Shown: positions 1 to 64,000 of the stretch, one piece after another
Layout of the letters: every line of letters starts with the position of its first letter
Numbering within the stretch: position 1 is the first letter of the stretch
NCBI RefSeq assembly: GCF_001953985.1
Contig: NZ_MBEI01000009.1
Span: forward strand, 1-64,000
Source of the DNA: Mycobacterium colombiense
GTDB taxonomy: Bacteria > Actinomycetota > Actinomycetes > Mycobacteriales > Mycobacteriaceae
Length of the DNA stretch: 64,000 nucleotides
Direction of reading: 5' to 3'
Notes under the pieces: model-generated
What the model was told of the DNA's origin: nothing
Databases searched by the model: none
What the model saw: the letters and a program-made list of their open reading frames with translations, nothing else
Position numbers and translations under genes: made by a program

Positions 1-183
1 CAACTCACCCTGGCCTGCGGACCCCACCACCGGCTTCTCGAGAAGGGCTGGACGACCCGAAAACGCGCCAACGGCGATACCGAATGGATACCGCCGCCCC
101 ATCTCGACCGCGGCCAACCCCGCACCAACACCTTCCATCACCCGGAAAACTTGCTGGTCGAGGATGGCGACGACGCGACGTAA
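1..183 (+). CDS. 13E12-repeat/HNH endonuclease family protein, C-terminal fragment
   Basis: The window opens inside a reading frame that runs without a stop from base 1 to TAA at 181-183 (60 codons). It contains [14 protein letters not shown], then [20 protein letters not shown]. These are the hallmark C-terminal motifs of the mycobacterial 13E12 repeat (DUF222 plus HNH nuclease) family; the Cys and paired His belong to the degenerate HNH site. In M. tuberculosis a 13E12 member (Rv1128c) also sits beside ppdK, so this is probably its positional counterpart. The family is repetitive and often linked to mobile DNA. The N-terminus lies outside the window, so intactness cannot be judged. Confidence 0.85.
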
Positions 184-225
184 AGCTCGCACGGTCAAAC
201 GTGGCGCGGGCAGGGCCCACCGCGA

Positions 226-528
226 TTATTGCTGCGGAGGAGGAGGCGGAGGAGGGGGCGCCGGCGCCGTCCGGCGAGGACGAGGCCGAATTTGGCCGCA
301 GTTCAGGCCGATTATGCAGTCCGAGCCGCTTGCTTGGGGTTGGGCGGCATCGGCACAGCAAACGCCGTCCGGCGATGCGGGCGTCGGGGCCGCAATCGGC
401 GCAGGGGCGGCAATCGGCGCAGGGGCGGCGTTGGTGCGCGGCATACCTGCACCACCGACACCGCCGAGCGCCAGTGCAAGTACGGCAGCACCAACGCACG
501 CCGCGGCTCTGCCAGTTCGATTCGCCAT
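226..528 (-). CDS. small secreted proline-rich protein, unknown function
   Basis: A 100-residue product. The ATG at 528 is chosen because an AGGAA Shine-Dalgarno lies just upstream and a signal peptide follows directly (basic MANRTGR, then a hydrophobic alanine/leucine stretch to about residue 28). A longer frame reaching 639 would bury this signal. The mature part starts with an Ala-Pro repeat (APAPIAAPAPIAAP), has four cysteines (VCC, DC, NC) in its middle, and ends in a run of eight prolines. No family is recognised. Four cysteines in an exported protein could form two disulfides. Its neighbour on the same strand is another small exported protein. Confidence 0.6.
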   Translation of the reverse strand: MANRTGRAAACVGAAVLALALGGVGGAGMPRTNAAPAPIAAPAPIAAPTPASPDGVCCADAAQPQASGSDCIIGLNCGQIRPRPRRTAPAPPPPPPPPQQ

Positions 529-655
529 GGCACCGTTCCTAATTTTTCCTGCTGAATGTACAGAGCCAGAGCGCGGCGTTATGCCGCGGTGGCGCACTCT
601 GAGTAGCTCTATCCGGCCCGACATTCGACCACCCTCCACAGTCCCGCGAACTCGA

Positions 656-1216
656 TCAGCGAACGCCCTCGGCCTGCCACCAGTCGTACAGGGCGGCTTG
701 GGTGCTCTCCGGGGCGATGCCCTGCTCGGCGACTACTAGCATCCGTGCCGGGATGTCTGTCCAGACCAGATAGACGCCATCATCTTGGCCAGCGCTGAGG
801 AACACCACCGACCCGTTGTGCCCGCCGCGATCCCATTGGGTAGGCCCCTTCGTGCCATCCGGGAACGGTTGCGCCGGAGTCTGCGGGTCCTCCGCGAGGC
901 CCCGCTGGAAGTCGGCATTCAAATCGTCGGTGTTGGCGTACAGCAGGTAATCCGCGTTCCAGGGGCCACCGGGATCGTGACTGTAGTTGTCGCAGTTGAC
1001 CGCGGCCACCGCCAGGGCGGAGTGCGCGCCGGCGGGGTGGCAGTCGGCGGGGGTGTAGCCGCCCGAGAGGTGGCTCATCAGCGTTTGCACGTCCACCGGA
1101 TTATTGGCGGGAGTGGCGGAATCTGCCGCAGCCGTCGTGGCTAACCCAGTGGCGGTCAGACCGGTCAAGGCGGTAACCACGCCCGCGCGGGCCAGTCGGG
1201 AACGCAGGCGGGCCAT
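656..1216 (-). CDS. secreted protein with a mycobacterial extracytoplasmic sensor-like domain
   Basis: 186 residues with a signal peptide: basic RLRSRLAR, hydrophobic core, probable cleavage after TTAAA near residue 31. The ATG is supported by AGGAGA upstream. The mature part has LMSHLSGGYTPADC, then a Cys with DPGGPWNADYLLYANTDDL. This pattern (two Cys, a PGGP turn, then Y-L-L/F-A-D) is recalled from extracellular domains of mycobacterial Ser/Thr kinases and related exported proteins. No enzyme motif is seen. A role as a small periplasmic binding or sensor domain is inference. Confidence 0.72.
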   Translation of the reverse strand: MARLRSRLARAGVVTALTGLTATGLATTAAADSATPANNPVDVQTLMSHLSGGYTPADCHPAGAHSALAVAAVNCDNYSHDPGGPWNADYLLYANTDDLNADFQRGLAEDPQTPAQPFPDGTKGPTQWDRGGHNGSVVFLSAGQDDGVYLVWTDIPARMLVVAEQGIAPESTQAALYDWWQAEGVR

Positions 1217-1334
1217 GGGTGTCTCCTTTGCTGGGCAAAGAGCTACGGCGGTGAGTTTAACTCCTTGTCGCGCGCGCCGCGCGTCGAGAAAGCAGTGCAG
1301 CGCGTCGCCACGGCTATCGACGGCAGCGGCGAGA

Positions 1335-1856
1335 TCAACTGGCTTGCTTAGCCGGCGGGCGGTAGAAGATCGCCAACTGGCCGATGGCGCCGGCCAGGCC
1401 CAACCCCGCCGAGATCACCAGGCCCTGCCAGCCGTCCATCCAGCTCTTCCCGAAGACCAGGTAGTCCAGGCTGTACTTGCCCGCGCCCAGCGTGGCCACG
1501 CCCACCGCGCTGAGCGCCAGCACCAGGTTGTACTCCCAGCCCTCCTTGACGATGAAGAAGCCGTTGGCGCGGTGCACCGTCCAGGCCGCGACGATCATGA
1601 GCGAGACGAAGCCCGCCGCTGGGATCGGGGTCAGAAATCCGGCGGCCAGGCCCAATCCGGCGGTCATTTCCGTGGTCGCCGCCACGGTGGCGTGGAACTT
1701 GCCGGGCTTCATGCCGATGCTCTCGAACCAGCGCGCGGTGCCCGGGATGCGGCCACCGCCGAAGAACTTGTTGTAGCCATGCGCGGCCAGCGTCACGCCC
1801 AACACCAGCCGCAGGATCAGCACTCCGACGTCATGGAACGTGTCATATGAAGTCAT
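1335..1856 (-). CDS. DoxX family membrane protein
   Basis: 173 residues with about four hydrophobic segments (near residues 10-28, 55-95 in two parts, 108-125 and 145-165). The N-terminal pattern LILRLVLGVTLAAHGYNKFF plus a G/P-rich loop is typical of the DoxX/SURF4-like family. Members are small integral membrane proteins; some mycobacterial ones associate with redox or thiol stress functions, but nothing here assigns a specific role. It is divergent from ppdK across a 220-base gap that probably holds both promoters. Confidence 0.85.
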   Translation of the reverse strand: MTSYDTFHDVGVLILRLVLGVTLAAHGYNKFFGGGRIPGTARWFESIGMKPGKFHATVAATTEMTAGLGLAAGFLTPIPAAGFVSLMIVAAWTVHRANGFFIVKEGWEYNLVLALSAVGVATLGAGKYSLDYLVFGKSWMDGWQGLVISAGLGLAGAIGQLAIFYRPPAKQAS

Positions 1857-2077
1857 AACTGTAAACCTAGATCATGGGCCGGGCGGCACCACAAGAGCCG
1901 CCGAGCAGCTACGTCGCTTAATCCGCTGGTCCGTGTGGGAACATAGCGGGCGTTCCGACGTCGGCCCGATCAGTAGCCACACCACCAAGGGGGTGCACCA
2001 CGGCTGGCACCGCACCAGGCAGCGGCGCCCACCGCAATGCGTCACGCGGCCGTGGGTCTGCGCCTACCGAGCACTCC

Positions 2078-3658
2078 GTGGTGTTGCTGGACGGCGCATC
2101 GAGCCACCCGCGGGAGCTGCTGGGCAACAAGGGCCACGGCATCGAGGCGATGCGCCGGCACAACCTGCCGGTGCCGCCGGCGTTCTGCATCACCACCGCG
2201 GTGGGCCTGCGGTATCTCGCCGATCCCGCGGCGACCATGGACGCCGTCTGGGACGACGTGCTCGACCGGATGCGCTGGCTGGAGGCGCAGACCGCACGCA
2301 CGTTCGGCCGGGGCCCGCATCCCCTGTTGGTCAGCGTGCGCTCCGGAGCCACCCAGTCCATGCCGGGCATGATGGACACCATCCTGGACCTCGGCATCAA
2401 CGATGACGTCGAGCAGGCGCTGGCGGCCACCGGTGACCAAGCGTTCGCCCGCGACACTCACCGGCGGTTCGCAAACATGTATCGGCGCATCGTCGGCGTC
2501 GCCGAGCACGAATCGGTGCCGTCGGACCCGTACGCGCAGTTGCGCGCCGCCATCGAGGCGGTATTCGCCTCGTGGAATTCACCCCGTGCGGTCGCCTATC
2601 GCGCCCACTACGGAATGGACGATCAGCACGGCACCGCCGTGGTCGTGCAGGCGATGGTGTTCGGCAACCATGGTCCCAATTCCGGTGCAGGGGCGTTCTT
2701 TTCCCGCAATCCGATCACCGGCGACAACGAACCGTTCGGCGAATGGCTGCCCGGCGGCCAGGGCGACGACGTGGTGTCGGGGTCGGTCGATGTCGAACCG
2801 ATCGCCGCGCTGCGTGACGAACAGCCGGCCGTCTACGACGACCTGATCGGTGCCGCCCGTGCCTTGGAACGGCTCGACTCCGACATCCAGGAGATCGAGT
2901 TCACCGTCGAGGACGGCATGCTGTGGCTGTTGCAGACGCGAGCGGCGGAACGCTCGGCACAGGCGGCGGTGCGCACGGCGCTGCAGCTGCGGCACGAGGG
3001 ACTCATCGATGACGCGGAGACATTGCGGCGCGTGACCCCGGCGCACGTCCAAGCCCTGCTGCAACCGGCGTTGCAGCCCGAAATACGTTTGGCGGCACCG
3101 CTATTGGCCAAGGGATTACCGGCGTGCCCGGGCGTGGCGTCCGGCACGGCGTACACCGATGTCGACGAAGCGCTGCGCGCCGCCGATCGCGGCGAGCGCG
3201 TGATCCTGGTGCGCGATCACACCCGGCCCGAAGACGTATCGGGCATGCTGGCCGCGCAGGGCATCGTCACCGAGGTCGGCGGCGCCTCCAGCCATGCGGC
3301 GGTGGTCAGCCGCGAACTGGGCCGGGTGGCGGTGGTGGGTTGCGGCCAGGGGGTCGCGGCAGCGCTGGCCGGCAAGCACATCACCGTCGACGGCGCCGAA
3401 GGCGAAGTGCGCGAGGGCAATCTGAGCCTGTCCGCGTGGTCGGAAGACGACACGCCCGAACTGCGCGAACTGGCCGACATCGCACGGCGGATCAGCCCGC
3501 TGCGTGCCCACGCCGCGGGCGACCACATGCGACTGGACGACAGCTCCGAGGCCGCGGTGCGCGCCGCACTGAACAGCGGGCAGGCGGACGTGGTGTCGGC
3601 GACGCCGTTGATCGTGATGCTGACCGCGCTGCGCCTGACACCGGGATCCGCATCGTGA
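2078..3658 (+). CDS. ppdK: pyruvate, phosphate dikinase, short two-domain form
   Basis: 526 residues. Residues 1 to about 330 form the ATP-grasp (PPDK_N) domain, with GNKGHGIEAM, LPVPPAFCITT and VSVRSGATQSMPGMMDT. Residues about 340-450 form the phosphohistidine swivel domain, with the phospho-acceptor motif GGASSHAAVV and catalytic His406. The C-terminal PEP/pyruvate-binding TIM barrel of full-length (about 870-residue) enzymes is absent, so ATP-dependent self-phosphorylation is possible but pyruvate chemistry needs another subunit or does not occur. M. tuberculosis PpdK (Rv1127c) is similarly short. The GTG at 2078 is the first usable start; no good Shine-Dalgarno is seen, so the N-terminus is uncertain. 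It overlaps the next gene by 4 bases. Confidence 0.88.
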   Translation: MVLLDGASSHPRELLGNKGHGIEAMRRHNLPVPPAFCITTAVGLRYLADPAATMDAVWDDVLDRMRWLEAQTARTFGRGPHPLLVSVRSGATQSMPGMMDTILDLGINDDVEQALAATGDQAFARDTHRRFANMYRRIVGVAEHESVPSDPYAQLRAAIEAVFASWNSPRAVAYRAHYGMDDQHGTAVVVQAMVFGNHGPNSGAGAFFSRNPITGDNEPFGEWLPGGQGDDVVSGSVDVEPIAALRDEQPAVYDDLIGAARALERLDSDIQEIEFTVEDGMLWLLQTRAAERSAQAAVRTALQLRHEGLIDDAETLRRVTPAHVQALLQPALQPEIRLAAPLLAKGLPACPGVASGTAYTDVDEALRAADRGERVILVRDHTRPEDVSGMLAAQGIVTEVGGASSHAAVVSRELGRVAVVGCGQGVAAALAGKHITVDGAEGEVREGNLSLSAWSEDDTPELRELADIARRISPLRAHAAGDHMRLDDSSEAAVRAALNSGQADVVSATPLIVMLTALRLTPGSAS

Positions 3659-4269
3659 CCGAATTGGCTGTGCTGCAAGGGGTTCGGCTCAAAGGACGGG
3701 TGACTCCCGCCGACCTGGCCGCGACGCTCGGTGCCGACCTTGCCGACATCGCCCCGGTTGTCGAGCGGCTGACTGCCGCGGGACTGCTGACCGAAGGCCC
3801 TACGTTGCGGATCACCCTCAGCGGGACCGACCGGCTGGCGGCGCTGCTCGCCGAGGAACGCAAGGGCATCGACACAAACGCGATGGCCACCGCCTACGAC
3901 GACTTCCGCGCCGTGAACGCCGACTTCAAGCGGTTGGTGACGGATTGGCAGCTCAAGGGCGGACCGGACGGCGTTCCCAATGCCCACGACGACACCGCCT
4001 ACGACACCGCGGTGCTGGCCCGCCTCGACGACGTGCACGCCCGCACGATGCCAATCATCGAGGCCGCCGCGGCTCAACTGCCGCGGCTGAGCGCCTACGC
4101 GGCCAAACTGGTTGCGGCACTGGACAAAATCAAGGCCGGGGAGACCACCTGGCTGACCCGGCCGTTGATCGACTCCTACCACACGGTGTGGTTCGAGCTG
4201 CACGAAGAGCTGATCGTCGCCGCCGGCCTGACCCGCGAAGAGGCGGCTAGATCCGGCGACGCGCAGTAG
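3655..4269 (+). CDS. PpdK-coupled conserved protein (Rv1126c-like)
   Basis: 204 residues, starting at a GTG that overlaps the ppdK stop (GTGA at 3655-3658), so translation is likely coupled. The first 65 residues (VLQGVRLKGRVTPADLAA, then VVERLTAAGLLTEGPTLRIT) look like a winged-helix fold. The rest is helical, with a C-terminal WLTRPLIDSYHTVWFELHEE segment. No catalytic motif is recognised. Because the pair is kept together in mycobacteria and PpdK lacks its third domain, this protein is a reasonable candidate partner or regulator of PpdK; that is inference. Confidence 0.85.
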   Translation: MTELAVLQGVRLKGRVTPADLAATLGADLADIAPVVERLTAAGLLTEGPTLRITLSGTDRLAALLAEERKGIDTNAMATAYDDFRAVNADFKRLVTDWQLKGGPDGVPNAHDDTAYDTAVLARLDDVHARTMPIIEAAAAQLPRLSAYAAKLVAALDKIKAGETTWLTRPLIDSYHTVWFELHEELIVAAGLTREEAARSGDAQ

Positions 4270-5496
4270 CTAGAGCGCCGCATCGAGCAGCGCCAGGTAG
4301 GCGTCGACGTCGGGCACGGCCGAGGCCGCCGCGTGCACGCTGATCGCGATGGTGTCGCCGATGCCGTGCACACCGTGCGTCAGCCCCATCATCGGCGACA
4401 GCGCCGGGTATCCCGACGTCAGCACCACCCGGGCGCCGCCAAAACTCAGATCGGCCGCCCCGCGGTTGACGCTGGACAGCACGGTGTTGCCCGACACTTG
4501 CGTCGCGCGCGCCTCGACATCGAATTGTTCGATGCCCCAACGCAGCAACCCGGCCGGCACCGCCGCGAACGCGCGGTCGGCGGCCCGGGTGGCCGGGTGC
4601 TCGAAGCGGCGCCGGCCGTTGGCCAGGTCGGCCGCGATCCGCTCGGCGCGCGCGTCCGGCCCCAGCTGCGGGTACAGCCCCACCACGATGTTGCCGAAGT
4701 GGTTGTGCGCCCGCGCCGCACCGGGTTTAGCCATCGGAACCTCGGCGCCCAGCGAATCGCATTGCCCGTCAAGCAGATCGGACAGGGCCTGCGCCACCGC
4801 GCTCAGCACGCCGACCGTGATGGTGGGGCCGGGCAGCTGCGAACGGTGTCGTACCAACGTCCGCACCGCGCGGGCGCCCTCGGGACGCGCATTCGTCGGC
4901 AGCAGCGGACGCGACCCGGCGCCGGGGGCCACCAGCCCCGCGCGGATGTCGCGCTCCAGCCGGCGATGGGTGCGCGCCGCCTGCACGGCTCGCCAGGGCA
5001 GAAAGCCCGGCCGTGGTTTGGGCACCTCGGGCACCGGCCCCGGTCGGCCGAACAGCCACGCCGCCATCGCCGCGGAGCGGGCGCCGTCGGCCAGCGCGTG
5101 GGCGACCTGCAACACCGCGACGGCACCCGACCCGGTGACACCGGGAATGCCACCCACCGGGGTGAAGACGTGCAGGCGCCAGGCCATTCGCCGGACGTCC
5201 AGCTGGTCATCGGCGAAGCCGGCGACGGCCGCCAGCACGCCATCCCAGCTCTGCTCGGCGAGGTCGTGACGAACAGCCTGCTCGGCCGTGACGGCCGCCG
5301 GCACCCACTGCGGGAAGCGCCACCGGCCTCGGTCCCGCAGCCGCATCGTCAGCGCCGGCTCGGCGTTGGCCCGCGAGCAGAGTTGCTCGACGGCACGCGC
5401 ATAGTCGGCGGGCGCACCGTCGAACGCGTAGAGCAGGAACTCGTCGCTGGGAATCTTGGCCGACATCCAGTAGAACTGCGCGTCGACGGCAGCCAT
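4270..5496 (-). CDS. WS/DGAT-like acyltransferase (DUF1298 type)
   Basis: 408 residues from the ATG at 5496, preceded by a GGGCGGGG stretch. An in-frame GTG at 5517 is the alternative. The start MAAVDAQFYWMSAKIPSD matches the FxWMS-type opening of wax ester synthase/diacylglycerol acyltransferase relatives. HALADG at 133-138 is the HxxxDG acyl-transfer motif of that superfamily, and the C-terminal half carries NHFGNIVVGLYPQL and VSGNTVLSSVNRG, as in DUF1298. Likely substrates are acyl-CoA and a hydroxylated acceptor; the actual acceptor is unknown. It lies 25 bases downstream of ephC on the same strand and probably shares its transcript. Confidence 0.8.
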   Translation of the reverse strand: MAAVDAQFYWMSAKIPSDEFLLYAFDGAPADYARAVEQLCSRANAEPALTMRLRDRGRWRFPQWVPAAVTAEQAVRHDLAEQSWDGVLAAVAGFADDQLDVRRMAWRLHVFTPVGGIPGVTGSGAVAVLQVAHALADGARSAAMAAWLFGRPGPVPEVPKPRPGFLPWRAVQAARTHRRLERDIRAGLVAPGAGSRPLLPTNARPEGARAVRTLVRHRSQLPGPTITVGVLSAVAQALSDLLDGQCDSLGAEVPMAKPGAARAHNHFGNIVVGLYPQLGPDARAERIAADLANGRRRFEHPATRAADRAFAAVPAGLLRWGIEQFDVEARATQVSGNTVLSSVNRGAADLSFGGARVVLTSGYPALSPMMGLTHGVHGIGDTIAISVHAAASAVPDVDAYLALLDAAL

Positions 5497-5521
5497 CCGG
5501 TGCCCCGCCCGAGCCACGGTG

Positions 5522-6430
5522 TCAGCCGGGTGAGCCGATGAACCCGAGCACCAGGTCGGCGACCTTGTCGGGCTGCTCGAGCTGCAGGAAATGGCCGGCA
5601 TGTTCGACGATGCCGACCTCGCTGCCCGCGGGCAGCACCTTTTCGGCCCAGCGCGCGAAAGCCGGTGTCATGCAACCGTCGTCGCGACCGTGCAGGTAGA
5701 GGCACGGCAGCACGGGTTCTTCGGTCCACAACTGGTTCAATGCGGCATACCGCGCCGTCGGCCGGGTGTTGCGGATGGTGGCGCGGTACGGTCCCAGCGC
5801 CGCGCGCCAGCTATCCGGCGCCCCGATCGCGGCATCGACGTGACGCAAGTCCTCGTCGGCGCGATAACCGGGCGACCACCGCCGCCACAGCAGCGGCAAC
5901 ACCCAGGACGCGGAACGCTCGGGCAGCCAAGGCAATTGGAAGTACATGATGTACCAGCTGCGGAAAACCTGGCGCGCGAGATGGGCGGCGTGCCGGCCCC
6001 GCTCGCCCGCGCCACCGCCGCGCCGCCGGAACGCCGCCGACGGCGGCACTGACATGATCACCGCCTTCGTGAACGGGCTGTCGGGCATGGCGGCCAGGCC
6101 GGTGCCGGCGATCGCGCCCCAGTCGTGGCCGATGACCACGTCGTTCTCGGTACCGCCCGCGGCCGAGCGCACCCGCAGGGCGTCGTCCATCAGCGCGCCC
6201 ACCTGATAGCTGCCGTCGATCGGGATCGACGACGGCGCGTATCCGCGCATGAAGGGCGCGATCACCCGCCATCCCGCCTCGGCGAGCCGGGGGGCGACCT
6301 TGCGCCAGCCGTAGGGGGTGTCGGGGAAGCCGTGCAGGCACAGCGCGATGGGACCGTCTGCTGGCCCCCAGGTGAGGGCCTTGAGGTCCCCCGCGGGACC
6401 GGTCACGTCGATCCAGCCTGGTTCAGCCAT
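5522..6430 (-). CDS. ephC: epoxide hydrolase (alpha/beta hydrolase)
   Basis: 302 residues. The ATG at 6430 has AGGGAG five bases upstream; an in-frame GTG two codons earlier is less well placed. HGFPDTPYGW gives the oxyanion HGxP motif. GHDWGA contains Asp103 as the nucleophile, and EHAGHFLQLEQP near the C-terminus supplies the general-base His. This Asp-His arrangement is that of alpha/beta-fold epoxide hydrolases and fits M. tuberculosis EphC. It would hydrate epoxides to diols; the physiological substrate is unknown. Confidence 0.87.
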   Translation of the reverse strand: MAEPGWIDVTGPAGDLKALTWGPADGPIALCLHGFPDTPYGWRKVAPRLAEAGWRVIAPFMRGYAPSSIPIDGSYQVGALMDDALRVRSAAGGTENDVVIGHDWGAIAGTGLAAMPDSPFTKAVIMSVPPSAAFRRRGGGAGERGRHAAHLARQVFRSWYIMYFQLPWLPERSASWVLPLLWRRWSPGYRADEDLRHVDAAIGAPDSWRAALGPYRATIRNTRPTARYAALNQLWTEEPVLPCLYLHGRDDGCMTPAFARWAEKVLPAGSEVGIVEHAGHFLQLEQPDKVADLVLGFIGSPG

Positions 6431-6538
6431 GTTCACTCCCTGCTCGACGTCTCCGCAGGGATCAACCTAACCTGTGCGGCCTCGCGACGCACCGACCCTG
6501 GTCGACAGAGGGTCAAACCGTCTCTGTACCAGGACTTT

Positions 6539-7015
6539 TCACCGCTGCAGCGCGGCGGCCCGCTCCAGCTCGGCGATGACGATCTTGCGCATGCCGTACA
6601 TCGCGTTGGTGGCGGCCGCCGCCCGCGTGCGGTCGGGGTCGCCGATCAGTTCGTAGAGCCGGTCCGGGACGATTTGCCAGCTCATCCCGAAGCGGTCTTT
6701 GAGCCAGCCGCATTGCGATTCCTCGCCCCCGTCGGTCAGCCGGTCCCAGTAGTAGTCCACCTCGTCCTGGTCTTTGCAGTGGATCGTGAACGAGACCGCC
6801 TCGGTGAAGTGGAAGTGCGGACCGCCGTTGATCCCGATGAACCGGGTGCCGTCCAGCACGAAGCTGCCGGACAGGACCCTGCCCGGCTCCCCCGGTCCGG
6901 CGTCGGTGGTCTGGTTGAAGCCCTCGATGTGGGAGTTGGGGAACACCGAGGTGTAGAACCGGGCGGCCTCCTCGAGGTTGTCGTCGAACCACAACGACGG
7001 GGTGATCGATGGCAT
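6539..7015 (-). CDS. VOC/PhnB-like metalloenzyme-fold protein
   Basis: 158 residues, ATG preceded by an ideal AAGGAGG. It contains SLWFDDNLEEAARFYTSVFP, FIGINGGPHFHFTEAVSF and CGWLKDRFGMSWQIVP, the standard beta-alpha-beta-beta-beta signature of the PhnB (3-demethylubiquinone methyltransferase-like) branch of the vicinal oxygen chelate superfamily. Members bind a divalent metal and do varied chemistry; the annotation as a methyltransferase is historical and not supported by sequence. Monocistronic, divergent from bpoB. Confidence 0.85.
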   Translation of the reverse strand: MPSITPSLWFDDNLEEAARFYTSVFPNSHIEGFNQTTDAGPGEPGRVLSGSFVLDGTRFIGINGGPHFHFTEAVSFTIHCKDQDEVDYYWDRLTDGGEESQCGWLKDRFGMSWQIVPDRLYELIGDPDRTRAAAATNAMYGMRKIVIAELERAAALQR

Positions 7016-7137
7016 GTCCGGGGCCTCCTTGATGGCTCGTTGGTCTCTGCCATTGATAGACCCCGTCGGCGACGAAAACTCACCGCGTCGTCCACCCGCG
7101 CAACAGTGCTTAACCGGCCTATGTAACGTCAGGTCGC

Positions 7138-8001
7138 ATGAATACCGTCAGCAGCAGTCCCGAGACGGTGGAGTTTGCCGGCGTCGACGGGATCTCCCTG
7201 GTCGCCGACGAATGGAATCGCGGCTCCGACGGTGCCGGGCGACCGAGCATCCTGATGTTGCACGGTGGCGGCCAGAACCGGTTTTCCTGGAAAAACACCG
7301 GCCAGACGCTGGCCGATGAGGGGCTGCACGTGGTGGCGCTGGATTCCCGCGGACACGGAGACAGCGCACGCTCCCCTGACGCCGACTACGAGATCGAGAC
7401 GCTCACCGGCGACGTCATGCGGGTGCTGCACGCGATCGGTCGCCCGGTCACGATCATCGGCGCAAGCATGGGCGGGCTGACCGGCATCCTTGCCGCTCAC
7501 CGGGCAGGTCCGGCGAAGGTGACCCGATTGGTGCTCGTCGACGTGGTCCCCCGATTCGAAAAGGGCGGCAGCGCCCGCATCCGCGACTTCATGTTCAGTG
7601 GCCTCGACGGCTTCGACTCGCTGGAGCAGGCCGCCGACGCCGTCGCCGCCTACCTGCCCTACCGGAGCAAGCCGCGCAGCCCCGAGGGGCTGAAAAAGAA
7701 CCTGCGCCTGCGCGACGGCCGCTGGTATTGGCACTGGGACCCCGCCTTCATGACCAAGCCCGGCGACGATCCCGAACTGCGCACCGAGAGCTTCGAGCAG
7801 GCCGCCAAGAACCTGACAATTCCCGTCTTGCTGATCCGCGGCAAGCTGTCCGATGTGGTGAGCCCCGAGGGCGTTCGGCACTTCCTGGCCACCGTGCCGC
7901 GCGCCGAGTTCGTCGAGCTGTCCAACGCCGGGCACACCGCGGCCGGCGACGACAACGACGCGTTCAGCGACGCGGTGGTGGCGTTCGTCAACCGCCGTTG
8001 A
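7138..8001 (+). CDS. bpoB: alpha/beta hydrolase (non-heme peroxidase-like)
   Basis: 287 residues with a complete alpha/beta-hydrolase layout: HGGGQNRFSW (oxyanion loop, 42-51), GASMGG with Ser110 as nucleophile, LSDVVSPEG for the acid, and NAGHTAAGD with His266. It corresponds to M. tuberculosis BpoB (Rv1123c), annotated as a peroxidase. Such bromoperoxidase-type hydrolases have serine-esterase triads, and perhydrolase activity may be incidental. Position next to gnd matches the M. tuberculosis order. Confidence 0.86.
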   Translation: MNTVSSSPETVEFAGVDGISLVADEWNRGSDGAGRPSILMLHGGGQNRFSWKNTGQTLADEGLHVVALDSRGHGDSARSPDADYEIETLTGDVMRVLHAIGRPVTIIGASMGGLTGILAAHRAGPAKVTRLVLVDVVPRFEKGGSARIRDFMFSGLDGFDSLEQAADAVAAYLPYRSKPRSPEGLKKNLRLRDGRWYWHWDPAFMTKPGDDPELRTESFEQAAKNLTIPVLLIRGKLSDVVSPEGVRHFLATVPRAEFVELSNAGHTAAGDDNDAFSDAVVAFVNRR

Positions 8002-8018
8002 TCGATGGCGGCGACCCG

Positions 8019-9041
8019 CTAGTTCGCCGGCTTCTCGGCGTGCCCGCCGAATTGCTTGCGCATCGCCGAGAGCGCCTTGTTGGCGAAGTCGTCCAGTGAA
8101 CGCGAGGCGAAGCGGGACTGCAGCGCGGTCGTGAGCACCGGCGACGGAACGCCCTCGTCGATCGCCGCGATGGCGGTCCACCGGCCCTCCCCGGAGTCGG
8201 AGACCCGTCCGGAGAACTCCTTGAGGTCGGGCGAGTCGTGCAGCGCAATCGCCGTCAGGTCCAGCAACCAGGAGCCGATGACGCTGCCGCGCCGCCACAC
8301 CTCGGCGACCTCCGGAATGTCGAAGTCGTACTGGTAGAACTCGGGGTGCTCCAGCGGCGCGGTTTCGGCGTCACCCTCCTGCACGTGTTTGCCGATGTCG
8401 GCATTGCGCAGAATGTTCAACCCCTCTGCGAGCGAGGCCATCATTCCGTACTCGATTCCGTTGTGCACCATCTTCACGAAGTGCCCGGCACCGGCCGGTC
8501 CGCAGTGGAGATAGCCCTGCTCCGACCGCGCGACCTCGCCCTCGCGACCCGGCGTGCGGGCCGCGGCGTCGACGCCCGGTGCGACGGTGGAGAAGATCGG
8601 CTCGGCGTGCAGGAAAGCCTCGTCGTCGCCGCCGATCATCAGGCAGTAGCCGCGTTCCCGGCCCCACACGCCGCCGCTGGTGCCGCAGTCGAGTAGGTGA
8701 ATGCCTTTCTCCGACAGCGTTTTCGCGTGGCGAATATCGTCGCGGTAGTAGGAGTTGCCACCGTCGATGACGATGTCACCCGGCTCGAGCGTCTTGGCCA
8801 GTTCGTCGATGACACCCGTTGTGATCGTGCCGGCCGGCACCATGACCCAGACGACCCGCGGCGCCGTCAGCATCTCGGCGAGCTCCTGCAGCGAGCCCAC
8901 TCCAGTGGTCCTCTCCTCCCCTGCCATCGCCTTGACCGCGTCGGGGTTGTGGTCGTAGACCACGCATTCGTGTCCGCCCTTGGCGACGCGACGGACGATG
9001 TTCGCGCCCATCCGGCCGAGGCCGATCATCCCAAGCTGCAT
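8019..9041 (-). CDS. gnd: 6-phosphogluconate dehydrogenase, decarboxylating
   Basis: 340 residues; the ATG at 9041 has AAGGAGA upstream, and this length equals the short NAD-type 6PGDH. MIGLGRMGANIV is the Rossmann nucleotide site, DGGNSYYRDD and GPAGAGHFVKMVHNGIEYG are the diagnostic 6-phosphogluconate-binding and catalytic motifs. It converts 6-phosphogluconate to ribulose 5-phosphate and CO2. It starts 13 bases after zwf, so the two oxidative pentose-phosphate enzymes are co-transcribed. Confidence 0.95.
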   Translation of the reverse strand: MQLGMIGLGRMGANIVRRVAKGGHECVVYDHNPDAVKAMAGEERTTGVGSLQELAEMLTAPRVVWVMVPAGTITTGVIDELAKTLEPGDIVIDGGNSYYRDDIRHAKTLSEKGIHLLDCGTSGGVWGRERGYCLMIGGDDEAFLHAEPIFSTVAPGVDAAARTPGREGEVARSEQGYLHCGPAGAGHFVKMVHNGIEYGMMASLAEGLNILRNADIGKHVQEGDAETAPLEHPEFYQYDFDIPEVAEVWRRGSVIGSWLLDLTAIALHDSPDLKEFSGRVSDSGEGRWTAIAAIDEGVPSPVLTTALQSRFASRSLDDFANKALSAMRKQFGGHAEKPAN

Positions 9042-9054
9042 CGTGGGTGTCTCC

Positions 9055-10464
9055 TTACTGTTGGGTGGGCTTGCTACGCGGCAGCCACGGCTCATGCCAG
9101 CTGTGGTGGCCCCGCAGCAGCGACTGTGCGGCCTCGGGTCCCCACGAACCCTCGTCGTAATGATGAATGCGGCCAGGCTTGTCCAGCACGGGCTGCACAA
9201 TCCGCCACGTCTCTTCGATGGCATCTTCGCGGGCGAACAACTGTCGATCTCCGTTGAACGCGGCGTAGAGCAACCGCTCGTAGGGCCGCACCGGTTCGCC
9301 GAGATCCTCGGCGAATGACGAGTCCAGGTGAACGTCGTGCCACGAATCGCCGGCCTGGGCGGACAACTGCAGCCGCATCCCGGGATCGGGGTCGATGCGC
9401 AACACGATCTGGTTGCACTCGGGCGGCCGGCGGTTGGGCAGGAACGAGAACCCCGGAACGTGGTGCAGGAACATCCGGACCTCGGTCACCTTCTCCGGCA
9501 ACGCTTTTCCAGCACGCAGGAAGATCGGCACCCCGGCCCAGCGCCAGTTGTCGATCTCGGTGCGCAGCGCGATGTAGGTCTCGGTGGTGGAATCCTTTGC
9601 GACACCGGCGACGTCGGTGTAGCCGCGATACTGGCCGCGGACGCAACGCTCCGGATCCAGCGCCGGCATCGCCCGGAAAACCTCGGCCTTCTTGTCGTTC
9701 AGGTCGTCAGCGCCCGCCCCGACCGGGGGTTCCATCGCGACGAGGGCGAGCACCTGCAGCAGGTGATTTTGCACGACATCGCGAAGGGCGCCCACCACGT
9801 CGTAGAACTTGCCACGGTCCTCGATGCCGAAGTCCTCGGCCATGGTGATGTGGATCTCGGAGATGCTGTCGCGGTCCCACAGCTTGGCCAGGCCCTGGTT
9901 CGCGAACCGCAGGTACTGCAGTTCTTCGACCGGCTGTTTGCCCAAAAAGTGGTCCACGCGCAGGATTTGGTCTTCGTCGAGCACCGCGCGCAGCCGGTCG
10001 TTGAGGTCACGCGCCGAGTCCAGGTCGTGGCCGAACGGCTTTTCCACCGCCACCCTGGCCCGCTCCAGCAGGTCGGCCTTCGCAAGGTTCTCCACGATCG
10101 GCGCGAACAGGGACGGCGGCATTTCGAGGTAGTAGAGCGGATGGGAGTCCGAGGGGATCTTCTTGGCGAGCTGCGTGTAGAGGTTGGCGTCGGTGACGTC
10201 GCCGTGCAGGTAGGACAGCCGCTGCGCCAGCCGGTCGAACACGGCGTCGTCGAACGTCTCCCCCGATGCCTTGATGGCGTCGCGCGCCCGATCCTGCAAC
10301 TGCTCGATGGTGATGTCGTCGCTGGCCACACCCACGATCGGATGGTTCAGCATGTCGCGGCGCTCGAGCCGATACAACGCCCGGAATGTCATCTTGCGCG
10401 CCAGATCTCCGGTGATTCCGAAGACCACCAGCAGGTCAGATGGGTTACTGTCGTCCTCGGCCAA
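9055..10464 (-). CDS. zwf: glucose-6-phosphate dehydrogenase
   Basis: 469 residues from a TTG start at 10464, which has GGGAGGAG five bases upstream; no better in-frame ATG precedes the conserved core. FGITGDLARKM is the nucleotide-binding fingerprint and RVDHFLGK holds the substrate-binding and catalytic residues of the family, followed by ISEIHITMAEDFG. It oxidises glucose 6-phosphate to 6-phosphogluconolactone. First gene of the zwf-gnd pair, orthologous in position to M. tuberculosis zwf1. Confidence 0.95.
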   Translation of the reverse strand: MAEDDSNPSDLLVVFGITGDLARKMTFRALYRLERRDMLNHPIVGVASDDITIEQLQDRARDAIKASGETFDDAVFDRLAQRLSYLHGDVTDANLYTQLAKKIPSDSHPLYYLEMPPSLFAPIVENLAKADLLERARVAVEKPFGHDLDSARDLNDRLRAVLDEDQILRVDHFLGKQPVEELQYLRFANQGLAKLWDRDSISEIHITMAEDFGIEDRGKFYDVVGALRDVVQNHLLQVLALVAMEPPVGAGADDLNDKKAEVFRAMPALDPERCVRGQYRGYTDVAGVAKDSTTETYIALRTEIDNWRWAGVPIFLRAGKALPEKVTEVRMFLHHVPGFSFLPNRRPPECNQIVLRIDPDPGMRLQLSAQAGDSWHDVHLDSSFAEDLGEPVRPYERLLYAAFNGDRQLFAREDAIEETWRIVQPVLDKPGRIHHYDEGSWGPEAAQSLLRGHHSWHEPWLPRSKPTQQ

Positions 10465-10594
10465 AACCGCTCCTCCCGAAAGTCACCCGATCGGCCCCTT
10501 TGAGATCACTACCCGCGGCTGGCGGAGTCAACACTAGACACAGCCGATAGAGCCGACAACCTGAGTGCACCGCGGCCTTGAAAGGATGGTCGGC

Positions 10595-11419
10595 ATGCCC
10601 GATCCGCTACACCTCACGGTCTACATCCTGGCCGGGATCGCCGCGATCGAGGGTGTCGCGTTGATCGTGCTGTGGCGGTTGCTGGTGCGCAGTCAGCAGG
10701 AGCTCAAGGAGTTGCAGCAGAGGACCGACACCCGCAATCAGCTGCTGTCGGGGGGTCGCGAGGCCGTCAAGAGGGTGTGGAACACCGCGAACCTGATGCG
10801 CAAGGAGGGCTTCGGCGCGGCCGTCCGCAGCAGCATCGAGGACCTGGCGGACTGGGCCGAAGTCGAGCGACCCGACCTCGCCCGCGTCACCCCGGACGGC
10901 CGGGTGGTCATCTTGTTCTCCGACATCGAGGAGTCCACCAAGCTCAACGAGCGGATCGGCGACCGCGCGTGGGTCAAGCTGATCAGCTCGCACGACAAGC
11001 TGGTCTCGGACCTGGTGCGACGACGGTCCGGTCATGTGGTGAAGAGCCAGGGTGACGGCTTCATGATCGCGTTCGCTCGCGCCGAGCAGGCGGTCCTGTG
11101 CGGTCTCGACCTGCAGAACGCGTTGCGAAAGGACGCTAATCGCAAGCGGCGTGAGGAGATTCGCGTGCGGATCGGCATCCACATGGGGCGCTCGGTGCGT
11201 CGTGGCGATGATCTGTTCGGCCGCAACGTCGCAATGGCGGCACGGGTTGCCGCACAAGCGGTCGGCGGCGAGATTCTGGTGAGTCAGCCGGTGCGAGACG
11301 CGCTTTCCGATTCTGACGGCATCCGGTTCGACGATGGTCGCAATGTGGAGCTGAAGGGCTTTTCGGGCACCTACCGCTTGTTCGCCGTCGAGTCTCCGTC
11401 CGATTCCGAGCCGGACTGA
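10595..11419 (+). CDS. membrane-anchored class III nucleotide cyclase
   Basis: 274 residues from the ATG at 10595 (AAAGGA nine bases upstream). Residues about 7-30 form one membrane helix ([19 protein letters not shown]), then a charged linker, then the cyclase domain from about 100. Metal ligands are Asp110 (LFSDIEES) and Asp154 (KSQGDGF); Lys150 is the adenine-selecting Lys. The helix that carries the transition-state Asn and Arg reads [11 protein letters not shown]: Arg217 is present, but the usual Asn four residues before it is Ala213. M. tuberculosis Rv1120c at this locus is, as far as recalled, truncated, whereas this copy is full length. Confidence 0.87.
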
Positions 11420-11580
11420 ACGCCGTCCCCGTTGTATTCGGCCAGCCGCTGATGCAGACGGTCGCGGACCTCGTCGGCGGTGTATGCGCGTCGCTTGCGT
11501 TGGTCGCGCACGACCAGCGCGCCCCCCGCGACGACACCGGCGGCGCCGGCCAATCCCAGCCACTTCCACACATTGCGCAT
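11371..11580 (-). CDS. small single-pass membrane protein
   Basis: 69 residues: [24 protein letters not shown] is a signal-anchor, followed by basic RDQRKRR and an amphipathic [18 protein letters not shown] helix. This layout recurs in short mycobacterial proteins of unknown role. Its last 49 bases overlap the 3' end of the convergent cyclase gene. The Shine-Dalgarno is weak. The overlap could mean that only the N-terminal part is under selection. Confidence 0.62.
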
Positions 11581-11735
11581 GACACCAGGCTATGCGCAGC
11601 CGGGTCGTTATGGCCCGCTTGTGATTGACTTGTGTGCCCGCAACATTCGGCAACGCATCGCGCGTGACGTACCGGCGGGCTCATATTGGCGACGACAGCA
11701 ACGAAAGTTGCGGCGGCGAACGGGCTTACACGAAG

Positions 11736-12416
11736 ATGCTCACTTTGAACCAAGCGCTCGAACAGACCCGCACCGGCGACCTCTGGTTGTTTCGCGGCGG
11801 TTCGGGACCCGACCGCGCCATCCAGACGCTGACAAACAGCCCGGTGAACCACGTCGGGATGACGGTGGCCATCGACGACCTGCCGCCGTTGATCTGGCAC
11901 GCCGAACTCGGCGACAAGCTCGTCGACGTGTGGACGGGAACGAATCACCGAGGCGTGCAACTCAACGACCTTGCGCAGTCGGTGTTGCAGTGGTCGCAGC
12001 GCTACCACCAGCGGTGCTGGCTACGCCAGCTGACCCCGCCGGCCAACCGGGAGCAAGAGAACACCCTGCTGCGCGTGATCGCCCGGATGGACGGCACCGC
12101 ATTTCCCACCACCATGCGCCTTACCGGCCGGTGGCTGCGAGGTCGGCTGCCGAACGCCTACGACTGGACACGCGGAATCCCGTTCGTGGACAAGAAAATT
12201 CGCGAATCGACGCAGCGACGAAAGGAGCGCCAGAAGCTCGGCCTGGAGGTGGCCTACTGCGCGGAAACGGTGGCGATCACCTACGAGGAAATGGGGTTGC
12301 TCACCACGGAGAAGTACTCCAACTACTTCGACCCGGGCTCGTTCTGGAGCGGTGACAGGCTTCCGCTGTCACCGGGCTACGCCCTGGGCGACGAGATCGA
12401 GATCGCGGTCGGCTAG
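11736..12416 (+). CDS. permuted papain-fold (YiiX/NlpC-P60-like) protein
   Basis: 226 residues from the ATG at 11736; a TTG further up (11625) would add 37 residues without recognisable homology. TRTGDLWLFRGGSG, then SPVNHVGMTVA with His39, and finally VAYCAETVAITYEEMG with Cys175, give the circularly permuted order (GDxxLF, HxG, then Cys in a helix) of YiiX/YaeF-type cysteine hydrolases. These act on amide or ester bonds in peptides or lipids; the substrate is unknown. Probably the counterpart of M. tuberculosis Rv1118c. Confidence 0.75.
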   Translation: MLTLNQALEQTRTGDLWLFRGGSGPDRAIQTLTNSPVNHVGMTVAIDDLPPLIWHAELGDKLVDVWTGTNHRGVQLNDLAQSVLQWSQRYHQRCWLRQLTPPANREQENTLLRVIARMDGTAFPTTMRLTGRWLRGRLPNAYDWTRGIPFVDKKIRESTQRRKERQKLGLEVAYCAETVAITYEEMGLLTTEKYSNYFDPGSFWSGDRLPLSPGYALGDEIEIAVG

Positions 12417-12423
12417 TCGAGGG

Positions 12424-12747
12424 CTACTCGACCGCCATCTCGCCCATCTCCGACCAGCCCGTGGCGTCGATGGTCTGGTTGATGATCTTGGGCGTCGACG
12501 TCAGCGCCTGCGGAACCTCTTGGATGAATCGCTTGAAGTGGTCGCTGTTGACGTGGGCCCCGCCCGCCTCATCGTCGCGGAACGCCTCTACCAAGACGTA
12601 CTCCGCAGGGTTGTCCAGGCTGCGCGACCAGTCGAACCAGAGGTTGCCTTCTTCGGCCCTCGTCGCCGCGGTGAACGACGCCACGAATTCGGGCCAGCGG
12701 TCGGTCCACTCGGGCTTGGTCTCGAACTTGACGACGATGAAGATCAT
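12424..12747 (-). CDS. antibiotic biosynthesis monooxygenase (ABM) domain protein
   Basis: 107 residues forming a single ABM ferredoxin-like domain: MIFIVVKFETKPEWTDRW, EGNLWFDWSRSLDNP, and YVLVEAFRDDEAGGAHVNSDHF with the conserved His. Dimeric ABM proteins include cofactor-free quinol monooxygenases and the heme-degrading MhuD/IsdG group. The length and position match M. tuberculosis Rv1117. Substrate not determinable from sequence. Convergent with the preceding gene, 7 bases apart. Confidence 0.87.
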   Translation of the reverse strand: MIFIVVKFETKPEWTDRWPEFVASFTAATRAEEGNLWFDWSRSLDNPAEYVLVEAFRDDEAGGAHVNSDHFKRFIQEVPQALTSTPKIINQTIDATGWSEMGEMAVE

Positions 12748-13119
12748 TGCGGCCCCGCCTCGGTTCGCTGTTCCGGTTACGCCCGCCCGGTCTCCGCGGG
12801 CAGCGCCAGCCTATCCGCCCATGGGTGGCGCTACGGCGGCATCCGCGGCCGAACGCCCGACGTAGTTTGCTTGGGTAATGGTTAGAGCAAAGTGTGCTCA
12901 TGCGTCACACCTGACGCATGAGCACACTTTTGCCGCAGACTACCCAATCGGCGTCAGTGGTGTAGATCACAAATCAGCCGCTCACAGGGACATTTCACTA
13001 TTCCGCGCCACGGCAAACCGCACACGCCCGCATGACCGAAAAATAAATCTTCTATGTCCGGCAATCGGCGTTCTATTTGTTTTTGATTCGCAATTCCGGC
13101 TGGGCCGGAATAAAGACAA
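12748..13119. other. intergenic region without a convincing gene
   Basis: These 372 bases lie between the ABM gene start and the C-terminal end of the NlpC/P60-like gene. The right part (12,960-13,110) is less GC-rich than its surroundings. A glycine-rich reading frame on the plus strand is the complement of the proline-rich tail next door and is not credible. The only clear structure is the long inverted repeat at 12889-12930. Confidence 0.7.
12889..12930. repeat. perfect 19-bp inverted repeat, possible bidirectional terminator
   Basis: AAAGTGTGCTCATGCGTCA at 12889-12907 is exactly complementary to 12912-12930, with a four-base loop (CACC). Each arm ends in A or T runs, so either strand gives a hairpin followed by TTT. 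It lies about 190 bases past the stop of the minus-strand NlpC/P60-like gene, which it could terminate. It could equally be a protein-binding palindrome or a dispersed element at the edge of the accessory island. Confidence 0.85.
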
Positions 13120-13686
13120 TCAGGGACCCGGCGGAGGCGGAACGGGCGCCGGAGCGTCGATTAGGACGGCCGGCGGCGGGGCGTCCGGCGGCGGCGGCGG
13201 GGCGTCCGGCGGCGGCGGAGCGTCCGGCGGCGGCGGCGGAGCGTCCGGCGGCGGAGGCGGCGCGAACAGCGGCGGCGGCGCGCCACCGTCTTCCGGCGGC
13301 ATCGGGAGGAACATGTGGTGGGTGAATCCGGCCTGGTAGGCGCCTGGACCGCCCAAATTCACGCCGCCACGCTCACCGCTGGACACGGACGTTCCGTCCG
13401 GCAACGTCACCGCGGTGTGGCCACCGTTCCATCCGATGACCAAGGCGTTGGGGGCGGTTCCGTACTGGAAGCCGCGCGCCAACAATGCACCCTCTTCGTT
13501 TCCGGTGTTGAATCGATCGCCGAAAACGGGCCTGTCAGTTGCTGCATTCGCAATCCACGAAGCAAGTCCCGAACAATCCGTTCCCGCGGGAGAATCGCCA
13601 CCCGGAATATATGGCGTGCCGGAGACCTGCCCGATCAACGACATCAATGTTGCAATAACGACCATGGGCAGGGAGGCTAGCAACAA
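13120..13686 (-). CDS. exported NlpC/P60-like hydrolase with proline-rich tail, N-terminus possibly frameshifted
   Basis: 188 codons. TPYIPGGDSPAGTDCSGLAS gives the catalytic Cys38 in DCSG, and WNGGHTAVTLPDG gives His90. This is the NlpC/P60-like domain of mycobacterial exported proteins. Residues about 137-188 are a proline-rich tail with PPPPPDA repeats. The start is problematic: this frame opens with TTG at 13686 just after a TAA and has no Shine-Dalgarno; ATG at 13665 is the alternative. The minus-strand frame one step over (from 13738) reads DLRHKFWLAII and would join naturally to LLASLPMVVIATLM, suggesting a single-base indel near 13,685-13,695 in the signal sequence. Expression as an intact exported protein is therefore doubtful. 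Confidence 0.7.
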   Translation of the reverse strand: MLLASLPMVVIATLMSLIGQVSGTPYIPGGDSPAGTDCSGLASWIANAATDRPVFGDRFNTGNEEGALLARGFQYGTAPNALVIGWNGGHTAVTLPDGTSVSSGERGGVNLGGPGAYQAGFTHHMFLPMPPEDGGAPPPLFAPPPPPDAPPPPPDAPPPPDAPPPPPDAPPPAVLIDAPAPVPPPPGP

Positions 13687-13851
13687 TAATTATCGCTAGC
13701 CAAAATTTGTGGCGCAGGTCATTCGCTATACAGACCATGACGTACGCCGCACGCGGAGCAAACTAATTACACATCGGTATATTTTCAGCAGCAAAATGCA
13801 TGCGCTACCGGCGGGCCGCTTCTCCGGTTTCCTGACGACGCTTCCCAGGGG

Positions 13852-14214
13852 TTACCGATTAGGCGCTACCGCGGCCGCGTTCGCTTTCCGCCGTCTCGCG
13901 GTCGATGCCGGCTTGCTCCCGCTTTGCGCGCGCTCGCACAGGCTTACCCTGTCGTCTTTCCGCAGCAGTCGTTCGCGCTCGTGCTCCGCGGCCGTGCCCT
14001 CGCGTTCGTCCGCGCGCTCCCGTTCGTCTGCCACCCGCTCGCGGTCATCCGCTATCCGCTCACGCTGGCCGGCGACCCGGTCTCTTCGCCCCGCCTGGAA
14101 TTCGCGTCGCTTGACGGCAGCCTCACGCCGGGCGAGGGCCTCTTCGCGCTCGTCGAGCGCATGAGCCCGCCGTTCCGGCTCCGCGGGCGGCTCGACACGA
14201 TCCTCGGCGGCCAC
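13852..14214 (-). CDS. highly charged heptad-repeat helical protein (paralogue of 18501-18866)
   Basis: 120 residues from a GTG with AGGGGTG upstream. After a short acidic, proline-containing start, the protein is almost only E, R, A and D. It has 7-residue periodicity such as RERIADDRERVADERERADERE, which predicts a long solvent-exposed helix or coiled coil. The segment DEREGTAAEHERERLLRKDDR is closely matched in the protein encoded at 18501-18866, so the two are paralogues within 4.5 kb. The C-terminus is basic (SKPASTARRRKANAA). No enzymatic motif; function unknown. Confidence 0.7.
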   Translation of the reverse strand: MAAEDRVEPPAEPERRAHALDEREEALARREAAVKRREFQAGRRDRVAGQRERIADDRERVADERERADEREGTAAEHERERLLRKDDRVSLCERAQSGSKPASTARRRKANAAAVAPNR

Positions 14215-14302
14215 AGTTCACCCCTAATGCTGAGCGCCCTACCATTCGACCCAGGTGGCGCCGCTCATCGCCGGCCAGTTCCTGGCAATCGGCGATCGTT
14301 GG

Positions 14303-14683
14303 TCACAGGGGCGTCCAAATCCCGTTGTTCCAGATTCCCCAGTTACCGGCGCCGGTGGGGTTCCACATCATTTGAGCCCCTGGCGCCCAGGCCGGTTGGG
14401 GTGGCTGCGGCGGAGCCCACGCCGGCGGAGGTCCCCAGGGCCCCCAGCCCGCCGGGGCGGTCGGGCCGCCAGGCCGTTGCCAGTCGTGGCACTGACGCCA
14501 GTCCCAGTCCGCCACGTTGCCCCAAGTGGGATCCCACGGATCGCCCGGGCACCAATGGCCGATGGGCGCCGGGAGCGGAGCCGCCTGAGCGACGGTGCCG
14601 CCAAGAGTCAGAGCCGACACCGCCAACGCGCCGCCCAACACCACGCTCGCAGATCGCCACACCGCGCTCTTCACCGTCGCCAT
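14303..14683 (-). CDS. secreted tryptophan/proline-rich protein
   Basis: 126 residues. A signal peptide (VWRSASVVLGGALAVSALTLG) ends at TVAQA-AP. The mature protein has HWCPGDPWDP, a WDWRQCHDWQRPG segment with a likely disulfide between the two Cys, then a W/P/G-rich tail. This is a recurrent mycobacterial exported type of unknown role. An AGGAG directly abuts the ATG at 14683, which is too close; the GTG three codons later (14674) has better spacing and may be the true start. Confidence 0.7.
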   Translation of the reverse strand: MATVKSAVWRSASVVLGGALAVSALTLGGTVAQAAPLPAPIGHWCPGDPWDPTWGNVADWDWRQCHDWQRPGGPTAPAGWGPWGPPPAWAPPQPPQPAWAPGAQMMWNPTGAGNWGIWNNGIWTPL

Positions 14684-14776
14684 CTCCTAAGAATTTCCCT
14701 CGGCGGGGATCCGGGCAAGTGGCAATTCGAATCGGTCGGGAAGTGCGCGGGCCTCGTCGGCGGATGCAGGCGGGCG

Positions 14777-15442
14777 TCAGCAGCAGTCGCGGCCGCGCCA
14801 GGCCTCGATCCCTTCCGAGAAGGCAAGGCCGGCGATGCCCAGTCCGACCACCGGATCCAGCCACCACCCGCCGGGCCAGACGGCGAGGACGGCAAGGGTG
14901 CACAGCACCGCGGCGGCCTGCGCCGCGCACAGGTAGTTCTGCGTGCCCTCGCCGGCAGTCGCTTGTGAGTCCAGCCGTGCGCCCAATTGTTGTTTGGCCC
15001 AACCCAAAAGCGGCATGACCACCAATGCCAGAGCGGTCAGGGCGATGCCGATGACCGAAGTCTCAGGGCGCGCTCCGGTGAGCAGATTGTGCACCGATTC
15101 CGCAGCGATGTAGGGAGCGATGAGCCAAAACGAAACCGCGATACCGCGTTGCGCTTGCCGCTCGGCCGTCTCCGACAAGGTGCGCGAACCGGTGAACCGC
15201 CACACCACGATCAGACTTGCCAGTCCCTCGACTGCACTGCCGAGCGCCCAGCCGATCAAAGAGATTGAGCCCGTTGCGAATCCCTGCCAGAGGCCAAGCG
15301 CACCCTCAGCGCACATCCACAGCAGACTGGCCCAGGCCAGCCAGCGGGCCGCGCGGGCAGCCCGTACCCATCCGGTGTCGCGAGTGGATGCAACGCCACG
15401 GGTGCCGCAGCACTCACAACCCGGAGCGCACGCTTCGCTCAC
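14777..15442 (-). CDS. cation-efflux-like six-helix membrane protein with Cys-rich ends
   Basis: 221 residues. The N-terminus has a cysteine cluster (CAPGCECCGT) and the C-terminus ends GRDCC, both plausible soft-metal ligands. Between them are about six hydrophobic helices, with SISLIGWALGSAVEGLASL and WWLDPVVGLGIAGLAF resembling the TM2 and TM6 regions of cation diffusion facilitators (CDF). The cytosolic CDF dimerisation domain is missing. Start GTG at 15442, no clear Shine-Dalgarno. Metal transport is inferred from the fold and Cys motifs; a sensing role is possible. Confidence 0.68.
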   Translation of the reverse strand: MSEACAPGCECCGTRGVASTRDTGWVRAARAARWLAWASLLWMCAEGALGLWQGFATGSISLIGWALGSAVEGLASLIVVWRFTGSRTLSETAERQAQRGIAVSFWLIAPYIAAESVHNLLTGARPETSVIGIALTALALVVMPLLGWAKQQLGARLDSQATAGEGTQNYLCAAQAAAVLCTLAVLAVWPGGWWLDPVVGLGIAGLAFSEGIEAWRGRDCC

Positions 15443-15478
15443 AACGGCAAGGATAGGCGGGACGCCGTGCCGCAGCCC

Positions 15479-15508
15479 AGACGTTGGAGCGAAACCTCGA
15501 CCGTCGCC
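15479..15508. repeat. possible degenerate copy of the ychF 3'-end repeat
   Basis: The plus-strand stretch starting AGACGTTGGAGCGAAACCTC resembles the ychF-end repeats at 18473-18505 and 19215-19238 if small gaps are allowed. It shares the elements ACGTTG, then GA-C-AA-CTC, ACC and TCGCC in the same order. It does not keep the ychF reading frame. It lies between the cation-efflux-like gene and the next gene. The match was judged by eye and could be chance. Confidence 0.3.
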
Positions 15509-15514
15509 CTACAG

Positions 15515-15913
15515 TCACACTCCGAACTTGGCCCGCGCATCGTCGGTCACCGGAGTGAACAGGTTGACCAGGTTTCCGTCCGGATCCCGGAACAACAACG
15601 CGCGGTTTCCCCAGGGCATCGTTGTCGGCGTCGTCACCACATCTGCGATGTGCTCGCGAAGCCGCTCGTACTCGGCGTCCACGTCCTCGACGATGAACTC
15701 CAGGATGGCGCTGCGGTTGGCCGCGGGCTCGGCGGACCCGTCTCCAAACAGCGGGACGGTTTTGTCGCTGCCGATGGCCAGCGTGCCGATCGGTGTCGGG
15801 ATCTCGGCGAACAACTCGTTGCCCCAGATCGCCGTGACCCCGGTGACCGTCTCGTAAAAATCGACGAGCCGCTTGACGTCGGCCGTGATGATTCGGGTCG
15901 AAATGAACTTCAT
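15515..15913 (-). CDS. glyoxalase/VOC superfamily protein
   Basis: 132 residues from the ATG at 15913 (GAGAGGGA upstream). MKFISTRIITADVKRLVDFY, SAILEFIVEDVDAEYERL and RALLFRDPDGNLVNLFTP are the paired beta-alpha-beta modules of the glyoxalase/bleomycin-resistance/dioxygenase fold, with Glu in LEFIVED and Glu/Asn-type ligands near the end. No specific reaction can be named. It is the most ordinary gene inside the accessory island. Confidence 0.85.
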   Translation of the reverse strand: MKFISTRIITADVKRLVDFYETVTGVTAIWGNELFAEIPTPIGTLAIGSDKTVPLFGDGSAEPAANRSAILEFIVEDVDAEYERLREHIADVVTTPTTMPWGNRALLFRDPDGNLVNLFTPVTDDARAKFGV

Positions 15914-16057
15914 GCAGTCGGTCCCTCTCAATGTCTGAGCACCGAATGCTAGGCGCCGCCTCCGACAACTCGGGCGCACCGGCAAGGTCCTATCGAGACC
16001 TGGACATACGCTGGTCGCCGCCAAGTCGCAGTTGCGGCGAAACTGGTCCGACGCCCG

Positions 16058-16645
16058 TTACGCCGTGTCGTCGGTAGACGGCGTCTGCGCAAAGTCGCCA
16101 CCGGCTTCTTGCTCGGCTGCCAGCGGATAGGTCCAGTCGCGGAGGATGGCGTGGGCTTGAGCGGCGCGATGCCTGTCGGCTGCTTGCCAATGTGCTCCCG
16201 CATCGCCCAGTCCCAGGCTTGCCGCTCGCTCGTGAATCCTGGCGGCGCGCTTATGAGCATCGGCGGCAAATAGCTGCGCACGGACCGTATTGCGGTGGCG
16301 CGCATGAGGGCGGTTTTCCGGGCTGTCGGCGGATGGATGGGCATCGCCGCTAGCAGGTGGGGGCGGCGGAGCATCGACTAGACCGTCTGATGGTGTCTGG
16401 TTCGCCTGGTCGTCCAGCGCGAGCGCTGACGCATCGGGACGGCGGCCTCCAGGCGTGCTCTCCGCATGGTCCCCCAATTCGGCTAGCAGCAATTTTGCTC
16501 GAAGGCATGACTGGATCGCGGCGAAAGATACGTCTTGGGCGGTCGTTCTGAGTAGGCCGGAAACGATGCACTCGACCTCGAGCACGTTGAGCAGTTCATC
16601 GCGTCGAGCCGTGGCCTGGTGCCAGGTGTCGGTGCGATCAGCCAC
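16058..16645 (-). CDS. conserved hypothetical protein with C-terminal Ala/His-rich helical domain
   Basis: 195 residues from a GTG with a strong GAGGGAAGGG upstream. Residues 1-60 are helical (HQATARRDELLNVLEVECIV). Residues 60-115 are a low-complexity linker rich in Pro, Ser, Asp. Residues 120-170 (RAQLFAADAHKRAARIHERA, then HWQAADRHRAAQAHAIL) are two amphipathic helices with AHxRAAxxHExAA spacing, a pattern seen in several uncharacterised mycobacterial proteins. No catalytic residues are recognised. Regulatory or structural roles are equally possible. Confidence 0.65.
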   Translation of the reverse strand: MADRTDTWHQATARRDELLNVLEVECIVSGLLRTTAQDVSFAAIQSCLRAKLLLAELGDHAESTPGGRRPDASALALDDQANQTPSDGLVDAPPPPPASGDAHPSADSPENRPHARHRNTVRAQLFAADAHKRAARIHERAASLGLGDAGAHWQAADRHRAAQAHAILRDWTYPLAAEQEAGGDFAQTPSTDDTA

Positions 16646-17245
16646 TGCCCTTCCCTCGAGTTGCTACACCCCGGTACGCATCGGACATACGGATGGGCGG
16701 GCATGCCTGTAGCTCAAGCGACTACTTCCTCATCTGGGCGGCGGAGCTCCGCAGAACCCCCTGACAGCCCGCCGCCACGCTTAAAGTACGCCATCAGACC
16801 ACAACACCACGTTCGAGCAGTCGTTGTATGGACGTGAGCTTCGTTTGTTGGCCGTACGCGTACTCGGCGTCTGCGGCGCATCGATCGCCCGTTTGAGCAA
16901 CCGTGGGGCTTGTTCTCCGATGGCTACGAGATCGCCGACGCCATCACGGTCGGGCAGTCAGCGGCGGGGCAGGTCGTCACCTGCCATGCGACGCCAGGAA
17001 CCGTTTTCGGCAGGTCCGGCAACCCTTGGCGAAAGCACGAATTGATCGATAGTGCGACCAAAGTTGGCGAGGCGTAGGAACTTTCGGCATCCACGCCAGC
17101 TCCCAATGAATCTCATTGATCGGGTCATACAAGAACACCGCGTAGGAGCGCTCCAACTACGGGCCTAAATCTATGTCCGACTCTCACAACGAATCCGGTA
17201 CCGGCAGATTGCCGGCATTGACGCCGTGAGTTGAGCCGTAAAAAC
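16646..17245. other. 600-base stretch with no intact gene
   Basis: No reading frame here has a good start, codon pattern and length together. The plus strand carries an open frame without a start codon (16838-17077, listed separately). The base composition is less GC-rich than the flanking core genome, in keeping with acquired or decaying DNA between the hypothetical gene and the WhiB-like gene. Confidence 0.6.
16838..17077 (+). pseudogene. possible gene remnant, startless 79-codon frame
   Basis: After a TGA at 16835, this frame runs 79 codons to TAG at 17075 with strong third-position GC in its middle. It reads WGLFSDGYEIADAITVGQSA then GQVVTCHATPGTVFG and RSGNPWRKHELIDSATKVG. The order of hydrophobic and charged residues looks protein-like, but there is no ATG, GTG or TTG with a Shine-Dalgarno, and no family is recognised. 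It could be the 3' part of a decayed gene, or chance. Confidence 0.25.
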
Positions 17246-17626
17246 TTAGCCTCGTGCCTTCAGCGGCGCCCCTAGCCGCTGTCCGACGGAGGCGGCGTTG
17301 CGCTTGTCGAAAAACTCCGTCCACGAGGCGATCTCGGGATTTTTCTTAAGCAGAGCCCTGCGCTGGCGCTCGGTCATGCCGCCCCAGACACCGAACTCGA
17401 CCCTATTGTCGAGCGCCTCCGCTCCGCACTCTCTCATCACAGGGCAGCGACGGCAGATGACCGTAGCCTCACGTTGTTTGGCACCGCGCACAAAAAGTGC
17501 GTCCGGATCTGTTCCCCGACACAGCGCCTTCGAAACCCAAGCGCGATCGTTCTCGGCTGTGGCGCCCGGCGTGTTTTTTACGAGCGCAAGATTTGTGGGC
17601 CGCGCGGCCCGACTCTCTCCTGACAA
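17246..17626 (-). CDS. WhiB4-like iron-sulfur regulator
   Basis: 126 residues from a TTG at 17626. This start is chosen because AAGGAA lies seven bases upstream and the resulting MSGESRAARPTNLALV aligns with the start of WhiB4. Cys36, Cys58, Cys61 and Cys67 (LC, then CRRCPVMREC) are the [4Fe-4S] ligands, and GVWGG at 79-83 is the WhiB turn. WVSKALC, TDPDALFVRGA and MTERQRRALLKKNPE are diagnostic of the WhiB4 branch, a redox-responsive regulator in M. tuberculosis (Rv3681c). Because whiB4 lies elsewhere in other mycobacteria, this is probably an additional, island-borne copy. The longer frame to 17839 runs through a repeat and is unlikely to be used. Confidence 0.85.
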   Translation of the reverse strand: MSGESRAARPTNLALVKNTPGATAENDRAWVSKALCRGTDPDALFVRGAKQREATVICRRCPVMRECGAEALDNRVEFGVWGGMTERQRRALLKKNPEIASWTEFFDKRNAASVGQRLGAPLKARG

Positions 17627-17810
17627 CGAGCTATTCCTTCGTCCAGGCGCGGCCGCAAACTGTGCGACCGCGTGATACCTGATGCTGGGATGTGTGCCAC
17701 ATCGGCCCGCACGTGTGACTTGACCCCTGGTGCCCAAGCTATGCGAACCGGTACCCATTGCGCAAGCATTTTCTGGCACGGACGTACCTTTTTTTGGTGC
17801 CATGGCCGTC

Positions 17811-17843
17811 CTAGTCGTCGAATCGGACCTCCACCACATCGCC
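17811..17843 (-). repeat. ychF 3'-end repeat, copy A
   Basis: On the minus strand this stretch reads GDVVEVRFDD followed by TAG. That is a diverged version of the YchF C-terminus (GDVVEFRFNV). Over 24 bases it differs from the ychF copy (19215-19238) at three positions by eye. It begins a few bases beyond the stop of the cation-efflux-like gene (17848) and is in a different frame from it. Confidence 0.7.
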
Positions 17844-17847
17844 GGCC

Positions 17848-18504
17848 CTAGTCATCGGTGAAATCGACTGCCTTGCCGCGTATGGCTGCAACGGCCTTGA
17901 GGCACAGCGCGCCGGCGGGAGCTGCGACTACAGCCGCTATTGCAAGTGCGAGAACCGAGTCGAGCCAGAAGAAGCGTCCGGTCAGCGCGATCACCGCACC
18001 AGCGGCGGCAACCGCCGCGGCCGCGGCTGCGTCGGCGAGCGTGTCCAGCAGTACGGAACGCATGTGAAGGTCCTCGTTCGCGGCCGAGGCGCCCAGCACC
18101 CACGCACCCGCCAGCAGGACTGCCATCGTCACCGCGCTGACAATCAACATCGGCAGGCCGTGTACCTCGGGAACTCCGCGAGCCAGCCGGCTTATCGACT
18201 CCGCCGCTATCAACGCTGCCACGACCAACAGCGCACCGCCGTTGATCAGGGCGACCACAGGTATCGCCAGCGAACGCCAGGCATAGGCCGTGCGGTCCCG
18301 GACAGTTACGGCGATCAGGCCGAGAACCAGTGCGACGGAATCCGCCGACGTGTCACCGGCTGCCGCGATGACGCCAACCGAATGTGCGGCCAGGCCGACG
18401 ACAACCAGCGCGGTTATCAGGGAAACGTTGAGGCCGAGGACGATTCCCAGCCGCCTGCGTTGACTCACCGGCCTACACGTTGAACCGGAACTCCACCACG
18501 TCAC
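17848..18504 (-). CDS. truncated cation diffusion facilitator-like membrane protein
   Basis: 218 residues with six hydrophobic helices. Two CDF-type metal sites are visible: GDTSADSVALVLG in TM2 and LLDTLADAAAA in TM5, each DxxxD, where typical zinc exporters have HxxxD. FFWLDSVLALAIAAVV matches the TM6 motif. The usual C-terminal cytosolic dimerisation domain is absent; the protein ends just after TM6. The GTG at 18504 overlaps the stop of the upstream gene (GTGA), so translation is coupled, but this start sits inside a ychF-end repeat; a GTG 12 codons later is an alternative. Metal specificity unknown. Confidence 0.75.
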   Translation of the reverse strand: MTWWSSGSTCRPVSQRRRLGIVLGLNVSLITALVVVGLAAHSVGVIAAAGDTSADSVALVLGLIAVTVRDRTAYAWRSLAIPVVALINGGALLVVAALIAAESISRLARGVPEVHGLPMLIVSAVTMAVLLAGAWVLGASAANEDLHMRSVLLDTLADAAAAAAVAAAGAVIALTGRFFWLDSVLALAIAAVVAAPAGALCLKAVAAIRGKAVDFTDD

Positions 18505-18505
18505 C
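18473..18505 (-). repeat. ychF 3'-end repeat, copy B (canonical YchF terminus)
   Basis: The minus strand reads SGDVVEFRFNV followed by TAG, the standard C-terminus of YchF proteins, yet it lies about 700 bases downstream of the present ychF stop. The 24-base core starting GAACCGGAACTC (plus strand) differs from the ychF copy at three positions, and its first 12 bases are identical. The stop of the helical protein and the start of the cation-efflux-like gene both fall within this repeat. Confidence 0.8.
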
Positions 18506-18866
18506 GCTCGTCGTGATCACTTCTTCTTTCGGTCGCGGCCATCTCACGGGCGACGTCCGCCTCCTCACGGCGCTCACCGGCCGCCGCTCGATCTAGGCGA
18601 TCGCTTTCGCGGCGCAGTCGTTCGCGTTCGCGCTCCGCAGACGTGCCCTCGCGTTCATCTGAGAGCCGCTCGCGCGTATCGGCGATCTGTTCTCGCTCGT
18701 CGGCGATCCGTTCTCGCTCGTCAGCAAGTCGATCACGCTCGTCAGCCAGATGCTCGCGTAGTTTCAGTTGAGCAGCGCGATGCTCTAGTTCAGCCTCGCG
18801 CGCGTCCAGCACGGCGGTCCGCTGTTCGAGGTCGTCCGGCACGCCGCCGACAGACTCAACAACCAT
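18501..18866 (-). CDS. highly charged heptad-repeat helical protein (paralogue of 13852-14214)
   Basis: 121 residues from the ATG at 18866, with a strong GAGGAGG upstream. After LEQRTAVLDAREAELEHRAA, it runs through about seven 7-residue units of the form ADERERI/LADERDR, so a long charged helix or coiled coil is expected. SDEREGTSAERERERLRRES closely matches the paralogue at 13852-14214. Cytosolic; no catalytic motif. Coupled by a 4-base overlap to the cation-efflux-like gene, which suggests a shared task, for example a regulatory or scaffold subunit (inference). Confidence 0.75.
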   Translation of the reverse strand: MVVESVGGVPDDLEQRTAVLDAREAELEHRAAQLKLREHLADERDRLADERERIADEREQIADTRERLSDEREGTSAERERERLRRESDRLDRAAAGERREEADVAREMAATERRSDHDER

Positions 18867-18971
18867 GACCCTCCTCGGCTGCTGCTTAACCGAGACGCGC
18901 TCCATGGAGCACTGAAACTCGACGATTAAGGGTAATCCCAATTAACGCGTTTATGCAGATTGGGGAGCCAG

Positions 18972-19205
18972 ATGGGCAGCCACTTCCTCGAGAATGCCGT
19001 CGATGACGCCAGGGCGCGCTCCAGCGTCCTCCAAGCCACCGTGCGCGAACGATGCCAAAAATCGCGCGAGCTGATCGAATCGGCAAACGAGACGCTAGGT
19101 CGAGCTGATATGCGGATTCGTCATTCACTTCGCCGACTACTCAGATGCGACCTCGACTCGGCCGTTGCCAAGGTCAAATCAACGCGCGGCGGCTTTACCA
19201 CCTGA
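18972..19205 (+). CDS. small helical protein, uncertain
   Basis: 77 residues from the ATG at 18972, which has GGGGAG five bases upstream. LENAVDDARARSSVLQATVR, then RELIESANETLGRADMRIRH, predict one or two amphipathic helices similar to other short mycobacterial proteins of unknown role. It is divergent from the heptad-repeat gene (105 bases apart) and its 3' end overlaps the 3' end of ychF on the other strand. Lack of homologue evidence keeps confidence modest. Confidence 0.42.
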   Translation: MGSHFLENAVDDARARSSVLQATVRERCQKSRELIESANETLGRADMRIRHSLRRLLRCDLDSAVAKVKSTRGGFTT

Positions 19206-20279
19206 CGTTGTTTGGAACCGGAACTCGACCACATCGCCGTCGGCCATGACGTAGTCCTTGCCCTCCATGCGAACCTTGCCGGCCGCCTTGGCCGCCGCCA
19301 TCGACCCCGCGGCGATCAGGTCGTCGTAGGAGACGATTTCGGCCTTGATGAAGCCCTTCTCGAAGTCGGTGTGGATCACCCCGGCGGCCTTCGGCGCGGT
19401 GTCGCCCTGATGAATTACCCACGCGCGCGCCTCTTTTGGGCCCGCCGTCAGATAGGTCTGCAACTTCAGAGTGTGAAAACCCGCCCGCGCCAACGCATCT
19501 AACCCACGCTCGGTTTGTCCGATGGACTCGAGCAGCTCGGCCGCCGACTCGTCGTCCAGCTCTTGCAGTTCGGCCTCGATCTTCGCGTCGAGGAATACCG
19601 CGTCGGCGGGTGCGACCATCGCGCACAGCTCGGCCTTGCGGGCGTCGTCGGTCAGCACGGACTCGTCGGCGTTGAACACGTACAGAAACGGCTTGGTGGT
19701 CATCAGGTTCAGCTCGCGCAGCAGTGAGGTGTCGGCACCGGAAGCAAACAGCGTCTTGCCCGAGTTCAGCACAGCTTCCGCGGCCACGGCCGCCTCGTGC
19801 ACCGGCTTGCGGTCCTTGTTATTGCGGGCTTCCTTCTCCAGCCGCGGGACGGCCTTCTCCAGCGTCTGCATGTCGGCGAGGATCAGCTCGGTCTCGATCA
19901 CCTCGATGTCGGAGGCCGGATCGACTTTGCCGTCGACGTGCACGACGTCGTCGTCGGCGAACACCCGCACCACCTGGCAGATCGCGTCACACTCGCGGAT
20001 GTTGGCCAGGAACTTGTTGCCCAGCCCGGCGCCCTCGGACGCGCCCTTCACGATCCCGGCAATGTCGACGAACGTCACCGGCGCCGGCACGATCCTCTCG
20101 GAATCAAACATTTCGGCCAGCTTGTCCAGCCGCGGATCGGGCAGCGGGACGACGCCCTCGTTGGGCTCGATCGTCGCGAACGGATAGTTGGCCGCCACCA
20201 CGTTGTTCCGGGTCAACGCGTTGAACAAGGTCGACTTGCCGACGTTGGGCAAACCAACTATTCCCAGGCTCAGGCTCAC
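19179..20279 (-). CDS. ychF: redox-regulated ATPase YchF with an altered C-terminus
   Basis: 366 residues from a GTG. GLPNVGKST (9-17) is the P-loop; DIAGIVKGASEGAGLGNKFL is the switch II region; NADE is the NxxE nucleotide motif that favours ATP in this Obg-family member. The C-terminal TGS domain is present. YchF proteins normally end GDVVEFRFNV; here the frame reads GDVVEFRF and then QTTSGGKAAAR, 11 foreign residues replacing the final two. This makes it 9 residues longer than the M. tuberculosis protein (357, from memory). The normal ending is found 700 bases downstream. YchF binds ribosomes and modulates the oxidative stress response. Confidence 0.95.
   Translation of the reverse strand: MSLSLGIVGLPNVGKSTLFNALTRNNVVAANYPFATIEPNEGVVPLPDPRLDKLAEMFDSERIVPAPVTFVDIAGIVKGASEGAGLGNKFLANIRECDAICQVVRVFADDDVVHVDGKVDPASDIEVIETELILADMQTLEKAVPRLEKEARNNKDRKPVHEAAVAAEAVLNSGKTLFASGADTSLLRELNLMTTKPFLYVFNADESVLTDDARKAELCAMVAPADAVFLDAKIEAELQELDDESAAELLESIGQTERGLDALARAGFHTLKLQTYLTAGPKEARAWVIHQGDTAPKAAGVIHTDFEKGFIKAEIVSYDDLIAAGSMAAAKAAGKVRMEGKDYVMADGDVVEFRFQTTSGGKAAAR
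19215..19238 (-). repeat. ychF 3'-end repeat, copy C (within ychF)
   Basis: The last conserved codons of ychF (GDVVEFRF). The plus strand starts GAACCGGAACTCGACCAC. Homologous copies at 18473-18505 and 17811-17843 lie in the same orientation. After this point the ychF frame diverges from its relatives, so the sequence change in ychF begins exactly at the repeat edge. Confidence 0.8.
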
Positions 20280-20421
20280 GGGGAATCAAGTCTAGGGGTG
20301 TGGGCGGTGACGGGCGCCGGGGACCGTTGATCACCGCCGATACTGCACGCGAGCATGGCGCGCACAGGATCGCAACGAGGTATTTACGGGCCTTTCGTCC
20401 CATTCCCGGTACGGTCTACAT

Positions 20422-21645
20422 GTGTCAGCACAGCGGGCAAGTTCGACGGTGGAGGGTGCTCATCGTTCGATCCACCCAAATATCCCAGGTGTCCCCTGGT
20501 ACGCGGCCCTGCTTATCGCCGTCACAGCGACTGCTATCGGCTACGGAATCGACGCTGGTCACAAGGAACTGACCCACGTCTTCGCCGGCTTCTATATAGC
20601 GGGCTGCGTAGCGGCGGTGCTGGCGGTACGCCAGGACGGCATCTTCACCACGATCATCCAGCCGCCCCTGATCCTGTTCGGCGCGGTCCCCGGCGCCTAT
20701 TGGCTGTTCCACGACGCCAAGGTCGGCCGCCTCAAGGATCTGCTGATCAACTGCGGCTACCCGCTGATCGAGCGGTTCCCGCTGATGCTGGGCACCGCCG
20801 GCGGCGTGCTGGCGATCGGGCTGGCCCGCTGGTATTTCGGAAACACTTACAAGACGAGCGCGACGGCGAACGCCTCCGAGGACGCTGCCGGGGCCGCGAG
20901 CGTCGACGTCAAGTCATTCTTCAACGGCATCGTCGCCAAAGCGCAGTCGGTACTGCAGTCCGATGCGGACGCGGACGAGGCCGACGACACCACCGATTCG
21001 CGTCGCACGCGCAGGTCGGGCTCGTCGTCGAGGACCCGCAGCACGACGCGCAACACCCGCTCCTCCACCCGGTCGGCACGCACCCGGTCCCGCCACTCCC
21101 GCGAGCCGCTGGGCGACGGGTCCGAACCGGTCGAACGGCCAGAGCGCCCGAGGCGCAGCAGCACGCGCCGCAGCGCAGCCTCGGCTCGCGACTATGACGC
21201 CGCCGACCCGGCCCGCCGGTCACGCCGTCGGCCGCGACCGGACGCCGATGCCGATCCGCGCGGCCAATCGCCCCGGGAAGCCCGTCGCGAACCACGCACC
21301 CGCCGCAACCCCTATGAGCGGCCCACCCCGCGGAGCAGCCGTTTCGACAGCTTCGAGTCCTACGGCGACCGCTATGACCCGCCGAGTGGCCCCACTTCCG
21401 CGAGCCGGTATGAGAGCCGCTACGAGAGCCGCGAGCCCTACGAGCCGTCCTATGAACCGCGGCGCCGGCGGCCCCCGTCGAACGGGTCCACCGGGACGCA
21501 TCACCCCATCTCGCAGGTGCGCTACCGCGGCGCCGGTTCACAAGACCCGCCGCGCGAGCCACACACCGAGCGCCGCAGCCGCTCGCGGACGCCGGGGCGC
21601 TCGCACGGGCGGTCGCCGGCGGAATCGTGGGAGTACGACGTCTAG
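20422..21645 (+). CDS. DUF6542-type membrane protein with long basic Arg/Ser-rich tail
   Basis: 407 residues from a GTG. Four hydrophobic helices occupy residues about 25-145 (PWYAALLIAVTATAIGYGID, then VFAGFYIAGCVAAVLAV, IIQPPLILFGAVPGAYWLF and PLMLGTAGGVLAIGLARWY). Residues about 190-407 are a disordered, repetitive R/S/P/Y/E tail with RYESRYESREPYEPSYEP-like repeats. It matches the position and layout of M. tuberculosis Rv1111c. Function unknown; the tail could bind nucleic acid, lipid heads or cell-division proteins (speculative). Confidence 0.82.
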   Translation: MSAQRASSTVEGAHRSIHPNIPGVPWYAALLIAVTATAIGYGIDAGHKELTHVFAGFYIAGCVAAVLAVRQDGIFTTIIQPPLILFGAVPGAYWLFHDAKVGRLKDLLINCGYPLIERFPLMLGTAGGVLAIGLARWYFGNTYKTSATANASEDAAGAASVDVKSFFNGIVAKAQSVLQSDADADEADDTTDSRRTRRSGSSSRTRSTTRNTRSSTRSARTRSRHSREPLGDGSEPVERPERPRRSSTRRSAASARDYDAADPARRSRRRPRPDADADPRGQSPREARREPRTRRNPYERPTPRSSRFDSFESYGDRYDPPSGPTSASRYESRYESREPYEPSYEPRRRRPPSNGSTGTHHPISQVRYRGAGSQDPPREPHTERRSRSRTPGRSHGRSPAESWEYDV

Positions 21646-21695
21646 TGGCGATCGCAAGCGCGGCGTAGCCGGGCGCGGCGGGTCGCACCATCGGG
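21645..21695. repeat. dispersed intergenic repeat, copy 1
   Basis: About 50 bases beginning GTGGCGATCGCAAGCGCGGC and ending near GGGTCGCACCATCGGG. They closely match 44675-44726 in the same orientation. Both copies start just after a TAG triplet and precede a minus-strand gene end. The outer bases GTGGCGA and TCGCACC are partly complementary, so a hairpin can form. The copy fills the convergent gap between the DUF6542 gene and ispH. Confidence 0.75.
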
Positions 21696-21712
21696 ATGAG
21701 GCGCAGCGCGGC

Positions 21713-22723
21713 TCAGCGACCTGACCGGATCTCGCGCGGCAGCGCGAACACCAGGGTCTCCTGCGCGGTTGTGACCGGCTGCACCACGTCGTAGCCGCAC
21801 TCGGCCAGCCGCGCCAGCACGCCTTCGACCAGGACTTCGGGCACCGATGCGCCTGAGGTGACGCCCACCGTGGTGACGCCTTCCAGCCACGCCGGGTCGA
21901 TGTCGTCGGCCCAGTCGACCAAGTGCGCGGCGGACGCCCCGCCGCCCAGCGCCACCTCGACCAGCCGCACCGAATTCGACGAGTTGCGGGACCCGACGAC
22001 GATCACCAGATCGCACTCCGGGGCCATCGCCTTGACCGCGACCTGGCGGTTCTGGGTCGCGTAGCAGATGTCGTCGCTGGGCGGATCCTGCAGCTTCGGG
22101 AACCGCTGCCGCAGCCGCTCGACGATCTCCATCGTCTCGTCGACCGACAGCGTGGTCTGCGAGAGCCACACCACCTTGTTCTCGTCGCGCACCGTCACGT
22201 TGTCCACGGCGGCGACCCCATCGACCAACTGCACGTGGTCGGGCGCCTCCCCGGCGGTCCCGACGACCTCCTCGTGGCCCTCGTGGCCGATGAGCAAGAT
22301 GTCGTAGTCGTTGCGGGCGAATCGCCTGGCCTCGTTGTGCACCTTGGTCACCAAAGGGCACGTGGCGTCGATGGTGTGCAGGTTCCGGTCGGCGGCCGCG
22401 GCGTGCACCGTGGGCGCGACGCCGTGGGCGGAGAACACCACGATGGCGCCTTCGGGAACCTCGTCGGTCTCCTCGACGAACACCGCGCCGGCCTTTTCCA
22501 GAGTGGTGACGACGTGCCGGTTGTGCACGATCTCGTGACGCACGTAGACCGGTGGGCCGTGCTTTTCCAGTGCGCGTTCCACGGTCTCCACGGCCCTGTC
22601 CACGCCCGCGCAATACCCGCGCGGTTCGGCCAGGAGCACTCGCTTACGGGCTGGGTCGCTGGCTACCGATCGCGCTGGTCCTCCCACCCGGCCGGGAATC
22701 CCCATGTCGATAGTCGGCGGCAT
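21713..22723 (-). CDS. ispH: 4-hydroxy-3-methylbut-2-enyl diphosphate reductase
   Basis: 336 residues from the ATG at 22723, matching the start of M. tuberculosis LytB2 (Rv1110); a longer frame exists but lacks homology. Cys38 ([10 protein letters not shown]), Cys122 ([11 protein letters not shown]) and Cys220 ([11 protein letters not shown]) are the three ligands of the Fe-S cluster. SAHG and TSGAS are substrate diphosphate-binding motifs. Last step of the MEP pathway: HMBPP to IPP and DMAPP. Divergent from the lipid-droplet protein gene across about 90 bases; no Shine-Dalgarno, so a leaderless transcript is possible. Confidence 0.95.
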
Positions 22724-22812
22724 GTCGTCCAGGGTACTTACTGCCGACACGGGCTTGCCAGCTCGCGCCGGTGGGCTTGGAGTTATCCGCCGCTTAGGGC
22801 AATCTGGGACCC

Positions 22813-23412
22813 ATGGGCACTGCACCGTATGGCGTTCGGCTGCTGGTCGGCGCGGCAACAGTCGCTGTCGAAGAGACCATCAGGCTGCCGAAAACCATCC
22901 TGATGTACCCGATGACGCTGGCCAGCCAGGCTGCACACATCGTGATGCGCTTTCAGCAGAACCTCGCCGAGCTGGCGATCAAGGGCGACAGCACCCTCGA
23001 ATCGATCTTCCCGCCCCGGGATGAGAAGCCGGAGTGGGCCACCTTCGACGAGGACCTGAACGACGCGATCGACGGCGGCTTCAGCCCGGTGCAGGACGGC
23101 GGTGAGGGCGAGCGCCGGGCCGAGGGCCGGTTCGCGCTGTACTCGGTGGCCGACGCGCACGAAGACGCCAGCGCCCTGACCAAGCCCGCCCGGCAATCGA
23201 AGAAGCCGGCCGCCAACGCCTCGGTTCCGCAACCGGCGGTGGTCACCGAGCTGGACTACGCGGCGCTGACGCTGGCGCAGCTGCGGGCCCGCCTGCAATC
23301 GCTGAGCGTGGACGAACTCGAAGCCCTGCTGGCCTTCGAGCAGGCCACCAAGGGCCGCGCACCGTTCCAGACGCTGCTCGCCAACAGGATCACCCGCGCG
23401 AACGCGAAGTGA
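22813..23412 (+). CDS. lipid droplet-associated protein (Rv1109c-like)
   Basis: 199 residues. The N-terminal 60 residues are hydrophobic/amphipathic ([20 protein letters not shown], then [20 protein letters not shown]), the middle is acidic and disordered, and the C-terminal 50 residues ([20 protein letters not shown]) form helices. Mycobacterial relatives are annotated as lipid droplet-associated. The stop overlaps the xseA start by 4 bases, so it leads the xseA-xseB operon. Confidence 0.85.
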
Positions 23413-24653
23413 CACCGGCCGTTACCTCCGAACCGAATTCCGCCGAGAACCCGTTTCCGGTGCGCGCGGTGGCCATCCGGGTCGCCGGCTGGATCGACAA
23501 GCTGGGCACAGTCTGGGTGGAGGGCCAGCTCGCCCAGATTTCGATGCGGCAGGATTCCAAAACCGTGTTCATGGTGCTGCGTGACCCGGCCGCCGACATG
23601 TCCCTGAGCGTGACGTGCCCGCGCGACCTGGTGCTGGGCGCGCCGGTCAAGCTGGCCGAAGGCACGCAGGTGGTGGTGCGCGGCAAGCCGTCCTTCTACA
23701 CGGGGCGGGGCACATTCTCGTTGCGGCTCACCGAGATTCGCGCGGTCGGGGTGGGCGAGCTGCTGGCCCGCATCGAGCGGCTGCGCCGGCTGCTGGACGC
23801 CGAGGGGCTATTCGATCCTCGGCTCAAACGACCAATCCCCTTCCTGCCCAACCTGATCGGCTTGATCACCGGCCGGGCCAGCGCCGCCGAACGCGACGTG
23901 ACAACCGTGGCGGCCGCACGCTGGCCCGGGGTGCGCTTCGCGGTGCGCAACACTGCGGTCCAGGGGCCCAACGCGGTCGCCCAGATCGTCGAGGCGCTGG
24001 GCGAACTCGATCGCGACGCCGAGGTGGACGTCATCGTGCTGGCCCGCGGCGGCGGCAGCGTGGAGGACCTGCTGCCGTTCTCCGACGAGACGCTGTGCCG
24101 CGCCATCGCGGCGTGCCGCACGCCGGTGATCAGTGCGGTCGGCCACGAGCCCGACAATCCGCTGTGCGATCTGGTCGCCGACCTTCGTGCGGCCACTCCC
24201 ACCGACGCGGCGAAGAAGGTGGTGCCCGATACCGCCGCCGAGCAGCGGCTGATCGACGACCTGCGCCGGCGCAGCGCGCAGGCGCTGCGCAACTGGGTGT
24301 CCCGCGAGCAGCGGGCGCTGGCCCAGATCCGCAGCCGCCCGGTGCTGGCCGAGCCGCTGGCGGCGCTCACCGCGCGCGCCGAGGAGGTGCACCGCGCCCG
24401 GTCGGCGATTCGCCGCGACATCACCCGGCTGGCCGCCACCGAGAGCGAGCGCGTCGGCCACCTGAGCGCGCGGTTGGCGACGCTGGGGCCGGCGGCCACG
24501 CTGGCCCGCGGCTACGCCGTCGTGCAATCCATCGGGCCGACGAACCGGGTGCTCCGCTCGGTCGACGACGCGCCGGCGGGCACCCGGCTGCGGGTGCGGG
24601 TGGCCGACGGCGCCGTGGCCGCCGTGAGCGAGGGACGGACCGATGGCGCGTAA
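23409..24653 (+). CDS. xseA: exodeoxyribonuclease VII large subunit
   Basis: 414 residues from a GTG within GTGA overlapping the preceding stop. An N-terminal OB fold (residues 20-115; WVEGQLAQI) precedes the catalytic domain with [31 protein letters not shown] and [18 protein letters not shown], then a long coiled-coil that binds XseB. With XseB it degrades single-stranded DNA from both ends. The chain is close to the usual length. Confidence 0.95.
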
Positions 24654-24912
24654 AAACGACGGCGGAGACGAGGCCGCGACCCCGGAAGAGGGCGAATCCA
24701 TTACACCTATTAGTCACCTGGCCTATGAAGCGTGCCGGGACGAATTGATCGAGGTCGTCCGAGCGCTGGAGCAGGGCGGATTGGACCTGGATGAGTCGCT
24801 GAAACTGTGGGAAAGAGGCGAACAGCTCGCTAAACGCTGCGAAGAACACTTAGCTGGCGCTCGGAAGAGAATCGAAGATGCGCTCGCGGCGGGCGACGCT
24901 GAGGACGCGTGA
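24643..24912 (+). CDS. xseB: exodeoxyribonuclease VII small subunit
   Basis: 89 residues; the ATG overlaps the last 11 bases of xse[41 protein letters not shown] are the two conserved helices of XseB that pack on the XseA coiled coil. The N-terminal 22 residues are charged and disordered. Last gene of the three-gene operon. Confidence 0.95.
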
Positions 24913-24956
24913 ATTCGAGGATATCGGGGGACTTTGTTGAACATTTTTTTCGAAAC

Positions 24957-24970
24957 TGGAACACGTTTCA
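24957..24970. promoter_or_regulatory. KstR-type operator
   Basis: TGGAACACGTTTCA fits the KstR consensus TNNAACNNGTTNNA at every fixed position. KstR is the TetR-family repressor of cholesterol-catabolism genes, relieved by cholesterol-derived CoA esters. The site ends three bases before the start codon of the 3-beta-hydroxysteroid dehydrogenase gene, so binding would block initiation. The surrounding DNA is AT-rich for this genome. Confidence 0.75.
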
Positions 24971-24973
24971 GTT

Positions 24974-26074
24974 ATGCTCTCAACCATGGGTGATGCATCA
25001 CTGACGGCCGAACTCGGCCGTGTCCTGGTCACCGGGGGGTCCGGATTCGTCGGCGCCAACCTGGTAACCACCTTGCTCGACCGCGGGCATCAGGTCCGCT
25101 CCTTCGACCGTGCGCCCTCACCGCTGCCGCCACACCCGCGGCTGGAGGTGCTGCAGGGCGACATCACCGACACAGCTGTGTGCGCGCGGGCGGTCGACGG
25201 CATCGACACCGTCTTCCACACCGCGGCGATCATCGATCTGATGGGCGGCGCGTCGGTGACCGATGAGTATCGGCAGCGCAGCTTCGGGGTCAACGTCGGG
25301 GGCACCGAGAACCTGGTCCGCGCCGGACAGGCGGCTGGGGTGCAGCGCTTCGTCTACACGTCGTCCAATAGTGTCGTCATGGGTGGCCAGAACATCGCCG
25401 GCGGCGACGAGACGCTGCCCTACACCAACCGGTTCAACGACCTGTACACCGAGACCAAGGTGATCGCCGAGCGATTCGTCTTAGGCCAGAACGGGGTTGA
25501 CGGACTGTTGACGTGCGCGATCCGGCCCAGCGGCATCTGGGGCCGTGGCGACCAGACGATGTTCCGCAAGCTGTTCGAGAGCGTGATCGCCGGCCACGTC
25601 AAGGTGCTGATCGGGCGCAAATCGGCCCGGCTGGATAACTCCTATGTGCACAACCTGATTCACGGTTTCATCCTGGCGGCCGAGCACCTGACGCCGGGCG
25701 GCACCGCGCCCGGCCAGGCGTACTTCATCAACGACGCCGAGCCGATCAACATGTTCGAGTTCGCCAGGCCGGTCGTCGAAGCCTGCGGGGAGAAGTGGCC
25801 GCGGGTCCGGGTGAACGGCCCCATCGTGCGCGCGGCGATGACGGGTTGGCAGCGGCTGCATTTCCGGTTCGGGATACCGGCGCCGCTGCTCGAGCCGCTC
25901 GCCGTCGAGCGGCTGTATCTGGACAACTTCTTCTCCATCGCCAAGGCGTCGCGCGATCTCGGATATCAGCCCCTGTTCAACACCGAGCAGGCGCTCTCGG
26001 AATGCCTGTCGTACTACGTCGAGATGTTCCACGAGATGAAGCGACAAGTCCTGGCGGGCAAGGCATCCGCCTAG
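24974..26074 (+). CDS. 3-beta-hydroxysteroid dehydrogenase/cholesterol dehydrogenase
   Basis: 366 residues. VLVTGGSGFVGANL (18-30) is the NAD-binding motif; Tyr158 and Lys162 (LYTETKVIAE) with TSSNS upstream form the SDR catalytic set. GIWGRGDQTMFRKLFESV and LDNSYVHNLIHG are typical of 3-beta-HSD. It matches M. tuberculosis Rv1106c, which oxidises cholesterol and other 3-beta-hydroxysteroids to 3-keto-4-ene products. ATG at 24974 follows a KstR-like site with no Shine-Dalgarno; ATG at 24986 is possible. Convergent with the esterase gene with a 4-base overlap. Confidence 0.93.
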   Translation: MLSTMGDASLTAELGRVLVTGGSGFVGANLVTTLLDRGHQVRSFDRAPSPLPPHPRLEVLQGDITDTAVCARAVDGIDTVFHTAAIIDLMGGASVTDEYRQRSFGVNVGGTENLVRAGQAAGVQRFVYTSSNSVVMGGQNIAGGDETLPYTNRFNDLYTETKVIAERFVLGQNGVDGLLTCAIRPSGIWGRGDQTMFRKLFESVIAGHVKVLIGRKSARLDNSYVHNLIHGFILAAEHLTPGGTAPGQAYFINDAEPINMFEFARPVVEACGEKWPRVRVNGPIVRAAMTGWQRLHFRFGIPAPLLEPLAVERLYLDNFFSIAKASRDLGYQPLFNTEQALSECLSYYVEMFHEMKRQVLAGKASA

Positions 26075-27615
26075 CGGAAGCTCACCATCTCGCTGCCCCA
26101 GGCCGCGCGGATCTCGGCATCGACGTCGTGTGCGAGGGCGTCGGTGCGGCCGATGATCAGGCAGGAACGGTCGTCCTGGGCGTACTGCGTCCACTCCGGC
26201 TCACCGGCGGGACCCGCGGGCGTGCCGTGCGCGGCGAAGTTGATCCACCGGGCGCGCACCCTCTTGGATACCGCCTTGGCGGCTTTGGTACCGCCGAGCT
26301 TCAAGGTGGGATCCTTGGGCGCACCGAGAGTGCCCCACACGTAAGGCAATTCGGTGGCATGCGCGGCGTTGACCATCAGCAGCTTCAGCAACGGGGTGGC
26401 GTAATCGAACCGGTACAGATAGACCGGCGCCACCCGGCTGTGGCCCTCGGCGAGCCACACCGACGGCATCCGGAAGCCGACGTCGGTCGCGATGCTCAAA
26501 CTCCTTGCCTTGCGCCGCATTCGCGAATACGCCGAGCCGATCACTTCTTCGGTGGGCAACTGCAGATCGGGTTGTTCGGCGGCGATCTGGTTGAACATCG
26601 ACGTGATTGCGCTCGGTGTGATCGGCATCAGCGGCGAGCGCATCAACCGAAACAGCGCCGCCTCATGCTTGTTGGTGCCGATGATCAGCGGGACCGGATG
26701 TGAGCGGCCCTCCTGCGCCAGCTTGACCGGGTAGTCGGCCAGCACGTCGCCGTCGACGATCGGGACGAACGCCAGCCTTCCCGGGTTGCGCACCGGCACT
26801 TCGTCGAACACCTGTTGCGACGCGGCCAGGATCGCCGCCATGGGAATTTCGAGCAGCTTCTGCGATTCCGACGGGCCGATTCCCAGCTGGTCGAGGAAGG
26901 CCTGGGCCACCAGGGCGGCCCGCTCGCGGTCGTAAACCGAAGTGGCCGGCGAACTTTGCGCGATCGCCGCACCGAACAGCCCCTCGGCCGCGGGGCTGGC
27001 CAGCAGCGTCGTGACGATCCCGGCCCCTGCGGACTCGCCGAACAGGGTGACCCGCCGCGGATCGCCGCCGAAGGCCGCGATATTGTCGCGCACCCACTCC
27101 AGCGCCGCCAACACGTCGCGCAAGCCGACGTTGGAGTCGAAATTCCGCCCCGCGCTGTCGAACGACGACAGGTCGAGAAAGCCGAGCACCCCGAGCCGAT
27201 AGTTGACGGTCACCACGACGACGTCGCCGTGGCTGACCAGCCTGCGGCCGTCATACAGCGTCTGGCTGCTCGACCCCAGGACGTAGGCGCCGCCGTGTAG
27301 CCAGACCATCACCGGCTTGGCGTCGCCGGGCCGGGTGTCAGCGGACGCCCAGACGTTGAGCCGCAAGCAATCGTCACCCTGTGGCGCGCCCAGATCCAGT
27401 GGCATGTTGGGAAATACGGGTTGCGGGCAGGCCGGCCCGAACGCGGTGGCGTCGGCGACCGCCGTACTCCGCGGGGGCGGCTGGGGCGCCCGGAAACGCA
27501 ACTCGCCGATGGGGGCCGCCGCGTACCGAATGCCCTTCCACGCCTTGACGTTGTCCTCTTCGATGCCCCGGACCGGGCCGTAGTTGGTTTCGACCACCAG
27601 GTCGTCGATTGCCAT
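26071..27615 (-). CDS. type-B carboxylesterase
   Basis: 514 residues, full length for the family. HGGAYVLGS is the oxyanion hole, FGESAGAG carries nucleophile Ser195, GTNKHEAALF the acidic Glu, and NAAHATELPY the His. EDCLxLNVW appears as DDCLRLNVWAS. Hydrolyses carboxylic esters; natural substrates unknown. In M. tuberculosis the corresponding region is annotated as two shorter genes (Rv1104, Rv1105), while this frame is uninterrupted. Confidence 0.92.
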   Translation of the reverse strand: MAIDDLVVETNYGPVRGIEEDNVKAWKGIRYAAAPIGELRFRAPQPPPRSTAVADATAFGPACPQPVFPNMPLDLGAPQGDDCLRLNVWASADTRPGDAKPVMVWLHGGAYVLGSSSQTLYDGRRLVSHGDVVVVTVNYRLGVLGFLDLSSFDSAGRNFDSNVGLRDVLAALEWVRDNIAAFGGDPRRVTLFGESAGAGIVTTLLASPAAEGLFGAAIAQSSPATSVYDRERAALVAQAFLDQLGIGPSESQKLLEIPMAAILAASQQVFDEVPVRNPGRLAFVPIVDGDVLADYPVKLAQEGRSHPVPLIIGTNKHEAALFRLMRSPLMPITPSAITSMFNQIAAEQPDLQLPTEEVIGSAYSRMRRKARSLSIATDVGFRMPSVWLAEGHSRVAPVYLYRFDYATPLLKLLMVNAAHATELPYVWGTLGAPKDPTLKLGGTKAAKAVSKRVRARWINFAAHGTPAGPAGEPEWTQYAQDDRSCLIIGRTDALAHDVDAEIRAAWGSEMVSFR

Positions 27616-27640
27616 GCGCGTGCGAAATCTCCTGAAGGAC

Positions 27641-28438
27641 CTAGAACAGGCGTTGCGTGAGGAACTCGACCACTCGCTTACGGGCCTCGTAGGCGGGGTG
27701 GCCGTCGACCTCGCGGACCTCGTCGGTGAGCACCGAGTGCGCCATCTTGCCGAAGCCGTGCTGATTGTTTGGGCCCGAGTCGATGTCGATCACCTCGAAG
27801 GCGTCGCCGAGGCGCTGCTTGAGCGTCACGAACCGCTCGGCGGGCGCCGTCTTGTCCTCGCTGAACCGCAGGCCCATGGCGCACAGGCCGTCGTTGGCGC
27901 ACCGGTCGGCCACGGTGGCAAGTTCGGATTTGCTCAGGCCGGGGTCCCGGCGCCGGGCGGCACCCAGCGGGAACGGGACCGACGGCTGCGAAAGCACCGG
28001 CGCCAGCACGCTGTCGTCGACCGCGGCGGCCAGCGCGAACCCGCCGGTGAAGCACTGGCCGATCACGCCGACACCCTTGCCCGGCGTCGATGCGTTGAGA
28101 TCGCGGGCCAGGGCACGCAGGAACAGCGACACCGGCCGCTGCTTGTTCAGCGCGAGTGCGGCGAATTCCCTTGCCACGCATACTCGCCCGAGGGAACCAG
28201 CGATGTAACCGGCCGTCTTGGCCTTGCCCGGCTCGCCGAACAGTGACGGCATCGCGACGGTGAAGCCGTTGTCCACCAGGTGATTACCCAGGGCGAGCAC
28301 GCCGGGATGGATTCCGGGGATCTCGGGTATCAGCACCACGCCCGGGCCGCTGCCCTTGCGGTAGACGTCGTGGGTGTACCCGCCACCGCTGAACGGTGCC
28401 GCCGACCATCCGGACAGATCAGCCTCTGGTGCAGTCAC
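27641..28438 (-). CDS. dienelactone hydrolase family protein
   Basis: 265 residues from a GTG with AAGGGG upstream. [13 protein letters not shown] opens the alpha/beta hydrolase sheet, and [13 protein letters not shown] places Cys129 as nucleophile, the cysteine variant typical of dienelactone hydrolase. NNQHGFGKM supplies the His. DLH-type enzymes open lactones in aromatic-ring degradation, but many members are general hydrolases. Lies between the carboxylesterase and the DUF4245 protein on the same strand. Confidence 0.87.
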
Positions 28439-28469
28439 GTCGACAGGACCCCTTGCTTGCGCGGGTGAG

Positions 28470-29168
28470 CTAGCGGCTTGGCAAAGGCGGTTGCGATTGC
28501 GTCGCCGAGGCCAGCGTACGGAATTGATCGGTGTTTCCGGCGCCGGTTATCGCAATTTGGGTGACACCGCCCGGGCCGCTGAGCCGGGTCGTCCATACCG
28601 GCTCGGCATCCGCGCCGTCCTGGCCGGAACCCTGATAGACCACCCAGCTGGTTCCGGCGACGTCGACCGCCCCGGTCGGGAAGGCCGACGGATGAATCGA
28701 GTTGATGAGCTTGTCCTCGTCGGCGTCGCTCTGGGTCAGGCTCAGATACATGCCGGTCGGACTGATGTAGCCGACGACCGAGATGGGCGCGTTCACTCGC
28801 TGGCCGGTGGCGGGGTCGGTCCGCCCGCCCTGGATGCCACCGCGGTGGCCGGAGTTGGCCTGCCAGCCGGCGGGCAGCCGGGGTTGGCGGATGGGAAAGC
28901 CGAGCGCGGAAGCGTCGGCGCGCAGGGACGCGCCCGCGTCATAAGACGGGATGGGGCCCTCGTGGTGGCCCAGCTGAAACGAGCACATGCCCAGCATTCC
29001 GGCCAGCACGACGCACCCGATGACCAGCGGAATCAGGGACCAGAACATGTCCCGGCCGTCCTGCAACAGCCGGGGCTTCGCCGGCCTGGGCGCCGGTCCT
29101 GGTTGGGGGGACGGCGCGCCGGCCACGTTCCCATCAAGCTGGGCATTCAGCGGTGGCTCCTCCGTCAT
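28470..29168 (-). CDS. DUF4245 single-pass membrane protein (Rv1100-like)
   Basis: 232 residues, the same length recalled for M. tuberculosis Rv1100. A proline-rich cytosolic start (residues 1-35) is followed by a membrane helix ([20 protein letters not shown]), then an extracytoplasmic domain with [18 protein letters not shown] and TSWVVYQG. Function unknown. ATG at 29168; an open frame continues far upstream antisense to glpX but is not coding. Divergent from glpX with a 54-base gap that must hold both promoters. Confidence 0.85.
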
Positions 29169-29222
29169 CCCCCAAGTATCCCAGTTCCAGCGGAGCGATC
29201 CGCTTCTGGGACAATCCCAACC

Positions 29223-30302
29223 ATGACAGTTGAGGGCAACCACTCGACCGCCACCGCCGGCCGGGCCCCAGCGCAGGGGCGACCGCGCGGTGAGGCCCCG
29301 GACCGCAACCTGGCGTTGGAGCTGGTGCGGGTCACCGAGGCCGGTGCCATGGCCGCAGGTCGCTGGGTTGGCCGCGGCGACAAAGAGGGCGGCGACGGGG
29401 CGGCCGTCGACGCGATGCGTGAGCTGGTCAACACGGTCTCGATGCGCGGGGTCGTCGTCATCGGCGAGGGTGAGAAGGACCACGCGCCGATGCTCTACAA
29501 CGGCGAGGAGGTCGGCAACGGCGACGGCGCGGAGTGCGACTTCGCCGTCGACCCGATCGACGGCACCACGCTGATGAGCAAGGGCATGCCCAACGCCATC
29601 TCCGTGCTGGCGGTGGCCGACCGCGGCGCGATGTTCGACCCGTCCGCGGTGTTCTACATGAACAAGATCGCCGTCGGGCCCGAGGCCGGGCACGTGCTCG
29701 ACATCACCGCCCCGATCGCCGAGAACATCAAGGCCGTCGCCAAGGTCAAGGCGCTGTCGGTGCGAGACATGACCGTCTGCATCTTGGACCGGCCGAGGCA
29801 TGCCCAGCTGATCCACGAGGTCCGGGCGACCGGAGCCCGCATCCGGCTGATCACCGACGGTGACGTTGCCGGAGCCATCTCGGCCTGCCGGCCGCACTCG
29901 GGCACCGACATGCTGGCTGGGATCGGCGGCACGCCGGAGGGCATCATCGCCGCGGCCGCGATCCGCTGCATGGGCGGTGCCATCCAGGCGCAGCTGGCAC
30001 CGACGGACGACGAGGAACGCCAGAAGGCCATCGACGCCGGCTACGACCTCGACCGCGTGCTGACCACCGAGGACTTGGTCTCCGGTGAGAACGTGTTCTT
30101 CTGCGCCACCGGGGTCACCAACGGCGACCTGCTCAAGGGAGTGCAGTACTACCCCGGCGGCTGCACCACGCAGTCGATCGTGATGCGGTCGAAGTCGGGA
30201 ACGGTCCGGATGATCGAGGCCTACCACCGCCTTTCGAAACTCAACGAGTACTCCGCCATCGACTTCACCGGCGATACCTCCGCCGCCTATCCCCTGCCCT
30301 GA
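29223..30302 (+). CDS. glpX: fructose-1,6-bisphosphatase class II
   Basis: 359 residues from the ATG at 29223. The first 25 residues are a variable extension. [35 protein letters not shown] and [15 protein letters not shown] hold the metal- and phosphate-binding residues of the GlpX (class II) family, and [17 protein letters not shown] is the C-terminal signature. It is the gluconeogenic FBPase of mycobacteria, which lack a class I enzyme. Fum starts 30 bases downstream. Confidence 0.95.
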
Positions 30303-30332
30303 CCACCGACCGAAGAACGAGGAAGCCGCTTT

Positions 30333-31748
30333 ATGGGCGCTGAAAACGTCGAAGACACCGAGCACCGCATCGAGCACGACACCATGGGTGAGGTGCGCGT
30401 ACCCGCAAAAGCGTTGTGGCGCGCGCAAACCCAGCGGGCGGTCGAGAACTTCCCGATCTCGGGCCGCGGCCTGGAACGCACCCAGATCCGCGCGTTGGGC
30501 TTGCTGAAGGGCGCCTGCGCGCAGGTCAACAAGGACCTCGGGTTGCTGGCGCCGGAGAAGGCCGACGCGATCATCGCCGCGGCTGCCGAGATCGCCGACG
30601 GCCAGCACGACGACCAGTTCCCCATCGACGTCTTCCAGACCGGTTCGGGCACCAGCTCCAACATGAACACCAACGAGGTGATCGCCAGCATCGCGGCCGC
30701 CAACGGTGTGACGGTGCACCCCAACGACGACGTCAACATGTCGCAGTCGTCGAATGACACTTTCCCCACCGCGACGCACATCGCGGCCACCGAGGCCGCC
30801 GTGCGTCATCTCATCCCCGCCCTCGAGGTGCTGCACGCCGCGCTGGCGGGCAAGGCCCGCGAGTGGCACACCGTGGTCAAGTCGGGTCGCACCCACCTGA
30901 TGGACGCCGTCCCGGTGACGCTCGGTCAGGAATTCAGCGGATACGCCCGGCAGATCGAGGCGGGCATCGAGCGGGTGCGCGCGACGCTGCCCCGGCTCGG
31001 CGAGCTGGCCATCGGCGGCACCGCGGTCGGCACCGGCCTGAACGCTCCCGACGGCTTCGGCGCCAAGGTGGTCGAAACGTTGGTCGCCTCCACCGGTCTG
31101 AGCGAATTGCGCACGGCGGCAAATTCATTCGAGGCGCAGGCGGCGCGTGACGGCCTTGTCGAGGCTTCCGGCGCGCTGCGCACCATCGCGGTGTCGCTGA
31201 CCAAGATCGCCAACGACGTGCGCTGGATGGGGTCGGGCCCGCTGACCGGCCTGGCCGAGATCCAGCTGCCCGACCTGCAGCCGGGTAGCTCGATCATGCC
31301 GGGCAAGGTCAATCCCGTTCTGCCCGAGGCGGTCACGCAGGTCGCCGCGCAGGTGATCGGCAACGATGCCGCCGTCGCGTGGGGCGGTGGAAACGGCGCG
31401 TTCGAACTCAACGTCTACATCCCGATGATGGCCCGCAACATCCTCGAGTCCTTCAAGCTGCTGACCAACGTGTCGAAGCTGTTCGCGGAGCGTTGCATCA
31501 CCGGACTGGCCGCCAATGTGGAGCACCTGCGCGAGCTGGCCGAGTCGTCGCCGTCCATCGTGACGCCGCTGAACTCGGCGATCGGCTACGAGGAGGCCGC
31601 CGCGGTGGCCAAGCAAGCGCTCAAGGAGCGCAAGACGATTCGTCAGACCGTGATCGATCGCGGCCTGATCGGCGACAAGTTGTCGATCGAGGAACTCGAC
31701 CGGCGGCTCGACGTGCTGGCGATGGCCAAGGTCAAGCCCGAAGACTGA
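30333..31748 (+). CDS. fum: fumarate hydratase class II
   Basis: 471 residues; GAGGAA eight bases before the [28 protein letters not shown] and the superfamily signature [12 protein letters not shown] are all present, with the catalytic Ser in the last loop and His in GRTHLMDA. Reversibly hydrates fumarate to malate in the TCA cycle. Operon with glpX, and the next gene follows 53 bases later. Confidence 0.96.
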
Positions 31749-31801
31749 GCCGCCCGTCCGGGGGTAACGGCGGTGGTCGACGAGAGTAAGGGTGGTTTTC
31801 C

Positions 31802-32821
31802 ATGACGGCTCCTCCCGGTGGTCCCTACGGTCAGGGGCCCTACGGAAGCAATCCGTATGGGCAGGACCCGAATTGGGGCGGCCAGCCGCAGGGCGGTCCC
31901 GGTCCCTACCCGCCAGGTGGTCCTGGCCCCTATCCGCCAGGTGGTCCCGGTCCTTACCCACAGGGCGGTCCCGGACCGTACCCGCAGGGCGGTCCGTACG
32001 GCTACCCGCCGCCGGGTGGGCAGTACCCGTATCAGCAGTATCCCCAACCCGGACAACCGTTTCCGCCGGGTGGCCCGGGCGGGCCCTATCCTCCGGGGCC
32101 GCCGCCGGGTGGGTCCGGCTCGAAGCTGCCGTGGCTGATCGTCGCCGGTCTGGTTGTGCTGGCGATCATCGCGCTGGTGGCGACGCTGCTGGTGATGCGG
32201 GGCGGCCATGACAACAAGCCGGGCACCGCGCCCTCGGCAACGAGCACCTCGGTCTCGCAGCCGAAGAACTCCGCGCAGAACGCGACCGACTGCACCCCGA
32301 ACGTGTCCGGCGGTGAGATGCCGCGGAGCGACTCGATCTCCGCCGGCAAGCTTTCGTTCCCCGCCAGTGCGGCACCGGGCGGCTGGACGGTGTTCTCCGA
32401 CGACCAGGGGCCGAACCTGATCGGCGGGCTGGGGGTCGCCCAGGACGTGCCCGGAGCCAATCAGTGGATGATGACGGCCGAGGTCGGCGTCACCAATTTC
32501 GTTTCCAGCATGGACCTTACGGCGCAAGCCACGAAGTTGATGCAATGCATCGTCGCGGGCCCCGGCTACGCGAACGCCCAGCCCACGCTCGGACCGACGA
32601 AGTCGTCGTCGATCACCGTCGACGGCACCAAGGCCGCCCGGGTCGACGCCGACGTCACGATCGCCGATCCCAGTCGCAACGTCAAGGGCGACTCCGTCAC
32701 CATCATCGCCGTCGACACCAAGCCGGTCACGGTCTTCATCGGCAGCACACCCATCGGTGACGCCGCCTCGGCGGGCCTCGTCGGCAACATTATTGCCGCG
32801 CTGAAGGTCTCGAAGTCCTGA
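31802..32821 (+). CDS. glycine/proline-rich membrane protein (Rv1097c-like)
   Basis: 339 residues; AAGGGTGG upstream of the ATG. Residues 1-105 are a disordered G/P/Y/Q-rich cytosolic tail with four GPGPYPPGG-type repeats. Residues about 110-135 (WLIVAGLVVLAIIALVATLL) span the membrane. Residues 165-339 form an extracytoplasmic domain with two Cys (NATDCTPNVSGG and MQCIVAGPGY) that probably bond. Function unknown; kept next to fum as in M. tuberculosis. Confidence 0.85.
   Translation: MTAPPGGPYGQGPYGSNPYGQDPNWGGQPQGGPGPYPPGGPGPYPPGGPGPYPQGGPGPYPQGGPYGYPPPGGQYPYQQYPQPGQPFPPGGPGGPYPPGPPPGGSGSKLPWLIVAGLVVLAIIALVATLLVMRGGHDNKPGTAPSATSTSVSQPKNSAQNATDCTPNVSGGEMPRSDSISAGKLSFPASAAPGGWTVFSDDQGPNLIGGLGVAQDVPGANQWMMTAEVGVTNFVSSMDLTAQATKLMQCIVAGPGYANAQPTLGPTKSSSITVDGTKAARVDADVTIADPSRNVKGDSVTIIAVDTKPVTVFIGSTPIGDAASAGLVGNIIAALKVSKS
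31895..32002 (+). repeat. four tandem 27-base coding repeats
   Basis: Four in-frame units of 27 bases encode GPGPYPPGG, GPGPYPPGG, GPGPYPQGG and GPGPYPQGG. The units differ mainly at third positions, so selection has kept the peptide. Copy number may vary between strains, as in other mycobacterial VNTRs. Confidence 0.85.
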
Positions 32822-32837
32822 CGCGGGGTATGCCCGG

Positions 32838-34397
32838 CTAGCCGGCCGAACCGGTCGGCGCCGAGACGTGGGTGGCCTCGGATCGCCCGCGCAGCACGGT
32901 GGAATAGCATTCGGCCCACTGCGCGCACTCGGCCTCACCCGCGGCCTCGATGGCGCCTGCCGAGCACAGAATCCGTCGGTCCGAGGTTTTGGCGAGGTCG
33001 GCCAGCCGCGCGGCTTCGTTGACTGCGTCACCGATCACGGTGTATTCGTACCGGTTTTCGGCGCCGACGTTGCCGGCGAACACCCGACCCGCCGACACAC
33101 CGATGCCGAAATCGACCGGCAGCGCCCGCAGTTGGGAGCCGAGCGTGCGGGCGGTCGCCAACGCCGACGATGCGGGCTCGCTGATCGGCAACGGCACCCC
33201 GAAGACGGCCAGTGCGGCATCGCCGGCGAACTTGTTGATCAGTCCGTGGTGTTCGTCCACGGCGTGCACGACGATCCGGAAGAAGTCGTTGAGCACCTCC
33301 GCGACCTCTTGCGGGGGGCGGCTTTCGGCAAGCTGGGTGGACCCCACCAGGTCGATGAAAAGCACCGCCGCTTCGACCACGTCGCCCGACAGCGTGGCGC
33401 CCTCGGTGAGGGCGCGTTGCGCGACGTCGGCGCCGACATGGCGGCCGAACAGGTCACGCAGCCGGTCACGCTCGGCGAGGCCCGCCACCATTCGGTTGAA
33501 TCCCGTTTGCAGCCGCCCGATTTGGGAGCGTTCGTAGGCGCCGACATACGTTTCCATGCGCCCATGCTCGACCTCGGCCATCGCGTCGACGACCTCGCCG
33601 ACCGGATCCGAAATGGACCGCGAGGTCAGGATCATCGTGGGCAGCCCGAGCACCAGCGCCGCCAGCGACACCACCAGAATCGGCACGTCCAGCGAGGCCG
33701 ACTTCTCGATCAGCCAGCCATACGAGCGCAGAACCACCAGCGTCGCGATGACGGCGATGGGAAAGGCGCTGCACAAGAACCACAGCAGAACCAGCCGCGC
33801 GTACACGCTCGGCACCGCCAGCCGCGGCTCGGCGCCCAGCGTGGCCGCTCGCATGATGGGCCGCAGGGTGCGTTGCGCGAGAAGCATCCCGGTGCCGGCG
33901 GCCGCCGATCCGCCGAGCAGCACGCCGAGCACGATGGGCAGCAGAAGTCGCGGCCCTCCGGTTCGATTCAGCAGGATGAAGATTCCGCCGGTCATCGCCC
34001 AGGATGTCACCAGGATCGCCGACTGGCGTCCGGCCAGCTTCATCACGGCTTCGCGTTGTTGCGGGGTGGGTTCCTTACCCGCGACGTACCAGCGCACGGT
34101 GGGCGCCAGGCTGACGGCGCCGGCCACCGCGACGCTGACGATGCCCAGCGCGATGAGCAGCACCACAGGCGCGGTGTTCTGCCGCGCGAAGTCCGCGTTG
34201 GCGCCGACGGAAGTGTGGCCCCGCAACGGAATAAGGATGGCCGCCGCCTCGACGACGGCCAGCACGTAGGACAGGCTCATATCGAACCCGTATTGAAACA
34301 ACCACCGTCGAAAGGACTTTCGTTGCCCCGTGGCGGGCTGCCGTGCCCCACGCCACGATGGCGGAAGCCGATCCCGAAGCCAGCCCACGGTGATCAC
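32838..34397 (-). CDS. adenylate cyclase with six-helix membrane domain and HAMP
   Basis: 519 residues from a GTG. Six hydrophobic helices occupy residues about 40-255, a HAMP domain follows (SRSISDPVGEVVDAMAEVEH), then the class III cyclase domain from about 340. Metal ligands are Asp349 (LFIDLVGST) and the Asp in KFAGDAALA; Lys in the same motif selects adenine. The transition-state Asn and Arg are both present in GDAVNEAARL. All catalytic residues are there. Layout matches the M. tuberculosis Rv1318c-Rv1320c group, which is located elsewhere, so its position here differs from that species. Confidence 0.92.
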   Translation of the reverse strand: MITVGWLRDRLPPSWRGARQPATGQRKSFRRWLFQYGFDMSLSYVLAVVEAAAILIPLRGHTSVGANADFARQNTAPVVLLIALGIVSVAVAGAVSLAPTVRWYVAGKEPTPQQREAVMKLAGRQSAILVTSWAMTGGIFILLNRTGGPRLLLPIVLGVLLGGSAAAGTGMLLAQRTLRPIMRAATLGAEPRLAVPSVYARLVLLWFLCSAFPIAVIATLVVLRSYGWLIEKSASLDVPILVVSLAALVLGLPTMILTSRSISDPVGEVVDAMAEVEHGRMETYVGAYERSQIGRLQTGFNRMVAGLAERDRLRDLFGRHVGADVAQRALTEGATLSGDVVEAAVLFIDLVGSTQLAESRPPQEVAEVLNDFFRIVVHAVDEHHGLINKFAGDAALAVFGVPLPISEPASSALATARTLGSQLRALPVDFGIGVSAGRVFAGNVGAENRYEYTVIGDAVNEAARLADLAKTSDRRILCSAGAIEAAGEAECAQWAECYSTVLRGRSEATHVSAPTGSAG

Positions 34398-34433
34398 CCT
34401 ATGAAGGTAGCCGCGTCTGGTCCGAAATTTGCC

Positions 34434-35309
34434 CTACGCACCGTTGTTCGGCCCGCCTGAGTTCTGCCCTGGGATGTCGGTGATCGGGAAATTCGGCATC
34501 GGTTTCGGTGAGGGCGTGTTGGGCAGCGTGGGGATGTCGCCGGGCGGGATGTCGTGCAGGCCGTTGACGGGCGGGCCGTTCTCCCGGCTGCCGTAACTGC
34601 TGCCGGGAGAACGCGATCCCAGCAGGTCGCTGACCGTCACCAACCGGTAGCCGTTGGCCTTGAGCACCGGGATGAACTGATACACCAGGTCGACGGTGCT
34701 CGAGTAGGTGCTGTGCAGCAGGACCACCGACCCGGGCTTGATGTAGGTCATCAGCATGTAGCGCGTCGCCGCCGTGTTCGAGTCGTTCGCCCAATCGAAA
34801 GGGATTACATCCCAAAGGATTTCGGCCAGACCGAATTGGCCGGCGGCCTGGCGCACCACCGGGTCGGACAAGCCGCCCGCGGGGCGATACAGGTTCGGGG
34901 TGCGGCCGGTCGCGGCGGTGATCGCGTCGTTGGCCTTGGAGAACTGGGCGGCGATGTCCTCGCGCGGGATCGTGGTCATGTTGGGGTGTTCCCAGGTGTG
35001 GCTGCCGATCTCCATCCCCGCGTCGGCAATGCGCTTGGCCCCGGCCGGGTTGGCGGCCACCTTGTTGCCGATCAGGAAGAAGGTGGCCTTGGCGTCGTTT
35101 TCCTTCAGGATTTGCAGCAGCCGCTCGTCGAACGGCCCCGGCCCGTCGTCGAACGTCAACGCGACGCACTTGATGACCGAACAGCTGAGATCGTCGGCGC
35201 GCGTCACGTGACCCGTGAGCCCGCCGATCACCAGCACCGCGACCGCCGCCGCCACACCGACAACCGTGCGCCAGTAGCGCCAGGCTTGAGTGTCGGGTCG
35301 TTTCGCCAC
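34434..35309 (-). CDS. polysaccharide deacetylase (NodB domain)
   Basis: 291 residues. A signal anchor (VVGVAAAVAVLVIGGLTG) at 16-33 exports the enzyme. The NodB motifs are complete: TFDDGPGP with Asp54 and Asp55, GSHTWEHPN with the metal-binding His104 and His108, RPAGG, a D-W-x-N-D-S motif, and VVLLHS. The last 50 residues are proline-rich and disordered. It matches Rv1096, reported to deacetylate peptidoglycan GlcNAc and give lysozyme resistance. GTG start, weak Shine-Dalgarno. Confidence 0.92.
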   Translation of the reverse strand: MAKRPDTQAWRYWRTVVGVAAAVAVLVIGGLTGHVTRADDLSCSVIKCVALTFDDGPGPFDERLLQILKENDAKATFFLIGNKVAANPAGAKRIADAGMEIGSHTWEHPNMTTIPREDIAAQFSKANDAITAATGRTPNLYRPAGGLSDPVVRQAAGQFGLAEILWDVIPFDWANDSNTAATRYMLMTYIKPGSVVLLHSTYSSTVDLVYQFIPVLKANGYRLVTVSDLLGSRSPGSSYGSRENGPPVNGLHDIPPGDIPTLPNTPSPKPMPNFPITDIPGQNSGGPNNGA

Positions 35310-35366
35310 CGTGGAAGTTTATCGAAGGGAGGCCTACCCGGGGTCGAGCGCGCTGGTCAGGCGCCC

Positions 35367-36668
35367 TCACTGCGGTCCGGCGATCTCCTCGAGCATCTCG
35401 GTGACCAGGGCGGCAATCGGGGACCGCTCGCTGCGCAACAGCGTGATGTGGGCGAACAGCGGATGGCCCTTGAGCTTCTCGATCACCGCCGCGACCCCGT
35501 CGTGGCGACCCACCCGCAGGTTGTCGCGCTGCGCGATGTCGTGCGTCAACACCACCCGCGATCCGGTGCCCAGCCTGGACAGCACGGTCAAAAGGACGTT
35601 GCGTTCCAGCGACTGCGCCTCGTCGACGATCACGAACGAGTCGTGCAGCGACCGGCCCCGGATGTGGGTCAGTGGCAGCACCTCGAGCATGCCGCGGGAC
35701 AGCACTTCCTCGAGCACCGCCGGGCTGGCCAGACCCTCGAGGGTGTCGAAGACGGCCTGCGCCCACGGCCCCATCTTTTCGCTCTCGCTGCCGGGCAGGT
35801 ATCCGAGCTCCTGACCGCCGACGGCGTAGAGCGGCCGGAAGACCACCACCTTGCGCTGGGTCCGCCGCTCGAGCACCGCCTCCAGGCCGGCGCACAACGC
35901 GAGCGCCGATTTGCCCGTGCCCGCCTTGCCGCCCAGCGACACGATGCCCACCGACTCGTCGAGCAGCAGGTCCAGCGCCACGCGCTGTTCGGCGGACCGC
36001 CCGCGCAGCCCGAACACCTCGCGGTCGCCGCGCACCAGCTGGACGCGTTTGTCCGCGTTGACCCGGCCCAGCGCGTGAGAGCTTCCGCCGAGCAGCCGAA
36101 CACCGGTGTGGCAGGGCAGGTCTCGCGCTTCCACCAGATCGATCTCGCCGTCGGTGAACAGCGCGTCGATGTCCTCGGTGGCGGTCTCGATCTCGCGCAT
36201 CCCCGACCACCCGGAGGCCACCACGTCCTGGGCGTGGTACTCGTCAGCCGCCAGACCCACCGCGGCGGCCTTGACGCGAAGCGGAATGTCCTTGCTGACC
36301 AACGTAACTCGCTTGCCTTCGGCGGCGAGGTTGGCGGCGCAGCTCAGGATCCGGGAGTCGTTGCTATCGCTGCGGAAGCCCGCCGGCAACACCGACGGGT
36401 CCGTGTGGTTGAGCTCAACGTGCAACGAACCGCCCTGCGTCCCAACGGGAATGGGTTGATCCAGTCGTCCGTGCAACAGCCGGAGATCGTCGAACAGCCG
36501 CAAGGACTGGCGGGCGAACCATCCCAGCTCGTGGTGGTGGCGTTTGGCCTCCAGCTCGCTGATCACCACCAACGGAACAACCACCTCGTGTTCGGCGAAC
36601 CGGCTGCACGCCCAGGGGTCGGACAGCAGCACGGAAGTGTCGATCACGTAGGTCCGGATTTCGGTCAC
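35367..36668 (-). CDS. phoH2: PIN-PhoH RNase/RNA helicase PhoH2
   Basis: 433 residues. The PIN nuclease domain (1 to about 140) starts [12 protein letters not shown] with Asp10, has VISELEAKR, then SNDSRIL and LVSKDIPLR for the remaining acidic ligands. The PhoH ATPase domain has Walker [10 protein letters not shown] at 246-254 and Walker [13 protein letters not shown]. PhoH2 unwinds and cuts RNA and is the toxin of a PhoAT-PhoH2 pair in mycobacteria. GTG start overlaps the stop of a small upstream frame (GTGA). Confidence 0.95.
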
Positions 36669-36808
36669 GTAGCGCTCCTCGAGCGGGATGAGCCCGCGCG
36701 GACCCGCACAGGCATGTCGACGGGAACCGCAGCACCAGGACCGGGGCCGGTCCTTCCGTTGTGGTGACGGGAGGTGCCGCCCTGGCAGCAGAGCATGACG
36801 CTGACCAT
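36665..36808 (-). CDS. phoAT: small ORF upstream of and coupled to phoH2, PhoAT-like
   Basis: A 47-residue frame (ATG at 36808, or at 36796) whose TGA shares four bases with the phoH2 GTG. It starts [19 protein letters not shown] and ends [14 protein letters not shown]. Mycobacterial phoH2 genes are known to be preceded by a short overlapping antitoxin gene, phoAT, and the position and basic character fit. No Shine-Dalgarno is visible. The adjacent Cys codons near the start also recall actinobacterial polycysteine leader peptides, so this may be a leader rather than a stable protein. Confidence 0.55.
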
Positions 36809-36920
36809 CGGGATCGACGCTACTCCCGTGGCCGCATGCGCGCTGTGCAGGCGCGCCGACGTGAGGAGCCGCGACCGCCTTCGGCTGGCGGTCGACGTTG
36901 AGGGGCGTGTGCAGGCCGGC

Positions 36921-37748
36921 TTAGCCGACGATCAATTGCCGCAGTTGAGGCTCGTCCGCGAGCCCCCATGCGGTGATGCGGTCGGAGATCGCCTGACGCA
37001 GCTGCTCCGGATCGAAAATGCCTGCCTTTTCGACGTTCTGCACCTTGTCCGCGTACGCGTCGATGTCGGCGCCGGGCACCTCCAGGTCGGCCGCGCGGGC
37101 GGCGATCGCCGCGATGGTCTCGTCGCGGGTGTACTCGAGGCAGTGCGCGACGAGGTTGGAGAAGAAGACCTCGTGGCGCCGCTCGTCGCGGGCGATCCGG
37201 TCGACGAGGCCGGCCAGGATGGGCTCCTCGAGCTTGGCGGCCAGGTTTTCACAGAACACGGCGTGGGTGCGTTCGACGAACGCCATGTGCACCAGCGTTT
37301 CCACCTGCGAGTAGGTGTCGGCGCGGTAGCCCTTCATGACGTACTGGACGCGGGCCTCTTCGTTGGCGGTCGGGTCGACCTCGCGGGTCACCACCAGGTA
37401 CTCGCGCAGCGCGATGGCGTGCAGGTGCTCCTCGGCGGTCCACCGGCCCAGCCAGCGGCCCCAGTAGTCCTCCAGGATGAAGTGCTCGACCAGCTCGCGG
37501 TGGTGCGCGGCCAGGTTGTCCTTGAGCAGCAGCATGATCTCGCAGGCGTCCGTCAGCGGCCTCGGCAGCGTCATCGATGACGGGTCCCAGTCGCGCCCAC
37601 CGAGGAAGGCGAAGTTCTCGCCCCGGTCGAACGGCACGTAGTCGTGGGCGAACCAGAGTTCTTCGGTGGACAGGTGGCGGTCGATGTTTGCTTCGACGAC
37701 CGGCTCGAGTTCCAGGGTCAGCGCGTTAGCAACAGGTCTTTCGGCCAT
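36921..37748 (-). CDS. desA2: acyl-ACP desaturase-like protein
   Basis: 275 residues from the ATG at 37748, the same length recalled for M. tuberculosis DesA2 (Rv1094); an upstream in-frame ATG at 37772 is unlikely. Diiron ligands are visible in LEDYWGRWLGRWTAEEHLHA and ARDERRHEVFF (ExxH motifs). The family inserts double bonds in acyl-ACPs, and DesA2 is needed for mycolic acid synthesis; its exact chemistry is debated because its metal site is atypical. No Shine-Dalgarno; likely leaderless. Confidence 0.92.
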   Translation of the reverse strand: MAERPVANALTLELEPVVEANIDRHLSTEELWFAHDYVPFDRGENFAFLGGRDWDPSSMTLPRPLTDACEIMLLLKDNLAAHHRELVEHFILEDYWGRWLGRWTAEEHLHAIALREYLVVTREVDPTANEEARVQYVMKGYRADTYSQVETLVHMAFVERTHAVFCENLAAKLEEPILAGLVDRIARDERRHEVFFSNLVAHCLEYTRDETIAAIAARAADLEVPGADIDAYADKVQNVEKAGIFDPEQLRQAISDRITAWGLADEPQLRQLIVG

Positions 37749-37889
37749 GAGATAACTGTAACCCGCGTACACAGGTTCATGAAATCGCCCGGGTCGTGTC
37801 GCGCAACTGGTGACTTTGGTCCTCAGAGCCGCTGCGCCCCGGCTACCAGCCGACCTGGCTCCACTCCTGGAGCCCTTGGTACAGCGAGC

Positions 37890-40412
<2,523 letters not shown>

Positions 40413-40440
40413 CGCTTAACCGCAGCCGGCCGGGCGCGGA

Positions 40441-40863
40441 TCAGGCCTCGAGGCGACGCAGTCCCAGGTATTGCAGACCCGCGAACGCCGCCGTGTAGGC
40501 GCCGCCGGCCAGGGTCAACGCGACGCCGGTGCCGGTCAGCGGCAGCGCTTCGGCGGCCACGATCGCGGCCAGCGTGAACGCGACGTTGACCACCACGACG
40601 CTGATACCGACACGCCGCAGTTCCGGCAGCGCCCCGAGGCTGAACACCAGCAGGCCGGCGATCACGAAAACCACGCCCACTGTGTATTCCTGGAAGGACG
40701 TCAGCCCGGTCAGCGACGAGATCGGGTCGGCGAGAAAGGCGATGGCCAACCCGCACAACCCCGTCAGGGTCGCGTCGGCACGCACGGCAAAACGCAACAG
40801 CGAGTCCGTCGAGTCGTACAGGGGCCGGGTCGGGATGCTTGAAACACCGGTGATCGAGCTCAT
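40441..40863 (-). CDS. four-helix membrane protein of unknown function
   Basis: 140 residues from the ATG at 40863 (GAGGAG upstream). Hydrophobic segments lie near residues 28-46, 57-78, 83-104 and 108-130 (ADATLTGLCGLAIAFLADPI, VGVVFVIAGLLVFSLGAL, VVVVNVAFTLAAIVAAEAL). The RADAxLTGLCGL opening recurs in small mycobacterial membrane proteins of unknown role. Convergent with coaA, 28 bases apart. Confidence 0.75.
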   Translation of the reverse strand: MSSITGVSSIPTRPLYDSTDSLLRFAVRADATLTGLCGLAIAFLADPISSLTGLTSFQEYTVGVVFVIAGLLVFSLGALPELRRVGISVVVVNVAFTLAAIVAAEALPLTGTGVALTLAGGAYTAAFAGLQYLGLRRLEA

Positions 40864-41112
40864 GTGCTTACTCCTCGCGATGGCGGGTTGGGTCGAACAG
40901 CTTTCAGCGTGCCGCCAGTGCACTGCCATATCGACTCGTGGCGCTGCCAACTACTGCCACGGATACAACGACGAGGTGGTTCACCCGATCTATTCCCGTC
41001 GCCGGGTAAATATTTGACACGCGCCAGTCCCTGGAGCTCAGCGGCCCCACGAGTCACAGGTATAGGGGCACAGCACCGCGCCTCGGCGACCGCGGTGAGT
41101 CCTGTACCCGTT

Positions 41113-42483
41113 CTAGTCGGTGGGAACCGGGACCCGGCCGCGAAGATCGGCGGCGATCAGCCGGGCGGCGGCGTTCTGCCAGTTGTGCAGCGAGCGCTGG
41201 GGAACCTCGGTGACGAACCACTGCCAGGCCTGCCGCGCGGTCGGATCCAGACCCGAGGCGGTGGCGTTCTGCGCGTATGCGCGCACCCCGACGACATAAG
41301 GGAAATACAGCGAGTTGTAGTACCGCCACTCTTCGGTGGTTCCGAAGTCGCCGCCGTCGCGGGGCTTGAGCCGCGCTATGCCGTCGGCCAGCACGGCCTT
41401 GAGTTCGTTGGCCCGCTCGATCGGTTGGTCGGGGGCTCCTCGGGCGGCCAGCCGCTCGTCGATCACCGGAAGCGCGGTCAGCGGGCTGGCGACCAGCTTG
41501 GTCAGGTCGCCGTAGTGGCCCAGTGCGCGACGGGTGAGCCTGGCGAAGGTGACCTCGTCGACGCCGGCCAGCGGATGCTCCTGGCGCAGCGGCAGCGCCG
41601 CCCCAGTATGGCGCAGCGTGGCCCGATCCGCCCGCAGCGCAGGGGATTTCGAGAACGCAAGGCGGTCGAGCACCCCGGCCAGCGGATCGGCGAGCACCTG
41701 CACGGTGATCGCGATCGCGAGGCTGGTGAACAGCAGCACGGTCAGCGCGGTCTGCGCGCCGGGGTCGTCGCGGGTGACCGCCAACCCGATCAGCGCCTGG
41801 CCGCCGAACAGCACCGCAACCGCCACCGAACCGGCAAACGAGCGCAGCATGTCGGCGCGCAGCGCGTGGCCCTCGTCGAACGCGTCCCACAGGGCGACGG
41901 CGACCCCGAGCCCGAGGACGTCGCAACTCGTCGACGCCAGCGCGACCCAGCTGGGCACCAGGCCCAGCGGAATGATCAGGATCGCGTTGCTCAGCGCGAA
42001 GAACAGGGTGGCGGTGATGGCGAGTCCGACGGCGCGCCTCGGTCGCCGCGGGCGGCGCAAGGCGACGGCCATCGCGCCGAGCGTCGACACCGAGATCGCC
42101 GCGAACATCAGCCAGTGGCCTGGCCGCAGCGGCCCGTCGACGCTGCCGGCCAGCGCCGCACCGAACAGGGTCAGCGCGGCGACCCCGGCCACGAGTAGCA
42201 CCTCGCGGGTGCGCGAGCGCCAGCCGTCAGTGGGCCGGGACAGCTCGACGAGCACCGCGAACCACGCCACGCCGGGGACGGCCGTCAGGTAGATCTCGAC
42301 CCGGCTCAGCAGCTGGGCTTGCCCTGGGCTGGCGGTCCGAACCGCATCCAGGCCCACGACGAGCGCGAATCCGCACAGCCCGATCGCCGCAAGCGCGAGG
42401 ACGGGTTTACGCAGATCGCGGGCGGCCAGATACAGGCCCAGCCACGCGCTCAGCGTGAATACCACCGCCGACAGCGCAGCCAT
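41113..42483 (-). CDS. polytopic membrane protein with C-terminal cytosolic domain
   Basis: 456 residues. About eight hydrophobic helices fill residues 1-255, an arrangement like the 7TM sensor domains of some histidine kinases. The remaining 200 residues are soluble, with RLTRRALGHYGDLTKLVASP, GTTEEWRYYNSLYFPYVVGV and QWFVTEVPQRSLHNWQNAAA. No kinase, cyclase or GGDEF motif is seen. It may be a sensor lacking an output enzyme, or a transport protein. Not recognised in M. tuberculosis at this place. Confidence 0.78.
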   Translation of the reverse strand: MAALSAVVFTLSAWLGLYLAARDLRKPVLALAAIGLCGFALVVGLDAVRTASPGQAQLLSRVEIYLTAVPGVAWFAVLVELSRPTDGWRSRTREVLLVAGVAALTLFGAALAGSVDGPLRPGHWLMFAAISVSTLGAMAVALRRPRRPRRAVGLAITATLFFALSNAILIIPLGLVPSWVALASTSCDVLGLGVAVALWDAFDEGHALRADMLRSFAGSVAVAVLFGGQALIGLAVTRDDPGAQTALTVLLFTSLAIAITVQVLADPLAGVLDRLAFSKSPALRADRATLRHTGAALPLRQEHPLAGVDEVTFARLTRRALGHYGDLTKLVASPLTALPVIDERLAARGAPDQPIERANELKAVLADGIARLKPRDGGDFGTTEEWRYYNSLYFPYVVGVRAYAQNATASGLDPTARQAWQWFVTEVPQRSLHNWQNAAARLIAADLRGRVPVPTD

Positions 42484-42531
42484 GTCCTTAGTGTGGCACG
42501 CGCGCGAGCGGGCGCTGAAGGCCTTTGGGGG

Positions 42532-43320
42532 CTACTTGCCGTGCCGGCGATCCCGCCGGCTGTAGTCACGCAGCGCGCGCAAGAAGTCGACGTGCCGGAA
42601 CGCCGGCCAGTGCGTTTCGCAGAACCACATCTCCGAATACGCGCTCTGCCACAGCAGGAATCCGGACAGCCGCTGCTCGCCCGAGGTGCGGATCACCAGG
42701 TCGGGGTCGGGTTGGCCGGACGTGTAGAGGTTCTCGGAGATGGCGTCGACGGTCACCGCGTCGACGAGCTCCTCCGCGGTCGCGCCGTTGGCGAGCTTTT
42801 TGTTCAACAACGCACGCACCGCGCCGACGATCTCCTGCCGGCCGCCGTAGCCGACCGCCACGTTGACGTGAAACGGCGCGACGCTGGGCGTGGACTCGAC
42901 AGCATCGCGCAACCGGCGGGCCGGCTCGTCGCCGAGCAGTTCCAGGTCCCCCACCGTGCGCACGCTCCAGCGGTTGGCCGGTGCGCAGATCTCCTCCACG
43001 ACATCGGTGATGATTTCGATCAGCCCGGCCAACTCGTCGGGATCGCGTTGCAGGTTTTCGGTGGACAGCAGGTAAACCGTGGTCATTTCGACCCCGGCTT
43101 CCTGACACCAGCGCAGCATCTCGGCGATCTTGGCCGCGCCCATCCGGTAGCCGTAGCTGACGTCCTCGTATCCCGCGTCGCGGGCCCATCGCCGGTTCCC
43201 GTCGCACAACACGGCGATGTGCCGCGGTAGCTGGGACTTCGAGGCGGCCAGGCCCTGCCGCAGCCGCAGCTCGTAGACGCGATACAGCGGCTCTTTGAGG
43301 CGCGGCGGGATAATTTCCAC
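42532..43320 (-). CDS. short-chain (2Z,6E)-farnesyl diphosphate synthase (Z-prenyltransferase)
   Basis: 262 residues from the GTG at 43320 (AGGGTGG seven bases upstream), the same length recalled for Rv1086. HIAVLCDGNRRWAR holds catalytic Asp40; VYLLSTENLQRDPDEL, NVAVGYGGRQEI and RTSGEQRLSGFLLWQSAYSE are the remaining cis-prenyltransferase regions. Rv1086 adds one IPP to geranyl diphosphate to give Z,E-farnesyl diphosphate, the primer for decaprenyl phosphate used in arabinogalactan and LAM synthesis. Confidence 0.94.
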   Translation of the reverse strand: MEIIPPRLKEPLYRVYELRLRQGLAASKSQLPRHIAVLCDGNRRWARDAGYEDVSYGYRMGAAKIAEMLRWCQEAGVEMTTVYLLSTENLQRDPDELAGLIEIITDVVEEICAPANRWSVRTVGDLELLGDEPARRLRDAVESTPSVAPFHVNVAVGYGGRQEIVGAVRALLNKKLANGATAEELVDAVTVDAISENLYTSGQPDPDLVIRTSGEQRLSGFLLWQSAYSEMWFCETHWPAFRHVDFLRALRDYSRRDRRHGK

Positions 43321-43496
43321 GAGCATCCACCCTACTGCCAGCGGTGATTTATTCACCGGTCCCATTTCGGCCCGGTGCCTGAGAAACCTGAGAAGTCGAG
43401 ACTGCGCCGTAACCATCCCTGGCTACTGTGGATCGTGAGCACCCCGGGCGACCTTCCCACCGGTATCCCACGTTGCGAGAACAAGACACAGGAGAC

Positions 43497-44270
43497 ATGA
43501 GCAGCCAGACCAGCACCGTCCCCAACCCGGATCCCGAGCCCGAGTCGATCGTTCCGGGCAACACCGTCGAGCAGTTCGTCGAGGGTGCCGCCCAGGTCTT
43601 GGGCAAGCCCCGGATGCGCGGCTGGATCCATTTCGTCTCGGCGTGGCTGGCCATCATCACCGGCGCCACGCTGGTGTCGGTGTCCTGGGCGGTCGAGTCC
43701 CCCCGCGCCGGCCACTCCACGCTGGTCTACGCCGCGGCGACGGTGGCGATGTTCGCGGTCAGCGCCACCTATCACCGGGTGCAGTGGAAGTCGGACGTCG
43801 CGCGCAGCCGGATGAAGCGGCTCGACCACTCGATGATCTTCGTCTTCATCGCCGGCAGCTACACGCCGTTCGCACGGCTGGTCATGCCGCAGAACACGGG
43901 CGTGCTGGTGCAGTGCATCGTCTGGGGCGGCGCGGCGGCCGGCATCGCGTTGAAGATGTGCTGGCCGACGGCGCCGCGCTGGGTCGGCGTGCCGCTTTAT
44001 CTGCTGTTGGGGTGGGTGGCCGTCTGGTTCGCCCCGACGATCCTGCACCAGGCGGGCGTGGCCGCGATGGTGCTGCTGGCGGTGGGCGGCGTGTTCTACA
44101 GCGTGGGCGGCATCTTCTACGGCCTGCGCTGGCCCGACCCGTGGCCGAAGACGTTCGGCTACCACGAGTTCTTCCACGCCTTCACCGCGATCGCGGCGAT
44201 CCTGCACTACATCGCCATGTGGTTCGCCGTCTTCTACACCAGCGACCACGCCTGGTTATTGGGCGGCTAG
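43497..44270 (+). CDS. hemolysin III family (PAQR-like) membrane protein
   Basis: 257 residues from the ATG at 43497, preceded by AGGAG. Seven hydrophobic helices. [27 protein letters not shown] and [18 protein letters not shown] are the conserved His/Asp metal-site motifs of the YqfA/hemolysin III branch of the PAQR superfamily. Despite the name, members are probably zinc-dependent membrane hydrolases. Position as Rv1085c. Its stop overlaps the next convergent gene by 4 bases. Confidence 0.92.
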
Positions 44271-44650
44271 GCCGGGGCGACGTCGTCCTCCGGCGACCAG
44301 TAGGCCTTCATCGAGGCGATCTTGCCTTCGGCGTCGAAGACCATGACGTCGATCGGCTCGATCACCATCCGGTGCTCGCCCGCGGTCACGGTCAGCCGGA
44401 ATTGGAAGGCCGCCTCGTTGCCGCCGACGCGCAGCGTCAGCAGCTTGCACTCGCGCTGCAGCTCGTTGACCGCGGAGTAGAAGCCGTGGATGGCCTGCCG
44501 GCCGATGTGCACCTCGCCGCCGACCGGATCCTCGACGGTGGCGTCGTCGGCGTACAACTCGACCAAGTCATCGGCGCTGCCCTTGGCGACCAGTTCGATG
44601 TAGCGGTTGACCGTGCTTCTGATCGCTTCGGTCTTGGCGGCATTCGGCAT
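44267..44650 (-). CDS. ketosteroid isomerase-like protein
   Basis: 127 residues. VNRYIEL puts Tyr17, [14 protein letters not shown] puts Asp41, and [15 protein letters not shown] puts Asp101 where Tyr14, Asp38 and Asp99 lie in bacterial delta5-3-ketosteroid isomerase. The whole catalytic set is present, so isomerisation of 5-ene to 4-ene 3-ketosteroids is plausible. It would complement a 3-beta-HSD such as the one at 24974. SnoaL-like proteins without this activity share the fold. Confidence 0.88.
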
Positions 44651-44674
44651 GGGAGGCAGGGTAACCCCGGGCTA

Positions 44675-44726
44675 GTGGTGATCGCCAGCGCGGCGCGGCC
44701 GGGCGCAGCGGGTCACCACCGTCGGG
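44675..44726. repeat. dispersed intergenic repeat, copy 2
   Basis: Begins GTGGTGATCGCCAGCGCGGC and ends with GGGTCACCACCGTCGGG. The outer GTGGTGA and TCACCAC are perfectly complementary, so the unit forms a hairpin. It closely matches 21645-21695. It fills the gap between the ketosteroid isomerase-like gene and the end of the thioredoxin-domain gene. Confidence 0.78.
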
Positions 44727-44727
44727 T

Positions 44728-46729
<2,002 letters not shown>

Positions 46730-46743
<14 letters not shown>

Positions 46744-47041
46744 CGCCGGGCCCCGGCGCTCGCGGCGAGCCGTCCGCCTGGTCGGGGGCGCCGCCCCCGT
46801 CGACCGCGTCGGTGCCTTCGTCGGCGGCCTGGTCCGGTTCGGGGTGCTTGGGATCAAACGATTCCGGCACCTTCTTCAGCTGGCGGTTCATCGACCGCAG
46901 CAGAAACAGCGTGCTGATCAACAACAACACGACGATCAGCAGCCCGACCGGGCTGGCCTTGCCGAAATCGGGGCCGGTGTGGCGGGGCGGGCCGTCGGCC
47001 TGCCAGCCGGCGGCGGTCACGACCAGATAGAGGTGGTTCAC
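46730..47041 (-). CDS. small membrane protein linked to mca (Rv1083-like)
   Basis: 103 residues from a GTG that overlaps the mca stop (GTGA). A hydrophobic segment ([19 protein letters not shown]) near residues 30-49 is followed by a basic stretch and an acidic, proline-rich tail. No enzymatic motif. Because it is translationally coupled to mca and to the thioredoxin-domain gene, a membrane-adapter role for the mycothiol amidase is possible (inference). Confidence 0.88.
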
Positions 47042-47910
47042 TCGTCGCTCTCGATTCCGGCGAACAGGTCGTCCTCGGGCAGCCGGGCCGGGACGCGCGA
47101 GCGCGCCAACTCGAATTCCTCAGTGGGCCAGAGCCGTTGCTGCCACGCGATGGGAGCGGCGAAGAAGTCGTGGTCGGGGTCGATCTGGGTGGTGTGCGCG
47201 CGCAGCGCGTCGTCGCGCTGGCTGAAGTACGCCGAGCACTCGACCCGCGTGGTGACCCGGGACTCGAACGGGTCGTGCTTGGCGTCCCAGTGTTCGAGCC
47301 ACTTCTTGAACGGGGGTTCTTGACCGTGCTTGATGGCTTCGTCGTGCAGCAACTGCATCCGGGCGCGCAGGAACCCGTGGTTGTAGTAGAGCTTGGACAC
47401 CGTCCACGGCTCACCGGCGTCCGGGAAGAGCCGGTAATCACCGGCCGCCTCGAACGCGCCGACCGAAACCTGGTGGCAGCGAATGTGATCGGGGTGGGGA
47501 TAGCCGCCGTTCTCGTCGTACGTGGTCATCACGTGCGGGCGGAACTCGCGGACCACGCGGACCAGCGCCTCGACCGACTCCTCCAGCGGCACCAGCGCGA
47601 AACAGCCCTCGGGCAATGGCGGCGGCGGGTCACCCTGGGGCAGCCCGGAATCGACGAAACCCAGCCAGGTGTGCTCCACGCCGAGTATCTCGACGGCCTT
47701 GGCCATCTCGTCACGGCGGATCTCGGCGATGTGTCCATGCACCTCGGGCAGATCCATCGCCGGGTTGAGAATGTCGCCGCGCTCGCCGCCGGTCAACGTC
47801 ACCACCAGCACTCGGTGGCCCTCGTCGGCGTAGCGGGCCAGCGTCGCCGCGCCCTTGCTGGACTCGTCATCGGGATGGGCGTGCACCGCCATCAACCGCA
47901 ATTCGCTCAC
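47038..47910 (-). CDS. mca: mycothiol S-conjugate amidase
   Basis: 290 residues from the GTG at 47910 (AAGGGAG upstream). [13 protein letters not shown] supplies the zinc ligands His12 and Asp15 and the catalytic Asp14. PHPDHIRCH gives the third zinc His. [14 protein letters not shown] and [12 protein letters not shown] are characteristic of Mca against MshB. Cleaves mycothiol conjugates to a mercapturic acid and GlcN-inositol, so it detoxifies electrophiles and antibiotics. First of three overlapping genes. Confidence 0.95.
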
Positions 47911-48032
47911 GTGCTCCCTTGTCACCTCTGGTGGTCGCCCGGTCTGACCCTATAATTCCAGTTCCGACTTCGTTGCGTGCCGTCGGCTTGGGCCCGGCCG
48001 CCGACAACCAGGCAAAACAGGCGTAACCAGGT

Positions 48033-48467
48033 ATGACCGAAACCCCGATTTCTCGTCCGGAGGCTCGCTACGGACGCTCCCGGCTGTCGCGTATCCCCCG
48101 GCGGTGGGTGATCGCCGCGCTGGGCGCGCTGGTGATCGTGGCCGGGCTCGTCATCGCCGTCATCGGTTATCACCGCTTCGGCACCAGCGACGTCAAGGGA
48201 ACGTTGGCCGGCTATCGGGTGATCGACAACCAGACGGCGTCGGTAACGATCAGCGTGACGCGATCGGATCCCTCACGGCCGGTGGACTGCATCGTGCGGG
48301 TCCGCGCGCAGGACGGCAGCGAGACGGGCCGGCGCGAGCTGCTGGTCCCGCCGTCGGACGCGGCGACTGTGCAGGTGACCACGACGGTGAAATCCTTCGA
48401 ACCGCCGGTGGTGGCCGACATCTATGGCTGCGGCACCGATGTGCCCGCCTACCTGCGCCCCGCGTGA
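48033..48467 (+). CDS. DUF4307 single-pass membrane protein
   Basis: 144 residues. A basic N-terminus precedes a membrane helix (WVIAALGALVIVAGLVIAVI, about 25-44), then an exported beta-rich domain with two Cys (PVDCIVRVRAQDG and IYGCGTDVPAYLRP). Corresponds to Rv1081c in position between mca and greA. Function unknown. Confidence 0.9.
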   Translation: MTETPISRPEARYGRSRLSRIPRRWVIAALGALVIVAGLVIAVIGYHRFGTSDVKGTLAGYRVIDNQTASVTISVTRSDPSRPVDCIVRVRAQDGSETGRRELLVPPSDAATVQVTTTVKSFEPPVVADIYGCGTDVPAYLRPA

Positions 48468-48688
48468 CCTCGGAGATCCACGGCGAACTGCGAATATGGG
48501 GTCATCAACTGTTTGCGCAGTGGTAACATGGATGAATGCACGGTTCCGGTTGGGGCCGTGTTGCTGCATTAGCGACCGTGAGCAAAACGGAGCGGCAGCA
48601 CACGGGGAGGCACCCGCAGGCTCCGGGGCGGCGGAGCTAACAGGACTTAACGCGAACTCGCGAAACAACATACGAGGAGCACGACGAG

Positions 48689-49183
48689 ATGACGGACACT
48701 TCCGTGACCTGGCTGACCCAGGAGTCACACGATCGACTCAAGGCCGAGCTCGATCACTTGATCGCGAATCGTCCGGTCATCGCCGCGGAGATCAACGACC
48801 GCCGCGAGGAGGGCGACCTGCGCGAGAACGGCGGCTACCACGCCGCCCGCGAAGAGCAGGGCCAGCAGGAGGCCCGGATCCGTCAGCTGCAGGACCTGCT
48901 CAACAACGCCAAGGTCGGCGAGGCTCCCAAGCAGTCCGGCGTCGCGCTGCCCGGCTCGGTGGTGAAGGTCTACTACAACGGCGACAAGTCCGACACGGAG
49001 ACCTTCCTGATCGCCACCCGCCAGGAGGGCGTCAACGACGGCAAGCTCGAGGTGTACTCGCCCAACTCACCGCTGGGCGGCGCCCTGATCGACGCCAAGG
49101 AAGGCGAGACCCGCACCTACGTGGTGCCCAACGGCAACACCGTCGAGGTCACGCTGGTCAGCGCGGAGCCCTACCACTCCTGA
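48689..49183 (+). CDS. greA: transcript cleavage factor GreA
   Basis: 164 residues, with GAGGAG upstream of the ATG. The N-terminal coiled coil carries the acidic tip [18 protein letters not shown]; the Asp and Glu that coordinate the RNA polymerase Mg2+ are present. The C-terminal FKBP-like domain has [12 protein letters not shown] and [11 protein letters not shown]. Rescues backtracked RNA polymerase by stimulating transcript cleavage. Confidence 0.96.
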
Positions 49184-49188
49184 GGCTT

Positions 49189-50355
49189 CTAGCCCAAGGC
49201 CTGATCAAGATCGGCCAGCAGGTCGGCGATGTCTTCGATGCCGACCGACAGGCGCACCAGATCGTCGGGGACCTCCAATTGCGACCCGGCCGTCGACGCG
49301 TGCGTCATCGCGCTGGGATGCTCGATCAGCGACTCGACGCCACCCAGCGATTCGGCCAGGATGAACACTTTGGTCTTGGCGCACAGATCGCGGGCGGCGT
49401 CGCGGCCGCCGCGCATCCGGACCGAGACCATGCCGCCGAAGGCACTCATCTGCCGTGCGGCGACCTCATGGCCGGGGTGTGAGGGCAGGCCGGGATACAG
49501 CACGGCGCTCACCGCGGGGTGCCCGGAGAGGAATTCCGCTACGGCCGAAGCGTTTTCGCTGTGCCGCTGCATGCGCAGCACCAGCGTCTTCAGGCCGCGC
49601 ATCGTCAGGTAGGCGTCGAACGGGCCGGGCACCGCGCCGGCCCCGTTCTGCAGGAAGGCGAAGGCCTCGTCCAGCTCCTGATCGTTGGTGACCAGCGCAC
49701 CGCCGACCACGTCGGAGTGCCCACCGATGTATTTGGTGGTCGAGTGCAGCACGATGTCGGCGCCCAACGTCAACGGCCGCTGCAGCGCGGGCGAGGCAAA
49801 AGTGTTGTCCACCAACACCTTTGCCGAGCTGCGCTGGCCCAGTTCGGCCAGCGCGGCGATGTCGGCGATGGACAGCAGCGGATTGGTCGGGGTTTCGGCC
49901 CAGATCAGCCGGGTCCGCGGCGTGATCGCGGCGGCGACGGCGTCCAGCTCGTGCAGCGCCACCGGTGTGTACTCGACGTTCCACTGGGTGAACACCTTGT
50001 CGATCAGCCGGAAGGTGCCGCCGTAGGCGTCGTTCGGGATGACCACATGGTCGCCGGGACGCAGCAGCGCGCGCAGGGCGCAGTCGGTGGCGGCCATGCC
50101 CGAACCGAAGGCCCGGCCGTAGGCGCCGTCTTCGACGGCGGCCAGCGCGGCTTCCAGCGCGGCGCGGGTCGGGTTGCCGGTGCGCGCGTATTCGAACCCG
50201 CCGCGCAGGGCGCCCACACCGTCCTGGGCGAAGGTGCTGCTGGCGTAGATCGGGGCGTTCACCGCGCCGGTCGCCGGGTCCGGCCGGTAGCCGGCGTGAA
50301 TCGCTTTGGTGGCCAGTCCGGTGAATTCGGGGTGTCCGTTGCGGTCGTCGCTCAT
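49189..50355 (-). CDS. metB: cystathionine gamma-synthase
   Basis: 388 residues. Fold-type I PLP enzyme: FEYARTGNPTRAALE, AFGSGMAATD, AETPTNPLL, DNTFASPALQRP, and STTKYIGGHSD with PLP-binding Lys208. Joins O-acetyl/succinyl-homoserine and cysteine to cystathionine; in mycobacteria it also shows gamma-lyase activity. Near cbs, giving both arms of transsulfuration in this region. Convergent with greA. Confidence 0.94.
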   Translation of the reverse strand: MSDDRNGHPEFTGLATKAIHAGYRPDPATGAVNAPIYASSTFAQDGVGALRGGFEYARTGNPTRAALEAALAAVEDGAYGRAFGSGMAATDCALRALLRPGDHVVIPNDAYGGTFRLIDKVFTQWNVEYTPVALHELDAVAAAITPRTRLIWAETPTNPLLSIADIAALAELGQRSSAKVLVDNTFASPALQRPLTLGADIVLHSTTKYIGGHSDVVGGALVTNDQELDEAFAFLQNGAGAVPGPFDAYLTMRGLKTLVLRMQRHSENASAVAEFLSGHPAVSAVLYPGLPSHPGHEVAARQMSAFGGMVSVRMRGGRDAARDLCAKTKVFILAESLGGVESLIEHPSAMTHASTAGSQLEVPDDLVRLSVGIEDIADLLADLDQALG

Positions 50356-50366
50356 CGACGATCAGC

Positions 50367-51101
50367 CTAGGTGACGGCCGGCCTCTCGGCGCCGTCGATC
50401 GGCAAGCACACCGTCGTCATGATCTTGTCCGCCAGCGTCTGACGCTTCGAATCCCACAGCGGGAAAAGGAAACCGATGAAGCAGATGATCGCGTCGACGA
50501 AGTGCGCCAGCGAGCGCACCACCGACATCCCGAAGCCGATGGGTTGGCCGGTGATCTCGCTGACCACCTTGCACTTCAGCACCGACTTGCCGACGCTCGA
50601 CCCGGTGGTGCCCTGCCGGTAGCCGTAATTCCAGATCAGATAGAACAGCCCGATTATCGACGCCAGCCACTGCGCCACCATGCCGACGGTCGAGTTCTGG
50701 GTGGCGCAGTACTGGTTGACGGCGTACTGCGTGACGTCGGTGATGCAGGCGGTCTGCTGGGTGGCGACCAGGATCGCGGTGCCGATCCCGTGCACCACGA
50801 CGTACGGGAGGATGTCGATGACGAACGCCAGCGCGCGGGTGAGCCACGGCGTGTAGTCCTGCGTCGGCAGCGTGCGGATCGCCGGCCCGGGTGGCGGCGG
50901 CGCGTATCCGCCGGCCGACGGCGGGGGCGGCGGGTACGACCCGCCGGGCGGCGGTGGCGGGGGCGGCGGATACGACCCGGCGGGCGACTGCGGAGGCGGC
51001 GGCATCTGCTGGCCACCCGAAGGCGGCTGCTGACCACCCGACGGCCCGGGCGACGAGGGAGGTGGCGGGTAAGCGCCGCCGGGCGGCGGTTGATCGGTCA
51101 T
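50367..51101 (-). CDS. pra: proline-rich antigen, RDD family membrane protein
   Basis: 244 residues from the ATG at 51101 (GGAAGG upstream). Residues 1-75 are a proline-rich repeat tail (GGSYPPPP, GGYAPPPPG). From about 85 the RDD domain has three hydrophobic helices; WLTRALAFVIDILPYVVVHG carries the arginine and Asp of the RDD motif, and SVGKSVLKCKVV is conserved. Rv1078 homologue; role unknown, sometimes suggested as a transporter. Sits between cbs and metB on the same strand. Confidence 0.92.
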   Translation of the reverse strand: MTDQPPPGGAYPPPPSSPGPSGGQQPPSGGQQMPPPPQSPAGSYPPPPPPPPGGSYPPPPPSAGGYAPPPPGPAIRTLPTQDYTPWLTRALAFVIDILPYVVVHGIGTAILVATQQTACITDVTQYAVNQYCATQNSTVGMVAQWLASIIGLFYLIWNYGYRQGTTGSSVGKSVLKCKVVSEITGQPIGFGMSVVRSLAHFVDAIICFIGFLFPLWDSKRQTLADKIMTTVCLPIDGAERPAVT

Positions 51102-51188
51102 GGGCAACCTTCCACTCGGGTCCAGCCGAACTAGGCCGAAACAGTACCCGAGCCCATCGCGCCCCGGCGAGACGCGCGGCGCCGCGAA

Positions 51189-52595
51189 TTACCGGCGGCC
51201 GGACAGTCCCCGAGGCCCGTCGGAGAGGAACCCCAGCAAGTCATAGCGGGTGATCACCCCGACCGGTTTGCCTTCCTCGACCACCATCAGCGCGTCCCAA
51301 TCGCGCAGCGCCTTGCCGGCCGCGCTGACCAACTCGCCGGCGCCGATCATCGGCAGCGGCGGGCTCATGTGCAGCGCGACCGCGTCGGCCAATTTCGCCC
51401 GGCCCTCGAAGACGGCCGACAGCAGTTCGCGCTCCGAGACGCTGCCCGCCACCTCCCCCGCCATCACCGGCGGCTCGGCGCCGACCACCGGCATCTGCGA
51501 CACCCCGTACTCGCGCAGGATGCCGATCGCGTCGCGCACGGTCTCGGACGGGTGAGTGTGCACCAGGTCGGGTAGCTCCCCGGACTTGCGGCGCAGCACG
51601 TCGCCGACCCTGGACTGTTCGGTGGAGCCGTCGAGGCGGCTGCGCAGGAACCCGTACGACGACATCCAGGCGTCGTTGAAGATCTTCGACATGTAGCCGC
51701 GTCCGCCGTCGGGCAGCAGCACCACCACGATCGAGTCGGCGCCGGCCTGCTCGGCGACCTTGAGCGCGGCCACTACCGCCATCCCGCACGACCCGCCGAC
51801 CAGCATCGCTTCCTCGCGGGCCAGCCGCCGGGTCATGTCGAACGAGTCGGAGTCGGAGACGGCGATGATCTCGTCGGGCACCGTCCGGTCGTAGGCCTGC
51901 GGCCAGAAGTCCTCACCGACGCCCTCCACCAGATAGGGCCGGCCGGTGCCGCCGGAATACACCGACCCCTCGGGGTCGGCGCCGATGATGCGCACCGCGC
52001 CGTTGGACACCTCTTTGAGGTAGCGGCCCGCGCCGGTGATCGTTCCGCCGGTGCCGATGCCGGCGACGAAGTGGGTGACCTTGCCGTCGGTGTCGGCCCA
52101 GATCTCCGGGCCGGTGGTGGCGTAGTGGCTGGCCGGGCCCTCCGGGTTGGCGTACTGATCGGGCTTCCACGCGCCGTCGATCTCGGTGACCAGCCGGTCG
52201 GAGACGCTGTAGTAGCTGTCCGGGTGCTCGGGCGGCACGGCGGTCGGGCACACGACGACCTCGGCGCCGTAGGCCATCAGCACGTTGCGCTTGTCCTCGC
52301 TGACCTTATCGGGGCAGACGAACACGCACTTGTAGCCGCGGTGCTGGGCGACGAGGGCCAGCCCCACGCCGGTGTTGCCCGAGGTGGGTTCGACGATGGT
52401 GCCGCCGGGCCGCAGCTGTCCGCTGGCCTCGGCCGCGTCGATCATCTTCACCGCGATCCGGTCCTTCGAGCTGCCACCGGGATTGAGGTATTCGACCTTG
52501 GCCGCCACGATGCCGGCACCGTCGGGGACGACCGAATTCAGACGCACCAGCGGCGTGCCGCCGATGAGGTCACTGATGTGCTGCGCGATCCGCAT
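51189..52595 (-). CDS. cbs: cystathionine beta-synthase
   Basis: 468 residues. The catalytic domain has NPGGSSKDRIA with PLP-binding Lys44, EPTSGNTGVGLA, and GTGGTITGAGRYLKE. Residues about 335-460 hold two CBS domains (PSETVRDAIGILREYGVSQM and MIGAGELVSAAGKALRDWDA), likely an allosteric adenosyl-ligand site. The N-terminal heme domain of animal CBS is absent. Condenses serine and homocysteine to cystathionine. Confidence 0.94.
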   Translation of the reverse strand: MRIAQHISDLIGGTPLVRLNSVVPDGAGIVAAKVEYLNPGGSSKDRIAVKMIDAAEASGQLRPGGTIVEPTSGNTGVGLALVAQHRGYKCVFVCPDKVSEDKRNVLMAYGAEVVVCPTAVPPEHPDSYYSVSDRLVTEIDGAWKPDQYANPEGPASHYATTGPEIWADTDGKVTHFVAGIGTGGTITGAGRYLKEVSNGAVRIIGADPEGSVYSGGTGRPYLVEGVGEDFWPQAYDRTVPDEIIAVSDSDSFDMTRRLAREEAMLVGGSCGMAVVAALKVAEQAGADSIVVVLLPDGGRGYMSKIFNDAWMSSYGFLRSRLDGSTEQSRVGDVLRRKSGELPDLVHTHPSETVRDAIGILREYGVSQMPVVGAEPPVMAGEVAGSVSERELLSAVFEGRAKLADAVALHMSPPLPMIGAGELVSAAGKALRDWDALMVVEEGKPVGVITRYDLLGFLSDGPRGLSGRR

Positions 52596-52656
52596 GCGTT
52601 CATCGTCTCAGGCGGTTTCGCGCGGCGCACAACTACTCTCCGCGCGCTATGCGCGG

Positions 52657-53724
52657 CTAGCCGGTGGCCTCGCGGATGTAGTCGCCGATCTGCCGCAGCG
52701 AGCGCACAGCCTCGGGCACCATCGGCGCGGCCAGCTGGAAGTCGTGGATCTGTCCGGGCCACACCCGCACCTCGGCCGGCACGCCCACCGCGGCCAGCCT
52801 GCTCGCCGCCAGCCGCGCGTCGTGCAACAGCACCTCGGAGCCCGACACGTGGATCAGCGTGCGCGGCAGGCCCGGCTTGATGTGCTCCAGCGGCTCGTAG
52901 ATCTCTTCGGGCTTCCCGTCGACGATGTTCTTCCGGGCCGCGCCGGCCACCAGCTCGGAGAGCGCATCGAACGCCCCGGCCGTGAACATCGCATCCGTCT
53001 CGATGTTGGGGTGGGCCTGCTTGGGTTCCTTGGCCAGCTGCAGCAGCGGCGAGATCGCCACCAGCGCAGCGGGATCCTCGCCCTCCTCCTGCAGGCGCTG
53101 GGCCAGCGTGAGCGCCAGGTAGCCGCCGGCGGAGTCACCGGCCAGCACGATCTGGTCGGGTTCGTACCCGCGCTGCCGCAGCCACCGGTACGCGTCGTGA
53201 CAGTCGTCGAGCGCCATCCCGACCGAATTCTTGGGCAGCAGACGGTAATTGACCACCAGGATGGGCGAGTCGGCGAACTTGGACAGGGCTTCGACGAGCC
53301 GGCCGTGCGAGTTCGCCCCACAGGTGAGGAAGGCGCCGCCGTGCAGGTAGACGATCACGCGGCGGCTGCCGTCGGCCGGCAGCACCCCGGGCGCGCGGAC
53401 CAGCTGTGCCGACGCGTGGGGCAGCTTCACGGTCTCGCGGACCGTGGCCGACGCCGGGATCAGCACCCGGGCGGTGAGGTCGATCAGACCCCAGGGCCAG
53501 GGCAGGTTGGGGACATGACTGCCGACGGACAGGATCGGTCGGATGGTCAGGCGTGAGGTGAGGTTCGCCAGTCGCGCGGCGACGCTCGGCCCGGATTCCA
53601 GGACCTCGACGGGTGCGCCGTCGCTGATGGCGAATTTGCGTGCCTGGGCTCGACGCGCTCTCAGAACGTCATGGGGCCGAACGGTAGTTGCCGAAGACCC
53701 CGATTCCTTACTAGGTGCAGTCAT
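52657..53724 (-). CDS. lipU: lipase/esterase of the hormone-sensitive lipase family
   Basis: 355 residues from the ATG at 53724, which has AGGAA upstream; a GTG three codons earlier is too close to it. VYLHGGAFLT (HGG at 128-130) is the oxyanion motif, LAGDSAGGYLAL has nucleophile Ser198, SGSEVLLHDA the Glu/Asp and GQIHDFQ the His. Counterpart of Rv1076. Hydrolyses short to medium acyl esters. The N-terminal 80 residues form a cap. Confidence 0.9.
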   Translation of the reverse strand: MTAPSKESGSSATTVRPHDVLRARRAQARKFAISDGAPVEVLESGPSVAARLANLTSRLTIRPILSVGSHVPNLPWPWGLIDLTARVLIPASATVRETVKLPHASAQLVRAPGVLPADGSRRVIVYLHGGAFLTCGANSHGRLVEALSKFADSPILVVNYRLLPKNSVGMALDDCHDAYRWLRQRGYEPDQIVLAGDSAGGYLALTLAQRLQEEGEDPAALVAISPLLQLAKEPKQAHPNIETDAMFTAGAFDALSELVAGAARKNIVDGKPEEIYEPLEHIKPGLPRTLIHVSGSEVLLHDARLAASRLAAVGVPAEVRVWPGQIHDFQLAAPMVPEAVRSLRQIGDYIREATG

Positions 53725-53961
53725 GCTCAACACTTCCTACGCCGTTGTAGTGCGATACAGCATGTGACGAGGCGACCGAGCGTCTGGTTCAGCCGTTTGC
53801 CAAAGCGCTCAGCCAACCCCTTGATGCCAGCTTGACAGGCGTTGCTTAGTACAACGTATGAAATAGCTGATTCGATACCAGTTTTGCTTCGCACCGTAAT
53901 CAGTTCGTTTTCCAGCCACCCGCGCGAAACTCGCAGCGGCTCTAAACTTGATGGCGTGACC

Positions 53962-54930
53962 ATGCGGGTGCCACGTCGTTCGGCGATCGCCCTGGCCACA
54001 GCGGGCGCGCTGGCCTCAACAGGAACCGCCTACCTGGGGGCACGCAGTCTGTTGGTCGGCCAGGCCACCCACGCGCGCACGATCATCCCCAAGTCCTGGG
54101 ACATCCCGCCCCGCGCGGACGGCGTGTACGTGCGCGGCGGCGGCCCGGTGGAGCGGTGGCACCGCGGCATGGCGGTCGACCAGCATCTGATGATCTTCGG
54201 TGACTCGACCGCCGCCGGATACGGCTGCATGAGCGCCGACGAAGTGCCCGGGGTACGGATCGCCCGCGGCCTCGCCGAGCAGACCGGCAAACGAATCCGG
54301 TTGAGTACCAAGTCGATCGTGGGCGCCACCTCCAAGGGCGTGTGCGGTCAGGTCGACGCGATGTTCGTGGCCGGCCCGCCACCGGACATCGCGGTGATCA
54401 TGGTCGGCGCCAACGACGTGACCGCGCTGAACGGCATCAGCCAGTCGGCGCAGCGGCTGGGGTTGAGCGTCCGCAAGTTGCGTGCCCGCGGCGCCGTGGT
54501 GATCGTCGGCACCTGCCCCGATCTCGGGTTCATCAGCGCCATTCCGCAGCCGCTGCGGTCGCTGGCGCACGAGCGTTGCCTGCAGCTTGCACGGGCCCAG
54601 ACCGCGGCGGTCCGGTCGGCCGGCGGCGTGCCGGTGCCGCTGGCGCAGCTGATGGCGCCGCAATTCCGCGCCACCCCGGATGCCATGTTCTCCGCCGACG
54701 GCTTCCACCCCTCGGCACCGGCCTATGCGCTCGCGGCCGACGCGCTGCTGCTCGCGCTCTGCGACGCGCTGGGCGAGGAGGTGGAGCGCCCGCCGGTGAG
54801 TTCGCCGGTGCCGGCGGCGACGCCGGTGCTCGGCCAGCGGCACACCCGCACCAGCGTGATGTCGCGGCTGTGGCGGCGTCCGGCGCCCGGACCTGCCCCG
54901 TCTTCGTGCCCCGAGGTCGGCAGCGACTAG
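53962..54930 (+). CDS. exported SGNH/GDSL esterase
   Basis: 322 residues from the ATG at 53962; a GTG two codons upstream is equally possible, and there is no Shine-Dalgarno. A twin-basic signal (RRSAIALATAGALASTG) directs export or membrane anchoring. MIFGDSTAAGYG has Ser82 (block I), MVGANDVT the Asn (block III) and SADGFHPSAPAYALAA the Asp and His (block V). Corresponds to Rv1075c, reported as an esterase. The C-terminal tail is proline-rich. Divergent from lipU over a 237-base, AT-rich gap. Confidence 0.88.
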   Translation: MRVPRRSAIALATAGALASTGTAYLGARSLLVGQATHARTIIPKSWDIPPRADGVYVRGGGPVERWHRGMAVDQHLMIFGDSTAAGYGCMSADEVPGVRIARGLAEQTGKRIRLSTKSIVGATSKGVCGQVDAMFVAGPPPDIAVIMVGANDVTALNGISQSAQRLGLSVRKLRARGAVVIVGTCPDLGFISAIPQPLRSLAHERCLQLARAQTAAVRSAGGVPVPLAQLMAPQFRATPDAMFSADGFHPSAPAYALAADALLLALCDALGEEVERPPVSSPVPAATPVLGQRHTRTSVMSRLWRRPAPGPAPSSCPEVGSD

Positions 54931-55023
54931 ATTTGTTCTCGCCCGTCGAGGTGGACCTACCGCCCGAAGGTGAAGCGAGCCAGCCCCATCTGTGGGATCT
55001 GCAGGGATCTGAAGGGAACCACC

Positions 55024-56241
55024 ATGCCTGAAGCCGTCATTGTCTCAACTGCTCGCTCGCCGATCGGCCGCGCGATGAAGGGGTCGCTGGTCAACATGCG
55101 CCCCGACGACCTGACCGTCCAGATCGTGCGCGCCGCCCTCGACAAGGTGCCCGCCCTGAACCCGCACCAGATCGACGACCTGATCCTGGGCTGCGGCCAG
55201 CCGGCCGGCGAATCCGGCTACAACCTGGCGCGCGTCATCGCCGTCGAGCTCGGCTTCGACTTCCTGCCGGGCACCACGGTCAACCGGTACTGCTCGTCGT
55301 CGCTGCAGACCTCGCGGATGGCCTTCCACGCGATCAAGGCCGGTGAGGGCGACGCCTTCATCTCCGCGGGTGTGGAGACGGTGTCCCGCTTCGCCAAGGG
55401 CAGCGCCGACTCGTGGCCGGACACCAAGAACTCGCTGTTCGGTGAGGCTCAGGAGCGGTCGGCCGCCGCGGCCGAGGGCGCCGAGGAGTGGCACGACCCC
55501 CGCGCCGACGACAACATCCCCGACGTCTACATCGCGATGGGGCAGACGGCCGAGAACGTGGCGCTGCTGACCGGCATTAGCCGCGAGGACCAGGACCACT
55601 GGGGGGTGCGCAGCCAGAACCGCGCCGAGGAAGCGATCAAGAGCGGCTTCTTCGAGCGCGAGATCACGCCGGTGACGCTGCCCGACGGCACCACGGTGAG
55701 CACCGACGACGGCCCGCGTCCCGGCACCACCTACGAGAAGATCAGCCAGCTCAAGCCGGTGTTCCGGCCCAACGGCACGGTGACCGCGGGCAACGCGTGC
55801 CCGCTCAACGACGGCGCCGCCGCGGTGGTGATCACCAGCGACACCAAGGCCAAGGAACTGGGCCTGACGCCGCTGGCGCGCATCGTGTCCACCGGGGTCA
55901 GCGGCCTGTCCCCGGAGATCATGGGCCTGGGCCCGATCGAGGCGACCAAGAAGGCGCTGGCGCGCGCCAAGCTGTCGGTCGGCGATATCGATCTGTTCGA
56001 GATCAACGAGGCGTTCGCGGTCCAGGTGCTGGGCTCGGCGCGCGAGCTGGGCATCGACGAGGACAAGCTGAACGTGTCCGGCGGAGCGATCGCCCTGGGC
56101 CACCCCTTCGGCATGACCGGCGCACGCATCGCCACCACGCTGCTCAACAACCTGCAGACGCACGACAAGACGTTCGGTCTGGAGACCATGTGCGTCGGCG
56201 GCGGCCAGGGCATGGCGATGGTGATCGAGCGGCTGAGCTAG
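55024..56241 (+). CDS. fadA3: acetyl-CoA acetyltransferase (thiolase)
   Basis: 405 residues from the ATG at 55024 (AAGGGA upstream), the length recalled for FadA3. NRYCSSSLQTSRMA holds acyl-accepting Cys90; EINEAFAVQVLG, GGAIALGHPFGMTGAR and CVGGGQGMAMV give the remaining Asn/His/Cys residues of degradative thiolases. Cleaves 3-ketoacyl-CoA in the last step of beta-oxidation. Followed by a double hairpin. Confidence 0.94.
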   Translation: MPEAVIVSTARSPIGRAMKGSLVNMRPDDLTVQIVRAALDKVPALNPHQIDDLILGCGQPAGESGYNLARVIAVELGFDFLPGTTVNRYCSSSLQTSRMAFHAIKAGEGDAFISAGVETVSRFAKGSADSWPDTKNSLFGEAQERSAAAAEGAEEWHDPRADDNIPDVYIAMGQTAENVALLTGISREDQDHWGVRSQNRAEEAIKSGFFEREITPVTLPDGTTVSTDDGPRPGTTYEKISQLKPVFRPNGTVTAGNACPLNDGAAAVVITSDTKAKELGLTPLARIVSTGVSGLSPEIMGLGPIEATKKALARAKLSVGDIDLFEINEAFAVQVLGSARELGIDEDKLNVSGGAIALGHPFGMTGARIATTLLNNLQTHDKTFGLETMCVGGGQGMAMVIERLS

Positions 56242-56248
56242 GACGCGC

Positions 56249-56313
56249 GCGTTGAGTGTGCGCCCATGGCGGCGACACGCCGGGTAAGCCCGCCGTCAGC
56301 GCACACTCAACGC
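56249..56313. repeat. inverted repeat with 15-bp arms
   Basis: GCGTTGAGTGTGCGC at 56249-56263 is exactly complementary to 56299-56313. The 35-base middle has its own short complementary pair (GGCGG and CCGCC). It starts seven bases after the fadA3 stop. The GTGTGC core is shared with the inverted repeat at 12889-12930, so they may be one family of palindromes. Confidence 0.75.
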
Positions 56314-56328
56314 CCTCAACGCACAACG

Positions 56329-56364
56329 AAAGAACCGGCACGCCCACGGGCGTGCCGGTTCTTT
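56329..56364. terminator. intrinsic terminator between convergent genes
   Basis: AAAGAACCGGCACGCC at 56329-56344 pairs with 56349-56364 (16 bp, four-base loop) and is followed by CTCT after the TTT. On the minus strand the A-rich start acts as the T tract. It lies 14 bases beyond the stop of the Bax-inhibitor gene and 88 beyond fadA3, so it can end both transcripts. Confidence 0.85.
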
Positions 56365-56377
56365 CTCTGTGGCAGAG

Positions 56378-57229
56378 CTAGTCGTTCTGCAGATAACTCA
56401 GCAGACGCAGGATCTCGATGTACAGCCAGACCAGCGTCACGGTCAGGCCGAGCGCGATGCCCCATGCCGCCTTCTCCGGCGCGCCGGCGCGGACCATCTG
56501 GTCGGCCGCGTCGAAGTCGATCAGGAAGCTGAACGCCGCGATCGCGATGCACACCAGCGAGAAGATGATCGCCACCGTGCCGCCGCTGCGCAGGCCCAGA
56601 CCGGTGCCGCCGTTGACGTGGAACATCGCCAGCACGAAGTTGCCGAGCATCAGGGCCAGCACGCCGAACATCGCGGCGACCAGCATGCGGGTGAACTTGG
56701 GCGTCACCCGGATGGCCCCCGTCTTGTAGACGACGAGCATCCCGAAGAACACCCCGAAGGTGCCCAGCACCGCCTCACCGATCAGCGCCCCGGCGTTGGC
56801 GTTCGACACCGAGAAGTTGGCGAAGACGAACGAGATGGCGCCCAGTACCAGACCCTCGAGCACCGCGTAACTCAACACGATGCCGGGGTTGTCCTGCTTG
56901 CGGCCGAAGGTGGCCACCAGCACCAGGGCCAGGCCGCCCAGTCCGCCGACCAGGGCCAGCGGCATGGCCAGCGCGACGTCGCGGGCGACCAGGAAGTAAG
57001 AGACCACGGCGGACAGCGCCAGCACGGCCAGGGTGATGCCGGTCTTGGTGACGACGTCGTCGATGGTCAGCGGACGCGAAGCTTTGGCCTCCGTGTACGG
57101 GGCCGGGTAGGGAGCCGCGTACGGGTCGGCTCCATAGCCCTGCATCGGGGGCGCGCCAGTGCCGAATTGTGCGTATCCGCCCCTCTGCTTAGGCAGCGAA
57201 CGAAATACCGGGTTGCTTGTCTCCCGCAC
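56378..57229 (-). CDS. Bax inhibitor-1/YccA family membrane protein
   Basis: 283 residues from the GTG at 57229 (GAGAGGA seven bases upstream). A 65-residue cytosolic start rich in Y, P, A is followed by seven hydrophobic helices (TGITLAVLALSAVVSYFLV, IGEAVLGTFGVFFGMLVVY, LGNFVLAMF). SLVCIAIAAFSFLIDFDAAD holds the paired Asp of the BI-1 family, which lines a pH-gated calcium leak in bacterial homologues. Counterpart of Rv1072. Divergent from echA9. Confidence 0.92.
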   Translation of the reverse strand: MRETSNPVFRSLPKQRGGYAQFGTGAPPMQGYGADPYAAPYPAPYTEAKASRPLTIDDVVTKTGITLAVLALSAVVSYFLVARDVALAMPLALVGGLGGLALVLVATFGRKQDNPGIVLSYAVLEGLVLGAISFVFANFSVSNANAGALIGEAVLGTFGVFFGMLVVYKTGAIRVTPKFTRMLVAAMFGVLALMLGNFVLAMFHVNGGTGLGLRSGGTVAIIFSLVCIAIAAFSFLIDFDAADQMVRAGAPEKAAWGIALGLTVTLVWLYIEILRLLSYLQND

Positions 57230-57443
57230 CGTCGGATCCTCTCTAATTGGCTTCGAGCTGTGCGAACACAATCTCAACGATCGGCGTTGCACCCTGGTTC
57301 CCAGCGGACCTGGGCGTTTTCCGGTGGATATTGTCTCCGCCGTTGTCGTCGCGTTAAAGATAACCCTTACCCGCGGGCATCGCGCCGGTCGTGACGATCT
57401 AGATTTCTTCCTCGAGGCTGAACCGGCGATGGGAGGCGAGGGC

Positions 57444-58481
57444 GTGACCGACGAATCCGATGAGGTTCTGACCGAAGTCGAGGGCACCGTCGGCTTGATC
57501 ACGCTCAACCGGCCCAAGGCGATCAACTCGCTGAATCAGCCGATGGTCGACGCGCTGAGCGCCATCCTCACCAACTGGGCGGGCGACGACGCGGTGCGCG
57601 CGGTGGTGCTGTCCGGCGCCGGCGAACGCGGACTGTGCGCCGGCGGCGACGTGGTTTCGATCTATCACAGCGCGCGCAAGGACGGGGTCGAGGCGCGACG
57701 CTTCTGGCGCGACGAGTATCTGCTCAACGCGCAGATCGCCGAGTTCCCCAAGCCGTACGTGGCGTTGATGGACGGCATCGTGATGGGCGGAGGCGTCGGC
57801 GTCAGCGCGCACGCGAACACCCGGGTGATCACCGATACCTCCAAGATCGCCATGCCCGAGGTCGGCATCGGCTTCATCCCCGACGTCGGTGGTGTCTATC
57901 TGCTGTCCCGGGCTCCCGGCGGGCTGGGTCTTCACGCCGCGCTGACCGGGGCGCCGTTCTCCGGAGCCGACGCCATCGCCATGGGTTTCGCCGACCACTA
58001 CGTCCCGCACGGCGACGTGGATGCGTTCCGCCGTGCGGTGGTCTCCGACGGCGCGGAAGACGCACTTGCCAAGTACGCGACCGAACCGCCGGCCAGTGAG
58101 CTTGCCACGCAACGCGACTGGATCGACGAATGCTATGCCGGTGACACCGTCGGGGACATCGTCGCCGCGCTGCGCGGGCACGACGCGGGTCCGGCCGAGG
58201 AAGCAGCCAACCTGATCACCACGCGTTCCCCGATTGCGCTGTCGGTGACCCTGGCGGCGGTGCGCCGCGCCGCCAAGCTCGCCACTTTGAAAGACGTTCT
58301 GGTGCAGGACTATCGGGTGTCGTCGGCGTCGCTGCGCTCGCACGATCTGGTGGAGGGCATCCGCGCCCAGCTGATCGACAAGGATCGCAATCCGCAATGG
58401 TCGCCGGCGCAGCTGTCCGCGGTCACCGCGGCCGACGTCGAGGCGTATTTCGCCCCGGTCGACGACGACTTGAGTTTCTAG
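57444..58481 (+). CDS. echA9: 3-hydroxyisobutyryl-CoA hydrolase-like enoyl-CoA hydratase family protein
   Basis: 345 residues from the GTG at 57444 (GGAGG upstream), equal to the length recalled for EchA9. [41 protein letters not shown] and [14 protein letters not shown] are crotonase oxyanion and active-site motifs. The longer chain and [11 protein letters not shown] near the end are typical of 3-hydroxyisobutyryl-CoA hydrolases (valine degradation). EchA8 starts 14 bases after it. Confidence 0.9.
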
Positions 58482-58494
58482 AAAGGCGGTTTGG

Positions 58495-59277
58495 ATGACA
58501 GACACGAATTACGAGACCATCCTCGTCGAGCGCGAAGAGCGTGTCGGCATCATCACCCTGAACCGGCCGAAGGCACTCAATGCCCTGAACACTCAGGTGA
58601 TGAACGAAGTCACCAGCGCGGCAGCCGATTTCGACGACGACCCCGACATCGGGGCGATCGTCATCACCGGCTCGGCCAAGGCGTTCGCCGCCGGCGCCGA
58701 CATCAAGGAGATGGCCGCGCTGACGTTCGCGGACGCCTTCGGCGCCGACTTCTTCGCCCCCTGGAGCAAGCTCGCCGCGGTCCGCACCCCGACGATCGCC
58801 GCGGTGGCCGGGCACGCGCTGGGCGGCGGCTGCGAGCTCGCCATGATGTGCGATGTGCTGATCGCCGCCGACACAGCGAAATTCGGCCAGCCCGAGATCA
58901 AGCTCGGCGTGCTGCCCGGCATGGGCGGCTCACAGCGGCTGACCCGAGCCATCGGCAAGGCCAAGGCCATGGACCTCATCCTGACCGGCCGCACCATCGG
59001 CGCCGAAGAAGCCGAACGAAGCGGCCTGGTCTCACGAGTGGTGCCGGCCGACGACCTGCTGACCGAGGCCAAAACCGTCGCGACCACCATTTCGCAGATG
59101 TCGCGCTCGGCGGCCCGGATGGCCAAAGAGGCCGTCAACCGCGCGTTCGAATCCACCCTGGCCGAGGGACTTCTCTACGAGCGCAGGCTCTTTCACTCGA
59201 CTTTCGCGACCGAGGATCAGTCCGAAGGGATGGCGGCCTTCGTCGAGAAACGCCCGCCGAACTTCACCCACCGCTAG
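58495..59277 (+). CDS. echA8: enoyl-CoA hydratase
   Basis: 260 residues; AAAGG upstream of the [44 protein letters not shown] (first catalytic Glu nearby) and [19 protein letters not shown] (second Glu) match the two-glutamate hydratase. Adds water to 2-enoyl-CoA in beta-oxidation. Operon with echA9 and followed by the next gene nine bases later. Note that its relative in M. tuberculosis is a reported drug target. Confidence 0.93.
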
Positions 59278-59286
59278 GACGCTTGC

Positions 59287-61071
59287 ATGAGCGAACCGGT
59301 TTCCGCGACACAGGCAGACCAAGACCCGGCGGACGTCGTCGAGGAGTCCGCTGCGCCCGAGCCGGACGTCGCCGCGCGACCGGCACCCGGGTCGCGAGCC
59401 GGGCGTGCGGTCCCCACCCTGCCATGGACCGAAAGACCTTGGTATGTGCGGCATTACACGTTCACCGGCACCGCGGTGGGCGTGATCTTCATCTGGCTTT
59501 CGCTGACACCGTCGCTGCTGCCCCGCGGCCCGTTGTTCCAGGGGCTGGTCAGCGGGCTCTCCGGGGCCATCGGCTATGGGCTGGGCGTCTTTTCGGTCTG
59601 GCTGGTGCGGTTCATGCGCGAAAAGGATCACAGCCCACCGCCACCATCCTGGGCGTGGAAGGTGCTGATCCCGGTCGGCGTGGTGGGCCAGGTGCTCATG
59701 GCGATCTGGTTCCACGTGTGGCAAGACGACGTGCGCGACCTGATGAACGTGGAGCACCTCAAGTGGTACGACTACCCGCTGGCCGGCGTGCTGTCACTGG
59801 TGGTGCTGTTCACGGTGGTCGAGATCGGCCAATTCATCCGCTGGCTGGTCCGCTTTCTGGTCGGTCAGGTGGACCGTTTCGTGCCGTTTCGGCTTTCGGC
59901 GACCATCGTGGTCATCACCCTGGTGGTCATGACCGTCGCGGTGCTCAACGGGGTCGTGCTCAAGTTCGCCATGCGCACCATGAACGACACCTTCGCCGCG
60001 GCCAACAACGAGGTGAGTCCCGATAGCGCGGCGCCGAAGTCCCCGCTGCGCTCCGGCGGTCCCGAGTCGCTGGTGTCGTGGGAATCCCTTGGCCACCAAG
60101 GCCGCATCTTCGTCGGGGGCGGTCCAAAGGTCGCCGATCTGACCGCCTTCAGCGGGACCCCGGCCACCGAGCCGATCCGGGCCTACGCCGGATTGGACTC
60201 GTCCAAGGGCATCACGGCTTCCGCGGAACTGGCGGCACAGGAATTGCAGCGCACCGGCGGACTGCAGCGCGCCGTCGTCGCGGTGGGCACCACCACCGGC
60301 ACCGGCTGGATCAACGAGGCGGAAGCCTCGGCGCTGGAATACATGTACAACGGCAACACCGCGATCGTGAGCATGCAGTATTCGTTCCTGCCGAGCTGGC
60401 TGTCGTTCCTGGTGGACAAGGAAAACGCCCGGCACGCCGGGCAGGCGCTCTTCGAGGCCGTCGACAAGCTGATCCGCCAGATGCCCGAAGGCAGCCGGCC
60501 CAAGCTCGTGGTGTTCGGCGAGAGCCTGGGATCGTTCGGGGGCGAGGCGCCGTTCTTGAGCCTGAACAACGTGCTGGCGCGCACCGACGGGGCATTGTTC
60601 AGCGGACCGACCTTCAAAAACACCATCTGGACCGATCTGACGTCGACGCGTGATCGTGGGTCGCCGGAGTGGTTACCGATCTACCAGGACGGTCGATATG
60701 TCCGATTCGTCGCTCGCGCAAAGGATTTGACGCGTCCCAACGCCCCGTGGGATCACCCGCGGGTGGTGTATCTGCAGCACGCGTCGGATCCCATCGCCTG
60801 GTGGACGCCGGATCTGTTGTTCAGCAAGCCTGACTGGCTGAACGAGCCGCGCGGCTACGACGTACTGCCGCAGACGCGCTGGATTCCGATCGTCACGTTC
60901 CTGCAGGTGTCGGCCGACATGGCGGTGGCGGTGGACGTACCCGACGGGCATGGCCACCACTACGTCGCCAACGTCGCCGACGGCTGGGCGGCGGTGCTGC
61001 CACCGCCCGGATGGACGCCGGAGATGACCGCGAAACTGCGTCCGCTGCTGCACTCCGACGAGACGACTTAG
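59287..61071 (+). CDS. membrane-anchored alpha/beta hydrolase (Rv1069c-like)
   Basis: 594 residues. Residues about 55-245 have six membrane helices (IFIWLSLTPSLLPRGP, FMREKDHS loop, LVVLFTVVEIGQFIRWLV, IVVITLVVMTVAVLNGVVL). The C-terminal half is a hydrolase: VVFGESLGSFGGEA supplies the nucleophile Ser, HASDPIAWW the Asp and GHGHHYVANVADGW the His. Likely hydrolyses a lipid-like ester at the membrane; exact role unknown. Its stop overlaps the convergent rhodanese gene by 4 bases. Confidence 0.9.
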   Translation: MSEPVSATQADQDPADVVEESAAPEPDVAARPAPGSRAGRAVPTLPWTERPWYVRHYTFTGTAVGVIFIWLSLTPSLLPRGPLFQGLVSGLSGAIGYGLGVFSVWLVRFMREKDHSPPPPSWAWKVLIPVGVVGQVLMAIWFHVWQDDVRDLMNVEHLKWYDYPLAGVLSLVVLFTVVEIGQFIRWLVRFLVGQVDRFVPFRLSATIVVITLVVMTVAVLNGVVLKFAMRTMNDTFAAANNEVSPDSAAPKSPLRSGGPESLVSWESLGHQGRIFVGGGPKVADLTAFSGTPATEPIRAYAGLDSSKGITASAELAAQELQRTGGLQRAVVAVGTTTGTGWINEAEASALEYMYNGNTAIVSMQYSFLPSWLSFLVDKENARHAGQALFEAVDKLIRQMPEGSRPKLVVFGESLGSFGGEAPFLSLNNVLARTDGALFSGPTFKNTIWTDLTSTRDRGSPEWLPIYQDGRYVRFVARAKDLTRPNAPWDHPRVVYLQHASDPIAWWTPDLLFSKPDWLNEPRGYDVLPQTRWIPIVTFLQVSADMAVAVDVPDGHGHHYVANVADGWAAVLPPPGWTPEMTAKLRPLLHSDETT

Positions 61072-61505
61072 AGCCAGCGGCGCGCGGTGCCGTCGGTGTC
61101 GGCGAACACCGGATCGACCCGGTCCCCGGCCAGCTCGCTCAGCACGCCGGCGCCGGCCAGCGCGTGATAGCCGCCGATGACGTCGGTGGCGCGGTGCAGG
61201 CCGATGTCCAGCAGCGCGGCCGCCGCCAGGCTGGACGTGTAGCCCTCCGAACACAGGATCACCCATTCGACGTCGTCGCCGACGGCCTCGGGCAGCTTGG
61301 CCTCGCTGGTGGGATCGCAGCGCCACTCCAGGACGTTGCGTTCGATCACCAACGCGCCGGGCACCTCACCCTCGCGAAAGCGCTGGGCCTGCGGCCGGAT
61401 GTCGACCAGCACCGCGCCGCGCCGCAGCGCATCGGGCACTTCGACGGCGGGCAGGCGGCGATACCGGCGCCGGGCGGATCTCAAGACGACGTCGATGCGG
61501 CTCAT
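61068..61505 (-). CDS. rhodanese-like sulfurtransferase
   Basis: 145 residues from the ATG at 61505, which overlaps the preceding stop by 4 bases (ATGA). VEVPDALRRGAVLVDIRPQA and EVPGALVIERNVLEWR are the rhodanese CH2 motifs; VILCSEGYTSSLAAA has Cys85 as the sulfur-carrying residue. Coupled to cysteine dioxygenase, so it may handle sulfite or persulfide from cysteine oxidation. Corresponds to Rv1066. Confidence 0.9.
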   Translation of the reverse strand: MSRIDVVLRSARRRYRRLPAVEVPDALRRGAVLVDIRPQAQRFREGEVPGALVIERNVLEWRCDPTSEAKLPEAVGDDVEWVILCSEGYTSSLAAAALLDIGLHRATDVIGGYHALAGAGVLSELAGDRVDPVFADTDGTARRWL

Positions 61506-62122
61506 GGCGATCCCTCCGGCTGGTCGGTCAGTTCGGTGCGTTCGCGGCGCAACGTCTTGCGGTCGGTGACCTCGTAGTACGACATCGCCGTCAGGGGTGG
61601 CGAGTAGGCATGCACGCTCAGGGTCGGCTGCACCGGCGCGGCGGAGATGCTCGGTGCCCCCGAGACCGGCAGCGAAACGGGCACGGTGACCGGCCGCGGC
61701 GCCCAGACCACGTCGTGCACCCAGCCCAACGGGAACCCGGCCTGATCGCCGGCGTCCAGCCGACGGCGTCGCAAAGCCTTTCCGTCCCAACGGTATTCGT
61801 TCAGCGATCCGGAAATGACGGTCAGCGCGCCCAGCGACCCGCCGTGATCGTGCAGCTCGGTCGGCTGGCCGGGCACCCAGCTGATCAGCCAGACGTCGAG
61901 TTCCTCGTCGCCGTGGATGCGGGTGAACCAGCGCCGCGACTCGGGTATGCCGCCCGCGGGCAACAGGTGGTCGCAGCGCCCGCTGAGCACATCGTCGGCG
62001 GCCTGGTCGGTGGCGTAGAGCAGATCAGGCACTCGCAGCCGGGTCGGGCCGGCGGACGGGGCGGAGAGGGCTCGCGGGCGCGGGGCAGCCACAGTAGGGA
62101 CCGTGGCGACGGGCACAGACAT
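61502..62122 (-). CDS. cysteine dioxygenase type I
   Basis: 206 residues. The cupin motif PTELHDHGGSLGALTVISG carries iron ligands His91 and His93; GWVHDVVW supplies His136. Oxidises cysteine thiol to cysteine sulfinate. The N-terminal 30 residues are proline- and alanine-rich and may be unstructured; an alternative internal start would shorten it. No clear Shine-Dalgarno. Coupled to the rhodanese gene. Confidence 0.9.
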   Translation of the reverse strand: MSVPVATVPTVAAPRPRALSAPSAGPTRLRVPDLLYATDQAADDVLSGRCDHLLPAGGIPESRRWFTRIHGDEELDVWLISWVPGQPTELHDHGGSLGALTVISGSLNEYRWDGKALRRRRLDAGDQAGFPLGWVHDVVWAPRPVTVPVSLPVSGAPSISAAPVQPTLSVHAYSPPLTAMSYYEVTDRKTLRRERTELTDQPEGSP

Positions 62123-62238
62123 TTAGAGGAGCTTTCACGCGAAAACGGACAGGACAAGCGGCGGCGTGTTACGGCCGACAACACTCGCAAAATCCGAAGC
62201 GCTCCATCACGGCCGCCAGTGTTGCATAGATTGAGACC

Positions 62239-62670
62239 GTGCGCTGGCGCGGTGATCGGTCCCGGCGGTGGGGCGCGGTTGTTGCCGTGGCCGCCATCCT
62301 GGCGGTCACGGGGTGCTCGCACGGCGCGCCCTCGTCCCAATCGGCGCGGCAATCCGGCGTCGGCAACGGCCCGGGCTCGGCGCCCGCGGGCTCCGTCGGC
62401 CTGTCCCCCGCCGGCGTGACGACCCGGGTCGACGTCCCCGCGGACTCGTCCGAAGAGGAGTACTACCAGGCCTGTCACGCCGCGAAAGAGTGGATGGACG
62501 CCCAGCCCAAGACGGGCGCGTCGCTGTTCGAGCCGTATCTGTCGATGGTTCAGGCCTCCCCGGCGGGCACCGCGGGCAGCTGGAACGCACCGTGGTCGAA
62601 GCTGACGCTGGCCCGCCAGGCCGCCGTGATCGTCGCCGCGCGGGCCGCCGCCAACGACGAATGCGGGTAG
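62239..62670 (+). CDS. lpqV: lipoprotein LpqV
   Basis: 143 residues from a GTG. A lipoprotein signal (VVAVAAILAVTGC) puts the lipid-bearing Cys at 26. The mature part is Ser/Gly-rich to about residue 65, then has EEEYYQACHAAKEWMDAQPK and ARQAAVIVAARAAANDECG with two Cys. Corresponds to Rv1064c. Surface-anchored by N-acyl lipid; function unknown. Confidence 0.9.
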   Translation: MRWRGDRSRRWGAVVAVAAILAVTGCSHGAPSSQSARQSGVGNGPGSAPAGSVGLSPAGVTTRVDVPADSSEEEYYQACHAAKEWMDAQPKTGASLFEPYLSMVQASPAGTAGSWNAPWSKLTLARQAAVIVAARAAANDECG

Positions 62671-62771
62671 GGCCGCGCCCCGCGATTGTTCGCCGCCGCG
62701 TAATTGGGATCACGGCTGAAAAAAGTGCCCGCGCCGCCCGCTGACCGACCCCCTCCGCGCAAAATATAGGG

Positions 62772-63836
62772 GTGCCCGACGAACTTCCGCGTCGATCAGA
62801 ACCGACCCGGGTGGCACTCGCCCTCGGCAGCGGCGGCGCCCGCGGCTACGCCCACATCGGGGTGATCGAGGCCCTGGTGGCGCGCGGCTACGACATCGTC
62901 GGCATCTCCGGCTCGTCGATGGGCGCGCTGGTCGGCGGATTGCAGTCGGCCGGACGGCTCGACGAGTTCGCCGACTGGGCGAAGTCGCTGACCCAGCGCA
63001 CCATCCTGCGGCTGCTGGACCCGTCCATTAGCGCGGCCGGCGTGATGCGGGCCGGCAAGATCTTGGACGCGGTACGCGACATCCTGGGCCCGGTCGCCAT
63101 CGAAGAACTGCCCATCCCCTTCACCGCGGTGGCGACCGATCTGCTGGCGGGCAAGTCCGTGTGGTTTCAGCGCGGCCCCCTCGACGAGGCGATCCGGGCG
63201 TCCATCGCGATCCCCGGCGTGATCGCGCCCCACGCGGTCGATGGGCGGCTGCTCGCCGACGGCGGCATCCTGGATCCGCTGCCGCTGGCCCCGCTCGCCG
63301 CGGTCAACGCCGACCTGACCATCGCGGTGAGCCTGTCCGGCAGCGAGGCGGTCAGCAACCGTGAACCGGAGCCGGGCGCCACCGTCGAGTGGCTGACCCG
63401 CATGGTGCGCAGCACCTCCGCGCTGCTCGACACGGCCGCCGCCCGTTCGCTGCTCGACCGGCCGACGGCGCGCGCGGTGCTGAGCAGGCTGGGCGGACCG
63501 GCCGGTGAATCGGACAGCTGGGCGGACACCCAGGAGGACGAGCAGCCGGTTGACGACGCCGGCGAGCTGGCCGGCGTGGGACCCGAGGTGCCGAAACTGG
63601 GCAGCTTCGAGGTGATGAACCGGACCATCGACATCGCCCAGGCCGCCCTGGCCCGCCACACCCTTGCGGTCTACCCGCCCGACCTGCACATCGAGATCCC
63701 GCGCTCGACGTGCCGGGCCTTGGAATTCCACCGGGCGGTGGAGGTGATCGCGGCCGGCCGCGCGCTGGCGGACGACGCGCTGGACGCCCTGGAGGTCGAG
63801 GACGACCAGGACGACCCGCCCGCGATCGAGCGCTAA
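62772..63836 (+). CDS. patatin-like phospholipase (RssA type)
   Basis: 354 residues. LALGSGGARGYAHIG is the glycine-rich oxyanion loop, GISGSSMGALVGG has Ser49 in GxSxG, and LLADGGILDPLP has the catalytic Asp (DGG motif). These form the Ser-Asp dyad of patatin lipases. The GTG at 62772 follows AAAATATAGG, which looks like a -10 box placing transcription start near the codon, so a leaderless message is possible. Corresponds to Rv1063c. Residues 240-275 are acidic and disordered. Confidence 0.9.
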   Translation: MPDELPRRSEPTRVALALGSGGARGYAHIGVIEALVARGYDIVGISGSSMGALVGGLQSAGRLDEFADWAKSLTQRTILRLLDPSISAAGVMRAGKILDAVRDILGPVAIEELPIPFTAVATDLLAGKSVWFQRGPLDEAIRASIAIPGVIAPHAVDGRLLADGGILDPLPLAPLAAVNADLTIAVSLSGSEAVSNREPEPGATVEWLTRMVRSTSALLDTAAARSLLDRPTARAVLSRLGGPAGESDSWADTQEDEQPVDDAGELAGVGPEVPKLGSFEVMNRTIDIAQAALARHTLAVYPPDLHIEIPRSTCRALEFHRAVEVIAAGRALADDALDALEVEDDQDDPPAIER

Positions 63837-63869
63837 GCCGCGCTCAAATCGCTTGCGCGCCAAGCGCTG

Positions 63870-64000
63870 TCATAGGCCCAGGAAGCGGGCGATGGCCGCG
63901 GCTTCGCGGCGGCCCTGGTCGCGTCCGGCCAGGGCCGACGGGATGCGGCAGCCCGGGTCCAGCGCGTTGGGCCCGAAGGCGGCCAGCGAATCGGCGTCGG
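63870..64000 (-). CDS. C-terminal fragment of a patatin-like protein (Rv1062-like)
   Basis: The minus strand ends in a frame that reads DADSLAAFGPNALDPGCRIP then GRREAAAIARFLGL and stops with TGA at 63870-63872. The rest of the gene is beyond the right edge. The LAAFGPNALDP motif is the usual end of the second patatin-like protein found here in mycobacteria (Rv1062). The catalytic part cannot be seen. Convergent with the patatin gene on its left. Confidence 0.72.
   Translation of the reverse strand, partial: DADSLAAFGPNALDPGCRIPSALAGRDQGRREAAAIARFLGL

Follow-up and report, generated by a model that had tools for sequence, protein, structure and literature searches.

How did a stretch of Mycobacterium colombiense DNA come to carry the 3' end of ychF three times, and what is the DNA between the copies? 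The stretch analysed here (the window, 64,000 nucleotides) had been read in an initial annotation as the product of serial att-type integration at the end of this gene. That reading was supported, and extended, by an empty site, by homology boundaries and by integrases at the same gene end in other genomes. The features concerned were as follows.

15515..16024, minus strand: glyoxalase-family gene, a synteny marker, 3.3 kb after the ychF core in the window
17246..17839, minus strand: WhiB-family ORF in the flank directly past junction C (PF02467, E 2.2e-23)
17810..17850, minus strand: junction C, the most decayed of the three copies
17834..18495, minus strand: unit 2, 662 bp between the centres of junctions B and C
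17848..18504, minus strand: cation-efflux family ORF carried by unit 2 (PF01545, E 1.9e-13); its true start is probably inside unit 2, near 18468
18472..18515, minus strand: junction B, whose left half derives from unit 1 and whose right half is native attB carrying FNV-stop
18496..19228, minus strand: unit 1, 733 bp between junction centres, missing from the empty site of L006
18501..18941, minus strand: heptad-repeat ORF of 146 aa carried by unit 1, stop codon within junction B
18960..19205, plus strand: small divergent ORF, 81 aa, in unit 1, coding status uncertain, 0 Pfam matches
19200..19250, minus strand: junction A, attL-type, joining the native attB half of ychF on the left to an attP-type half on the right
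between 19229 and 19228, minus strand: centre of junction A; the AACGTC motif of the right half stands 19 nt from it
19179..20279, minus strand: ychF with a replaced C-terminal tail (FRF-QTTSGGKAAAR, not FRF-NV)

Copies of the ychF 3' end

The three copies were located on the minus strand, where they had been noted, at 19215-19239 (A, inside ychF), 18482-18506 (B) and 17820-17844 (C), with spacings of 733 bp (A to B) and 662 bp (B to C), and over 25 bp two of them were 88% and 84% identical to the third. When the whole genome (5.6 Mb, both strands, at most 3 mismatches) was searched with a degenerate pattern of the three copies, 5 matches were obtained, namely the three window copies at 0 mismatches and two isolated ones at 3, and the reversed control pattern gave 0 matches in the same search. 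The translations agreed with the annotation: ychF reads GDVVEFRF followed by the unusual tail QTTSGGKAAAR, copy B reads GDVVEFRFNV-stop, which is the normal ending, and copy C reads GDVVEVRFDD-stop. ORF ends likewise fall within the repeats, the TGA of the heptad-repeat ORF being part of copy B. The 24-base core held as a repeat but not as a single core, since it consists of two half-sites, a nearly constant right half (TGGAGTTCCGGTTC...) and a left half that differs among the copies.

A 27-nt matrix of the native end detected 45-47 further copies in 91 ychF loci (thresholds 14-20). All of them were downstream and on the same strand; the upstream and opposite-strand counts were 0. The weaker replaced-tail matrix yielded 8-14 same-strand copies downstream, none upstream, and on the opposite strand 1 at thresholds 16-22 and 6 at threshold 14. 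For a 24-nt matrix the counts were 33 (downstream), 1 (upstream) and 0 (opposite strand). A chance repeat was ruled out by the pattern counts in the own genome and by the downstream, same-strand position of the 45-47 extra copies. The 91 loci remained from 116 sequences after 25 were omitted for lack of a YchF ending on their plus strand; these 25 were pieces of the window, loci on the minus strand, and L043, L060 and L081. In the junction set 3/98 were omitted likewise and 95 kept. Seventeen of these 95 were G loci, most chosen for several copies among the matches listed, and the unselected rate of arrays is therefore that of the named loci, 28/77. The G genomes may overlap with the named loci, and L234, a short sequence, was left out of one comparison. 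L055 and L143 are seemingly one genome.

Empty site and shuffling of units

An empty site had been predicted and was found in a relative, L006, in which the 733-bp unit is missing. Window and L006 matched at 92% along the 624 bp that lead up to and include the core, and at 78% along 687 bp from core B onward; both matches overlap in L006 by 25 bp, the core itself, leaving a 733-bp insert in the window, and the alignment passed through the core of the empty site without gaps. The 3' end of unit 2 is common to L006 at +661, with a different right neighbour. Among pairs of loci with a common right flank from the core, the left flanks were unrelated in 13/22, and among pairs with a common 3' end of a unit, the right neighbours differed in 15/16, the exception being one genome counted twice. 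The repeats had been expected at insertion boundaries, and interspecies homology boundaries did coincide with downstream cores, 34/460 of them in one count (random mean 9.1, maximum of 500 draws 20) and 30/558 in another (random mean 10.8, maximum 23); this test omitted L143 and L129. By these alignments, short units bounded by the ychF-end site were shown to be present or absent as wholes, with differing neighbours in different species. That the repeat serves as a regulatory element or terminator was not favoured, because the copies mark insertion boundaries.

Anatomy and cargo of the units

The spacing between sites was 403 to 1825 bp in 61/74 cases, and most units measured 0.4-1.8 kb. Many mycobacteria carry one or several such units behind ychF. 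In a set of 60 units (duplicates removed, spacings of 350-2000 bp only), a single selected ORF was present in 43 (controls 23-35 of 60), the ORF fill was 0.78 compared with 0.49-0.63 in controls, and the median distance from the last stop to the core was 27.5 bp compared with 50.5-105. The first ORF began as far from the core as in controls (median 68.5 vs 52-96), and 63/84 unit ORFs followed the main direction. Such integron-sized, mostly one-ORF inserts shuffling between species went beyond what the initial annotation had foreseen.

The cargo included glyoxalase-like, toxin-antitoxin, DUF1801, SnoaL and other genes. In L037 a PIN-domain (VapBC-like) unit immediately follows ychF, and its matches in L021, L029 and L075 also lie immediately behind that gene. 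In L010 and L030 the glyoxalase-family gene of the window follows the ychF core at 117-118 bp; as an old ychF neighbour, it may account for some of the 'unit' glyoxalases. The heptad-repeat protein had matches in 44/148 genomes, some of which are perhaps unrelated coiled coils. Seven relatives of it were found, none informatively named.

Serine-integrase elements at the ychF end

A recombinase at this locus in other genomes had been suggested as worth a search, and a serine recombinase was present there. A clade of large serine integrases (LSRs), at least 54% identical to the LSR of G213, was found in 16/396 genomes, and in 15/16 of its loci the core and the aligned start of the LSR were 24-71 bp apart (L219 being the one with no core beside the gene); at loci whose LSR is at most 45% identical to that of G213, the core was beside the gene in 0/14. 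PF00239 and PF07508 were detected in the serine integrases of L123, L124, L126, L129, L245 and L248, and the core is adjoined by a recombinase with resolvase N-terminal and Recombinase domains, as at an LSR attachment site. The elements are 7.5-17.3 kb long and start inside ychF, and the YchF tail was replaced in all 15 clade elements with the ychF end in view. As far as sequence can tell, they were shown to be inserted at the ychF end, with attL in ychF under a new tail and the attR core beside the integrase gene. Three complete elements have a further core 0.8-1.0 kb past attR. ORFs were listed for 5/14 complete elements; in a search of 10 selected proteins, Prim-Pol/AAA_25 was found in L129 and L236, AAA_25 in L245 and L244, and capsid and terminase genes in the L248 element. 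An HTH_17 protein of the elements is a candidate directionality factor.

In attP, an outer motif was located 18-19 nt from the centre in 12/14 left arms and 12/14 right arms, while at most 3 (left) and 5 (right) arms carried it in 1000 draws of shuffled arms. In the attB right halves the motif was 14 nt from the centre in 13/14. The outer binding motif thus stands about 5 bp further out in attP than in attB half-sites, in agreement with PMC3783163, which describes for serine integrases that the half-sites of attP exceed those of attB by about 5 bp. The ychF end is accordingly spaced in two ways: attB-type in 72/95 ychF ends, the commoner, native ending, and attP-type in the right half of the replaced tails (18/95). 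That the native FNV-stop ending marks an attB-type right half and the tail supplied by an element an attP-type one had not been foreseen, and the ychF end is predicted to be the attB of this one LSR clade.

The half-sites of the units were less uniform. The left halves of 74 downstream junctions scored as LSR attP arm in 15 (11 of these having seeded the matrix), as ychF half in 15 and as neither in 44, the last including both downstream window junctions, B and C. The outer motif stood at the expected distance in 15/71 distinct downstream junctions. In the window, the right half at A is attP-type and no clear left attP arm was seen at B or C. Most unit 3' half-sites, judged by their scores, are not clear integrase arms.

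Origin of the units

The two window units, bordered by copies of the ychF end, were likely inserted by site-specific recombination, and we infer that an LSR moved them in trans. A unit would travel as a circle carrying one site, and an LSR from an element in the same cell would recombine it with the attB of ychF. The newest unit would land beside ychF and older ones would be pushed outward, each with an old ychF ending at its front, so that in the window unit 1 (heptad protein) would be the newer and unit 2 (efflux protein) the older. Several results stand against this reading. LSRs of the clade (16/396 genomes) are rarer than arrays (28/77 named loci), and the genome of the window held none at the threshold used. 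The left halves that are neither attP arm nor ychF half (44/74), the L219 locus without a core, the decay of core C and the control-like distance from core to first ORF also count against it, and no unit was observed in circular form. Most ychF genes, many with units downstream, keep the native FNV ending; therefore the tail must often revert, or some units arrived otherwise.

It is rather unlikely that the units are remnants of serially inserted serine-integrase satellites or prophages, in which deletions left cargo between att sites. Complete LSR elements do occupy the ychF site, three of them with the extra core past attR, and a tyrosine-integrase fragment lies within the L130 array. However, 0/87 unit ORFs matched inside 14 complete elements (tblastn, E 1e-5), and the units therefore look unlike decayed copies of those; an origin as internal-deletion products was rejected on this count. 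Many unit ORFs matched instead in stretches right of LSR elements, no LSR match was found in units, and both the narrow range of spacings, mostly around one ORF with its stop near the core, and the recurrence of whole units between species argue against remnants.

A tyrosine recombinase that inserts units through a ~29-bp ychF-end core, with serine elements sharing the target independently, is unlikely. The ychF-like left half at 15/74 downstream junctions, its inner part being common to more by eye, would suit such an enzyme, as would a viral contig (L128) with a tyrosine-integrase ORF and ~42 bp of the ychF end, and tyrosine integrase genes or remnants beside ychF or the core in L051, L126, L130 and G066. 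But a core stood beside a relative of the L126 tyrosine integrase in 1/14 genus loci, a decayed gene, which makes this element a weak candidate for a general agent; the L051 genome has a single core, and the replaced ychF tails show serine attP spacing.

Mycobacteria exchange DNA and ychF itself supplies upstream homology, but spread of stretches starting with the ychF end by homologous or illegitimate recombination, with no dedicated recombinase, is very improbable, the boundaries being clustered at a ~25-bp core, shorter than expected for homologous exchange, and the copies being all downstream and same-strand.

Viral contigs gave 0 matches to the attP-type tail with the right spacing, and no relatives of the L126 serine integrase but itself. 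The pattern CGGAAC-N2-GGTSGAGTTCCG occurred in 6 viral contigs, with no ychF or integrase evident beside the site in the ORF lists. Among the best 20 of 251 matches of the ychF gene to phage records, the top ones were unannotated faecal contigs carrying ychF and the others were short and weak. The papers found on ychF with attB and integrase all concerned Streptococcus pneumoniae, for which PMC6375853 describes a prophage upstream of ychF, at its promoter; no mycobacterial ychF cassette array was found in the titles and abstract openings searched.

Comparison with known systems

Among mycobacterial prophages and phage-inducible chromosomal islands (PICI, satellites with an integrase, replication genes and some packaging genes of phages), integrated satellites with serine integrases also occur, and one of the LSR elements, that of L248, has capsid and terminase genes. 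PMC10654092 names 29 attB sites of M. abscessus and a PICI with a serine integrase; ychF has 0 occurrences in its main text, and its passages on these sites describe no array of small units. The pdif (Xer) modules of Acinetobacter plasmids are also small, recombinase-less and often toxin-antitoxin, with the recombinase in trans, but use 28-bp tyrosine XerCD sites on plasmids, whereas here the site is a chromosomal gene end.

The nearest analogues are SCC and integron cassettes. Staphylococcal SCC elements at rlmH likewise involve large serine recombinases and enter a housekeeping gene at its 3' end; they accrete in tandem, every junction being marked by a direct repeat, and some elements have no recombinase. 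SCC, however, spans tens of kb compared with mostly 0.4-1.8 kb and one ORF here, and is inserted at rlmH (orfX) by Ccr, whereas the target here is ychF.

The textbook platform for collecting genes is the integron, which works with a tyrosine integrase. Integron cassettes likewise form rows of small, mostly one-ORF units, mainly in one direction, with the stop near the recombination site and whole units shuffling; they carry toxin-antitoxin, glyoxalase, SnoaL and unknown genes, and arrays can lack a recombinase. As an array of mobile single-gene cassettes with a common site, the ychF locus works alike, but it is not a member. IntI exceeded the TIGR02249 cut-off in 0/118 genomes, the window's included, in a search whose 14 named controls also fell under it and which had no positive control. 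The three window junctions (70 nt, both strands), examined for attC-type hairpins, folded no better than shuffles (z 0.06 to 1.28). The candidate recombinase here is a large serine integrase and the site a gene 3' end. Tentatively, and at somewhat less than even chances, the locus may be a serine-integrase counterpart of the integron, a chromosomal platform of mycobacteria and at least two Nocardia with the ychF end as entry, single-gene cassettes gathering in arrays, satellite LSRs acting in trans and the YchF tail replaced at each insertion. The locus is a place in which to seek accessory genes (toxin-antitoxin, glyoxalase-like, defence-like) moving between mycobacterial species, offers a predicted attB/attP pair, of about 40 bp and about 50 bp, for one serine-integrase clade and presents a case of mobile DNA repeatedly rewriting the C-terminus of a conserved nucleotide-binding protein. 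An integron-like cassette array built by serine integrases at a gene end, if true, would be an independent solution to gene collecting.

Repeats at the ychF 3' end

The ychF 3' end had been described in the initial annotation as present in three copies of one orientation, and all of them were found on the minus strand, with spacings of 733 and 662 bp. The copies (cores, about 25 bp) and the DNA between neighbouring cores (units) are listed below.

Cores, units and adjacent gene in the window
19215-19239, minus strand: core A, copy of the ychF 3' end, within ychF
Between A and B: unit 1, with a heptad-repeat ORF of 146 aa plus a small divergent one
18482-18506, minus strand: core B, copy of the ychF 3' end, 733 bp from A
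Between B and C: unit 2, a cation-efflux family ORF (PF01545)
17820-17844, minus strand: core C, copy of the ychF 3' end, 662 bp from B
Directly past C: a WhiB-family ORF

No fourth copy was found in the same genome at up to two mismatches to the pattern, and two isolated matches had three. The expected empty site was found in Mycobacterium sp. 852002-40037_SCH5390672 (L006), the first-listed named relative, which carried the native YchF ending (FNV-stop) and the efflux gene directly after ychF, with no unit 1. By BLASTN, identity of the window to this strain was 92% up to the core end and 78% from core B on, and the two matches overlapped in L006 by 25 bp, which is the core. Unit 1 is thus an insertion of 733 bp with the core at its borders, and the same alignment identified the right half of copy B as the former ychF ending. 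Once joined, the window flanks matched L006 with no gap inside the core; two mismatches fell in the left half of the core, and a gap of one base followed directly behind it. The 3' end of unit 2 was common to both strains and was followed past the core by a different neighbour; unit 2 is also discrete. In the window 3.3 kb separated a glyoxalase gene from ychF, versus 117-118 bp in M. triplex and M. genavense.

The heptad-repeat protein had matches in 44 of 148 genomes, and a core lay within the fetched stretch at 11 of 30 such loci, the window's own among them. Another match to this protein, a diverged one, was located farther along the region at 13894-14190 (minus strand), and an ORF at 14777-15442 (minus strand) resembled, by eye only, another cation transporter.

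Distribution and anatomy of the units

The repeats are widespread in the genus: a 27-nt matrix that had been trained on ychF ends detected 45-47 extra core copies in 91 ychF loci, every one of them same-strand and downstream. With an earlier 24-nt matrix the counts were 33 downstream, 1 upstream and 0 opposite, and a matrix for the longer tail that replaces the native ending found a single opposite-strand match at thresholds 16-22, against 6 at threshold 14. At least two copies occurred in 28 of the 77 loci of the unselected named set; two Nocardia were among the multi-copy loci. Most spacings (61/74) fell within 403-1825 bp, 6 being shorter and 7 longer. One copy (L035, +5677) differed from the rest in that about 30 bp of extra ychF, carrying a short internal deletion, preceded it.

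Sixty units of 350-2000 bp were compared with 20 sets of length-matched controls, ORFs being selected in both by the same heuristic (third- versus second-position GC). A single selected ORF was found in 43 of 60 units (controls 23-35), ORF fill was 78% versus 49-63%, ORFs in the ychF direction numbered 63 of 84 versus 34-53 of about 83, and the median distance from last stop to next core was 27.5 versus 50.5-105 bp. The distance from core to first ORF did not differ from controls. Mean GC was 61% in units and 68% in the 3 kb upstream of the core. These units look like cassettes in sequence.

Pfam assigned 70 families to 87 selected unit ORFs; among the 25 families listed were Glyoxalase_6 (7), ParE toxin (5), Phd antitoxin (4), DUF1801 (4), SnoaL_2 (3) and methyltransferase (3). 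PADLOC reported 9 families with 1-3 ORFs each. Unit ORFs were found again in other species at other positions: among the matches listed (at most 8 for each ORF), 226 were downstream and 8 upstream of ychF, in loci reaching at most 10 kb on both sides for named genomes and less upstream for the others. Left flanks were unrelated in 13 of 22 pairs with a common right flank from the core, and right neighbours differed in 15 of 16 pairs with a common unit 3' end. Homology boundaries were approximately threefold enriched at downstream cores, above all 500 random draws, and 41 of 70 downstream cores coincided with a boundary. One unit occurred in two species (L018 0-1023, L035 0-1033), with the native ychF ending in one and the replaced tail in the other; the two differed in the right half by a stretch of 5 bp, which looks like a reversion of the tail.

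Serine integrases at the ychF end

A search of other strains for a recombinase at this locus had been proposed, and one of the serine type was found beside the core. In three viral contigs the core adjoined a large serine recombinase, and in G213 a 15.4-kb element spanned the interval between ychF and a second core that lay next to such a gene. Large serine integrases (LSRs) matched at E 1e-40 or better in 112 of 396 genomes of the genus. Among 30 loci listed, a core was present at 24-71 bp from where the aligned LSR starts, always in the same orientation, at 15 of 16 loci whose LSR was at least 54% identical to that of G213, and at 0 of 14 with at most 45% identity. The exception (L219, genome G352) nonetheless had a ychF with replaced tail (L250). 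In the ML tree, 17 ychF-site LSRs formed one branch (100/99) with L219 and L229, separate from 13 others, and the ychF-site label required 3 changes (shuffled mean 10.9, 0/500 as low). Fourteen elements visible from end to end measured 7.5-17.3 kb; one (L238) had an additional core inside. The replaced tail was present in 15 of 15 clade loci with the ychF end in view versus 18 of 95 in the general set (G213 included). One ychF-site serine element (L248, G035) encoded capsid, terminase and integrase and is a candidate capsid-forming satellite.

The left (attR side) and right (attL side) arms of complete elements were mirror images. An AACGT- or CAACAA-like motif, from a list derived from the tested sequences themselves, lay at 18-19 nt from the centre in 12 of the 14 left arms and in as many of the 14 right arms, against at most 3 and 5 in 1000 shuffled draws. 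Five left arms (L239, L240, L244, L246, L249) were of the CAACAA type, with right arms of CAACAA or CAACCA. In the right half of attB, the ychF site, the motif lay 14 nt from the centre in 13 of 14 attR and 72 of 95 ychF ends. According to the relevant part of PMC3783163, the outer (ZD) motif of serine integrases is 5 bp further inward in attB. The ychF end reads as a serine-integrase site. This spacing accounts for the two YchF endings: the native one is the attB half and the longer tail the attP half. In the window, the right half of A was attP-type and that of B attB-type, so that A appears attL-like and B attR-like, with no clear attP arm in B's left half.

The shared sites led us to infer that an LSR moves the units in trans. 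Clade LSRs were rarer than arrays, no LSR of the clade was found in the window's genome at E 1e-40, and 0 of 87 unit ORFs matched inside complete LSR elements. Left halves of 74 downstream junctions scored as LSR arms in 15 cases, as ychF half in 15 and as neither in 44.

The ychF end might serve a tyrosine recombinase as well, as hinted at by four loci (L128, L051, L126 and that of G066), and two viral contigs (L128, L127) suggest that a second integrase class may target ychF. Tyrosine integrase genes or remnants were seen right past the ychF end or core in L126 (1386-2552) and L051 (about 11098-12285), and likewise past it in L130 (about 3070-3290) and L261 (G066). About 42 bp of the ychF end occurred in L128 (about 6830-6900), with a tyrosine-integrase ORF and a weak inverted copy nearby, and in L127 (about 145).

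Discussion

The literature searched yielded no account of mycobacterial ychF serving as an integration site. In Streptococcus pneumoniae a ychF-linked prophage sits upstream of the gene, according to the part of PMC6375853 dealing with it. No integron integrase above the curated cut-off was found in 118 genomes (a search without positive control), and the window sites folded no better than shuffled sequences on either strand; the array thus works like an integron array and is not an integron. It resembles SCC, which accumulates at the end of a gene through serine recombinases, the ychF array being at integron scale.
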